DNA of 64,000 bases from Tetrahymena thermophila SB210 (Eukaryota > Ciliophora > Oligohymenophorea > Hymenostomatida > Tetrahymenidae), in NCBI RefSeq assembly GCF_000189635.1, contig NW_002476484.1, positions 744,001 through 808,000 of the forward strand. Direction: 5' to 3'. Below the pieces are notes generated by a model. It worked only from the letters and a program-made list of their open reading frames with translations, was not told the DNA's origin and made no database searches. Positions 1 to 64,000 of this stretch are shown here, piece after piece (the stretch's first letter is position 1; each line of letters begins with the position of its first letter). The position numbers and the translations under genes were made by a program.

Positions 1-2856
1 AATTATTTCTCTAGTTTACTGATTACTCGTTGGATTAGTCCACTGTAATCGATTTATTGTTTTAATGAGAAACTTCATGAGTTCTTTCACTGATATCAGA
101 CAGACTCTTTTTCTGTTTCCAATTAAAAGTCCCATTATTTATACTCATCTATTGTGGGAATTATCTTTCTGCTGATCTATAGTCTTAATCATCGTCTTTT
201 AAATATTTCTCTGCATCAGCGTTAATGATGCTTTAATTATAATCATCCTATTAATCATTTTTTAAAAATTAGTTAACTAATTTATTAAATGAGTTGCTTT
301 ATTTAAAAAAGTAAATACATGAATCATCGTGGGTTCTTCAATAGGATTAGTTGTTCGATTGAGAGAAGTATCATTATATTAATGTTACATAATATGCTAA
401 TTTTGATTATTTTATTAAGACTAATTATTGTTAGAAGTGGTATTGTTAGCATTTGACTGAACAGAAGTATCATGAAGACTTGTAGAGTTATCCATGGAAA
501 TGTCTTGCTTGTTCATTTTCTTTGAGGAATTTTATTCTTTACTAATATGGTCTTCATGCTCTTCATCAATTTAGTGTAAATTATTATACATCTTATTATT
601 TTGAAATGCCCTTTCAGCTTCCTCACCATGCTCTATATGCTTTAAAATAGCACATGCAAAGCAGAAGCACATTTCTTCTATATCTAAATTTACTAAAGTT
701 GAAGTCAATTTTCCACCATCAAAGGACATATACATATGCTTAATAGTATCATAATCTAACTATGGATTTAACTCATCGCTGTTATCCTATATTTTTTAAA
801 AAAGATAAAAAATTACTCAATCAAAATCAAGTTTTCTTTGATTTTATTAATACATTATTTTTGCTCTTGATGTTTTTCATAATACTTTTTATCAAACGGT
901 TTTCTTTATAATTTAAAACTAATTGATCATTTTCATCATATTCTACAATTAAGCACTAGTCATCTTGAACATAAGGTACATTTCTTGAATATTTTGCAGT
1001 TTGGGGTCTTCCTTTCTTGTGAATTCCACTCTAATTTTATTATGGCTAATCATTATGCTAAAGTTAACTTGCTAAATCCTTAGCAGTTTAAGCAAGGGTT
1101 TTGCTACCTCCATCTGACTTTTATTTAAGTTTCTCAATTTCCTACTTTTACTTAAAATCTAATTCTTTTTCTTTTTACTAAAGCTTAGATTTTTCTTCTT
1201 CCTACTTTTTAGTTGGAAGACTAATAATTTAACTGTCTTTTTTACTACCTTTAAGAGTATCTTTATCTGTTAATTTAGCAGACCCAGTTTATATATTACT
1301 AACTGCTCTTTAATGATAGGACTCATTAGATTCTCTTGAAGATTAAGTTTAGCTAATACTTTGAGCTTTTTACGTTCCACTGTTAGGTCTTTTTTATGTC
1401 TATGAACTTTATGGTTTTGTCTCTTAAATTTAATAATATTTATTAATAAATACATATATTTTTTAAAAATTTGAATATGATTACATGTGATTGAGCTTGT
1501 TTATTATTTTGAATTGTTTATTTAAGTACTGTTAACAGATTTTTATGCTATTGAGCTTCCACTTATTGTTGAGCTGGTTTGATTTGTCTTAGAATTATTT
1601 AGAGAAGGATTTTTAGTAGAAGTTGAATTACTTGTGATTGAATTTCCACTACCATAGTTACTTTGAGTTTTAGAATATGATTTATTTACTTAGTTGACTG
1701 CTTTATCAACCTTAGCACGCATTTGCGCCTAATTTCTGTATCCAATATTTTACTCCAATTCAAACTCTAAATCTAACTCTTGTAATTCCTAATAAAATAA
1801 ATTAAAATTTAAATATATATTGCATATTCATTAATCTTTTCTTTTTACGTTCTTAAAGGACTCATCAGTCTATTTATTTTCTTTAAATATTTAACGATTA
1901 TTAGCAAAATTATACTAATTGACTAAACTTTCAATAGCTTCTTAAAATTCATCATATCCATCATTGCCATCTTAGCTGTCTATAAAATAATCATATCCAA
2001 TGTTTTATCCTGTGCGCTTCTTTACATGAGAAGTATGAGATTTTATTTATCTTTAATTTCCTTGATAATACATATGGTGATTTGCTCTGTTCTATGTGGA
2101 TACATGAGGCTATGAGTTTTTTCTTTGCAAATTAGGAACAATATTCTACTACCTTTAATTTTTAGTTGTTGCAGGCTACTTTCCTAGAGCATAAAAATGC
2201 TACTTAGAAGGAATTTACTTCGCAGAATTTGCCTTACTCATAGATTTTCCACTTGATTAAAGAGTCTAATTATAATTTTATGCTTAGCTACCAGGAGATA
2301 ATGCATTCCACATAGAATTATTCTCTATTTCTGGGATCATCTCATTCGATATTAAATCTAATAAATCAATTAATTTTGTCTTATGTCCAGGTTAAACCTT
2401 GAATTTTTAAAAAAATTATTTTTAATCCTAGTTTAAAATCAAGTGTAATTAATTAATGATTCTTTTTTATTTGTATTTTCTTACTCTTATTTCATCAAGA
2501 AGGCTGTTTAGCTAATTTTAACTTAAGTAATTAAATTTCTTCAAATCATAGCCATAACCTCTTGATACTAACTCCTTGGCATATCGCTGTAAATTTTAGA
2601 GCTTTAAAATTCTGTACAATGGTATAGATTCTAAATTATTTTTTTCGGATTCATAGTAGTCGCTTATTGAATTTTAATTTTCGTAGGCTACACCTTATTA
2701 TGCAGGACTCTTAATTTACGATATTTGTTTAGAATCATTTAAAGATTTATTGAGTTTTCCTGATTTGCGTACTCCTGTATTTGAAACAGCAGCTTTAACG
2801 TTTTTAATACGAGATTGATGAACTTTATTCTTTTGCTATTCCTCCCACCTCTTCAT
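1..2856 (-). CDS. SAM-like domain protein, Q/N-rich, C-terminus cut by window edge
   Basis: Six exons on the minus strand: 2856-2485, 2397-1849, 1788-1485, 1422-854, 786-319 and 247-1; the last runs off the left edge. Introns are GT-AG and phase-consistent. The start at 2856 has an A-rich context and is the first ATG after an upstream TGA. Residues of about 85-140 fit a SAM domain: a helix with LQRYAKEL, then GYDLKKF, and across the first intron LLDEIRVQPGHKTKL, the typical C-terminal SAM helix with the GH-K pattern. The rest is low-complexity Q/S/N/K-rich sequence, with a short Cys-containing ordered patch (EEMCFCFACAILKH) near 690-640. No motor, kinase or enzyme motif is visible in the part present. 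SAM domains usually mediate protein-protein binding; the function here is unknown. The exon at 1422-854 has several in-frame TAA/TAG, so it is invisible under the standard code. Confidence 0.72.
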
Positions 2857-3069
2857 TATTTTTTACTATTTTAAATTTAGACTTAAATGGAACCTTTCTA
2901 TTTGTTTGCAAGCTTTTGTATATACCTAGTGAGTTTTTACTACTTAATTGCTTATTTAACTATAATAAATAACTTTAAAATATTGATTATCAAAATTTTT
3001 CTTTTTTGTTTTAATTATTGATTGATTTCCTTTATTTAAAATTTTAAAACTCTAAATTAAATAATGAAT

Positions 3070-3720
3070 GAAAAATCAAAAGAGGCAGAAGATAATAGAT
3101 AGTTTATATTAAAATACTTAAAGAATTGTATAAAGATAGTATTTCATTTAGAGAGTTGATAATATCTTCTTCTTCTTCTTGTAATTAAAATTGAATAAAT
3201 ATTTTTAGATAAGTAAAAAATTAATTATTATTTAGAAGTTATAATATTATCTTTAATTTAATCAGATTTCAACCTATAAATCATATTTTATAAATTTATT
3301 TAAAATAAATACTGAATGCAAGTAAATACAGAATATAGATAATTTCTAATAAAACACTTAAAGAATTGTGTAAAGAGAGTATTTTATTTTTGATAATCTA
3401 TAATATCTTTTTCTTAAAATTAAAAATTATTTATTTATTAATTTTTAGATGAATAAAAGTGAGTTATTATTTAGAAGTTAATATATTATCAATCATTTAA
3501 TCAGACAGTTTTCTACTTATAAATCATTTTATAAATTTATTTAAATTAAATAGTGAATTCAAATCAAAAAAGATAGAAGATATAAAAGAACGATAGGTAA
3601 TTTATAATAAAATACTTCAACTATTGTATAAAGACAATATCTCATTTTGAAAATTTATAATATCTTCTTTTTCGTTTAATTAAATTTTTGAAACTTGATA
3701 TATCGGGAAATCAAAATACC
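3070..3720. repeat. Three diverged tandem units of about 245 bp
   Basis: Three imperfect direct copies begin near 3070, 3320 and 3560. Each holds in the same order a cAAA-rich start, AAAATACTTaAAgAATTGTgTAAAG, a TATAATATCTT stretch, and (in the first two) a block ending TTTATAAATTTATTTAAA. The third copy diverges after 3675, where a GC-richer insert with a small hairpin begins. No open frame of note lies in these units. They fill part of the space upstream of the SAM-protein gene and downstream of the K+ channel gene. Confidence 0.6.
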
Positions 3721-3755
3721 GACACACTATGATGTGTGCGAGTCTACTGTTTTTT
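3690..3755 (+). other. GC-richer hairpin followed by a T8 run
   Basis: Within very AT-rich DNA, 3718-3742 forms a short hairpin (CACAC, loop TATGAT, GTGTG, with flanking CG pairs), followed at 3750 by eight T. A hairpin plus oligo-T is the shape of an RNA polymerase III transcript end, so a small RNA is possible, but no known family (tRNA, U6, telomerase RNA) was recognised and no internal A/B box is evident. It may just be an insertion in the third repeat unit. Confidence 0.25.
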
Positions 3756-4089
3756 TTAATTTTTCAAAAATAATTTTTTATGATGAATAATTTTTATGTA
3801 ATTTATTTACAAATTTTAATTTTTACTAATTTAATCATATTCCAACATATAAATAATTTTTATAAACTAATTCTAATTGTATATTTATTAACTAATTATA
3901 TATTTTTTATAATAATTCGGATCTTACTTACTCACTCAGTTTGTTAAATAATATTTTGTTAATTTTTCTAAAATAAATTTATTATTTGTAAAATATATAA
4001 ATTAATTAATTAATATATCACAAACTTTATTTTATTTTAGTTAGTTTTATGATTAAATTTAGAAATTTAATATTTTTAGCTTTGAAATA

Positions 4090-7000
4090 TCATGCTATAT
4101 CAAATATTGACTTTTCTTGGCTTTTCCTAACAGGTAATTAATTATTATTGGCTCTGGCCCCAATTCCATAAGCAACACACGTAGGATTATATTCTATAAG
4201 CAAGTTATGCTTATAGTCTTCAGTTACTATTAAGTTTAATCTTCTTACTGCTTTGACAACTTTAATATCGTTAATAATGCGATTAAACTTGTTCATGTTT
4301 TAAGCCTTTGCTTTATTTTTTCTTTGATTAAGAGAGAACTTGAGTTTATCCAAAATTTTTGATAAATTATTATGGGGAAAAAACTTTGAATATTCCTTCT
4401 AGATATCAAAATTATCCATAATATTGCCTTCTTTATCGTTTTAAGTCTAAAATAATTATTAGTTGATTTGTTAATATTGATAGTCGTTATGCTAGTTTGA
4501 ATTAATTTAGCTTATTTTTTCTCCTTATTATTAAACTTGCTGGTACGGGGACAGGTGCTACATATATTAGTCGTTGAGATTATTAACAATTATCGATTTT
4601 TTTTCTTTATTATTATTTCTGTTTATTTTTGAATCTTCCCTCTCACTAAAGATATTATTATTATTATCATTGTTTTAAATTCTAGAGAATCTGATGTTAA
4701 AATTTTTACTTTTAGTAGAAATACTCCTATCACTACGTTTATCTAAATCAGCACAATTTATGGATGAAATATTATGTTCATTATTATCATAATCAATTGT
4801 TTTTGTGATATTTAGATTTTTTGTGTTTATATCGAGATCACTGTCCTTTCTTTAATCAATCAAATGACACTCAATAGAAGCTGTATCTCTTTCAGATTTA
4901 CTCGTATATCTCTTTTTATAATTATTTCTACTAGATTGAACTGCCTCAATTGGTAATTAAATACTGCTGTTTTCTATTAAAGATAGACGAATTTCTACCT
5001 TTTATGCTAGTTTATCTATTTTTTTATTCACTTTTTTATTAATTTTATTCAATAATTTTTTTTCTTGTTTCTCATTGAGTTCATCGAGAATTTCTTTAAC
5101 AGGTTCTTTATTAGTTTCTTTAGAAGTTTATTTTATGGTTTATCTTTTCTTTTGAGCATTTTTGGACTGTATCATAGAATTTTCCAAATCTCTTGAGACA
5201 GCTAATTCTGAATTTCTTCGATCGATGTCATCTAAATTAAGCATTCTACTTCTCTACTAAATGATATTTTTCTCCTAAAAACTTTCATCATCTAAGATAT
5301 ATTCCACATTGCAAAACTCAGACTTAGTGACACTTGTCTTATCAAAAGAATTTGAATCATCTTCTTCATCTTAATATTAATTAACTCCATCATACCTTGT
5401 TTCAAATGAACTCTCTTCTTCATCATCGTCATCACTCTAATCTGAAAATAACCTTTTTTTGATTTCTAAGTACTCTTTTTTGTTTAAAATGACAAGTTTC
5501 CTTTATTTAAAATTAATTTATAAATTATTTTTATTTTAATATCTAAAAATTTACTATTTTGCTTTTCTTCTCTCGCTTTTTTCTCTTGGTTAAAATAGAG
5601 AAAATGAATATTTTAATGCTACAAACTATCTATCTCTGTTAAGATGAGTTAGTTGACACAAAGAAGCTATATGTCCTTACTTTTTGCATGTGTAACATTC
5701 AAGACCTAAAGAAGAATAGTCTTTATAAAAAATAATCTACTCATTTATCATTTTAAATCTTTAAAAATCCTCATCATTTTATTTTAACACGTCAATTAAA
5801 TCTTGTCTAGATATTTTGTACAGAGTTGATAAGTTCACACTTCTTGCGGTTGCAGTTCTACTTAAACCCGAAAATAAAGATATTTCCCCAAATAGTTGAT
5901 TTTAAGTTAAAGTGTTAATAACAATTGAACTTTCTGAACCTTACTTTTAGTTTTAAATTTCTACTATTCCGTTTTCTATAAGATAGAGCGCACAGTCATC
6001 GACTTAATTTTCTTTAAAAATAATTTCATTAGGAGAAACAAGCACTTCTTTCATAATCATTACGATTCTATTAATCGTCTCATTTGAAAATTATTTAGTG
6101 AATATCAAATACTTTTTTAAAACTCTACTGTTGACCTCATTAGTCACTTCCTCCCTTAGTTTATTAGATAACTTGTTAAAAACCTTATCTTCTATTTCTT
6201 TATTTCTATCTTTTTATTCTTCAGCCAAAAAATATAAATAATGTCTGATACGACTCTTTAATTCAACATTAACGTTTTTTCTATTCAAATATCTTTATTT
6301 TTTTAAAAATTATTTGTAAAAAACAAACTAATTAATTCCAATTTTATTTATCAATTAATTAAAATCAACTAAATTAAATTTATTCATATAATAAAATATT
6401 TTTATTTATGCTAATTAAAATATTAATTTAACTAACTATAAATTAGTTAATAAAGTATGATATAAAATTTATTTTAAGATGTATGTTAGTAAGTATTTAT
6501 TAAAAAAATTAATGTATGAACTAAATTGACCTTTAATTTATAATAATGTTTTATTTTAAAAAGAAGTTGTATAATAAACAATTAACTAATTAATTTATTT
6601 ATTACCTTTAAATAGTTGCAACGTTATCAGTTAGTTCTTAAGTGTCTCTTTCAATAGCTTATAGTATGATACCAATATTATTGATAGAGTAAGCAAAAAC
6701 ACAACTCATAAATATCATCATAATTGAAACAAATAAAGCCTCAATATAATTACAAGCTGATATATCTCCATAGCCAACTATATTATATTATAAAGAAGTT
6801 TAATATGATCATATCAATTGCCTAATATATATATATGTATGCATACCTGTAGTCATAGTAGTTACTGACCAATACAATGAATAAATATATTTTGTGTACC
6901 AATCTTCATTTTAAATTTAAATTTTTGTAATCCAAGTAACTTAAAAATTATAATATCCCTCAATTAAAGCTAATTAATACCACAGAATACTCACTAATAA

Positions 7001-8520
7001 TTTAATTTATGAATTATAACTAAGAAAATTAGATATTTATTGAATTTACCAATATGAGCAGCTAAGACGACAAGTAGAATATTGTTTACAAGTCTAAGCA
7101 AGTGCTTTTAGGAGTCTTTAAGGGCAGAAACACTTTATAACATGTGACTCTTTTACTTTAAACCAAATATTTTTGAAAATACTAGGGCATTTTTAAATTA
7201 AGAAATAAATTAGTCATCAACTCCTGGAGAGATATTACTTGAAGTAAAAATAATTTTAAAAATTAGCATAATAACGCATATAGTATCTGTTACAAATAGT
7301 GACTTAAAATATTTTTTTGCAATGAGCTTTCTGTCTAAAACTATTAAATCCTTATTAAAATATGCAGTGTTTAAATTGACTACAATATCACCAATAAAAA
7401 GGTAAAGTGCTAGTTAAAAGAATTCTTAGATAGGTTTTTAGCTAGTTTGTATTTCCTACCCAAAGAATATTAAAATAGAGTAGAAAAAAAGAAATAACAC
7501 TGTGAAAATAATCTAAATAGCATCCCAAATTAATCTGTACGAGGAGGTTGGCATAAATACTTTTAAAATAGACCAACGCTTAGTTTTTTTAAAAATTCGA
7601 TTAAGGAGTAAAATGAATTTGGAGTGCTGCTTTTGCTTTTGCTTTTATTTGAAAAAAAAAGCTTTATCTTTTATTAAGTCATATGCTTCTATCTTCAAGT
7701 GAGTGAGATTCCTTACTTGAGAATTATGGAGAATTTTATATATGAATTCTTTAAACTGAAGTTCTATTCTTTGCATCCTATCTAAAGAGTTTTTAAGTAC
7801 CTTCATAATAATTTTATTTCCTTTCTCAAAATCTTCTTATTGTTTAACTTATAATTACTCGACTATTTAACTTTTTATTACTTGAGTTAGTCTTTTTTTT
7901 GCCTTAGGATTTGTGAAATCTGTGATTGACCGCGGCCTATTTTGAGCAAAAGTACTTTCTTTTAATGGGCTTATAGCATTTGCATCATTTGACTTTCTAT
8001 GATCATATTTAATTGATAGCTAAGGACTTTAGCATTCTAAATATTTTGATTATTACTTAATCAACTATCCTGTTCCCATAGTTTAAGAGTTATAATTACA
8101 CCCATTAAAGCTAAGCTAAGCTAATTTATCTTCCATCTATAAAGGGTATTTTAAACTTTCTTCCATTTTATTTTAACTATTTTACTGATACAATATATTG
8201 TTTTGTGATTTTTTTGTGAATATGTTTTCAGGGTTGTTCTATTCGTTTTAAAATAATTAAGGTTTTATAGGTTTTCTAGGGCTAGGAGATCTTTTAACTG
8301 ATTTCCGAAAAATTTCTGAGTTATCCATAGCGTTTAATGGATTTTCTGTTAAGTTTACTGACTCTTAATCATCTGCTTAAATATCTTAATCTTCCCCCTT
8401 GTGCCCATTAATGATAAAAGAAGGCACATTTTTAAAAAGCAGATTTTGAGACTGTCTATTATTATTCTTTGTTGAAATATTCTATTCTGTTTCTATAGGA
8501 CTGTTCTGAAGCTATTTCAT
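4090..8520 (-). CDS. Cyclic-nucleotide-binding K+ channel with C-terminal CCHC knuckle
   Basis: Five exons: 8520-7050, 6993-6847, 6777-6606, 6292-5555 and 5500-4090, giving 1312 codons plus TGA. The first 320 residues are a Q/N/S-rich cytoplasmic tail. Membrane segments follow at about 330-354, 370-386, 405-426 and 475-500. The pore loop reads SLYWSVTTMTTVGYGD, with the K+ selectivity filter TVGYGD near 538-543, split by the third-exon intron. After the last helix comes a C-linker and a cyclic-nucleotide-binding domain (about 660-775) with the phosphate-binding cassette FGEISLFSGLSRTATARS. At 796-809 a C-x2-C-x4-H-x4-C zinc knuckle follows. The 480-residue tail is acidic, Ser/Lys/Asn-rich and probably disordered. 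The would-be S4 region lacks the regular Arg series, so voltage sensing is doubtful. It should act as a plasma or ciliary membrane K+ channel gated or tuned by cyclic nucleotides. The start at 8520 follows an in-frame open but Met-less leader. Confidence 0.88.
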
Positions 8521-9094
8521 TATCCTTCTCTCAAAGATTGCTTTTGATTACAAATTATTTCAATCCTACCTCTTAGAGTAATTAATTATTAATTTGTTTA
8601 AAGTAGAACTATTTAAATTAATAATTAATTGATTTTTGGTTATTCTCTTTGTAAAGTTATTAATAAAAAAATTTTCTTCTTCTTCTATGATTTTATCTTT
8701 ATTACTATTTAATTTAATTTTTATTAACATAAAATGAATGAAATAACTCTTAATAGTTTTTTGTAGTTAATTTTATTATTAATCAAATAGTTAATTAATT
8801 TACTTCATATAATCAAAATTAATTATATTTATTAAACAACTAACTAAAGTTTAGCCTTGATTAAGAATTCATATAATGTTCTATTTCAACATTTTCTTCA
8901 TTAATTAGTTAATTAATTCAAAAAAAATATTATAATTCAAATGTAAGTTTTCTAGGAATAAACTACTATATAAATAAAAAGAAAAAGTTATCTATTTTTT
9001 ATAAATACTTTACAAATAAAATCATTTCAAGTTTACAGTTTTTGAAAGAAAATAAAAATTTGAATAGAATTTGAGTATAAATAATACAAATATT
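8521..9094. other. Intergenic spacer, nothing recognised
   Basis: Very AT-rich DNA between two minus-strand genes, holding the 5' leader of the K+ channel gene and the 3' flank of the double-CNBD gene. ATTAATTA-type motifs are frequent, but no coding pattern, repeat or RNA gene was seen. Confidence 0.6.
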
Positions 9095-12000
9095 TCATTA
9101 ATTTTATAGGTTAAAGCTGTTTATTTTTTTATGAATTCCTAAGTAATTACTATTCTATATATTACTTTTTGGTTAAGACATGAAGGTAAAGAAAGAAGAA
9201 ACACTAGAGTTTTATTAATTATTTTTTACTTTAGCAGTAAGAGGAGATTTAATGTTAGAATTGTTTAAATTATTATTTTATGTGTTTATTTGGTTTATAC
9301 TTTTAATTAAATCCTGGGCATTCAAAGTTGAAAATTTCTTTATTTAATTTACTGGTATTTAGCCTGTTTTGTAAGGTACAGTAGTTATGCTTTTGAATTT
9401 AATTAATGGTTTGTTATATAACTATTATGAATGCTAATTTATTTTTTCTTTTGCATTTATAAGAAAACTTAGCTTCTCTTTAATCAAAAATTTACTATCT
9501 ATCCCATATCTTTCTTTTACAGTGTTTTTTTATTTTGTTTCATAAAGTATCGATTAAGATTAAGAGTTTCTAGATTTATTTAAGTTATTATTTTTATCTA
9601 TTTAGTTGTTTCTGCTATCTTCTTTAAGTGAGCGAGTAATACTGTAAGGTCCTCCTTAAGAAGCAGACTTATGATGGATTGCACTTCTTTTAGTGTTTAT
9701 ATAATACAAAGAGCTTTTAGTAGTAAGTTTATCAAATTAATTGTATTTATCTTAATTATATGCTGCTGATTATAGTTACTACTGCTTGTTTGAGCTTTCA
9801 ATGAAGTTGGCTATTTTTGGTGGACTTTAAAAATCCTAAACTATATCACCTGTTTGTACAATTTTTATAGTAAAGTCATTATGATCAATACCAAGATACC
9901 CATTTCTAGATAAATTAATTTGATTAGCGTCATTTTAATTTTAATGATATTGATTTTATTCAACGATGCAATTTTTAAAACTATGTTAAAAATATATTAT
10001 TTATTTATTTAAAATCTCACAAATAAACATTTATTTACTTTTAGATTAAAGCACTTTAAGCTCTGGAATGATTTGGGGAATTTATTTTCATAGGAGTCTG
10101 CTAATTTGATCTGGCTTTTTGTATTTTGTTCTTGTTTGTCTGTGGTTTATTCACAATTTATTGGGTGTTATTAAATGTTTAAGATCCTTTAAATTTTAAA
10201 GACGAGTGTGATTCAGTAAATTAATTGTAAGTGTTTATTGGAGTTTCCAAGTTATGTTATTCTTTTGGTGTTTTTAAAGTTATTTATGAAACAGATCTCC
10301 CACTTTTATATTTTTTTTTCATTTTCCTAATTTTTATAAATAAAAATTACCAAAAAACATAAAAAAAATAGCTACTATTTGTGTAGTAATTTACTTGATA
10401 AATAGATTTGGGTTTAAGTTCATATTTACTTCAGGGTATAAATAATCTTCAACGAAATTATCAAATTGGCTATAATTTTCATTTTCAAACTTTAAAGTAG
10501 ATCTCTTCTAAATGGATAAAGGAGAAATTTACAAATGATCTCTTTTATAGGTTGTTATAGGAGTTAGTGTATTTTTGCTTTAAAAAATTTAACATGTCTT
10601 TTCTTCCTTATATAGCTCAAACAAATTTTTTTTCATTTTTTTTGTGTTCAAAATGTCGTCTTCTTCCTTCATAATTTCTGAAATTTGTGTATCTTATCTG
10701 TTATTTTGAGGAGTATTTGTTCTCTTATCATTATCTTTAGAGTGCTTTAACTCTTTAATCTTTTTGCTAATTAAACTACAGTAATATTATTCGTATTCTT
10801 CATTTTCCTAAGTTTTCATTTTTATTGTTTTTAGATTTTCTTGGATAATACTTTCGCTAAGTTTGTCACACTCAATAAAAGCTTTGAAATTATTATAGAA
10901 AAAATCCTTTTTAATTTTAAGAAAAATGCACTGAGTTTTTGCATAGGCTGATGTAACTCTTATTCCTTGTTGTCTCTTATAAATTATGCCATCTTCTCCA
11001 AAATACTAACCCTTTTCTAATCAAAATAATTTAAAGATTGATTGTAAATCTATTTAATTGCATTTACCTAAAATAGCTGCTTTCAGTTTATATACCTGAA
11101 ATTCAGAAATGCTATTTACTTGTGTCTGATCTTAATAAATAGGATTAACATCCATATCTTCACTTGGTAATTTTAAATCTTAGTAAAAATAGTTTTGATA
11201 AATTTCAACCTATCCTTTCTCAATAAAATATATGTAATCAGCTGTATCATTCATTTTAAAAATATCTGTGTGACTATTGCATATTTAAACATGTGTTTAG
11301 CTAGCAAATATATTTATCATATGCTTGCTCATAGTTTTGAACATATAGTTTATATCTCTTAGTCTAGACACAAACCTCTATTTTAAAAATGTTTAAATAT
11401 TTTCATAAAATTTTAGAGTGATGAATTAATGCGAATATGTTTATAATTGAGCAATTTTAAAAAATATTAAAAGACTTATTACTATTATATTTATTTTCTA
11501 TTTAGATAGCAAAGGTATAAATTATTTTTAAACAAAATCTATTTAATCTTACTTATTGATAGATGCTCAATTATTTTTTAGTTAAATTAGCTTTTTTTGC
11601 ATTTATATTTTGGTAATGAAAGGAAAGAAAAAATATTTACATCTTCTGAATAAAATTTATTGTTTATCTCTGTAGAATAAGCTTTTGCAGGTAATATTGC
11701 AAATTCACAATCTGTCTTACACACTATTGTGGCTGATCTTGGTATATTAAACTCTACACCAATTTCACCAAAATATTCATTTTATTTTAGGACTTTAGCA
11801 CAGAAAAATTATGGATGAATTAAGTTAATGGTTTGTATATCGTATCCCCAAGGCTATTAAGCTTCTTCATCTTCTTACTCATCTCCATCATCATCGTCAT
11901 CATCATCACTTGGATTTTTATAAACTCTTTTAATTGAAAAATTTGGATTGTCATGCTGTTCAAATATATTTTTTAGCTCTTTATGTCTATTCTGTAAGCT

Positions 12001-12582
12001 TTGTAATTTCTTTTAAGCACTTCTTTTAATATCCATAGAATATCTATTGAATTCATAATTTGTATCAGGCAAAAGTACGCAAACCTATCCTATAAATTAG
12101 AAAAACACAATAATTTAATTTAAAAATGATTTTATTAAATATTAACAATTTTTATGACTATCTTGAATTGAGATGACAAAAAAATTATACCTTTCATTAT
12201 AAAAAAAATAGAATCAGAATCATCATCATAATTGAATACTGTAGAATACTTAGGCTTCTGAACATATTCTAAATACCTCAATAAATTCATGTAATTACTA
12301 AAATTATTTTATTTCTTTATTTCTTTAAAAAACCCATTAATTTCTGCAAGATTTTTCTCAATAACATAGAGGTCTTCTTCTTGTTTCAACTTGTCTGATT
12401 TTCTTTAATATCATGTAAAAATGAAATCAAAATAAATAGTTTGCAGTTTTTAAACCAAAAATATTCCAAGTGAAATAAAATTAATACTTTAAAGCATTCA
12501 CACACATGCTGTAGGATATCTAATAAATAATATCGCTGTCAAATATTAGACTTAGCAGCTCTTTTCTCTCCTCGACATCCAT
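9095..12582 (-). CDS. Double cyclic-nucleotide-binding-domain protein
   Basis: Seven exons: 12582-12488, 12402-12191, 12089-11641, 11497-11068, 11016-10395, 10326-10039 and 9980-9095, giving 993 codons plus TGA. No membrane segment was seen, so it is probably a soluble effector. CNBD 1 (about 60-245) has the beta-roll phrase DSIFFIMKG and a good phosphate-binding cassette, FGEIGVEFNIPRSAT, at about 209-223. Its two halves are separated by an unusual insert of about 85 residues that includes a run of seven Asp. CNBD 2 (about 295-470) opens with DTADYIYFIEKGQVEIY but its cassette, YFGEDGIIYKRQQGIRVTS, is eroded, so it may not bind ligand. The C-terminal 400 residues are Q/N/S/K-rich. A PKA-regulatory-like inhibitor sequence was not found. 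The acceptor at 11498 is the least certain splice site: an alternative long exon reading exists there. Confidence 0.82.
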
Positions 12583-13990
12583 TTTATTAGCAATTTATGT
12601 GATATTTTGCTTATTTATTCAATCTTTTAGAGAAATTGTTTACTATAATATGTATAGCTTTTTAAAAGCGATCTCAAATCATTAATTCGATATATTAAAT
12701 GATTGTAAATTAATTAATATCTACGAAATAAAATTCTTTGATTATATTTTTACATTAATTATTATTGGTTATTAATTTATCATTTGATAAATTAAGTATT
12801 TCAATTTAATATTTAAAAAAGGTAAATAAGCTTTCTTTTACACATTATTTAAGTAAATTATTATTAAATTTAATTTTTCTATATCACTTATGTCAAATAT
12901 AAATCAAATATTTCTATATTTAATCTTATACCATTAATTTATATAAATGAGCAAAATATATATTTAAGTTTTTTTAAAATGATTTTTTCTAATTTTTTAA
13001 AGAATCTACTTTTTTTAATAAACATACATAAATAATTTATAAAATATAACAATTTAAATATTTAAATAAAATATGGAAAAAAAAATAGAAATTAATTCAT
13101 TAAAAAATTTTCTATTATAATTGAAAAAAAAATATATGAAAAATATTAATCTTTCTAATAAATTTTTAAAAATTTATATTTTTAATTAATTTGTTTTTTG
13201 GTTTTTTGTTGATTAGATTTTATATTAGCCTTTGAGATAAATTATATTAGGATATTCCAATAATGTATTAAATTAATAATCTAATTTATATAACATTTGG
13301 AAAAATGATAGAAAAATAAAAATAAAATATAATATTTATTTATTAATTTATTTTTTGAAGTAGTAAATGTAAAAATTTTATTAATTTTCATAAATTAAAA
13401 ATAGAATTTTTATTTAATATTTATTAATTTGAATATAATTTGATAACAACATAGTAAAAATTTAAGTTGATTTTAAAATTGTAATAAAAAAACTATTTAA
13501 AATAGAACTAACTAATTTATTTACATTTTATTAAAAATAGTTACTTACTCATTATTTAGTAATATTAGAGTTATAATTAAATTTTTGTAACACATTTTTT
13601 CTTTAATTAATCTAGAAAAAAATAATTGCTATGTTTTTTTATTAGAAAAGTTCAAATAAATTTGTATTTAAAGTACTTGATTTTAAACAAGCATTTATAA
13701 ATGCAAAATACAACTTAAAAAAAAAAAACATTTAAAATCTTTTAATAATTTATGTAAAATTTTAAGTTTTCATTATAAATAAATCAAATAATAATAAAAA
13801 TGTTCTTTAATTTATTTTTTAATATAATAATAGAGTCTGAAGAGCTTAATTTTATTTTTGAGTAATTAAATTTTCTGGAAAAATTCCTTCTGGTAAATTA
13901 AATTAGAGTTGCGGTGATTGTTAAAATGTTATTAAATAATTAAAATAATAAATATCAAATATTAAATTCTAACATATCAAAACTCACAAA
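12583..13990. promoter_or_regulatory. Divergent intergenic region, 1.4 kb
   Basis: This separates the minus-strand double-CNBD gene from the plus-strand OYE gene, so it must hold both promoters. It is almost pure A/T with many T- and A-runs. There is no open frame with coding character, no RNA gene and no clear repeat. The OYE start at 13991 is preceded by AACTCACAAA. Confidence 0.5.
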
Positions 13991-15183
<1,193 letters not shown>

Positions 15184-16110
15184 AATCAGTTTAAAATAAT
15201 AATTTTAATTTTGTTTTTTGCTTGTTTCAGTATTATATTTAGTTATGATTCAATAAAATGTATTTTTTGATAGCACGAGCTATAATAGTTTTAGAAGATA
15301 AATTTAATTTTTTATCAATTTTTTAAATTTAATATTTTTTTGTATTTTCTAAAAAAAAATCATTTACTGCCACCCACTATTTAAAATATAAATGAATTAT
15401 CATTATTTTTTGTTATTTACTATTATTTTTTTTTGATTAAAATGGGGAATACCTCAATTTTATGTTGGTGTTAAATAGAAGTAATATGGTAGTTTTAATA
15501 ATTATTATAAAAATATAGCAAATAATTTACTAATGCTAATTAAAATTTTATACAATCCTCTTAATTGATAGGTAGTTTATTGGTTACTTTTATATATAAT
15601 TTTACAATTTAAAAAATATAAATATTTAGTCAAAACAAAAAAGCTTAAAATTAATCTAAAAAATTAGGAATTATGCAAAGAAATCATAAAAGTGTAAGAA
15701 ATATATTGAGACATTAAAAATACATTATTGTTAATAAAAAACTATTATCTCTAAAATGAATTTAAAAAAATTTTTAATGTATAAATAATAATATATAAAT
15801 AAATTTTAAATATTTCGATTAAAAATGAGTAAATTCATTTTATTTTTGAAATAATCTTAATTTCTTTATTTAATTAGATGAAAATAAATACTATTATTTA
15901 AAATTAATGGTTTTTTTCTATAAAAAAATAAACAAATAATGTAAGAAAATACTTTATTTCAATATATTTCTGATGAAAATTTGAATAATCTTAAAATTAT
16001 AGATAAATTTTGTATTACAAATATAATTAAGTACACTTTATAATACAACAATAACCTATAGTTATTGTATAAATTATACTATTGCTTCGTTAGTTAGTGA
16101 GCGAGTGGTT
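15184..16110. other. AT-rich region, probably with the unresolved 5' end of the next gene
   Basis: Nothing is recognisable up to about 15660. A short ATG-led segment at 15673 (MQRNHKS, followed by a good GTAAGA donor) is in the right phase to splice to AAATTTAAG at about 16131 and could be exon 1 of the downstream CNBD-like gene, but this cannot be proved by reading alone. Two other short ATG frames (15825, 15907) end quickly. Confidence 0.35.
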
Positions 16111-16111
16111 A

Positions 16112-19096
16112 GCTGTTTGATATAATTAAGAAATTTAAGATATTAAAAAGCTTTTTAAGACTTGTAAAAATAAATTAAATTCCAAATAAAGACTTAAAAA
16201 AATCATTGAGAGGAATTAGCTCTTAAATAGATAGCTTCATCTTACAAAGATATATACATATTTTAAACAGGCAAATAAAATGGTATACATAATATAACTT
16301 CTGAGCATATATTTAGGGTTTTTAAAATAAAAATTAAACAGTATTAATTGGAATTGAGCTAAGTAGCTTCTGATAAATATGTAGGACGGACAAATTTAAA
16401 TTAGATTTTTGAATCTCTTCCATTTAATTACGAAATAAGCTACAAGGATTTGAAGGATATGTAAGAAAAAATGTAGTATTACATATGTAGTCAGAATCAT
16501 ATTGTTTTAAATAAAGGTATTTATTGAATGTATCATTGTTTTTTTATAGACAAAGAATAAAAATAAGCATAATTATATTAATGATATATTTTTATTTTTA
16601 ATAGATAATCCTCAGATTTGTTTAATAGTTGTCTTAAAGGGAAAGTTGCAAGTTAAGCCAGCATAAAGCACGAAGGTAGGAAGAATATATGAAGCTGGTA
16701 GTAGCTTTGGGTTAGTTCAATTTGCAAGACAAACTGGAGTTGCTAAGACATTAGTTGCATTAGAGGAGTCTATAATAGCGAAAATTGATATACAGAACTA
16801 AGAATAAGCAATATTAGGGCAAAAAATTATAGATCTGATTCAAAAATGTGTTTGTGCTTTAAGAGACTTAAGCTTTTTTTCTTTATTATCTGAACAAAAC
16901 ATCTTGAGAATAATTGCAAGCTCTAAAATTTTTAATTACATGCATCAGGAAGAGTTTAAATGTTCTTTTGAGAATTACATGATAGTACTTTAAGGGAAAT
17001 TTTAAGTAAAATAAAATATATTTATTTGTTGTTAAAGTGTTTTTTAATTTGTAGAGAATCTTGTATTTTGAAGAAGAAACATTGAAAATTAGTGATAAAA
17101 AGAGTAAAATCTCCTTCCCTAAACTGTAATCAAATCAAGGAATTTCAACGGTAGATAAATTAAATAAATTTATAAATTAGTTTAACATTAAATTAAAATG
17201 TTAATAGTCACAAGAATATAATCACGGGGATGTGATCGCAACCAATCATTAATAGGAGATTTTCAAATTTAATAATGTCAATTCTGAAAATGATTATCAA
17301 GATTAGTTCGAATCAAAATAATAGCCGCAGATTGAGAGTTTTAATAATTGCTTATTTTAATGTAAAAGTGAGAGTGGGATTTTGCTATAAATTCAGAAAA
17401 CTCTTTTCTCAAAATTTATTTAATTTTATCAGGGCATTTAAAATAACAAACAAAGAAGGTAAATTAACATTGGTTAGATAACAGCTAATAATGATTCATA
17501 AACGCTTTCAAGAGACAGATAAATCTATAAAGCGAAAAACAATATGACAGATACTTCAGCCAAAAATTTTGTAAAGAGTATTTTTATCAATTAAAAGCCA
17601 GAAACTTCAAGTGGAAGGATTTAAAATTTTTAAGTTCCTAAAGTGGATTTTGATTTATTCACAAGAAGATCAAATGTTTCTCCTGATTAAAAATAAGAAT
17701 TTTATGAATGTTATTCAAGTAATAATTTAATTAAATTTTTTTTAATAAACAAATCTATTTTTTTGATATTTTAGGTAGAAATGAATCAGCTATAAAGAAG
17801 TAAATATTAAGAAACTTTTCTGAACTAACTTCAAGGAAAAGTAAAAATCAGCTATTCGCTCAACCAAACTCTAATAATTACATGAATAATGATCATTATA
17901 ATTTATTTTAAAACTTCTCTGACGATACTGCAAAAGTGTATATGAAATAAAAATAATTCTAAAATTTTAATCTTGCTCAAAGCACTTAAAGTGATGAATT
18001 CTAAACTGTCCTTAGAATGAATTAAATTATGAAAACAGATAATGAATCTGATTCAAAAGACTACTACTTAAAAGTACAGCAAAACAATCAAAATATTTTG
18101 AAGTAGGAAAATAATAACAAGGCTTTCACATACGAAAAAGACCATTAGAGCGAATACAACTTTCATAATTTACAATAAAATTTTCAAAAGGGAAAAAGCT
18201 TAATTTACAAATCATTATAGTCACTCTCAGAAAGAAAGTAAAATTCCTCAGTAAATTAACTTCTTTAATAAAAACCTCTTAACTTCCCTTAAACTCAATT
18301 TTCTCAGTAAAAGTAATAACTATAATATTAGCAACTCCTTTAAAAATAGCAGAAAAACGACCCAAATAATACAGTAAAAAGCTAAATGTAATCTCAAATA
18401 ACCTCATCAAAATACCTTAAATGTTAACCTTATTAGCTAAATCAAAATCCATTTAATTAATAATTTATTGATTAGTAATCTCACGTAATATTTCCATAAA
18501 AGTTAAGCTCAGGCTAAACAATTTAACCTAAAGATCAAAGTAGAAAATAATCTGTCATTGATAATTAAAAAGATGCCAATTTACTTACTCTTAATCCACT
18601 GTAATCTCTAAATCCTGAATAAAAAAAACTATGGGAATAAAAAATAAAGGAAATAAAAAAATCTAAAGGAAAAAACAACTCGATTCAGATAGAATAAAAT
18701 TAAATTAATAATTAAGAGAATTAAGTTATTCGTAGCCGAAACTTATCAAGATTAAAAACAGAAGAAAATGATGATTCGTTTAAATTCATATAAAAATCAA
18801 CAAATGATTTAACAAAAGAACAAATCTTCTCCCTTTACAATTTAAACGATCCAAACAATATTACTGCAACATTTACAAAGCTATAAAATACTAGTTCGAT
18901 GAACAAACTTTAAATTTAAAAGATAAAGCAAAAAATATAAAATAAAATAATTTCCTAAGACTAACAACATCATAATGATAAACATACTTTTAATTAAAAT
19001 ATATTAATTGAAGAAAATCCTGATCAATAAGAAACATAATAACAAAATTTATTTACCTTTTACAAGAATAAATCAAATTCAAGTGGTTAAAACTGA
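16112..19096 (+). CDS. CNBD-like protein with long Q/N-rich tail; 5' end unresolved
   Basis: Supported exons are about 16112-16282, 16317-16516, 16605-17005, 17055-17718 and 17775-19096, ending in TGA. The first supported exon lacks an ATG after an upstream TGA, so a further 5' exon must exist (see 15673). A 34-bp intron at 16283-16316 is needed to keep frame, short for this genome. The N-terminal half reads like a cyclic-nucleotide-binding fold: ESLPFNYEISY, then a beta-roll phrase ICLIVVLKGKLQV, and YEAGSSFGLVQF-x-AKTLVALEES where the phosphate-binding cassette should be; the FGE and RSAT residues are lost, so ligand binding is doubtful. The remaining 600 residues are extremely rich in Gln, Asn, Ser and Lys with no domain. 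It lies close to two real CNBD genes, suggesting old local duplication. Confidence 0.68.
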
Positions 19097-19448
19097 GAAA
19101 AAAATTAATTAAAATTAAAAATTATTTCAAACAATCCTCAACTAAATTAAAATGATTTATTAATTCAATCAATTAATAAAAATTATATAAATTATTATTT
19201 AAATTATTTTATTTCAATTTGTCAAAGTATTTCATTTATATACTATCTATCTTGTACTTAATTTTCTATCAAATTTACTTAAATAATTTCTAAAAGTATT
19301 CCAATTAATTAATTAATTTTTGTAAATTTATTTTTTACTATTTAAAAATTGTAAGTTTTTTAATAAAATATCTTTTTAGTCAAAAAATTAGCATACATCA
19401 CTATTTTATTTTTGTAGTTTGTCTGTCTGTTAATTAACAATAAATAGC
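19097..19448. other. Intergenic spacer, nothing recognised
   Basis: 352 bp of AT-rich DNA between two plus-strand genes; it must contain the 3' end signal of the CNBD-like gene and the promoter of the Mis18-like gene. No motif stands out. Confidence 0.5.
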
Positions 19449-20359
19449 ATGTAATACCAACAAACACAAGGAATTATTTAATGCAAAAAATGCCTCAACT
19501 TTATATCTATAACTAATAAAATTTAATCCATTTATGTTATAGATGAAATTAAATTTATTTCCCTTGAAGGTAGTATATCAAGTGTTATTAAATCGGAATA
19601 AAAGTTTATTTCTGAGTAAAACTAAGACAATTCTAATGCAGTAACTGAATTGTGTGTTTACGAAATGTTTTTGTGCAGAAATTGTAAATCGGAAATAGGA
19701 AGAATGTATATTGCAACAACTGAAGCTTATGATTTGATAAGAATGAAATTTCTATTATTTGAAGATTGTATTCAATGTTAAGTAAAATTTTCAAAATAAA
19801 ACTCAACTAAATGCTTTAAAAATAATTAAAGGACGCTTATAGCTGCGAATAATTAGACTTGAATTAGGTTTTTAAGGAAAATATAGTATTATCTGCAAGT
19901 AAAAGTGCTTTAAATCATCAGCTGTCTTCATCAAACAAAAAAAGTATAAATTATTTATCAAGAGAAGTGGTAGACCAAAAGCAAACAAACAAAGCAAGAT
20001 AATCTTCTTAGATTAATATAAAAAATGAAAGCGAATCTTAAAATCATGAAGAAATTAAAGAATCTATCAATAATATCAGTTAAGCAGTTAAAACATTCGA
20101 AGAAAGTCTTAACAGCTTTGATGAACGAATAGGAAATTCAGAAACCTAGTTAGAATATCTAAGTAGCAAAGTGATTGAATTGTTAAAGATATCTTCAGAA
20201 ATTAAAAATTAACGAACACATTAAAACCAAGATTATTCACAAAATAAATAAGATTTAAACTCTACTCCTTACTAACGCAGGAATTAGTTTGAAATATTTA
20301 CTCAAAGCAACCACAGTCGAAATCCATCATATGGATATAAAAGTGATAAAACAAACTGA
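19449..20359 (+). CDS. Mis18-like (Yippee-fold) zinc protein
   Basis: Two exons, 19449-19781 and 19832-20359, with a phase-0 50-bp intron; 286 residues. Residues 1-111 match the Mis18 pattern: a first Cys pair C12-K-K-C15, a middle strand region (IKFISLEGSISSVI), then LC-x-YEMFLC76-R-N-C79-K-S-E-I-G-R-M-Y-I-A-T, and DLIRMKFLLFEDCIQ where Mis18 proteins have the LR-x-x-F-T-L stretch. The four cysteines would bind one zinc in a Yippee-like beta-sheet. Elsewhere Mis18 proteins license centromeres for deposition of the CenH3 histone after division. The C-terminal 170 residues are polar, with a probable coiled coil at about 190-245 (EEIKESIN, then repeated heptad-like Leu/Ile), a feature Mis18 proteins also have for oligomerising. 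Family assignment rests on pattern memory. In a ciliate, centromeres exist only in the micronucleus, so expression tied to micronuclear division is predicted. Confidence 0.7.
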
Positions 20360-20530
20360 TTTTATAAGTTTTCACAAGAATATTAAAAATATTACTTACA
20401 ATGAAAGAAAGAAAGAAAATAAATAAATGTATAAAATAGATTAATTAATTTTATAAAATAGAATATTATTATTTTTGTTTTTAAAGTCTAATTAATTAAA
20501 AATTTTTTGTGTATCATTTCTTAGAACTCC

Positions 20531-23518
20531 TCACAAATTGTGTCTTCTTTGCATATGTTTTATATATTCACTGTGCTCCTTAAACTTTCTTCCACAATCT
20601 TTTTTAAAAAAAGTTATAAGTTTAAGCATTTATTATTTAGATGAGCTTAATAATAAAAAAATAAGTAATTTAGATTGTTATTTTGTTACTTGGTACAAGA
20701 CAAGCATACATCTCTTCAGGCATGCTATTAAGAATTTAATTTATCAGTCCTCTCAATTCATATATTTCAGTTATTTTGTCAGTTTCTTACTTTGTATGAG
20801 ACTATTTAAATAGAAATATCATTTAATTTTTTATTTACAATAATAATAAATTTCTAAATAATTATATCTTACAATAACTATATCACATTCTTCACCATAC
20901 TTCATAAGAGCAGCTTCAATCTTCTTAGTGTAATCTTACTGAATTTTATTATTGTTTTCCATTATGTTTCCAACGCACTATTTTATTTAAATTATATTAT
21001 TTAATTTAATACACTCTTTTTAAATTAATCTACCTTTAAAGTAATAGAAATCAAATCATTGTCATCTAAAGTGCAATCTTCTACTATTTATAATAAACTA
21101 TCCATAACACTGTTATCCATTAATTTCCTAAGTTAATTTAAAATAATACTTACAATCTGATTAAAAAAAACTAAAAATACTTAATGTCTTCTGAATTTGT
21201 GAGGTTGATGAGAGTACCAATAGCATAATAAACAATATCCTTAGAATTAGAGTCTAACAAGAGTATAACTGCATCTAATAATTTGAATTTAATTATTTAC
21301 TTAATGAGGTCTTTTGATCTACTCAAATTGCTTAATACACGAAGAGCTTCACAGCATATATCCTCACTATCATTTTGCATAATGTAGCTTCCGATTTGAA
21401 TTACAAGCTCAGCCTTCATATTTTTTTATTCAAAATCATTTGTAAGTGCTGCTTGCTTATCATAAAAAGAAACATTAGCAAGACAACTCAAAACACAGTT
21501 AATTATTTCTTAATTTTTTTCATTTATATCTTTGTATTTTTAAAGGATGAGCTTGCATTTCTTTATCAAGTCATGATAATACACTCCTTTTTTAGTGATT
21601 AAATGTGTCCCTATTTCCTAAACAGTCATTAAATTTGCTATTAAACGCAATAATTTAATTAAAGCTTCTGAATCTGATCTGATTATTTAAATATATTTTA
21701 TAAATATTCATTTAAAAAACAATTTTATTGATATCACACAAAAATGGATTTTTTAATAAAATAAAAAAATTAAAAAATTTTACTATTAAAGTTTTTAAAT
21801 TGTTGCTTTAAGCTTTTCAACAAAGTTTAATTAAATAGCTAAATTTATAAAATAGCCAATATAGTGAAAATAATCAATAAAATATTAAATCCAGTAAAAC
21901 ACTCAATTAATATTTAAAAAATTATTTTTAAAATAACAAAATTAAATAAAATTTTAAATTAAGGTTTTTAAAAATCATTTAAAAAATAAGATTGATTAAT
22001 TACTCTTTTTGCATGATTTTAAAATCCCAAGCAGCTGTAGAAAGACCTAGTTTATCTACAGTTTCATTTTTTAATGGAGTAAGTTCTCTTTAAGCATAAT
22101 ATTCAAAGCAATTGTAAATATCCTTAAAGGCATTAAACTAAAAGTAAATCATATTTCTTATAGACTCATTATAAGTGGTTATGTTTGCAAAGATAAACGA
22201 AATACGAATTATTATAAAAATGTTGGTTTTGAAAATCTTAAATAAAGAGCAGATATTTTTGATACAATCCTGGTTTTCAAATATTTTCAATGAACATTCT
22301 TTATTCAAAGATATTTTAGACAAGATTCTCATTGTGTTTAGCATGAGTTCGTTTTATTCATTTGGATAAAGTACAATTGATAAACAAAGTTTATCGATAA
22401 TTCCGAATTCTAAGAATACTTTTGTACAATTAATATCCACAGCTAAGTTTCTTAAAAGAGCAGTAATTTAGCTATAAAGCTTCATAATTTTTTAGTCTCT
22501 TTCTTCTTCCTTCTAATTAATTGTTAAAAATATATTTTTATAGCAACAATAAATATTTTTTTAGCTCAAACAACAAAAAAATGAATCTTAATTTTAAAGA
22601 TAATTATTATTTTTTTAATATTTACCTCATCCTAGGTAAGCTCAAAGTGATGCAAGTAACCTGAAATTATGTCCATTGCACGCTTTTCAAAAAATCTATA
22701 TCTAAGTTTTTCTTCATTTGCTAAGTTTTTAAGAATTTATATGAAAATATAAAGAATATCTATTCCTGTTATTTAATTATATTTAGAAGTAATATAAGCT
22801 TTTAAAGATTGCAATGTTTCAACAACTTCACCAAAAATTCCCTCTTCTACAAGAATAGAAATTATATCCTTGTCTTTAGTGTAGTTAAATATTTCCTTCA
22901 GCACAGTTATAACCAATTCTAAATAATCTTAAGTTGTCATTATTGTTTCGGTACATTCATTATTAGGGTCAACAATTCTTTGGTATCCTATCACTCTAAA
23001 CATTTATAAACTCTACTTTAAGATTCTTACTCTTCCCTTAACACTTTGCAAATTTATAAGTAAAGAAATCAAACCCTAGAGCAGACTTTCCCTACAATAA
23101 ATCTCTTAGTTTTCTTTTGTTTACTTCTACCAATCAAATATTAAAATATAAATTTTCTAACATAACTCTTTAATCTAATTATCACTATTATATAAACATT
23201 ATTGCTTAATTATTTATTTTCTTCCATAAAATAAATTACTTAAGTTTTAGCAATTGCTCTTTGGACTAAAGCTGCTAAAGTCTCTACAGTATTTGAGAAA
23301 ATTCTGTGTCAAATTGCTTATAATTCTGATACTCCTTTTCTTAAATATCTGCTGGGTCTTGGTCTTTTAAGTCTTCTTTCCTAGCATTGATATTTTACAC
23401 AGCTATTATTTATCATAATTTAAAATACTAAAATAAACTCTTTTCAAAAAGGAAAAATAAATGCTCTACATTTGCTACCGATAATGTTTCTGCTATTTCT
23501 CTTCTTCAAAAGATCCAT
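20531..23518 (-). CDS. Armadillo-repeat protein (ARMC2-like) ending in a C2H2 zinc finger
   Basis: Nine exons: 23518-23479, 23402-23240, 23184-22626, 22512-22004, 21678-21181, 21127-21034, 20977-20873, 20801-20690 and 20598-20531; 715 codons plus TGA. Most of the protein is alpha-helical repeats, for example EALRVLSNLSRSKDLI and YYAIGTLINLTNSEDI, typical of ARM repeats; the order and phrasing of the last repeats resemble the axonemal protein ARMC2. The last two introns join the ARM region to a short linker (TDKITEIYELRGLINQ) and then a perfect C2H2 finger: C690-x4-C695-x12-H708-x4-H713, two residues before the stop. The finger itself is split by intron 20599-20689. If the penultimate intron (20802-20872) were retained, the protein would stop at 20819 without the finger. 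The frame is kept exactly through both introns, which argues the fusion is real. Confidence 0.75.
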
Positions 23519-23946
23519 TTTTTTAATTTTATGTCTATTTGCTATATTTTCGTAAGCAATACTTATAAATTATCTTAATAACTAATTATTTATTTTGTAG
23601 TTAATCTAAAATTTTTTGTAAAATTTGTTAAATTTTTGAAAATATAAAATATTGTTAAATAAATTGCTTGCTTTATTTAACACATTAAGGAAACTAATTT
23701 TTAAAATGTATCAGATTTGAAAATGATGAACTAAAAATCACAAAACACAATCATTTAATTTTAATTTTTAAAGAAAAAAAAATATATAAATAACTATATT
23801 AATTAATAATGTATAAATTTTAAAGAAAACTTATTTCGATGCTTCTTTCAGCAATTAAAATCTGATAAAATACTTTAGCTATCTATATAGAATATTTATT
23901 ACTTTTTTATAAATCGATTTCATTTTAATTCACTATAAACTATATT

Positions 23947-25342
23947 TCAATTTTTCTTTTTTGGCTCTAACTCATTTTCATTTTATAAATCTTGTAAAGG
24001 GTCAGCCTCGTCTGGCCCATCCCCTTCTTCAAGTATTTCACCTGATTTCATTCTTTAGGCAGCTTCAGGATCTATATCAACTATTTCTTTACTTAGGTCC
24101 TTCAAGCTGAATTCTGCACTACCTCTTTTCTTTGGTTTTGGCTAACTTTCATGATATTTCCAGCCAGCGTAGCTTATTATTTCAAATGTACTAAATATCT
24201 AATTTTTATACTCAGGATCATTTATTTCTTTAAAGAGTGAATCATATATAGCAATACTTCCTAAAAGTGTATCTTTTAAAACTCCTTTTCTCTTTTCAAG
24301 AAGACATGAGTTATCTCCACAATCTTGCCTGATATTTATAAAAATAATTATAATTAATTTTGAATTTTATATAAATTTGTACAAAAACTGCATTAGATCA
24401 ACAGAACTTTCAAAGTAAAGCATTCTCTTTTCAGAAAAGACGGTTGGTAGATTATAAGATAATCTTGTAATCAAATTTCCTAATTCAGTAATTGTAACAA
24501 ATGGACTAACATGCTAACTCACACCACCACATCTTTCGCTTTCTGCTAAAGTAAATGCAATTCTTAGTTCTTGCAGTGTTTCTTCTCCTAATATTGCTCC
24601 TATATCAAAAAATATACAATATAAATATATGATTTTCTATCTTTTTAAATAAAAATGTGCTCATTTCATCTTAATAGATTAAATTTAAAAAAAAACTCAA
24701 AGAATTTTAATACAATTTGATTTGTTAAATTCGCTTATTACCTATATGAGTGCCATCTGGCTTCAAAGAATCTAAAATTCTAGAGAACCCTACAGACAAA
24801 TCATTGACGTAATGCATATTCATGTTAGAAATAACCATATCAAGGGATTCTGATTTAAAAGGAAACAGTTCCTCATCTACAATAAGAGGATAAATTTTTA
24901 AATCAGGGAATTTTTTATATAAATTTATTTAAGGAGCAATTAAATCAATTTCTTGTAGGCTTTCCCTAACTAGCTCTTCAGTGCTATCACAAATAAACAA
25001 ATTTTTGAGATCAAGATCTGTATGATTATAATTATAAAATTATTAGATAAAATAATTACTTCAATATGATCAAATAAAAATAGAAAACCTTGTTCGAATA
25101 TTGAAAGAAATAAATTTCAGAAATACCATACTATGGGGTATATCTTGAAGAAAGGAGGAGATAGATGGTCCTATATAAGCAACATCTTGATAATATCTTT
25201 TTATTGTGGTTATATTTTCAGCAATCCCTTTGGCAGAAAAGTCATAAAGAGGTTTCAATCTATTAACACCAAACTGAACACTTTATTATTTATTTTGGAT
25301 TAGTTTGAGTCTGTTAAAAATTTTAGATGCGTTTTTTTTCAT
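23947..25342 (-). CDS. NDUFAF5-like methyltransferase-fold protein (complex I assembly)
   Basis: Four exons: 25342-25132, 25017-24742, 24599-24389 and 24328-23947; 359 codons plus TGA. Several phrases follow NDUFAF5 in order: KIFNRLKLIQ near the start (IFDR-LK-x-Q-R), DEELFPFKSESLDMVISNM, MHYVNDL, ILDSLKPDGTHIGAI, then ETLQELRIAF-x-LAESERCGG and HVSPFVTITELGNL. NDUFAF5 is a mitochondrial matrix protein of the SAM-methyltransferase fold that hydroxylates an Arg of NDUFS7 during complex I assembly. Here the Gly-rich SAM-binding loop (normally DLGCGxG) is replaced by DVAYIGPSIS, so cofactor use may be altered. The C-terminus is acidic. The frame stays open and coding-like for about 95 bp upstream of the chosen ATG, so an extra 5' exon carrying the targeting peptide is possible. 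Confidence 0.85.
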
Positions 25343-25439
25343 AGTTTCTATTTTAAGTTTATTTACTCTTTATTGCTTGCTTTCTTAAAATTCTAATAAA
25401 TCTCCTTGTAGCGTATTTTTAGTTAAACTTTCTTGACAA

Positions 25440-26683
25440 TATCAATAGATTTAATTGCCTAAAAATTAAAATATCTTTAGGAAATTTCTTTCAATTTTTA
25501 ATTTAATAAATTAAAATTAAATCCTTCAAACCAAAAAAAACAAAACAAATAAAAATATTAATTAATTAATAATTCTTCTACATTCTTGTTTTGCATTTCT
25601 ACTTCAATAAATACAATCTAAAAAATGAGAAATTAAATTTGCTAATTTTTTCAGTTAAAAATTTAATTTAAATCTAATTTTTTTACTTTTGTTTCAATAA
25701 TTAAATTTCTCTTTTATTTTTTAAACTAAAAATAGTATTGTTTGTTTAAAAATAGAATTTTATTTTTAATTGGTCAGAGTATAGTTTTAAAACATAATTT
25801 AGATTTTCATGCAACATTGATTACAGAAATTAAGTATTAAACTCAAAGTTGCTTTAAATTTAAATAGAAAATATTAATTAATACAGTTATTTAGTTGAAT
25901 TAAATAACAAAATTTATTATTTTAAATTTTAGGTAAACTTTTTAAAGCATTGAAACTGACAAATAAATCATATATAGAAAGGAAATTAATATTTGAAGTG
26001 TTATGACAGTGATGCTTATATATACCAGTGTAAATATGAAGTCTAATATTGGATAATTCAATACATTAAATTTAAATTAATTAATAGTTTTTTAAATCTA
26101 ATGTAACCTTCAGTTAACTTTGAAACAATCAAAAATCATTGCTAAATGTTTTCTTTAATCTAATTATGAATGAGTAAAACTTTGATTTTGTTAAAATACT
26201 CTTACTATTTAAGTTATCTTATTTAAAATAAGATAATGAATTATAAATTTTATTTTAAGCAGGGTAGTGAATAATTCAATTGGTTAATTTATTTCAAATA
26301 ATTTAATAATAAAATGTAATTTTAATCGAGCTTCAATTTTATTTCTTAAAATTGTTTTAAATAATAAATTTTAAACTATGATTTTAAATTTTACAAAATA
26401 AATCTAATTTTATTGCTTAAGACAAATGCAATGAATGAACGGTTAGTTGGTTAGTTGTTTAATAAATTGGATAAACTACTTAAAAAATGAATACATAAAG
26501 AAGAGATTATATATTGAGATAATTAATCAATCAATAATTATATATATATATAAATTAATAAATAGTAAGATAAATAAGAATAAATTTTGTTTATATTATA
26601 GTGCAATTAGGATTGATTGTTAATAGTTTGAAATACACTAAAATAAATATTATTTATAATCATTTAATTAATAAATTATAAAT
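25440..26683. other. Intergenic region, nothing recognised
   Basis: Between the minus-strand NDUFAF5-like gene and the plus-strand histidine-kinase-like gene, so it holds both 5' regions. It is very AT-rich, with a short AT dinucleotide run at about 26539. A GGTTAGTTGGTTAGTTG stretch near 26440 resembles one near 16090. No open frame with coding character was found apart from the short leader next to 25342. Confidence 0.5.
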
Positions 26684-29600
26684 ATGAAATCTTAAAGAAG
26701 AGGAGGAGGTGGAGCAAGTGCAGGCTTTAAAAAGGGCACTTTGTACAACTAGTACCTTAATAAAAGTTGTTATTTTTAGGATAAATATGGGAAATTTTTG
26801 AATCCTAAATCGGAAGAGACTTTCATCTAAGAAACTATGTTTTACATAAATTTAGATTTGTTTCAATAAACGTAAATTTTAGTGATTATCACGAGTTTAG
26901 CAAAGATTATACCTTGGTTTCACTTGAAAGAGCTTTTAAATTACTAGGATTTGGGATTAATATTATTACTGGTAGTGTCTTATTTAATGGGTTATACGTT
27001 TAGGAATAAGAAATCGTACCATTTGCAACGATTAGCAATTTTGATCGTTATTTTTTTTGAATTAATAACTATTTAGTTTATGTTGTTGGACAAGAACCTA
27101 GTTGATATAGAACTTTGGCAAATATTTGGATAAATAGGAATAATTATTTAAAATACCATTATTATTACTACTCCTTTACAATGCTTAGCGCTAACCTTCT
27201 TTTAAAATTCTATATTGTAAGCTATGATTCTTTGCAGAGAGAAAGAATAATTTGATTGTGCTAGAAAGCAAATGCCCTACCAAAGCTATTGTAATATAAA
27301 TAACTTATATGAGACAACGTTATTTGAATTCTTTTACTCTTCAAGCAACTTGATTTGCAGTTATACTCTTTTAACTATTACTATATGTTATATCATAAAT
27401 AGAATTATGAGAAGGTATTGGATATTTATAAACTCTTTTTAGAAGTCAGATAAAAGCAATTCCTACCTCTCTTTAAAAAACATGACTACCTTTTTTATTA
27501 TCGACTAGCACATGCAAATTGTTTTCTACAATGAAAAAGGCTAACATTTTATAAGAAGCTGCGAAGAAGTGAATGAGCGAATTACAAATTTAAGTCAACT
27601 ATTCAAAAACAAGGAACAACAAAGCACCAGTGCAGCAAATGCAGCAAGAGACAAAAAATTCTAAAGCAAGGGAGTTATTATTTAAGAAAAGGTAAGCCTC
27701 TATAAAATATTAAATAAATAAGTTAATTAAATAAATTTAAAAGCTAGGAATAGAGTTTATTTTAAATACCAAAAATATTGAATTTATAAATTAAAAAAAA
27801 TAGATAATTATAAAAATAATTTATTTAATTCTAAAAAAAGGTGTAAGAAGTCATTCAGCAAGACAAGGAAATAGAATTAGAAGTATGGCTTGACGAAAGC
27901 TTAGGGAAAGGAATAAATCTCAATAATTAGTCAAACTAAACGGAAGAGTCTGTTTATGAATAAATTGAAACAGTTGGACTACAACAGACAGAAAATTACC
28001 AAAAAGTTTATTATAAACTTTTAATGGGACCAATAATGTGGAAAAGCAGCAAGATGATACAAATTATTTTAGAAAAATAACCAAAAGTCTCAGAAATGGT
28101 TCAAATTAATGAATATTATTATGATCTCTTATTTAAAAACTCTTCAGATAATATTAGTCAGCTTGAACGTGATTACTTGAAATGGTACAATATGGTTTCT
28201 TTGAATGTCATAAAAAATGATGACTTAAAAGAGTTGTCTAAATGCATTTATGAATATCATTAATAATACATCTATCTTTATTTTATCAGAAAGCTAAATA
28301 ACGAATTCCATAAAATTGAGTAGAAAAACTTAAATGAATTCAACATAAAAGCTAACATAATTTAAGCTGTCGAGATCATCTTAGTAAAAAAACTGCACTT
28401 AGTCAATTAAATTAAAGTTTAGTTTGAAGGCTCCTTCCCATCACATGAAGTCATAGCAGATGATATTCTATTTCACCATGTAATTTTTCACAATAACCTT
28501 TATCAAATTTAATTTTCCATTTTTATTTTATAAAAAAATTAAATTCAAAATTAATTTTAAATTAAAACTTTAATATGAAAAAAAAAAGATGATGGTGAGC
28601 ATTTTAGATTTAATAATACAACCTATTGAAGAAAAGCATGAGTAGAAGAATATCGATTCGTTAACTTTCAAAAATAGTCCTAAATTAGGCTAGGATGGTT
28701 AGGTACCTAGAAATGCAGCAGAACCAGTGTATAAGAAATAAGATTTCAAAATAGATTGCAAACTTAAATAAATTAGGAGAAACGAAATATTCGATCTACT
28801 TTTTATTTTTGAATTCCATTGTTTACCTGAAACAGAGAGATTGCTTTAGAAAGTATTCAAAAAAGTAAGAAATATCGATGCTAACGATTTTATCAATCCC
28901 TCTGATTTGCTTAATTAAGGTAAAGATTACGTTAATCTATTCCTTATTTTCTTGCAGCTAAAGAGATATGATGGTGAATTTGACCTTGAAAAAAAATAAT
29001 ATCATGATATTATAATCAGTGACGCACACCATGATAGTAATGATGAGCACTAAGGTGATATAGAAAGTAATCCCAAAAGTAAAAATGATTAAAACATTTA
29101 TCTCTTGAGCATTTCACTTAGTGTTTAACCTGTTTCAATGCAAACATTTCCTGGAAAATACAGTAGTAGCAATGAGAGTACTTTAAGTATGCGCTTAGGA
29201 ACTACTATGACGAAAGCAATGACTTAAAAAAATAATTTAAAAAATACAATAAGATGTCCTGCTCCTTTGAATCTATCATTTGCAAGAGATCCAAAAATAA
29301 AGTATTTCAAAATTTATTTTAGAATATTCTTCATGCAATTATTTTATTTAAATATTTATTTATATCGATTAGTCTTTAGAAAAATATGTTTTTGTGGTAA
29401 TATCATGATGAAAAAGAGGCAAAAAAGACAATTCGTAAAGTTAAGACTAAAGCACTTCACAATAAAATGTTTTCAGGAGCTCAACAGCAATCTAGGATAA
29501 ATAAAATACCAACAAATAAGGAAATCGATTCTTCATGTAAAAAATTATTATTTGAAATATTTATTTTGATTTTGTTTTATTTTTTAAGAGCAACTTTCAT

Positions 29601-32185
29601 TAAGCTAGTCCAATATCCCTTCGTCGTAGCAAGGAGTTAATTCATAACCATCTATAAATAAACCTCAGATCACTAATTAATCGAGTGGAAACAACTTATA
29701 ACCAATTAAAAAGGAAAGTGATGATACAATTTGCATAAATTCATAGATTTCTTGTAATTCTGGTTCTTCTTCAGGAATACCATAAATTCCTATTTCAAAT
29801 CCATCTTCTATCTATCATAAAGATCACAGGGATAGTATAAAAAAGTCAAGTGATTTATTCAATTTGTAAAAAATGGGAGCTTAATCACCTAAAGCTATGC
29901 CTTTGAATTCTAACATTCATAAACAAGGCAGAAGAAGGACATCAATAATTGGAGCCCAACCCTAATCAAAATAATTCACAGATGAAATTATTGTAGGCAG
30001 CACAAATAAGGTTCGCTCTCTTTCAAGATAAGTTTCATAGAGAATTTAAGAAGAAAATAATACAAGTGAAGAAGAAGAAAAGAAAGACTTGTTCTTATCT
30101 GATAACAAATAAGCGAGCAGTTAATATTAATAGAAAACTTCCTCAAGTTATAGGAAAATACCAGATAGTACTCCTCCAGTGCTAAACTCTTCCAAATCCT
30201 ACAGCTAAAACAACAACTAAAGTTCAAGTAAAAAAGGTCAAAATGGATAAAGCCTTATTTCTCCACTTGAAGTAAAAACTGGAAACAATATTAAAAATCA
30301 AGATAGATTAATTAATCCCATCAAGGCATTCCTACTAAAGGAAGATAATATTTAAGTTACCGAATTTAAATCTGAGAATCTAATTTTAGAAAAGAAAAAA
30401 AATATTGAAGAAGAGGAGGAAGAAGAACATGAATAAATAGATGAAAAATAATAAAAAATTTAAATGGTATGCAAATAAATCTAAGAAACACTTAAGTTAT
30501 ACAAACCACTTTTCATCTAAGATACTTCATTAGTTATTAAATAAATTATCAGTCACTCCAAATTACTCTCAGGATAAGATGTAATTATTTTTAAAACTAA
30601 ATATTTACTTTAAACTTATATTAACTTATCACATGTGTTCAATATTTTAAACACTATTTAATTTTCTAATCATAGCATTAAAAAAAGTCCACTTAAGATT
30701 AAAATTTGAATAATATTTCTGATCAAGATTTATTTTATGAAATGCTTTTAAAAAACAATCAATTGAATTTGATTTTTTGGATACTTATTAATTTAATAAA
30801 TCCTGTTTTTATCTAAAATTTTTGGTTTAATAATAAAAAAATATTTATATTTCTTATTTAAAATTAAAAATTTGAACAAAATTATTTTTTATGATTATTA
30901 AAAGATTTAAATTGTTTTCAAATAAATTAACATATTTTTATTATTTAAATTAGATTAATGTTATTCAGTAGATGAAGGATTTAAGAAATAGCCCCTACTT
31001 ATTCCATTCTTAAAGTTCTGCTGCAACTCCTGGTAATAACCATGGTGCAGGAGGAGATGAGAGCGATAACAGCCAATCAAATACTTAATAAAGAAGAAAA
31101 ATTAACAGAAATAATGCTAAAATGAGAAAAAATACAAGCATTCTTGAAAAATTGTCAGGTGTTAATCCATCTTCTACAGGATACTAATTGAGAAAATCAT
31201 TTAAAATGAAAATGCAATTATAATAATTTACTGATTCTCCTTAGCTTGAATCATAAGGCTTACATGGAGATAGCAATGCACCAAGTAGAGTTTCAAGAGA
31301 GTTCGATACAGTTTTAACTAATACTCCTAGTTAAACGCAAATGACAACTAGTGTAATGAATACTAAAATGATGGAAAGTAGTATAAATCAAACTCTTTAA
31401 AAGGAAGCTGTTGAATAAAACTTTGACTGTATTTAGAGTGCAGATGATGAGTCTCGTCATGAAAATTATCAGATTGAGGCAGTAGAACGCAAAAGGGCAA
31501 GCACATATGATATCCCATTTACCTATACATATTATTAAAATAACGACGAAATACATTCCTACTTACTACCAAAGTAAATTAACGAATCAAGAGCTAAAAC
31601 ACATAGAAGATAATGGCTTACTGATGATGTATGGAGGAAATAGGTACTTTTTTATTTTTTTAATAGGTTTTGCTTGAATTTTTTATCAATAAATAATAGC
31701 ATTATTCTAGATCAAAGAACATTTTGGTTTATACCAATAATTCTTAGATTGTATCTTAATTGAAGCAGATATCTTAGGTTAGCAAAGGATTTTAGGATTG
31801 TAAGCATGTTCGTATAATTATGAGTTTAATCAAAGAGTATCAATAGATGATAGAGAGTTGTAATATATTCCTATTTATTCTAATTGATTTTTAGGAGTAG
31901 CTAGATAAAGCTGAAAATATCTTGCAGTAAACAGCTGCTCCTATTAGAGAATGTGAAGAAAGAATGGGAGTTCCAAAGACTTACATTATTGGAGTAAAAT
32001 AAACAATTTTATCTTGATCAATCGCTTAATTTTTTTAAAAAAAGTATGTAGATTTTAAAAACTAAGCAGAGTTCTTAAGTAAAAATTTTGACAAAATAGA
32101 TTTTTGGGTAAATCATCAAGAGAGTGATTTAAGCAGCACCATTACAGAATATGTAAATCAAATAAAAAAGAAAGAATTTGATTGA
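26684..32185 (+). CDS. Membrane protein resembling a degenerate hybrid histidine kinase
   Basis: Nine exons: 26684-27691, 27841-28479, 28589-29301, 29373-29536, 29589-30580, 30954-31643, 31711-31836, 31895-31993 and 32045-32185; 1523 codons plus TGA. After a Gly-rich start there are membrane helices at about 64-80, 90-106, 117-135 and 146-172, with one more near 240. A helical cytoplasmic region ends in HEVIADDILFHHMMVSILD, which occupies the place of the histidine-kinase ATP-binding N box but lacks the Asn and Gly residues; no phospho-accepting His motif was found before it. A long Ser/Asn/Gln-rich stretch follows. The C-terminal 120 residues fit a receiver domain (LDCILIEADI, VPKTYIIG, KNFDKIDFWV), with Glu where the phosphorylated Asp belongs. 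Ciliates have many such kinases; this one looks catalytically dead, perhaps a scaffold. Intron 30581-30953 is long and might hide a small exon. Confidence 0.72.
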
Positions 32186-32754
32186 TAACAAACAAATAAC
32201 GTTAAATTTAAATTTTCTTTAAATTTTGTAAATTTACTAAAAAAATTACAAAATGTCAAATTTTATTTATTTCCTAAGCTTTTTTTCTAATATGTATTTA
32301 TATATGTATATTTTTATGCTTATATAATGTTAATATTTGTGATATAATTACAATTCAGTTATATCCTTTAAAATAACTACCAAAAGAAAAAATTACTTTT
32401 AAAATTTAATTAAAAAAATTTTATTAAAAATTTTAATCTATTTTTGATATTATTTGCTTTAATTTAGACTTAATGAAATATTTTAAAGAGAAATAAATAA
32501 AAAATTTCTAAAACAAATTGAAAAATATTCAAAATTATAAAATTAAATAGTAAAAAAGACACAGTTAAATTTCAAAAAAATATAATCGTTAACCAAACAA
32601 ACAAATAAAGATTTTGAAAATAATCTGCATTTCTAATAATTTTTTAAAAATTAAATTTGTGATGGATATTAATTAAAATAATTAATTCTTTGTTTTTGGT
32701 TCTAATATCTTCAATTATTGATTAAAAAAAAATAAAACTTAATCATACCTATAA
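32186..32754. promoter_or_regulatory. Intergenic region upstream of the CDK gene
   Basis: About 570 bp of AT-rich DNA between two plus-strand genes, holding the 3' flank of the histidine-kinase-like gene and the CDK promoter. No sequence element was recognised. Confidence 0.45.
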
Positions 32755-33940
32755 ATGGCAACTAATATTTTACAATCTTAAGTAAGCTTAGGTCACTAGG
32801 AAGATAAAAAATAATGCTTTAACGAAATTCCTGATAGGTTTAAATGCTTACAAAAAATTGGAGAGGGAACCTATGGTATTGTTTACAAAGGATTTGATAC
32901 TTAAACCAACACACAAGTAGCTATTAAAAAAGTAAAATTAGATTAGGAATAAGAAGGTATTCCTCAATCTGCCCTTAGAGAAATTTGTATATTAAAGGAT
33001 TTAAGCGACCATTAAAACATTGTCAAGTAATTTTTTATATTTTATTAATTGATTATTATTTTCTTTTCAGCATTTCTTTGCATCATAGCTATGAAAGATA
33101 TATTTAAATTATATTCATTAAATTATGTTCCTTATTAGATTAAGAGATGTTATATATCAAATTGAGGAAAGTAAACTATTTCTTGTTTTTGAATATGTTG
33201 ACTATGATCTAAAGAAGTATTTGGAAACTATGAAACATTTAACATAACATGATATAAAAGTAATTTTTTATTACAAGTTGTTAAATTTATTATTACTAAT
33301 TTTTAAAATTTAAAACTAGTTAATAATGTATCAACTCTTAAACGGTTTAGATTTTTGTCACTAAAGAAGAATCATTCATAGAGATATTAAACCCTAAAAT
33401 ATACTTATTGATAAGGCTGGAAACGTTAAAATAGCAGATTTTGGTCTGGCTAAAACTTTTTAAGTACCAAGCAAAACGCTCACTCATGAGGTAGAAACTC
33501 TTTGGTACAGACCACCTGAAATTTTATTGGGTGTAAAAACTTACTCCTTGGCTATAGATATGTGGAGTATTGGCTGCGTATTCTATGAATTGATGGAAAA
33601 AAAACCTTTATTTATAAGTGATTCAGAAATAGAAGCCATATTTAAAATCTTTTAATTTCATGGTACTCCCAATTCAGAAACATTTTAAGGATTAGAAGAT
33701 TATCCTTACTTTAAGTCTACATTCCCTCGTTTCCATGCTTAAGATCCTTTTATAGTATTTAAAAATTTAGAAAATGATGCTCGCGACTTACTTATGTAAA
33801 TGATAGCCCTTAATCCTTTAGACAGAATATCAGTAAAGTAAGCTCTTTTGCACCCATATTTCGATAGCCTTACAGAAAGCGAAAAGACTGCATATAACTA
33901 ATATAATACCAACCAATACATGAAATTTTTTTCAATTTGA
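32755..33940 (+). CDS. Cyclin-dependent kinase with PQSALRE helix
   Basis: Three exons, 32755-33026, 33139-33259 and 33320-33940; 337 codons plus TGA. All kinase landmarks are present in order: G-loop GEGTYG (36-41, with the inhibitory Thr-Tyr pair of CDK1/2), ATP Lys in VAIKKV (K58), catalytic loop HRDIKPQN, metal-binding DFGLA, activation loop with the T-loop Thr in [12 protein letters not shown], then [13 protein letters not shown] and NPLDRISV. The cyclin-binding helix reads PQSALRE (70-76) in place of PSTAIRE. Size and the nearly complete lack of tails fit the cell-cycle CDK class. Ciliates carry several CDKs with divergent PSTAIRE motifs, used in mitotic, meiotic and conjugation-specific cycles; which cyclin it binds cannot be told from sequence. 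Confidence 0.95.
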
Positions 33941-34223
33941 AGCATATAATCTACCATATAATTAAATGAATTAAAACCACTAATTAACTATATATAATGC
34001 ATTGTAAATTAAAATCTATTTTATAATTTGATGAATAAAATAAATTAATTAATCAATTAAATAATTCATAAAATAATTTGAAAACAATTTAAAGTTGAAA
34101 ATTTTAATTTTTATAAAATTTAATTTTACAAAAATATATTTTTTTAAAGACTTTTTAAACTCCAAAAAGTGTTTAAAAATTTTAAACTGTTACAGGAAAT
34201 ATTATTTATTTGAGTCAAATTTT

Positions 34224-35456
34224 TCAATATTAAATATCATCTTCTTCAAACTATGTGTGATGCTAGTATCTTTATTATTATTATTATTACTTTTGATATC
34301 TCTGTTATGAATTTTAATTGTCTTGGGAGTCATCTTCTAAATAGCGTGAGACAAATGAGTAGATAAACAGTAAAAAGAGACCAAATTTAAATAGTTTTTT
34401 AAGCCATAAGAATCTATCTTTGGGAATTTCTTCCTTGTGTCTTAATGCCAACTCTTTGAGTTTGAGTAAATCTTCTTTATTATTGCTAAATTCTTTAATA
34501 TCAAAGACTTTTGCAGGTTATTCTTTGTTAAGAGGGTCTGTTTCTTTGGCCTATTCATCTGGTTAAGGAGGAGGACTCTAAGGATTTACCTTGAATACTT
34601 CTATCTGCTTCAGCAATTTTTCATAAATTGTATCAAGCTATTTATCAATTTAATCTTCATAAATATTAACAACTTCATCTTTCAAGAGGTCGAAGTATAA
34701 TCTTAATGCAGTAAGCAAGGCAACGCATAAATATCTTATTAATACTAATCTTTCAAAGATTGAAAATGATGGAATATAGTCATCGTAGAAATCTCTAGCT
34801 ACCTCAAATTTAGGTATTCTTTAACCTTATTTAACTCCTTCATATGCATCATCTACTTATGCAAGCATTATCAAATCTTAGGCCTATAAACCTAAAAGTA
34901 CCAAACTAGATAAAATTCTGTATTTAGAGAATTTCTGACCATAACTCATTACAACAGAAACTATGAAGAGCACAGAGTAAAAAGAAATTGAATTAACATA
35001 CCCTGAGAGTGCTAACTAAAGTTTTGTGCCTGGATAATCAGCTTGCTTTGATTGTTCAACATATTTAAACTCACCAAATCTATCATATAGCTTTTAGTAA
35101 TGAGGATCTGATAAAGTATTACGCATAGTTGAAACTCTGTTAAATAACTCCAAGCTACTGTTTGGATTCTTATCAGGGTGATACAAACTTAAAGTTTGTC
35201 TTAATTTTTTATTAAGGATATCTGAATTGTAAGCTCTTTCAACACCAAAGAATTCAAAATAATTTTATTCCTTAACGAAATTTGTATACAGAACATAATG
35301 AGAAGATAAAAGCACAGCGGCAACCAAGCCTACTAAAACAAGAGTGAATTTTTTATCTTTTTTTGCTAAAAGCTTTACTAAAGAATGAGCTATATAAAAT
35401 ACTATAAAACTATCTATAAAAATAAGAGCTATTTAGCTCATCATTGTCGATGACAT
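34224..35456 (-). CDS. Membrane-anchored DnaJ (Hsp40) protein
   Basis: A single uninterrupted exon of 410 codons plus TGA. Two N-terminal hydrophobic helices (about 6-30 and 37-58) precede a J domain at 66-125: YFEFFGVERAYNSDILNKKL, then the essential HPD at 93-95 and PDKNPN. Two further membrane stretches follow at roughly 155-205 and one pair near 255-275; a proline-rich acidic linker and a last membrane helix (about 370-385) lead to a short Gln-rich tail. The layout resembles ER J proteins of the Sec63/ERdj type but without a Sec63 Brl domain, so it is better called a polytopic J protein recruiting Hsp70 to a membrane. The tail contains six consecutive TAA codons read as Gln. It is the only intron-free gene in the left part. 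Confidence 0.88.
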
Positions 35457-37641
35457 TTCCACTACCTATTATTATTTTAATGTTTACTTTCAATAAATTA
35501 TTTTGACACTTTTTAAACTAAAATCAATTATAAAAATAAATAGTTAATTCTTATGTTATTTTAATTAGCATAATCTCATGCATATCTTTTCTTCTTTTTC
35601 TCATCTATCTGGATATTATTTATTTAAAAATTAATCAATCAACCACCTTCTTGCATGTGTATTCTTTACAGCTAACCTTAATTATAATAGAAAGCTAATT
35701 TTTAATGAGTCAAAAATTATTATTATTTATAATTTCATAAAAAATCATTTATTTTAAAATTTATTTATTTATTTAAGCTTGAACATAATTATTAAAAGTT
35801 TCTGAATTAGAAACTAAAATAAATAAATCGATTTTTTCATAGTTTATAATATGTTATGGATGGAGCCTTTAAATAGTTTTAAATATTTTAATTTTTAGTT
35901 GTTTTAATTCTATTTTTACTTACAAGAAATTAAAAGAAAAAGAAAGAATAAACAGAAGTTTGTCTTAATGTTTAAATTTTCATTTACAAAGATATTTGTT
36001 TATTAATTTTAAATTATTTTAAAGTTAACTATTAAACACTAATTTATAAGCTATTTTTTAAAAATCTTTGATTTTTTTAATTTAAAATTAATTATTAGTA
36101 AAAACTTAACTCACAGGTTTATAAATCTTAAATTAAAATATTCAAATGATTAATTAATATTTCGTATTTTATTTGATGACTCCACCTTAATTATACGTTT
36201 TTATTACATCAAAAATTAGGTTTTTAATTTAAGAATGTGTATCATAGAATTTATACTATTTAATGTGTGATGTAATATAAAATCGCTTAATAGTTAAGCT
36301 TTATATCTACTAAAGACAAAATAATTGTTTTTGAAATATTTATCAATATTCTAAAAATTTTATTTTTAGTTTACCCTCGAAATAAAGCCTCGATATTTAC
36401 TAAAATTATATATACAATTAAATAATTTGAATTATAAAAATTAAAATGTATATGGCGAATATATTCATTATCTGTTTAGATTTAAGTTTTATGATTAAAA
36501 TAAAATGATAAAAATAATATCCTTAAAATTCAAAGTCACCTTATAGCAAAATCTCTTTAGAATAAACAATAAATTTAATTAAGATGAAAGCTCATTTAAT
36601 AAAAATGTTTATTTAAAATTGTTGATGCTGAAAATTTTATAAATTTATAGGCAAGTAAGTATCAAGAGTGTTTAAGTAAATAGCCTATTTCATATTTATT
36701 AATTTATTTTTCCAAAAATAAAATTTATTTTACTTTACTCTTGTAAATTGCTAACGTATTTAAGTTTGATTATTAGATTAAATTTTGTTGTTCATATAGA
36801 TTCAAAAAAATAAAGAACTCTTACCAACTTCATTATTAAAAAATACTAAAATAAAATAAAAATGGATTAGTTTAAGTATTGAAATCCTAAAAATTAAGAG
36901 CTAATTTCCTTAAGGATTTAAGGATTGAGTAAAATGAGCTATTTTATATTTATTTATTTAGCTTTCCAAAATAAAAATTTTTTAAGTCTATTTATATTAA
37001 TTACCAACACGTTAAAATTTGATTATTAGATTAAGATATTTATGCAGCTAATTTAGATAAAAAAAACAGTTCTTACCAATTTCATTTTAAAAAAACTAAA
37101 GTAAAATGGAAAAGGAATAGTTTATATATTGAAATGCTGTAAGATATTCATTAGTAATCCAAATTTTAGTGGGTAAAAGAATGGTTAATAGAAATATAAA
37201 TCTAGGAATATAAGTTAAAAATTGAATTTTATACAGATAAATAAGATTTTTAATTTCAAAATTCATTATTTATGTATGATATAATAAAAAAATTTAATAA
37301 TCTGGACAAAATTAATCAGAAGGTGGGTGAAATAGTGAAATCATAAGAAACATAACATCAGATAAATTATATGCATGATACTATATCAATTGATGATTCA
37401 TTATAAGACACTAATCAAGCAAATATTTATTTTAATGTTAAATATCTTATTTATTGGTCTCTCTATACGATTTTAGAATTCAAAGGTATGATTTTTATCT
37501 ATATTTCTGTTTGGTTATAATGAATAATGTCCAATACATTAAAATAACCAACAATAAATAGTTCGATCTAAAACAACCAAAAAAGTATAATTTAATAAAA
37601 TATAAACTAAAATTTAAAATTACAAAAAAAAAGAAAAAAAA
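35457..37641. promoter_or_regulatory. Long 5' flank of hydrolase A, shared with genes D and G
   Basis: From about 35985 to the gene A start this DNA is clearly similar to the flanks of gene D (44790-46477) and gene G (57757-59438): shared blocks include TTTGATGACTC, a GTGATGTAATATAAAATnGCTTAATAGTTAAGC segment, AAAATGAAAGCTCATTTAATAAAA-type phrases and the last stretch GTCCAATAnATTAAAATAACC to an A-rich run just before the ATG. No open frame explains the conservation; it is duplicated together with the genes and presumably carries their promoter. Confidence 0.6.
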
Positions 37642-39841
37642 ATGTCAAGTTCTAGTTCTGAATTGTAGACAAAAGAAGAAGACGAAAATAATTTTTCGTA
37701 TTTGATAATTTATGAAAAATTCCCATTTTTAAAAGAAGAAAAATAGAAATTCGACGAATTAGTTTAAAAGCTTTATTGTAAATTTAAAGATGAGTAAGCT
37801 TAACTTTTGACTGGTAATCATAACTTTGAGTGTCGAGAAAGCAATTTAGACTAGTCACTTCATTTAGCTCATTAAAGTACATTCTCTAGTGAATTTCCTA
37901 GATTAGAGCAAATAAAATAAAAGGCTGACTTTACAAGCACATATAATAAATTTGAAAACTAATAAGATAATAGCCCCAATCTTAAATATTAGTGGGAAAG
38001 ATATTTAGATTTACCACTTGAAGATCGTGAATTTCCTGCTTTATTGCAAATAGAATAAAAAGCTGGCTTTACCAATAATACATCTGAAAACTAATAAGAT
38101 AAAAGTCCCAATCTTAAATTAGAGTAGCTTGAAAGCCATTTAGACTAACCACTTCATCCAGCTGATTAAAGTAAATTAGATGGTGAATTACCTACTTTAT
38201 AGCAAATAGAATAAAAAGCTGACTTTAACAGCACAAAAAATACATTTGAAAACTTATAAGATAAAATCCCCAATCTTAACTCATAAGAGCTGATTGATTC
38301 ACCAGAGAATTAACATTCTTTAAATAATTCTTAAGAATAAAACTATTTAGATTCATCAATAGAAAAAGTAACGCTTAATTTTATATACTTTAATTCATTC
38401 TTTATTTTTTCTTTTATTCCTCTAAAATTTATTTAGAAACTTTTAACTGGAAATTTCAAAAATAAAAATGAAATATTTTGATTATAATTGGTTTATCTTT
38501 TAATATATTTAAAGTATATTAAAATTAAATATTGATATAAATATTATCTTAAAAAGTTATTTCTTAAATGATCTATTAATTCTGTTAATACATTTAATTT
38601 TTTAGAATAATAGATCAAAGAGAACTTCAATTAATCCTGAATAAATTTAAGAAACTTAAGAAGTAATAAAACAAAGCTAAGAAACTTAAGACATAATAAA
38701 ACAAGAAGTGCTAAGTTCATTATAATAAATTGTTTCAAATAAATTGTAAGATTTATTAATATCAAATAAAAGTCATATGTTTTATGGATTAGATGATTGT
38801 AAAATAGATCTAAACGAGATAAAATAAGAATAGGATGGTAGAATTACTTACAATAATAAGCAACACTTGTAAACAGTTACCTTTTTAATATCTGGTTATT
38901 TAACTGAGGATCTTTAAGCCTCAGAAAACTTTTAAGTATTAAAAAATACTAAGAATAAAGAATCTTAAGAAAATTTGTTTATTTTCTTTTAATGGTCAGG
39001 CATTAGAGTTTTCAAAATTTTAGATAAATTTTTAAATGATGTTATGAATAATTAAAAACCTGAAATTTATCAAGGCTATTTAAAAATATTGTTAGATAGT
39101 TGTTAAAATGAGTGTTTCAGCGATATTGTAATAAAAGACATTTATTGGTTGTTCGAGTTACTCAATATATGTATCAAATAAGTCGGAATATCTTTTTTTT
39201 AAAAATAAATTAGAGCATTTAAAACAGTACTTGATTCAACAATTGAAGACTTTTAAGTTGTTTATGACTAGGCTAAAAATGGTGGCGAAATTTTAGCTGA
39301 AAATATAAACAATCAAAAACTACTGAGAAGATTAAATATAGATTTTATGGGTCACAACTTAGGAGCAGTAGCCACTGCTTATGCGGTTAAAAAATTATCG
39401 ATGTCTGCTAGATATTTAATGTTTTTTGGAGGAGTTGCAACAATCAAAGATATTCAAGACAATTCTCAAAAGTTTTAAATGTGCTATAACTTCTATTCTG
39501 AAAACGACATAGTGGTTAAAACATGTTAAGTAAAAGCAAAGTTTGTTGGTGATTAAAAATTTGTAGGAGCAATACCATTTGGTTTAAATAATAATATTTT
39601 CAATTTAAATACAAAAATTGATCATCTTGATTATATGAATAAGTATTAAGAGTATTATAATCTTGCTATGAAGTAATTTAAACCACCTTCTAATAAAGTA
39701 GAATTACCTAAGAAATTAAATTTCAAGAAATTAGGATTAGGAGCATTATTACTTTATTTATTACAGGATAATTCTAAAAATAGTTAAGTATCAATATTTT
39801 ACCTGCTTATCCTGTATATTTATTAATTCTTTAATGAATGA
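37642..39841 (+). CDS. Hydrolase A: DUF726-like alpha/beta hydrolase, Ser nucleophile replaced
   Basis: Two exons, 37642-38367 and 38606-39841; 653 codons plus TGA. Exon 1 encodes a polar N-terminal part opening with IYEKFPFLKEEKQKF, the mark of this family, and then three tandem copies of a ~45-residue motif (QIeQKAdFt...ENqQDksPNL). Exon 2 encodes the hydrolase-like part: TVTFLISGYLT (first strand and oxyanion region), AKNGGEILAENI, the elbow IDFMGHNLGAV, then RYLMFFGGVAT, NFYSEND and FNLNTKIDHLDYM, where DUF726/TMCO4-type hydrolases have their Asp and His. The elbow has Asn493 instead of the Ser seen in paralogues B, D, E and G, so enzyme activity is unlikely. The C-terminus (LLLYLLQ...IFYLLILYIY) is hydrophobic and may anchor the protein. 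Family name is from pattern memory. Confidence 0.8.
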
Positions 39842-41452
39842 TAATTTAGAATTGAGTTTATTCTAAATTAAATTAATAAATAAATACTTTATATTAAAAC
39901 TTTATAAATAATTTACATACATATTCTATCTTAACAAAAAGTTAGTTCAATTTTAAAATTAATTTTTTAACTTTTTTATTTAAAATAATATAAAGCTATT
40001 AAATTTAAAATATATTTTGTGCTGGAACTTTATTTTATAATTTTTAAAACTGATATTATTAAATTTTAATTGATTATAAGCCATATTTATATTTTATAAA
40101 TATAGTGCCACCCTATAAGAGTTGGGTTAGTATTATTTATTCTTTAAAAATACATTTCATAAAATATAAAGATATTTTTTAAAAAAAAACCAAAAAATAT
40201 AATTCATAAAAAGTGGCATACCAACCACTATATTTTTTTATGACATCTTGCAATATATTTGTTATACAAATTTTATTTTACAAAATTTATTTGCTTTAGT
40301 TTGTAAATTACGGATGAAAGTTATCATGATGATAATAAAATTAGTTATTAAAAATTCCATATTAAAATAAAAATAGAATAATACTAATATTAAAATATTG
40401 AAATTTAGACTTTTTTAATCCATATTATTATAGGTAATAAAATGAATTTTAGAAACTTTTATTTATAAATAAAGTAAAAAATGGTTAGAGGTAAACGTAA
40501 ATATTTATTAATCACAATTCAAAACTGAAATAAAATTTATTGCTGTTAACTTTTTTTCTAAAATAAAAAAGATTATCAATCATCCAAATAAATTTAATCA
40601 GAATTAAAAGTAGGGTTGATTTAGAAAGAAACACAAATTAATAATCTAGTTTTTATTTAAGCTTAATATGTATGTATATGTTTTCATAATCAATCTATGA
40701 TTATTAAAATACCAACCAAGCTACTATTTATTTTATAACTAAGCAATAGATATCTTAGTTAGTAATCCTTACTAATTTTTGAGCATTAAGAAAAAGTTTA
40801 TCATTTAGTTTAGATCATTAAAATTCTAAATATAGAAATTTAGTATCAAATACTTCTTTTAAATTCAATGAAATATATTTTATTTGTTAATAGCAATAAA
40901 ACTATAGTAAAAATAATCTAAAAAAAAGAGAAAATAATATGAAGATAACTTTTAAAATTAAAACATTTACAAATGATTTCATTTTTTTAAACGAAAAAAA
41001 AAAAACATTTAATTCATAGACTAAATGATTTTGCTTAAAGTAATTATAAACAGAGAATAAATTCGAAAATGATTTATATCTTTTTATCTTTATTTTTCAT
41101 TCAAAGTAAAATAGATCATTCATAAAATCAATAAGCTTTTTTATTTAAAATACTTTGGCATACGTTTTTATAATCAATTATTATTATTGATTGATTATTA
41201 CGACACTTACCAAAAAAAAAATATTTACATTTGAATAAATAAATAAACACCTTATCTGGTAATATCTATTTATGATTTGATAATTCAAAAATAGGATGGA
41301 TAACTATCAAAATTTCAGAATAGAAAAACAAACTTCCTTTATTCAAACAATCAAAGATATTTCAAAAATTTAATATAAATATAAAACAATATCATAAAAA
41401 TAAATATAATTTAATAAATAGATAAATAAGAATAATTACAAAAAAAAAGAAA
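39842..41452. other. Spacer between hydrolases A and B, with a relic of exon 1
   Basis: The spacer matches the G-H spacer (61483-63419) over much of its length, for instance TTACGGATGA at 40309 and 62229, and the block from TTGGCATACG to GACACTTACCAAA at 41156 and 63137. At about 40938-41050 it carries a decayed copy of a family exon 1 (see the separate pseudogene entry). The last 60 bp before gene B end in a purine-rich A-tract. Confidence 0.55.
40938..41050 (+). pseudogene. Relic of hydrolase exon 1 upstream of B
   Basis: ATTTACAAATGATTTCATTTT-like DNA followed by AAACGAAAAAA and CATTTA aligns with the start of family exon 1 (TATATGAAAAATTTCCATA, then AAAAGAAGAAAAA). The reading frame is broken by a TGA and an indel. 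The same relic occurs in the same place upstream of H (62877-63010), so it predates the duplication. Confidence 0.45.
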
Positions 41453-43444
41453 ATGAGTAATAATTTCATCTAAAAAATAACAGAAGAAGAAGAAGAATAT
41501 CTTGAAAATTTAGGAATATATAAAAAATTTCCATATTTAAAAGAAGAAAACTAAAAATTTAACTAGTTTGCTGAGTCTTTTATCAAAGATTATAATACTG
41601 ATAGTAGATCTGGGGATAATTAAATTGAATATTCAAGTTAAAATCTGAAAAATGATTTAGATTTACAAAATAATTAATCTAATAGTTCGAATGAAATTGA
41701 ATAAACTAAAAGCCCTAAATCTAACACATAATCCAAAATGTTGAATTCTTCACATAAAAATTTTGATAGTAGATTAGAAAATGTTATTTATCAAAGTCCA
41801 TAACAATTTTAAGATTCAACAAATGATAATAAAAATGAAAGTGATCATCTTAAAATTAGAAGTAGTCATAAATTAGAAACCTTTTAAGATTCACCATATA
41901 ATGAAGAAGTAATTTTTTATGTTATATACTTTAATTCATTCTTTATCATTTCTTTTATTCCTCAAAAAGCTAGAAAAATATTTTTTATTGAATTATTTTT
42001 TCAGGAAACTAAAAAGTTTTATTTTCATATGCCAATATATATCGAAATTATAGTATAATCCTAAGTAATTTTATTTTATATTTAAAAATGTTTTATGATA
42101 AGTTAGAACATAAAAAATAAATGAAGTATTTTGAAAATTGTTGCTTTCATTTATTTGAAATTTTTTTATTTTAAATTTAAATACTTTTATTGTTATTATT
42201 TTAAAATTATATCATCAATTCTCTAATTAACTCTGTTAATAAATTAATTATTTTTTAAGATTAAAAAGACATCAAAAATGAGTACAGATTCATAAACCTC
42301 TGAAGAAAAAATAAAAAAAAACTTTTTTATTAAATTAGTAGATAATATCTTAACTAGAATCAAAAATTTAGTCTTCCAAGATTATGATTCTCAGTTTTAT
42401 GGATTGGATAATTAAAAAATAAATTTAGATGAGATAAAAAAATAAAGTGATGGTAGAATTACTTACAAAAATAAATAGGATTTGAAAACAATTACTTTTT
42501 TAACATCTGGATATTTAACTTAGGACATCAAAGTCTCAATTAATTTTTTAAGTTTAGCAAATACTAATAAAATAGATTGTTAAGACAATTTGTTTATTTT
42601 TTTCAGATGGTCTGATAGCTCATTATTAGATATTGCTAAACTTTTTGATAAATGCTAAAAAAAACCTTCAATTTATAAATATTATTTTTACAGTTTGATA
42701 AATAATTTTTTAATGAAACATTTTAGCGATATTACAATAACAGCAATTTATTGGTTGGCAATAGCATTTGAAAAATATTTGGAGTTATATCCTCCCTTAC
42801 TTAACGGTTTTATTAAAGGAATTAAATGTAAACTTGATAAAATGATTTAAAACTTTAAACAGGCTTACTAAGAGGCTAAAAATAGTGGTGCGGTTTTAGC
42901 TAAATGTATAAACAAACTAAATTTAATGGGAAATTTAAATATAGATTTTATAGGTCACAGTTTAGGAACTGTAGTAATTGCCTATGCTTTGAGGGATTTA
43001 TCTATTCCTGCTAGATATTTAATGCTTTTTGGAGGAGCTGCAACAACACAAGAAATTGAAGTTTATTAGCACAATTTTTAAAAGTGTTATAATTTCTATT
43101 CTGATCATGACAAAGTGATTTAAGCATTTCTAAAATATGCAAAGCTGATTGATGATTAAGATTTTATAGGAGTAAAATCATTTGGCTAAATAAAAGATAA
43201 ATTTTTCAATTTAAATACAAAAATTGATCACATGGTTTATATATTAGAATTTGATAAATATTATAATACTGCAATGGCAGAATTTAATAAGTCTTCTAAT
43301 AGTATAGATCTTATTGAGAAACCAAATATAATGAAAATAGGATTTGGAGGATTATTACTTTATTTATTAAAAAACAATTCTTAAAGTAATTAAGTATCTG
43401 TAATTTATATGTTTATTCTCTACATATACTATTTGTTTAAATGA
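41453..43444 (+). CDS. Hydrolase B: DUF726-like alpha/beta hydrolase
   Basis: Two exons, 41453-41908 and 42260-43444; 546 codons plus TGA. It has the same plan as A but belongs to a second subfamily shared with E and H: exon 1 is shorter (152 residues), starts with an acidic EEEEEYLE run before IYKKFPYLKEE, and has no internal repeats. Exon 2 has TITFLTSGYLTQ, AKNSGAVLAKCI, the intact nucleophile elbow IDFIGHSLGTV, RYLMLFGGAAT, NFYSDHDKV and FNLNTKIDHM. A Ser-Asp-His triad is therefore plausible. The C-terminus is hydrophobic. The 351-bp intron is longer than in subfamily A/D/G. Substrate is unknown; members of this fold are lipases, esterases or acyl hydrolases. Confidence 0.8.
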
Positions 43445-43599
43445 TAATTTAGAATCAAATAGTTAGTGTATTCTAAATAAATGAATTGAAATCTTAAGCA
43501 ACATTTCATAAAATCTTTATTAATTTATCAAAATTTCTAAATTAATTTAATGTCATTCCAAGTTTAAAAAAAATTTTTTAGGTTTTATATTTATTTTTT

Positions 43600-44455
43600 T
43601 TTAACAAAATTTTAAAAATATTTTTAAATAACATTATGAATAATTATGAACCTTAAATTTATCAACACTATTTAAAAGAATTGTTATATAGTTGATTATA
43701 GGCACGTTTTAGCTATATTGTAATAAAAGGTATTTATTGGTTGTTAGAGTTACTCAATATGTGCATCAAATAAGTTGGATCTTCTTTTTTTTAAAATAAA
43801 TTAGAGCATTTAAAACAGTACTGGATTCAACAAATAAAGATTTTTAAGTTGCTTATGAATAGGCTAAAAATTATGGCGCAATTTTAGCTGAAATTATAAA
43901 AAATCAATGATTAATGAGAAGATTAAATATTTATTTTATGGGTCACAGCTTAAGAGCAGTAGTCACTGCTTATGCGATCAGAAATTTATAGATGTCTGCT
44001 AGATATTTAATGCTTTTTAGAGTTACAACAATTACAGAAATTCAAGACTATTCCCAAAAGTTTTAAATGGGGTTTTACTTCTATTTTGAAAACGACACAG
44101 TGGTTAAAACATATCTAATAAAAGCAAAGGTTGTTGGCAATTAAGAATTTGGAGGAACAATACCATTTTAGTTTAAATAATAATATTTTCAATTTAAATA
44201 CAAATATTCATCATCTTGATTAAATGAATGAATAAATATTAAGAGTATTATAATCTGACTATGGTATAATTTAAATCACCTTCTAATAAAATAGAATTAC
44301 TTGAGAAATTAAATTTTATTAAATCAGGATAAAGACGATTATTACTTTATTTACTAGAAGATAATTCTAAAAATAATTAATTATCTGTATTTTATTTGCT
44401 TATTCTCTACATTTATTAACTATCTTAATGATAGTTTAGAATTGAGTATATTCAT
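43600..44455 (+). pseudogene. Hydrolase C: decayed exon-2 fragment
   Basis: A fragment of a subfamily A/D/G exon 2, starting inside the domain and running to the usual hydrophobic end. It has an in-frame TGA where D encodes Cys (D phrase LLDSCL; near 43693), another TGA just before the elbow (CAATGATTAATGAG near 43907), GHSLR instead of GHSLG, a short deletion in the strand after it, and a frameshift near the end. No exon 1 or promoter-like flank precedes it. The same lesions occur in F. Confidence 0.8.
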
Positions 44456-46477
44456 AATTAAATTAATATCTTATCTTAAATTAAATCTTTTAAATCTTTA
44501 TTAATTTTTTACATATTCTTTCTTCATAAAAATTAAGTTCAGTTTTTAAAATATATTTTTTAAATTCATTTTATTTGAAAAAATATTAAACTAAAAAATT
44601 GTAAATATTGAGTTGGAATTTTATATTATAATTTTTTAAGAAAATGTAATAAAATTTAATTTTTATAAATATCATACAGATGTTTCACCCCTAGTATCTC
44701 GCGGTTTTTATTTATATTTTGATTTGTATAAAACAAATCAAAATATAAAGAAAATAAATACAAAGGATACTCGTGGTGAAATATCTGTATTTGCTTATTA
44801 ATTTTAAATTATTTAAGAGTTAACTCTTAAGCATTAATTAAAAAGCTATTTTTTAAAAATCTTTGATTTTTTTAATTAAAAATTAATTATTAATAAAAAC
44901 TCAATTCACTAGTTTTTGAGTCTTAAATTAAAATATTCAAATGATTAATTAACATTTCGTATTTTATTTGATGACTCAACATTAATGATACGTTTTTATG
45001 ACATCAATAACTCGATTTTGAATTTAAGAATGATTATCGTAGTATTTATAATATTTAATATGTGATGTAATATAAAATAGCTTAATAGTTAAGCTGTATA
45101 TTCGACTAATGACAAAATAATCGTTTTTGAAATATTTATCAATTTTCTAAAAATTTTATTTTTAGTTTTTCCTTGAAGTAAGATCTCGACATTTTCTAAA
45201 TTTATACTTACAATTAACTTATTTGAATGATAAATATTAGCTATTATTTTTAAAAATGTATATGGTGAATACTTTTCTTATTAGATTTATGATTAAAATA
45301 AAATGATAAAAATAATATCGGATAATCTAAAGACACGTTCTAGCTAAATCATTTAGAATAATCAATAATTTAATTAAAATGAAAGCTCATTTAATAAAAT
45401 TTTTTCCTTAAAATTGTTTTATATTCTTCGATATTTATCTCTAAAAAATGAAAAAAGAGATATTTGATGCTGAAAATCTTAAAAATTAAAAGGTAAATAT
45501 ATATAGCGTTTTAGTAAATAACCTATTTTATATTTGTTAATTTAGCTTTAAAAGATAGGATTTATTTTGCTTTATTTTTCTAGATTATTATCAACGCACT
45601 TAAGTTTGATTATTAGATTAAATTATGCAGTTCATATAAACTTAAAAGAATAAACAGCTCTTACCAACTTCATTATTCAAAAATATTAAAATAAAATCAA
45701 AATGGATTTGCTTAAATATTGAAATCCTCAAAATTAAGAGCTAATTGTCCATATGGATTGAGTAAAATGAGTTATTTTATATTTATTTATTTAGCTTTCC
45801 AATTTAATACTATTTTTTTAAATTACCAACACATTAAAATTTGAATATTAGACTAAAATAAATAAGTAGCTCATTTAGATTAAAAAAAAAACAGATATTA
45901 CCAAATTTATTTTAAAAAAAAACCAAAGTAAAATAGAAAAGGAATAGTTTATTTATTGAAATGCTGTAAAATATTCATTAGTAATCCAAATTTTAGTGGG
46001 CAATATAATAAATAACCAAAATAGAAATCTATTATAAAAATTGCATTTAATACAGACTAATACAAATTTTAATGTCAAAATTTATTATCCAGGTATGATA
46101 TAATAACAAAATTTAATGATCTGGGCAAAATTAATCATAAGATGACATAGTGAAGTCATTAGAAACACAACGTCAGAGTCTTAATTAAATTTAACGTACT
46201 CATATACTACTAGACGTATATCAATTAATGATTGATTATCATACAGTAACGAAGCAATTATTTCTTTTAATGCTAAATATCTTATTTACTGATCTCTCTT
46301 TAGGATTTTAGTATTCAGAGGTCTGATATTTATCTACATTTCTGTTTGGTTAAAATAATAATGTCCAATATATTAAAATAACCAACAATAAATAGTACCA
46401 TCTAAAACAACCAAAAAAGTATAATATAATAATAAAAAACTAAAATTTAAAACTAAAAAAAAAAAAGAAAAAAAAAA
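44456..46477. promoter_or_regulatory. 5' flank of hydrolase D
   Basis: About 2 kb duplicated as the flank of G (57236-59438) and, from about 44800, of A. It contains an inverted-repeat element (listed separately) and otherwise only AT-rich DNA without open frames. The last 80 bp before the ATG are the conserved purine-rich leader. Confidence 0.5.
44674..44790. mobile_element. MITE-like inverted repeat, copy 1
   Basis: Two arms of about 55 bp face each other across a spacer of about seven bases. The outer ends are ATACAGATGTTTCACC and its near-complement GGTGAAATATCTGTAT; the inner ends are TATTTTGATTTGT and ACAAATCAAAATA. No coding capacity. Such short non-coding palindromes look like non-autonomous DNA transposons, although target-site duplications are not obvious. 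Confidence 0.5.
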
Positions 46478-48525
46478 ATGATAAGTTTACTTCTCTCAAC
46501 ATTAACAGAAGACTAAAATTATTTTTCAGATTTGAAAATCTATGAAAAATTCCCTTATTTAAAAGAAGAAAAATCAATATTTAATGAATAAGTTTAACAG
46601 CTTTGCTATTAATATTCTGATAAAATATGTGAAGAGGAGTAAGTTTAACTTTAGACTGGTAATTTTAACTTAGACTGCCTAGGAAGTCATTTAACTTAAT
46701 CAATTAATTCAACTGATTAAACTAGATTGTAAAAATAATATCTTGGATTTCCTAGATTTAAGCAAATAGAATAAAAAACTGACTCTACGAATGAGGATAA
46801 TACATTTGAAAACTAATAAGACAAAAGCCTTAATCTTAACTCATAAGAGCTGATTGATTCACCAGGTAGATATAATGGCAGAATATATGAAGGTGAAGAT
46901 GCTTAACATTCTTTAAATAATTCTTAAGAGTAAATCTACTTAGATTCACTAAATGATAGAGTAATGCTCAATTTTATATACCTTAAATCATTCCTTATTT
47001 TTTCTTTTATTCCTTTAAAATTGATTTAGAAAAATTTTAAAAAACTTGATTTTTGCATTTAAAAATTTATTGAGATTATAATGAAATATTTTGATAATAA
47101 TTGGTATATCTTTTAATTTATTTAAAGAATAATCATATAAAATATTATCTTACAAGTTATTTCTTAAAATATCTATTAATTCTGTTAATAAATTTATCAT
47201 TTTTTAAGTGTAAAAGATCAAAGAGAACACAAATTAATCCTGAATAAATGGAACAAGTAATAAAACATAGATTTTTAAATTCTCTATATTTAACTATATT
47301 AATAAATTAATCGTTTTTTAAGATTAAAAGGTCACAGATAAGTGGAAATGAGCAAGAATTAACTGAAGAAACTAAAGGCGTAATAAAACAAGGATTTCTA
47401 AGTTCACTATAATAAATTATATCATCTAAATTGTAAAGTTTTTTAGTATCAAATAAAAATCCTATGTTTTATGGTTTGGATGATTGTTTAATAGATCTAA
47501 ACTAGATATAATAAGGATATGATGGTAGAATTACTTACAAAAATAAACAACAATTGTAAACAGTTACCTTTTTAATATCTGGCTATTTAACTTAGGATCT
47601 TAAAGCCTCAGAAAACTTTTAAATATTAACTAATACTAAGAATAAAGAATCTTAAGAAAATTTGTTTATTTTCTACAAATGGTCAGACAGTAGACTTTTC
47701 AAAATTTTAGATAAATTTTTAAATAATATTATGCACAATTATGAACCTGAAATTTATCAAGACTATTTAAAAGAATTGTTAGATAGTTGTTTATAGGCTT
47801 GTTTTAACGATGTTATAATAAAAGGCATATATTGGCTGTTAGAGTTACTCAATATGTGCATCAAATAAGTTGGAACACCTTTCTTTTTAAATTAAGTTAG
47901 AATACTTAAAACCGCTCTTGATACAACAATTGAAGACTTTTAAGTTGCTTATGAATAGGCTAAAAATGGTGGCAAAATTTTAGCTGAAAATATAAACAAT
48001 CTAAAATTAATGAGAAAATTAAATATAGATTTTATGGGTCACAGCTTAGGAGCAGTAGTCACTGCTTATGCGGTGAAAAATTTATCAATGTCTGCTAGAT
48101 ATTTAATGCTTTTTGGAGGAGTTGCAACAGTCAAAGAAATTCAAGACTATTCCAAGAAGTTTTAAATGTGCTATAACTTCTATTCTGAAAACGACACTGT
48201 GGTTAAAACATGTCTAGTAAAAGCAAAAGTCGTTGGCGATCAAAAATTTGTAGGAACAATACCATTTAGTTTTAATAATCAAATTTTCAATTTAAATACA
48301 AAAATTGATCATCTTGATTATATGAATAAATATTAAGAGTATTATAATCTTGCAATGGAGTAATTTAAATCACCTTCTAATAGATTAGACTAAACTGAGA
48401 AAATAAATTTCATGAAATTTGGATTAGGAGAATTATTACTTTATTTATTACAAGATAAGCCTAAAGATAAATAAGTATCTATATTTTATCTGTTTGTTCT
48501 CTACATTTATTAATTATTTTTATGA
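46478..48525 (+). CDS. Hydrolase D: DUF726-like alpha/beta hydrolase
   Basis: Three exons, 46478-46960, 47209-47256 (only 48 bp) and 47323-48525; 577 codons plus TGA. The N-terminal part starts MISLLLSTLTEDQNYF, then KIYEKFPYLKEE, with one copy of the QIEQKtDst...ENQQDKSLNL motif that is triplicated in A. The hydrolase part has TVTFLISGYLTQ, AKNGGKILAENI, an intact elbow MGHSLGAV, RYLMLFGGVAT, NFYSENDTV and FNLNTKIDHLDYM. A Ser-Asp-His triad is likely. The C-terminal 20 residues are hydrophobic. Gene G has the same exon lengths and nearly the same sequence, so both copies seem under constraint or very recent. Confidence 0.82.
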
Positions 48526-49368
48526 TAGTTTAGTTTAGAATTGAGTATTCTAAATTAAATTAATCATATTTCTTAAATTAAATCTTTTAAATATTTATTA
48601 ATTTTTTACATACATAAATACATCTATTTTCATAAAAAGTTATTTCAATTTTAAAATAAATTTTTTGATTCTTTCTATTTAAATAATTAAATAAATTAAA
48701 AATATAAATTGTGTTAGAACTTTATTTATCTTATCATTTTTTAAAAAACATTATAAAATTTTAATTAATTATAAGCCATATATTTTTTATAAATACAGCA
48801 CCACCCTTAAAGCTTTAGGACAATATTATTTAATTATTTTATCGTTTATTGGAAACAGGAGGGTTTGTTTAAGAGGAATTAATTTATTTAAGTAAATTTA
48901 ATTTTATTTTTACAAATATTTATTTACTTACAAAAATATAAATGATATTAAAAATAAAAAAACAATAATAAAATCTAATATATTTTAGGTTAAAAAAAAC
49001 TTTTTCAAAATATTGAAAAATAAAAAAAACCTTTAATATTCAATATTTGCTCATCACTAGAAATATTTTTTAAAGACAACTAATCTTTTTGATTTAAGAC
49101 ACTTGCTTATTAATTTGAATTGTTATGATTAATTCATTGAGCTAAAATTTATAATAAATCTGTGTAAATTTTAAATAAATATCAAATATAATAAACTTTA
49201 AATTAAAAATTATTTCTTAAATAAATAAATAAAATAAAATTAGAGGAATAAAAAAGATAAAAAATTAATCAAATAATAGCTATCAAATAAATTCAATGAG
49301 CTTTATTGTTTTAAATTAGTTTTAATAATTAAAAATATCACAATCCAAAACAAATAAACTGTTTTTAC
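48526..49368. other. Junction between hydrolase D and the LRR array
   Basis: Similarity to the 3' flank of G continues to about 48833 (CTTTAGGACAATATTATTTA) and then stops sharply. Beyond this, AT-rich DNA without a clear open frame leads to the first LRR exon; one short repeat-unit piece (AAATATCACAATCCAAAACAA at 49335) belongs to the array. If the last LRR exon is not spliced out, its frame ends at a TGA near 49333. Confidence 0.5.
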
Positions 49369-52300
49369 CTAAGGTTAAGTATCAAATTTGAGAGATTAAT
49401 GCAATTTGTTAAACCTGAACATAAGCCTGATGCACCTTCTTCACCAATTTCATTCTCACTTTTAAAAAAAATATATCATTAAATAGTTAATTGGAAGGAA
49501 AAAATGAAGAAAGAATATGAAATAATAAGATAGATTAATTAATAATAAAAGTAAAAGTTGAAAATAAAATGATGAGTTAAATAAACAAAGAAAGAACAAA
49601 AAAAAAGCAAGCACAATATAAAGAAAAAGAAAAAAGTGCTTTATTGTTTTAAATTAGTTTTTATAATTAAAAATATCACAATCCAAAACAAATAAACTGT
49701 TTTTACCCAAGATCAAGCGTCAAATTTGAGAGATTAATGCAATTTGCTAAACCAGAACCTAAGCCTGAAGCACCTTCATCGCCAATTTAATTATACCTTT
49801 TTAAATATTGAAGAAAAAATATATCATTAAATAGTTAATTTGAAGGAAAAAATGAAGAAAGAATATGAAATAATAAGATAGATTAATTAATAATAAAAGC
49901 AAAAGTTGAAAATAAAATGATGAGTTAAATAAGCAAAGAAAGAACAAAAAAAAAAAGCAAGCACAATAAAAAGAAAAAGAAAAAAGAGCTTTATTGTTTT
50001 TAATTAGTTTTTATAATTTAAAATATCACAATCCAAAACAAATAAACTGTTTTTACCCAAGACAAAGTGAGAGATTAATGCAATTTGCTAAACCAGAACT
50101 TAAGCCTGATGCACCTTTATCACCAATTTTATTGTAACTTTTTAAATATCGAAGAAAAAATATATCATTAAATAGTTAATTAGAAGGAAAAAATGAAGAA
50201 AGAATATGAAATAATAAGATAGATTAATTAAAAATAAAAACAAAAGTTGAAAATAAAATGATGAGTTAAATAAGCAAAGAAAGAACAAAAAAAAAAAGCA
50301 AGCACAATAAAAGGAAAAAGAAAAAAGAGCTTTATTGTTTTAAATTAGTTTTTATCATTTAAAATATCAAAATCCAAAACAAATAAACTGTTTTTACTAA
50401 AGGTCAAGTGTCAAATTTGAGAGATTAATGCAATTTGCTATACCAGAACCTAAGCCTGATGCACCTTCATCACCAATTTAATTTCTTCTTTTTAAATATT
50501 GAAGAAAAAATATATAATTAAATAGTTAATTAGAAGGAAAAAATGAAGAAAGAATATGAAATAATATAAACACAAAAGTTGAAAATAAAATTATGAGTTA
50601 AATAAACAAAGAAAGAATAAAAAAAAAAGCAAGCACAATAAAAAGAAAAAGAAAAAAGAGCTTTATTGTTTTAAATTATTTTTAATAATTTAAAATATCA
50701 CAATCCAAAACAAATAAACTGTTTTTACCTAAGGTTAAGCATCAAATTTGAGAGATTAATGCAATTTGCTAAACCAGAACCTAAGCCTGATGCACCTTTA
50801 TCACCAATTTCATTCTCACTTTTTAAATATTGAAGAAAAAATATATCATTAAATAGTTAATTAGAAGGAAAAAATGAAGAAAAAATATGAAATAATAAGA
50901 TAGATTAATTAATAATAAAAGCAAAAGCTTAAAATAAAATGATGAGTTAAATAAACAAAGAAAGAATAAAAAAAAAGCAAGCACAATAAAAAGAAAAAGA
51001 AAAAAGAGCTTTATTGTTTTAAATTAGTTTTTATAATTTAAAATATCACAATCCAAAACAAATAAACTGTTTTTACCTAAGGTTAAGCATCAAATTTGAG
51101 AGATTAATGCAATTTGCTAAACCAGAACCTAAACCTGATGCACCTTCATCACCAATTTCATTCTCACTTTTTAAATATCGAAGAAAAAATATATCATTAA
51201 ATAGTTAATTGGAAGGAAAAAATGAAGAAAGAATAAGAAATAATAAGATAGATTAATTAATAATAAAAGCAAAAGTTGATAATAAAATGTTGAGTTAAAT
51301 AAGCAAAGAAAGAATAAATAAAAAAAGCAAGCACAATAAAAAGAAAAAGAAAAAAAAGCTTTATTGTTTTAAATTAGTTTTAATAATTTAAAATATCATA
51401 ATCCAAAACAAATAAACTGTTTTTACCGAAGTTCAAGTGTCAAATTTGAGAGATTAATGCAATTTACTAAACCAGAACCTAAGCCTGATGCACCCATTTC
51501 ACCAATTTTATTGTAACTTTTTAAATATTGAAGAAAAAATATATAATTTAATAGTTAATTAAAAGGAAAAAATGAATAAAGAATATGAAATAATAAGATA
51601 GATTAATTAATAATAAAAGCAAAAGTTGAAAATAAAATGATGAATTAAATAAACAAAGAAACAACAAAAAAAAAAGCAAGCACAATAAAAAGAAAAAGAA
51701 AAAAGAGCTTTATTGTTTTAAATTAGTTTTTATAATTCAAAATATCACAATCCAAAACAAATAAACTATTTTTACCCAAGATCAAGTGTCAAATTTGAGA
51801 GATTAATGCAATTTGCTAAACCAGAACATAAGCCTGATACACCTTCATCACCAATTTAATTTCTTCTTTTTAAATATCGAATAAAAAATATATAATTAAA
51901 TAGTTAATTAGAAGGAAAAATAGAAGAAAGAATATGAAATAATAAGATAGATTAATTAATAATAAAAGCAAAAGTTGAAAATAAATTATGAGTTAAATAA
52001 ATAAAGAAAGAACAAAAAAAAAAGCAAGCACAATAAAAAGAAAAGAAAAAAGAGCTTTATTGTTTTAAATTAGTTTTTATAATTAAAAATATCATAATCT
52101 AAAACAAATAAACTGCTTTTACCGAAGTTCAAGTGTCAAATTTGAGAGATTAATGCAATTTACTAAACCAGAACCTAAGCCTGATGCACCTACATCACCA
52201 ATTTAATTCTTACTAATTAAATATTGAAGAAAAAATATATAATTAAATAGTTAATTAGAAGGAAAAATGAAGAAAGAATATGAAATAATAAGATAGATTA

Positions 52301-54116
52301 ATTAATAATAAAAGCAAAAGTTGAAAATAAAATGATGAGTTAAATAAACAAAGAAAGAACAAAAAAAAAAACAAGCACAATAAAAAGAAAAAGAAAAAAA
52401 AGCTTTATTGTTTTAAATTAGTTTTTATAATTTAAAATATCACAAATAAACTGTTTTTACCTAAGGTTAAGTGTCAAATTTGAGAGATTAAAGCAATTTG
52501 CTATACCAGAACCTAAGCCTGATGCACCCTTTGCAACAATTTAATTCTCACTTTTTAAATATTGAAGAAATAATATATAATTAAATAGTTAATAAGAAGG
52601 AAAAAATGAAGAAAGAATATGAAATAATAAGATAGATTAATTAATAATAAAAGCAAAAGTTGAAAATAAAATGATGAGTTAAATAAACAAAGATAGAACA
52701 AAAAAAAAAAGCAAACACAATAAAAAGAAAAAGAAAAAAGAGTTTTATTGTTTTAAATTAGTTTTTATAATTAAAAATATCACAATCCAAAACAAATAAA
52801 CTGTTTTACTAAATGTTAAGTGTTAAATTTGAGAGATTAATGCAATTTGCTAAACCAGAACCTAAGCCTGATGCACCTTCATCACCAATTTAATTTCTTC
52901 TTTTTAAATATTGAAGAAAAAATATATCATTAAATAGTTAATTAGAAGGAAAAAATGAATAAAGAATATGAAATAATATAAACACAAAAGTTGAAAATAA
53001 AATTATGAGTTAAATAAACAAAGAAAGAATAAAAAAAAAAGCAAGCACAATAAAAAGAAAAAGAAAAAAGAGCTTTATTGTTTTAAATTAGTTTTAATAA
53101 TTTAAAATATCACAATCCAAAACAAATAAACTGTTTTTACCTAAGGTTAAGCATCAAATTAGAGAGATTAATGCAATTTGCTAAACCAGAACCTAAGCCT
53201 GATGCACCTTTATCACCAATTTCATTCTCACTTTTTAATTATTGAAGAAAAAATATATCATTAAATAGTTAATTAGAAGGAAAAAATGAAGAAAAAATAT
53301 GAAATAATATATTAGATTAATTAATAATAAAAGCAAAAGTTGAAAATAAAATGATGAGTTAAATAAACAAAGAAAGAATAAAAAAAAAGCAAGCACAATA
53401 AAAAGAAAAAGAAAAAAGAGCTTTATTGTTTTAAATTAGTTTTTATAATTTAAAATATCACAATCCAAAACAAATAAACTGTTATTACCCAAGATCAAGA
53501 TTCAAATTTGAGAGATTAATGCAATTTGCTATACCAGAACCTAAGCCTGATGCACCCTTTGCACCAATTTCATTCTCACTTTTTAAATATTGAAGAAAAA
53601 ATATATCATTAAATAGTTAATTAGAAGGAAAAAATAAAGAAAGAATATGAAATAATATGATAGATTAATTCATAATAAAAGCAAAAGTTGAAAATAAAAT
53701 GATGAGTTAAATAAACAAAGAAAGAACAAAAAAAAAAGCAAGCGCAATAAAAAGAAAAAGAAAAAAGAACTTTATTGTTTTAAATTAGTTTTTATCATTT
53801 AAAATATCAAAATCCAAAACAAATAAACTGTTTTTACTAAAGTTCAAGTGTCAAATTTGAGAGATTAATGCAATTTGTTAAACCAGAACCTAAGCCTGAT
53901 GCACCTTTATCACTAATTTAATTGTTACTTTTTAAATATTGAAGAAAAAATATATCATTAAATAGTTAATTAGAAGGAAATAATGAAGAAAGAATATGAA
54001 ATAATAAGATAGATTAATTAATAATAAAAGTAAAAGTTGAAAATAAAATGATGAGTTAAATAAACAAAGAAAGAACAAAAAAAAAAGCAAGCGCAATAAA
54101 AAGAAAAAGAAAAAGC
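49290..54116. repeat. Tandem array, 14 units of about 345 bp
   Basis: Each unit holds, on the plus strand, AGCTTTATTGTTTTAAATTAG, CAATCCAAAACAAATAAACTG, the reverse-complemented LRR exon, GAAGAAAAAATATAT, AATAGTTAATTAGAAGG and a purine-rich end with GCAAGCACAATAAAAAG. The first unit on the left is incomplete. Units 11 and 4 from the left (52980, 50570) share a deletion of the AAGATAGATTAATT block, and pairs of units share exon variants, the mark of unequal crossing-over or copying of multi-unit blocks. Introns are nearly as conserved as exons. Confidence 0.9.
49369..53927 (-). CDS. Leucine-rich-repeat gene built of 14 cassette exons (5' end not found)
   Basis: Read on the minus strand there are 14 exons: 53927-53838, 53578-53489, 53230-53141, 52899-52810, 52550-52461, 52212-52123, 51865-51776, 51516-51427, 51166-51077, 50818-50729, 50487-50398, 50137-50057, 49796-49707 and 49458-49369. 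Thirteen are 90 bp and one 81 bp. Each follows an AG acceptor (usually AAAAAG), ends before GTAAAAAC or a one-base variant, and is in the same phase, so each adds one 30-residue repeat such as ENEIGDEGASGLGSGLANC followed by INLSNLTLNL. This is the RNI-like LRR pattern of ribonuclease inhibitor and NLR proteins, with Asn, Gly-Ala and the LANC-INLSNL-L-L backbone. All 14 are free of TGA; the 81-bp exon lost three codons in frame. No start exon in matching phase was found at 53928-54260 and no other domain is attached, so it may be a gene fragment. Confidence 0.72.
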
Positions 54117-54528
54117 GAGTTTTTTAACAGGTTTTTACATTTTATAAAACTAAAATTTTAAATATTTTTTCCGAATTTTTTTTCATCCTTGGAATTCACT
54201 GTAACTCATCTTTTTTTAAATCGCCCATTTTTTTTAGGCGTGGTTAGAATAAATCTTTAAATTATTTTTTCAGGAAACTAAAAAGCTTTATTTTCAAATA
54301 CCAATATTTATTGAAATTATAGTATAATCCTAAGTAATTTTATTTTTTATTTAAAAATGTTTTATGATAAGTTAGAACATAAAAGATAAATGAAATATTT
54401 TGAAAATTGTTGCTGTCATTTATTTGAAATTTTTTTATTTTAAATTTAAATACTTTTATTGATATTATTTTAAAATTATATCTTAAATTCTCTAATTAAC
54501 TTTGTTAATAAATTAATTATTTTTTAAG
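53928..54528. other. Junction between the LRR array and hydrolase E
   Basis: Array sequence ends near 54116 with AAAAGCGAG. A 140-bp unique stretch follows, which is GC-richer in places (GGCGTGGTTAG at 54237). At about 54262 similarity to the intron of gene B begins (ATTATTTTTTCAGGAAACTAAAAAG, at 41992 in B) and continues to the exon 2 acceptor at 54528. Thus exon 1 of E and its promoter are missing and replaced by array-linked DNA. Confidence 0.65.
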
Positions 54529-55716
54529 ATTAAAAAGTCATAAAGAACGAGAACAGATTCATAAACCTCTGAAGATAAAATAGAAAAAAATTTTTTTATT
54601 AAATTAGTAGATAATATCTTAACTAGAATCAAAGATTTAGTCTTCCAAAATTATGATTCTCAGTTTTATGGATTGGATAATTAAAAAATTAATTTAGATG
54701 AGATAAAAAAATAAGGTGATCGTAGAATTATTTACAAAAATAAATAGGATTTGAAAACAGTTACTTTTTTAATATCTGGATATTTAACTTAGGACATCAA
54801 AGTCTCAATTATTTTTTTAAGTTTAGCAAATACTTAGAAAAAAGATTGTTAAGACAATTTGTTTATTTTTTTCAGATGGTCTGATAGCTCATTATTAGAT
54901 ATTGCAAATAAACTTTTTGATGAATGCTAAAAAGAACCTTCAATTTATAAATATTATTTTTTTAATTTGATAAATAATTATTTAAATGAAAATTTTAGCT
55001 AAATTGCAATAATAACTATTTATTGGTTCACAATATTACTTGAAAAATATTTGGAGTTATATCCTCTTTTATTTAACGATTTTATTAAAGAAATTAAATG
55101 TAAACTTGATATAATGATTTAAAAATTTTAAGAGGTTTACGAACAGGCTAAAAATAGTGGTGCGGTTTTAGCTAAATGTATAAACAAACTAGATTTAATG
55201 GGAAGTTTAAATATAGATTTTATGGGTCACAGTTTAGGAACTGTAGTAGTTGCCTATGCTTTGAAGAAAATATCTATTTCTGCTAGATATTTAATGCTTT
55301 TTGGAGGAGCTGCAACAACACAAGAAATTGAAGACTATTAGCACACGTTTTAAAAGTGTTATAATTTCTATTCTGATCATGACAAGGTGATTTAAATATT
55401 TCTAGAATATGCAAAGCTTATTGGTGATTAAGATTTTATAGGAGTAAAATCATTTGGCTAAATAAAAGATAAATTTTTTAATTTTAATACAAAAATTGAT
55501 CACATTAATTATTTGATGAAATTTGAAGAATATTATAATACTGCAATGGCATAATTTAATAAGTCTTCTAATAGTATAGATCTTATTGAGAAACCAAATA
55601 TAATGAAAATAGGATTTGGAGGATTATTACTTTATTTATTATAAAAAAATTCTTAAAGTAATTAAGTATCTGTAATTTATCTGTTTATTCTCTACATATA
55701 CTATTTGTTTTAATGA
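54529..55716 (+). pseudogene. Hydrolase E: exon 2 only, 5'-truncated but open
   Basis: The exon is open from its acceptor to TGA at 55714 and aligns end to end with exon 2 of B (TVTFLISGYLTQ, AKNSGAVLAKCI, MGHSLGTV, RYLMLFGGAAT, NFYSDHDKV, FNFNTKIDH). The catalytic Ser is intact. The Met codon B has early in this exon is ACG here, so there is no good start, and exon 1 is gone. It could only be made if a new upstream exon or start is used. The open frame suggests the truncation is recent or that a fusion transcript exists. Confidence 0.75.
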
Positions 55717-56282
55717 TAATTTAGAATCGAGTGTATTCTAAATAAATAAATAAATGAATTGAAATCTTAAGCAACATTTTATATAATCTTTATTAATTTA
55801 TCAAAATTTCTAAATTAATTTAATGAATGTTTATTTCAAGTTTAAAAAAAATTTTTTAGATTTTATATTTATTTTTTTTTAATCTTTAAAATTACATTTA
55901 ATAAAATATAAAGATGTTTATTTAAAAATATAAAATATAGTATAGATTTAATGTTTTTGAATTAAATTAGCATAATTATAATATGTCAATCATAACACAT
56001 TTTATTATCATTTAATTTTTTTAATGATATTTATTATCTTTCACTTTATAGATTAGTTTAATTCTTTCCTCTAGTGATTAATAAAGGCTTTGTATTAAGT
56101 TTGCATAATCGCTACTAAAAATTATTTCTTCTGCTGATTTAAACATATCTTCTTCGTCATAATCTTCATTCCTTTTATTTGTATAATTCATTTTTAATCT
56201 ATACCCTGACATTATCAATTATATTTATATCTAGGCTTTGGGCATGCCATTAATTTTTCTATTTTAATTTCCTCTACCTTTT
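55717..56282. other. Spacer E-F with an unrelated minus-strand ORF remnant
   Basis: After the E gene the flank matches that of B for about 140 bp. Then 55880-56270 has no counterpart between B and C. It includes a coding-looking minus-strand stretch (next entry) and breaks into hydrolase F sequence at about 56283. Confidence 0.5.
56020..56212 (-). pseudogene. Short coding-like remnant of an unknown gene
   Basis: From the ATG at 56212 the minus strand encodes MSGYRLKMNYTNKRNEDYDE and continues with a charged, normal-looking composition (SAEEIIFSSDYANLIQSLYQ, SLEERIKL) before drifting into low-complexity AT-rich translation after about 56030. No domain was recognised. It is an insertion relative to the B-C interval, so it probably came with a rearrangement. 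Confidence 0.3.
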
Positions 56283-57240
56283 TAATATCAGGCTCTTTAA
56301 CTTAGGGTCTTTAAGCCTCAGAAAACTTTTAAGCATTAACAAATACTAAGAATAAAGAATCTTAAGAAAATTTGTTTATTTTCTATTTTGTTCAGAAAGT
56401 AGAGTTTTCAAAATTTTAGAAATATTTTTAAATAACATTATGAACAATTATGAACCTTAAATTTATCAAGACTATTTAAAAGAATTGTTAGATAGTTGAT
56501 TATAGGCACGTTTTAGCTATATTGTAATAAAAGGTATTTATTGGTTGTTAGAATTAATTACTCAACACATGCATCAAATAAGTTGGATCTTCTTTTTTTA
56601 AAAATAAATTAGAACATTTAAAACAATACTTGATTCAACAATTAAAGATTTTTAAGTTGCTTATGAATAGGCTAAAAATGGTGGCGCAATTTTAGCTGAA
56701 ATTATAAACCATCAATGATTAATGAGAAGATTAAATATTTATTTTATGGGTCACAGATTAGGAGCAGTAGTCACTGCTTATGCGATCAGAAATTTATAGA
56801 TGTCTGCTAGATATTTAATGCTTTTTGGAGTTACAACAATTACAGAAATTCAAGACTATTCCCAAAAGTTTTAAATGGGGTTTTACTTCTATTTTGAAAG
56901 CGACACAGTGGTTAAAACATGTCTAATAAAAGCAAAGGTTGTTGGCGATTAAGAATTTGTAGGAACAATTCCATTTTAGTTTAAATAATAATTTTTTCAA
57001 TTTAAATACAAAAATTCATCATCTTGATTAAATGAATAAATATTAAGAGTATTATAATCTTGCAATGGCATAATTTAAATCACCTTCTAATAAAGTAGAA
57101 TTACCTGAGAAATTAAATTTTATGAAATTAGGATAAAGACGATTATTACTTTATTTACTAGAAGATAATTCTAAAAATAATTAATTAACTGCATTTTATC
57201 TGCTTATTCTCTACATTTATTAACTATTTTAATGATAGTT
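56283..57240 (+). pseudogene. Hydrolase F: decayed exon-2 fragment, sister of C
   Basis: Similar to exon 2 of A and D from the first beta strand onward (TTTTTAATATCAGGC) to the C-terminal hydrophobic end. It carries the same disabling changes as C: AGTTGATTATAGG with a TGA at about 56497 and CAATGATTAATGAG near 56713, plus the same short deletion before ACAACAATTAC. The elbow reads GHRLG, so even the nucleophile is lost. It extends about 320 bp further 5' than C. Confidence 0.8.
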
Positions 57241-59438
57241 TAGAATTGAAGGATCGATAGTGAGTTTTTTAGATAGTTAGTTTAGGTATATTTTTCTTGT
57301 TAACCTTCTTTATTTAATATAGTCTAAATATAGAGTTTGTTGGGTGAGTTTTTTACTATTTATAATGAGAAGAAAGATATATAGAGGTAGAAAAGAAGTT
57401 TTAAATTGTTAATTTAAGCTTTAAATTAATCTAATATCTTAAATTAAATCTTTTAAATCTTTATTAATTTTTTACATATTCTTTCTTCATAAAAAGTCAG
57501 TTCAATTTTTAAAATATATTTTTTAAATTCATTTTATTTGAAAAAAATATTAAACTAAAAAATTGAAAATATTGAGTTGGAATTTTATTTTATAATTTTT
57601 TAAGAAAATGTAATAAAATTTAATTTTTATAAATATCATACAGATGTTTCACCCCGAGTATCTCGCAGTTTTTATTAATATTTTGATTTATTTTATTAAA
57701 ACAAATCAAAATATAAAGAAAATAAATACAAAGGATACTCCTAAAAAATATCTGTATTTGTTTATTAATTTTAAATTATTTAAGAGTTAATTAACTCTTA
57801 AACACTAATTTATAAGCTATTTTTTAATTGAAAATTAATTATTAATAAAAACTCAACGTCACAACTTTTTGAGTCTTAAATTAAAATATTCAAATGATTA
57901 ATTAACATTTCATATTTTATTTGATGACTCAACATTAATGATACGTTTTTATGACATCAATAACTCGATTTCGAATTTAAGAAATTAAATCGTAGTATTT
58001 ATAATATTTAATATGTGATGTAATATAAAATAGCTTAATAGTTAAGCTGTATATTCGACTAATGACAAAATAATAGTTTTTAAAATATTTATCTATTTTC
58101 TAAAAATTTTATTTTTAGTTTATCCTTGAAGTAAGATCTCGACATTTTCTAAATTTATACTTACACTTATTTGAATGGTAAAAATTAGTTATTATTTTTT
58201 AAAATGTATATGGTGAATACTTTTCTTGTTAGATTTATGATTAAAGTAAAATGATAAAAATAATATCTGATAATCTAAAGACATGTTATAGCAAAATTAT
58301 TTAGAATAATCAATAAATTTAATTAAAATGAAAGCTCATTTAATAAAATTTTTTCCTTAAAATTACTTTATATTCTTCGATATTTATCTCTAAAAAATGA
58401 AAAATCAGATATTTGAAGCTGAAAATCTTAAAAATTAAAAGGCAAATATATATAGTGTTTTAGTAAATATCCTTTTTCATATTTGTTAATTTTGCTTTAA
58501 AAGATAGGATTTATTTTGCTTTATTTTTCTAGATTATCAAGGTACTTAAGTTTGATTATTAGATTAAGTTATGTAGTTCATATAGACTTTAAAGAATAAA
58601 CAGCTCTTACCAACTTCGTTATTAAAAAATACTAAAATAAAATCAAAATGGATTTGCTTAAATATTGAAATCCTAAAAATTAAGAGCTAATTGTCCTTAT
58701 GGATTGAGTAAAATGAGTTATGTTATATTTATTTATTTAGCTTTCCAATTTAATACTATTTTATAAATTACCAACACATTAAAATTTGAATATTAGATTA
58801 AAATAAATAAGTAGCTCATTTAGATTTAAAAAAAAACAGATATTACCAATTTCACTTTAAAAAAAACCAAAGTAAAATAGAAAAGGAATAGTTTATTTAT
58901 TGAGATGGTATAAAATATTCCTTAGTAATCCAAATTTTAGTGGGCAATATAATAAATAACCAAAATAGAAATCTATTATTATAAGTTAAAAATTGTATTT
59001 AATACAGACTAATACAAATTTTAATGTCAAAATTTATTATTCATGTATGATATAATAACAAAATTTAAAAATCTGGGCAAAATTAATCAGAAGATGACAT
59101 AGTGAAATCATAAGAAACACAACGTCAGCATCTTAATTCAATTTAAAGTACTCATATACTAGATAGTATATCAATTAATGATTCATTATCATACACTAAC
59201 GAAGCAATCAATTATTACTTTTAATGTTAAATATCTTATTTACTGATCTCTCCTTAGGATTTTAGTATTCAAAGGTCTGGTATTTATCTACATTTTTGTT
59301 TGGTTAAAATAATAATGTCCAATATATTAAAATAACCAACAATAAATAGTACCATCTAAAACAACCAAAAAAGTATAATATAATAATAAAAAACTAAAAT
59401 TTAAAACTACAAAAAAAAAAAGAAAAAAAGAAAAAAAA
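57241..59438. promoter_or_regulatory. 5' flank of hydrolase G
   Basis: Duplicate of the flank of D. A ~175-bp segment at about 57249-57425 (GGATCGATAGTGAG to AATTTAAGC) has no counterpart after C and looks like an insertion. The rest follows D, including the inverted repeat at 57638 and the conserved purine-rich leader. Confidence 0.5.
57638..57757. mobile_element. MITE-like inverted repeat, copy 2
   Basis: Same element as 44674-44790, with the outer end ATACAGATGTTTCACC on the left arm and a damaged right arm (GGATACTCCTAAAAAATATC). It sits at the homologous place of the duplicated block, so it was copied with the block rather than inserted anew. Confidence 0.5.
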
Positions 59439-61482
59439 ATGATAAGTTTTCTTCTCTCAACATTAACAGAAGACTAAAATTATTTTTCAGATTTGAAAAT
59501 TTATGAAAAATTCCCTTATTTAAAAGAAGAAAAATCAATATTTAATGAATAAGTTTAACAGCTTTGCCATTAATATTCTGATAAAATATATGAAGAGGAG
59601 TAAGTTTAACTTTAGACTGGTAATTTTAACTTAGACTGCCTAGGAAGCCATTTAACTTAATCAATTAATTCAACTGATTAAACTAGATTGTAATAATAAT
59701 ATCTTGGATTTCCTAGATTTAAGCAAATAGAATAAAAAACTGACTCTACGAATGCGGATAATACATTTGAAAACTAATAAGACAAAAGCCTTAATCTTAA
59801 CTCATAAGAGCTGATTGATTCACCAGATAGATATAATGGCAGAGTGTATGAAGGTGAAGATGCTTAACATTCTTTAAATAATTCTTAAGAGTAAAACTAA
59901 TTAGATTATCTAAATGAAAGAGTAACGCTCAATTTTATATACCTTAAATCATTCCTTATTTTTTCTTTTATTCCTTTAAAATTGATTTAGAAAAATTTTA
60001 AACTTGATTTTTGCATTTAAAAATTTATTGAGATTAAAATGAAATATTTTGATAATAATTGGTATATCTTTTAATTTATTTAAAGATAGTCATATAAAAT
60101 ATTATCTTACAAGTTATTTCTTAAAATATCTATTAATTCTGTTAATAAATTTATCATTTTTTAAGTGTAAAAGATCAAAGAGAACACAAATTAATCCTGA
60201 ATAAATGGAACAAGTAATAAAACATAGATTTTTAAATTCTCTATATTTAACTATATTAATAAATTAATCGTTTTTTAAGATTAAAAGGTCACAGATAAGT
60301 GGAAATGAGCAAGAATTAACTGAAGAAACTAAAGGCATAATAAAAGAAGGAATTCTAAGTTCACTATAATAAATTGTGTCAACTAAATTGTAAGGTTTTT
60401 TAATATCAAATAAAAATCCTATGTTTTATGGTTTAGATGATTGTTTAATTGATCTAAACTAGATAAAATAAGGATACGATGGTAGAATTACTTACAAAAA
60501 TAAACAACAATTGTAAACAGTTACCTTTTTAATATCTGGCTATTTAACTTAGGATCTTAAAGCCTCAGAAAACTTTTAAATATTAACTAATACTAAGAAT
60601 AAAGAATCTTAAGAAAATTTGTTTATTTTCTACAAATGGTCAGACAGTAGACTTTTCAAAATTTTAGATAAATTTTTAAATAATATTATGCACAATTATG
60701 AACCTGAAATTTATCAAGACTATTTAAAAGAATTGTTAGATAGTTGTTTATAGGCTTGTTTTAACGATGTTATAATAAAAGGCATTTATTGGCTGTTAGA
60801 GTTACTCAATATGTGCATCAAATAAGTCGGACCATCTTTCTTTTTAAATTAAGTTAGAGTACTTAAAACATTTCTTGATACAACAATTGAAGACTTTTAA
60901 GTTGCTTATGAATAGGCTAAAAATGGTGGCACAATTTTAGCTGAAAATATAAACAATCTAAAATTAATGAGAAAATTAAATATAGATTTTATGGGTCACA
61001 GCTTAGGAGCAGTAGTCACTGCTTATGCGGTGAAAAATTTATCAATGTCTGCTAGATATTTAATGCTTTTTGGAGGAGTTGCAACAGTCAAAGAAATTCA
61101 AGACTATTCCAAAAAGTTTTAAATGTGCTATAACTTCTATTCTGAAAACGACACTGTGGTTAAAACAGGTCTAGTAAAAGCAAAGGTCGTTGGCGATCAA
61201 AAATTTGTAGGAACAATACCATTTAGTTTTAATAATCAAATTTTCAATTTAAATACAAAAATTGATCATCTTGATTATATGAATAAATATTAAGAGTATT
61301 ATAATCTTGCAATGGAGTAATTTAAATCACCTTCTAATAGATTAGACTAACCTGAGAAAATAAATTTCATGAAATTTGGATTAGGAGAATTATTACTTTA
61401 TTTATTACAAGATAAACCTAAAGATAAATAAGTATCTATATTTTATCTGTTTGTTCTCTACATTTATTAATTATTTTTATGA
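59439..61482 (+). CDS. Hydrolase G: near-identical twin of D
   Basis: Three exons, 59439-59921, 60166-60213 and 60280-61482, with exactly the exon lengths of D; 577 codons plus TGA. The sequence differs from D at only scattered positions. All motifs are intact: KIYEKFPYLKEE, TVTFLISGYLTQ, MGHSLGAV with the Ser nucleophile, NFYSENDTV, FNLNTKIDHLDYM and the hydrophobic C-terminus. Together with the duplicated flanks this shows a recent copy of a multi-kilobase block. Confidence 0.82.
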
Positions 61483-63419
61483 TAGTTTAGTTTAGAATTG
61501 AGTATTCTAAATTAAATTAATCTTATTTCTTAAATTAAATCTTTTAAATCTTTATTAATTTTTTACATACATACATCTATTTTCATAAAAAGTTATTTCA
61601 ATTTTAAAACAAATTTTTTGATTCTTTCTATTTAAAATATTAAATAATTTAAAAATATAAATTGTGTTAGAACTTTACCTTATCATTTTTTAAAAAAAAT
61701 TATTAAATTTTAATTAATTATAAGCCATATATTTTTTATAAATACAACACCACCCTATAAGCTTTAGGACAATATTATTTATCCAGCAGTTTTTCAACTG
61801 CCTTTTGGGTGGGGAGATTTTTCCAATTTACTTTTTGGAAAAAATTTAGAATTAAATTCTTTTTAATAAATTAATTTAATATAATTAATACAAGTTAAAT
61901 CTTAAATTTCCTTTTTATAATTTTGCTATATTTGAGAGAATAATGAAATTTTAAAAAATAAATACCTATGTTTCTTTAATTTGAATTTATTAATTATAAG
62001 AGTTGTAAGATACACAATTTATAAAAAAATGATTTGACTGGTAGTTTAGTTATCTTTAATTTAAATCTGTTTGTATCATTTTTGCTTTCTTATCCATATT
62101 AAAAAGAAAAATTAGCTAATTGCCTTAAATATTTTAAGACATCCTAGCTAAATATTCATTCAAGCTAAATATAATATATTTGTAATATATATTTCTTTTA
62201 CAAGATTAATTTGCTTTACTTTTATATATTACGGATGAGCGTTACCGTGGCAATTGCGTTTAGGTATAAAAGTTTTATTCATACAAAAAACTAAACAACT
62301 TGTAATAACTTTAGTTTTTAAAAATTCCTTAGTAAAATAGAATAATATAAATATAAAAATAATGAAAAATAGACTATTATAATCCAAATTATTATGGGTA
62401 ATAAAACAATTTATAGAAAATTTAATCTAGAGATAAAGTAAAAATAGGTTAAAGGTACATACATAAATATTGACTAATCACAATTCAAAATTGAAATAAA
62501 ATTTATTGTTGTTAATTTATTTTCAAAATAAAAAAGATAATCATCCTAATAAATGTAATCAAAATTTAAAAATTTCAAATAGAAAGAAACGCAAATTAAG
62601 AATCTGACTAAAACAAAGTTTTTATTTTTTCTATATTTTCACAATCAATCAATCATTATTAAAATACTAACTAAGCTAATATTTGTATTATAACTGAACA
62701 ACTCATATCTTAGTAAGTAATTCTTATTAAGTTTTGAATATTAAAAAAGAGGTTCTCCATTATTCTAGATAAATTTAATTCTAAATATAGAAAACCTAGC
62801 ATTAAATACTTCTTTCAAATACAGTTATTAGTTAATAACAATAAAATTAAAGTAAAAATAATTCAAAAAAATAAAATGGTAGATTATCTAATAAAGTTAA
62901 TAGAAGAAGAAGAATTTTAAAATTAAGACATTTACAAATGATTTCATTTTTTAAAAGAGGAATAAAAAACATTTATTTCATAGGTAAAATCATTTTGCTT
63001 AAAGTAAATTGAAAATAAATTAGAAAATCGGTTAAGTTATTTATTTTCTATCAAAATAAAATAGAAAAAAGATTATGTTTAGAATAAAACTCCTTTATTA
63101 TGAAAAAAGTTAATAAGCTTTTTATTTAAAATTGTTTGGCATACGTTATTATAATCAATTAATGATTGATTATTAAGACACTTACCAAACAAAAAATTAT
63201 TTAAAATTGAATAAATAAACACCTTATCTGGTAATATCTCTATTTATGATTTGAGAATTCAAAATAAGATGAATATCTATCTTAATTTCAGTATAGAAGA
63301 ACTTTCTACAATCAATCATAATTCAAAAATCAATTATTAATAACTCTATCAATATCATTAAAATAAATATAATTTAATAAATAGTTAAATAAGAATAATT
63401 ACAAATAAAAAAAAAGAAA
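61483..63419. other. Spacer between hydrolases G and H
   Basis: Counterpart of the A-B spacer. It has a GC-richer patch at 62230-62260 (ACGGATGAGCGTTACCGTGG), a palindromic AATCAATTAATGATTGATT at about 63151, and an exon 1 relic at 62877-63010. No intact gene. Confidence 0.5.
62877..63010 (+). pseudogene. Relic of hydrolase exon 1 upstream of H
   Basis: Begins with an ATG and MVDYLIKLIEEEEF, like the acidic start of subfamily B/H exon 1, then DIYK and a TGA where the family has IYEKFP. After the stop, FHFLKEE-like sequence is still recognisable in another frame. It is clearly a broken exon 1 with no exon 2 behind it. Confidence 0.55.
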
Positions 63420-64000
63420 ATGTAAAATTCTCTTCTCTAAATAATAATAGAAGAAGAAAAAGATCTTTTAGATTTAAAGATATATGAAAAATTTCCATAT
63501 TTAAGAGAAGAAAAATAAAAATTTATCGAATAAGCTCAAAATATCTGCTATGAATATGCTAATAGTGCATTTGAAGAGGAAAAAATTTAATATTAGAGTG
63601 ATTTTCCTAACTTATTAAGTCTAGAAAAAAATATATTTTAGTAAAGTAAGTAAGCTAATAGTTCATTATACAAAAATTTGGCTTAATCAAATAAAAATTT
63701 TGATAGTGCATCTGAAAATGCAAATGATAAAAACCTTAATCTTTAGTCATAAAAATTTGAAGATTTAACTAATTAATATGCAAATGGAACTTATGAGAAT
63801 GAATATTCTTAATATTCTATATAGAATCCATAAATATAAAACTATTAAGATTCACCAAAAAATGAACTTGTAATTTAGAATATACTTTAAATCATTCTTT
63901 ATTATTTCTTTTAGTTAAAAAGCGATATAGAAAATTTTTTATGGTTATTTAAAAATTTTTTGAGATAAGTTAGAACATAAAAAATGAAACATTTTGATAA
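63420..64000 (+). CDS. Hydrolase H: exon 1, cut by window edge
   Basis: Exon 1 (63420-63869) starts MQNSLLQIIIEEEKDLLDL and then KIYEKFPYLREE, with a Q/N/S-rich remainder of about 130 residues, and ends at the same splice phase as B before GTAATTTAG. The intron begins at 63870 and resembles the intron of B; exon 2 lies beyond the window. It belongs to subfamily B/E/H. Confidence 0.75.

Follow-up and report, generated by a model that had tools for sequence, protein, structure and literature searches.

We examined if a tandem array on the minus strand of Tetrahymena thermophila contig NW_002476484.1 is a gene for a leucine-rich repeat (LRR) protein, and where its near-identical units differ from one another. 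The array lies in a stretch of 64,000 nt (contig positions 744001–808000), which was analysed as a whole and is called the window; positions below are counted within it. An initial annotation of the window had proposed an array of phase-matched LRR exons serving a recognition-type protein, and this interpretation, taken as a whole, was partly supported. We consider it probable that the locus encodes an LRR solenoid whose units spread by germline exchange and whose predicted concave residues are under diversifying selection.

Array anatomy and gene ends

The array consists of 14 tandem units read from the minus strand, with the first exon base at 53927 and the last at 49369, in agreement with the initial annotation; the unit length of ~345 bp given there was corrected to a spacing of 331–350 bp, for which TRF returned a period of 348, 14.0 copies, 90% matches and a score of 7758. 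The tandem array as a whole, with its 13 phase-2 introns, covers 49298–54114. LRR exons 1 to 11 lie at 53838–53927, 53489–53578, 53141–53230, 52810–52899, 52461–52550, 52123–52212, 51776–51865, 51427–51516, 51077–51166, 50729–50818 and 50398–50487, exon 12 at 50057–50137, exon 13 at 49707–49796 and exon 14 at 49369–49458 (all minus strand). The proposal of one 90-bp exon per repeat held for 13 of the 14 exons; exon 12, read to the usual donor, is 81 bp, a multiple of 3 that keeps the frame. Its shortfall of 9 bp sits near its 3' end, and its true donor is uncertain because a GT 9 bp downstream of the usual donor would restore a 90-bp reading.

Each exon has its own splice sites, as had been claimed, with AG before and GT after every one of the 14. 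The 13 introns between LRR exons (241–260 bp) all cut a codon after its second base, as read from the open joined frame. The joined exons give 416 residues, with repeats such as ENEIGDKGASGLGSGLANCINLSNLMLNLR. Read in the ciliate code (TAA/TAG = Q), this frame is free of stops, and the other two frames have 34 and 12; the window as a whole holds 0 ORFs of 200 aa under table 11 and many under table 6. Units 3 and 10 (exon plus following intron) were 98.8% identical, each with an intron of 241 bp. A block duplication of seven units was considered and rejected, the lag-7 signal over the array being weak and reached by 512 of 10000 permutations. Scans of the window for tRNA genes and for Rfam families (gathering threshold) gave no matches.

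The annotation had taken the array as coding and not as a non-coding satellite, and we agree. That the units are satellite DNA, or the remains of a decayed gene, might be argued from how often the ends of other contigs fall within such arrays or next to them; it is scarcely credible given that 0 of 288 exon-like matches in this and related arrays, made with stops allowed, had an in-frame TGA, that the splice sites are conserved, and that a terminal exon was kept in 9/9 other arrays examined.

In the window this terminal exon is very probably 49054–49141 (minus strand), joined in phase 2 via a 227-bp intron and coding for 28 residues after the split codon, followed by TGA. In each of the nine other arrays aligned at this place there was an acceptor 205–231 nt past the last donor, in the same frame, and a conserved opening of the exon, CLKSK(R/K)LVV or a close variant of it; one of the arrays (L016) is on a contig that runs out before the stop codon. 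The annotated extent, 49369–53927, was therefore right for the LRR exon bounds and very probably too short for the gene, which by comparison of these sequences would run on to 49141–49054; other acceptors are possible. At the opposite end a block at 54110–54198 (minus strand), found by sequence comparison between arrays, is common to other arrays, and the gene start is expected within it or nearby. An ATG-led block shared upstream is a doubtful start exon, since the likely donors from that ATG appear to miss the phase 2 of exon 1.

The array sits between copies of esterase-like segmental duplications that flank it: 44458–48832 is 94.7% identical to 57421–61781, and 41988–43604 is 92.0% identical to 54257–55882. 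Esterase-like frames at 47101–48525, 54502–55716 and 60049–61482 gave marginal matches to Pfam DUF676 (E 1.6e-4 to 5.2e-4), one of the three just under the cut-off, and further related copies are present in the window.

Repeat register and membership in a known family

The array protein matched Pfam LRR_6 (E 2.4e-37) and nine PDB sequences, all of LRR proteins and several of the RNase-inhibitor (RI) type, including DRC5 and NLRP2. The alignments to RI-type proteins were in the register LxLxxNxIG, so that the protein shows both marks of RI-type repeats, this register and LRR_6. Positions x3, x5, x7, x8 and x10 of the motif fall on codons 25, 27, the codon split at the exon junction, 0 and 2. 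In LRR proteins the residues at x3, x5, x7 and x8 point towards the concave side, and the strand positions found below to be variable are thus predicted, from the motif register, to line the concave face.

Thousands of Tetrahymena LRR genes with exons of exactly 90 bp were described by Xiong et al. (2019; PMC6564038), who noted an extreme bias to phase-2 introns, placed the centres of six leucine codons at exon nt 36, 48, 66, 75, 81 and 87, and found the genes associated with the REP retrotransposon; unit exchange or ectopic recombination was proposed for the family, bacterial recognition was suggested as its role, and Ka/Ks of whole genes between species was below 1. Their T. thermophila group III comprises 934 genes with ~257-bp introns, 347-bp units and 1 to 51 exons of 90 bp per gene. 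Long stretches of a telomerase reading frame from the assembly are identical to PDB 6d6v_A, a T. thermophila sequence, which places the genome in this species or very near it. The present array agrees with group III at each feature compared: exons 1–11 are all 90 bp, where at least three consecutive such exons define the group; all its introns are phase 2; intron lengths fall about the published peak of ~257 bp, which is also the genome median (257; 202 introns, 26 arrays); and codons 11, 15, 21, 24, 26 and 28 are leucine in 13, 10, 13, 13, 13 and 12 of the 13 full-length exons, the remainder being isoleucine. DNA similarity was present both within the array and between arrays. The 81-bp exon 12 departs from the published description. 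The array therefore belongs to a known Tetrahymena family of 90-bp-exon LRR genes that is very large, and the main idea of the initial annotation, phase-matched cassettes copied by recombination, fits our data and had already been published for this family (PMC6564038).

What appears to be unreported is that codons of the predicted binding face are highly variable amid nearly constant surroundings, introns included. The amino-acid logos of PMC6564038 omit each exon's first base and final two bases, and with them the junction codon, which is among the two most variable codons found here. The terms "positive selection", "hypervariable", "concave" and "diversifying" are absent from its main text, as is "alternative splicing"; the logos in its figures may display variable positions. 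A search of the open-access literature showed, among the matches listed, no report of selection at these codons.

Divergence of the predicted concave codons

The annotation held that introns were homogenised nearly as strongly as exons; the order proved to be the reverse, mean pairwise identity within the array being 95.0% for introns versus 87.3% for exons. The excess exon variation was concentrated mainly in the predicted concave-strand codons, one of which is split by the intron. Codons with pN above 0.24 in the window were 0, 2, 5, 6, 16, 25, 27 and the junction codon, and the Leu and Asn codons between variable ones changed hardly at all.

Other cassettes, for which the annotation had suggested a search, occur across the genome. 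The assembly (101.0 Mb, 445 contigs) was searched with two repeats; of 6854 first-look candidates, 150 were scored, and 149 of these, spread over many contigs, were matches. Twenty stretches were fetched for a first array set, and exons were called as 90-bp AG..GT segments without TGA and with at least 8 of 11 scaffold residues; scaffold pN is depressed by this last demand, and the core codons were unfiltered. Twenty-six arrays had at least 4 exons (228 exons), of which 25, namely the window and 24 others, had at least 3 introns of 220–300 nt and were used; window exon 12 was dropped from the pN/pS comparison. The concave class (codons 25, 27, junction and 0) was set from the motif register after the window array had been seen and before the other arrays were. 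In stretches L010, L018, L023 and L027 a contig end that lacks telomere repeats falls within an LRR array or next to it, so that such arrays probably break the assembly, and those elsewhere may be longer than they appear.

In 25/25 arrays exon divergence exceeded intron divergence, and concave pN was higher than each of intron divergence, core pN, core pS and scaffold pS (medians: concave pN 0.410, intron 0.044, core pN 0.052, core pS 0.055, scaffold pS 0.049). Four stretches fetched later gave the same order against introns, core pN and core pS in 4/4 arrays. Pooled, concave pN stood above introns and synonymous sites in all 29 arrays (medians 0.41, 0.05 and 0.06), which are not 29 independent trials because the arrays exchange units. 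Concave pN was 8.2 times the intron value (bootstrap 7.4–10.1; 11.4 corrected for multiple hits) and 7.0 times the value at synonymous sites (bootstrap 5.5–10.1; 9.7 corrected). A control, one duplicated esterase pair in the window, gave pN 0.025 below pS 0.044 on few differences.

The class is not uniform, and variability is not confined to it. Over the whole set of arrays codon 25 (x3) varied only mildly (mean pN 0.119), and codons 6, 2 and 5, outside the class, stood above it (0.337, 0.262 and 0.246). Concave pS was also raised (median 0.218), and in 2 of 25 arrays, one of them the window array, it was higher than concave pN. In 11 of the 25 arrays core pN was greater than the divergence of introns, and in no more than 13 was it less than core pS, so that clear purifying selection on the core within arrays is absent.

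Exposed positions vary in LRR proteins generally, and the pattern might then reflect relaxed constraint, exposed residues varying for lack of anything that holds them while the scaffold residues are conserved. We disfavour this account as highly improbable: codons free of constraint should stay at or below the neutral rate, and the variable codons exceed introns and synonymous sites 7–8 fold. The excess (10–11 fold when corrected) suggests that a predicted recognition surface is under strong diversifying selection, which would account for it; the published whole-gene Ka/Ks below 1 between species counts against this. The recognition-type protein that the annotation had suggested gains support from these hypervariable codons, which it had missed; a recognition function is probable on this evidence.

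Origin of the variable codons and comparison with known systems

At base-level resolution the boundaries of the variable codons were sharp. Differences within arrays were 0.64, 0.59 and 0.63 for the three bases of codon 0, and 0.62 and 0.49 for the last two exon bases; the adjoining first six intron bases differed at 0.00–0.02, codon 1 at 0.01–0.06 per base, and codon 28 at 0.07, 0.01 and 0.04. The 191 junctions scored carried 167 distinct x5-x7-x8-x10 strings. At the variable codons TGA was found 0 times against 15.1 expected from base composition (288 exon-like matches, 229 junctions). Codon 0 was enriched over expectation in Trp, Arg and Glu and depleted in Ala, Thr, Val and Cys. Mutual information between half-strands was slightly greater than in shuffles, with z of 6.3 for halves within exons and 4.8 for halves across introns, and six pairs of variable blocks gave z of 2.7–8.5; linkage of half-strands was on these values set aside as a map of exchange points. 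At codons 5–6 of the fetched arrays certain blocks recurred (GATGAA 115, GACGAA 22, GATAAA 22, GCAATG 24 and others), and these types are several bases apart at once in surroundings that are otherwise alike.

We asked if homogenisation could give this pattern with no positive selection, old alleles of the end codons being kept while conversion evens the introns and cores and end mismatches stop the conversion tracts. The nine within-array pairs whose introns are less than 1% apart, which come from few arrays, differed at 0.32 of variable bases, and 8 of the 9 had residue differences, as retention of old alleles would allow. Likewise, where two repeats share a residue at codon 27, the junction or codon 0, the codon itself differed in 0.31–0.48 of all pairs versus 0.09–0.15 of pairs within arrays, which suggests many alleles of different origin between arrays. 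We nonetheless judge this explanation unlikely, for codons 28 and 1, each flanked by hypervariable codons, are nearly invariant even at their third positions, so that conversion would have to respect islands of 3 nt; the absence of TGA also speaks against it.

A directed process, in which templated short patches or targeted mutation replace these codons and selection removes the stops, would explain why, among 30 within-array pairs identical over 110 nt (core plus intron edge), 18 differed at codon 0, 12 of these by 2–3 nt. Pairs with zero flank difference were found between arrays as well (138/34175, against 31/1336 within arrays; 30 arrays), and these 138 differed at 2–13 of 17 variable bases. 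An old star-like expansion would have a tail of about this size, so that flank-identical pairs need not be recent, and identical flanks were dropped as a proof of recency. Moreover, 6 of the 31 flank-identical pairs within arrays were identical at the variable codons too, and residues shared within arrays mostly use the same codons. We give a directed process a slim chance.

Diversifying selection on units spread by exchange, the reading we prefer, would work as follows. The gene would encode a solenoid of 14 near-identical RI-like LRRs, and its units would multiply and move through unequal exchange in the germline nucleus, which we infer partly from the published family. Each repeat would present a nearly frozen scaffold carrying a few hypervariable residues at x5, x7 and x8 of LxLxxNxIG, with weaker variability at x10 and the two residues directly after it, and x3 only mildly variable. 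Since the x7 codon is interrupted by the phase-2 intron, exchange within an intron would join two half-strands and could thereby make a new surface patch.

A bolder proposal, which we regard as rather doubtful, is that the ~1000 young LRR genes (group III has 934) together make up a recognition repertoire encoded in the germline, with a layout resembling that of TAL effectors or variable lymphocyte receptors. In it a master cassette with a near-frozen scaffold and intron would continually acquire new residue sets at x5, x7, x8 and x10, either because diversifying selection is extreme or through a directed process acting on short patches, and with the intron inside the hypervariable strand, exchange would reshuffle half-strands.

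With hypervariability resolved to single codons of a predicted binding face, the suggestion that these proteins could act in bacterial recognition becomes a specific, testable claim; the pattern names the residues to be tested and offers a reason for the odd position of the phase-2 intron. The locus would be a clean natural case of introns that vary less than the exons they separate, and it bears on the role of a very large, fast-evolving Tetrahymena gene family.

Three known systems invite comparison. TAL effector repeats are near-identical and carry a hypervariable residue pair; they are bacterial and without introns, their fold differs from that of LRRs, and the likeness is one of pattern only. 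Plant resistance LRR proteins show variation and positive selection at the solvent-exposed positions of the xxLxLxx strand, as the array does at its predicted equivalents; their repeats are irregular and old, whereas the array is built of near-identical cassettes whose introns are less variable than the exons. The variable lymphocyte receptors of jawless vertebrates share with the array tandem LRR modules and a variable concave surface, here a predicted one; they are assembled somatically by a conversion-like process, whereas the diversity of the array sits in the genome, with one exon per repeat.
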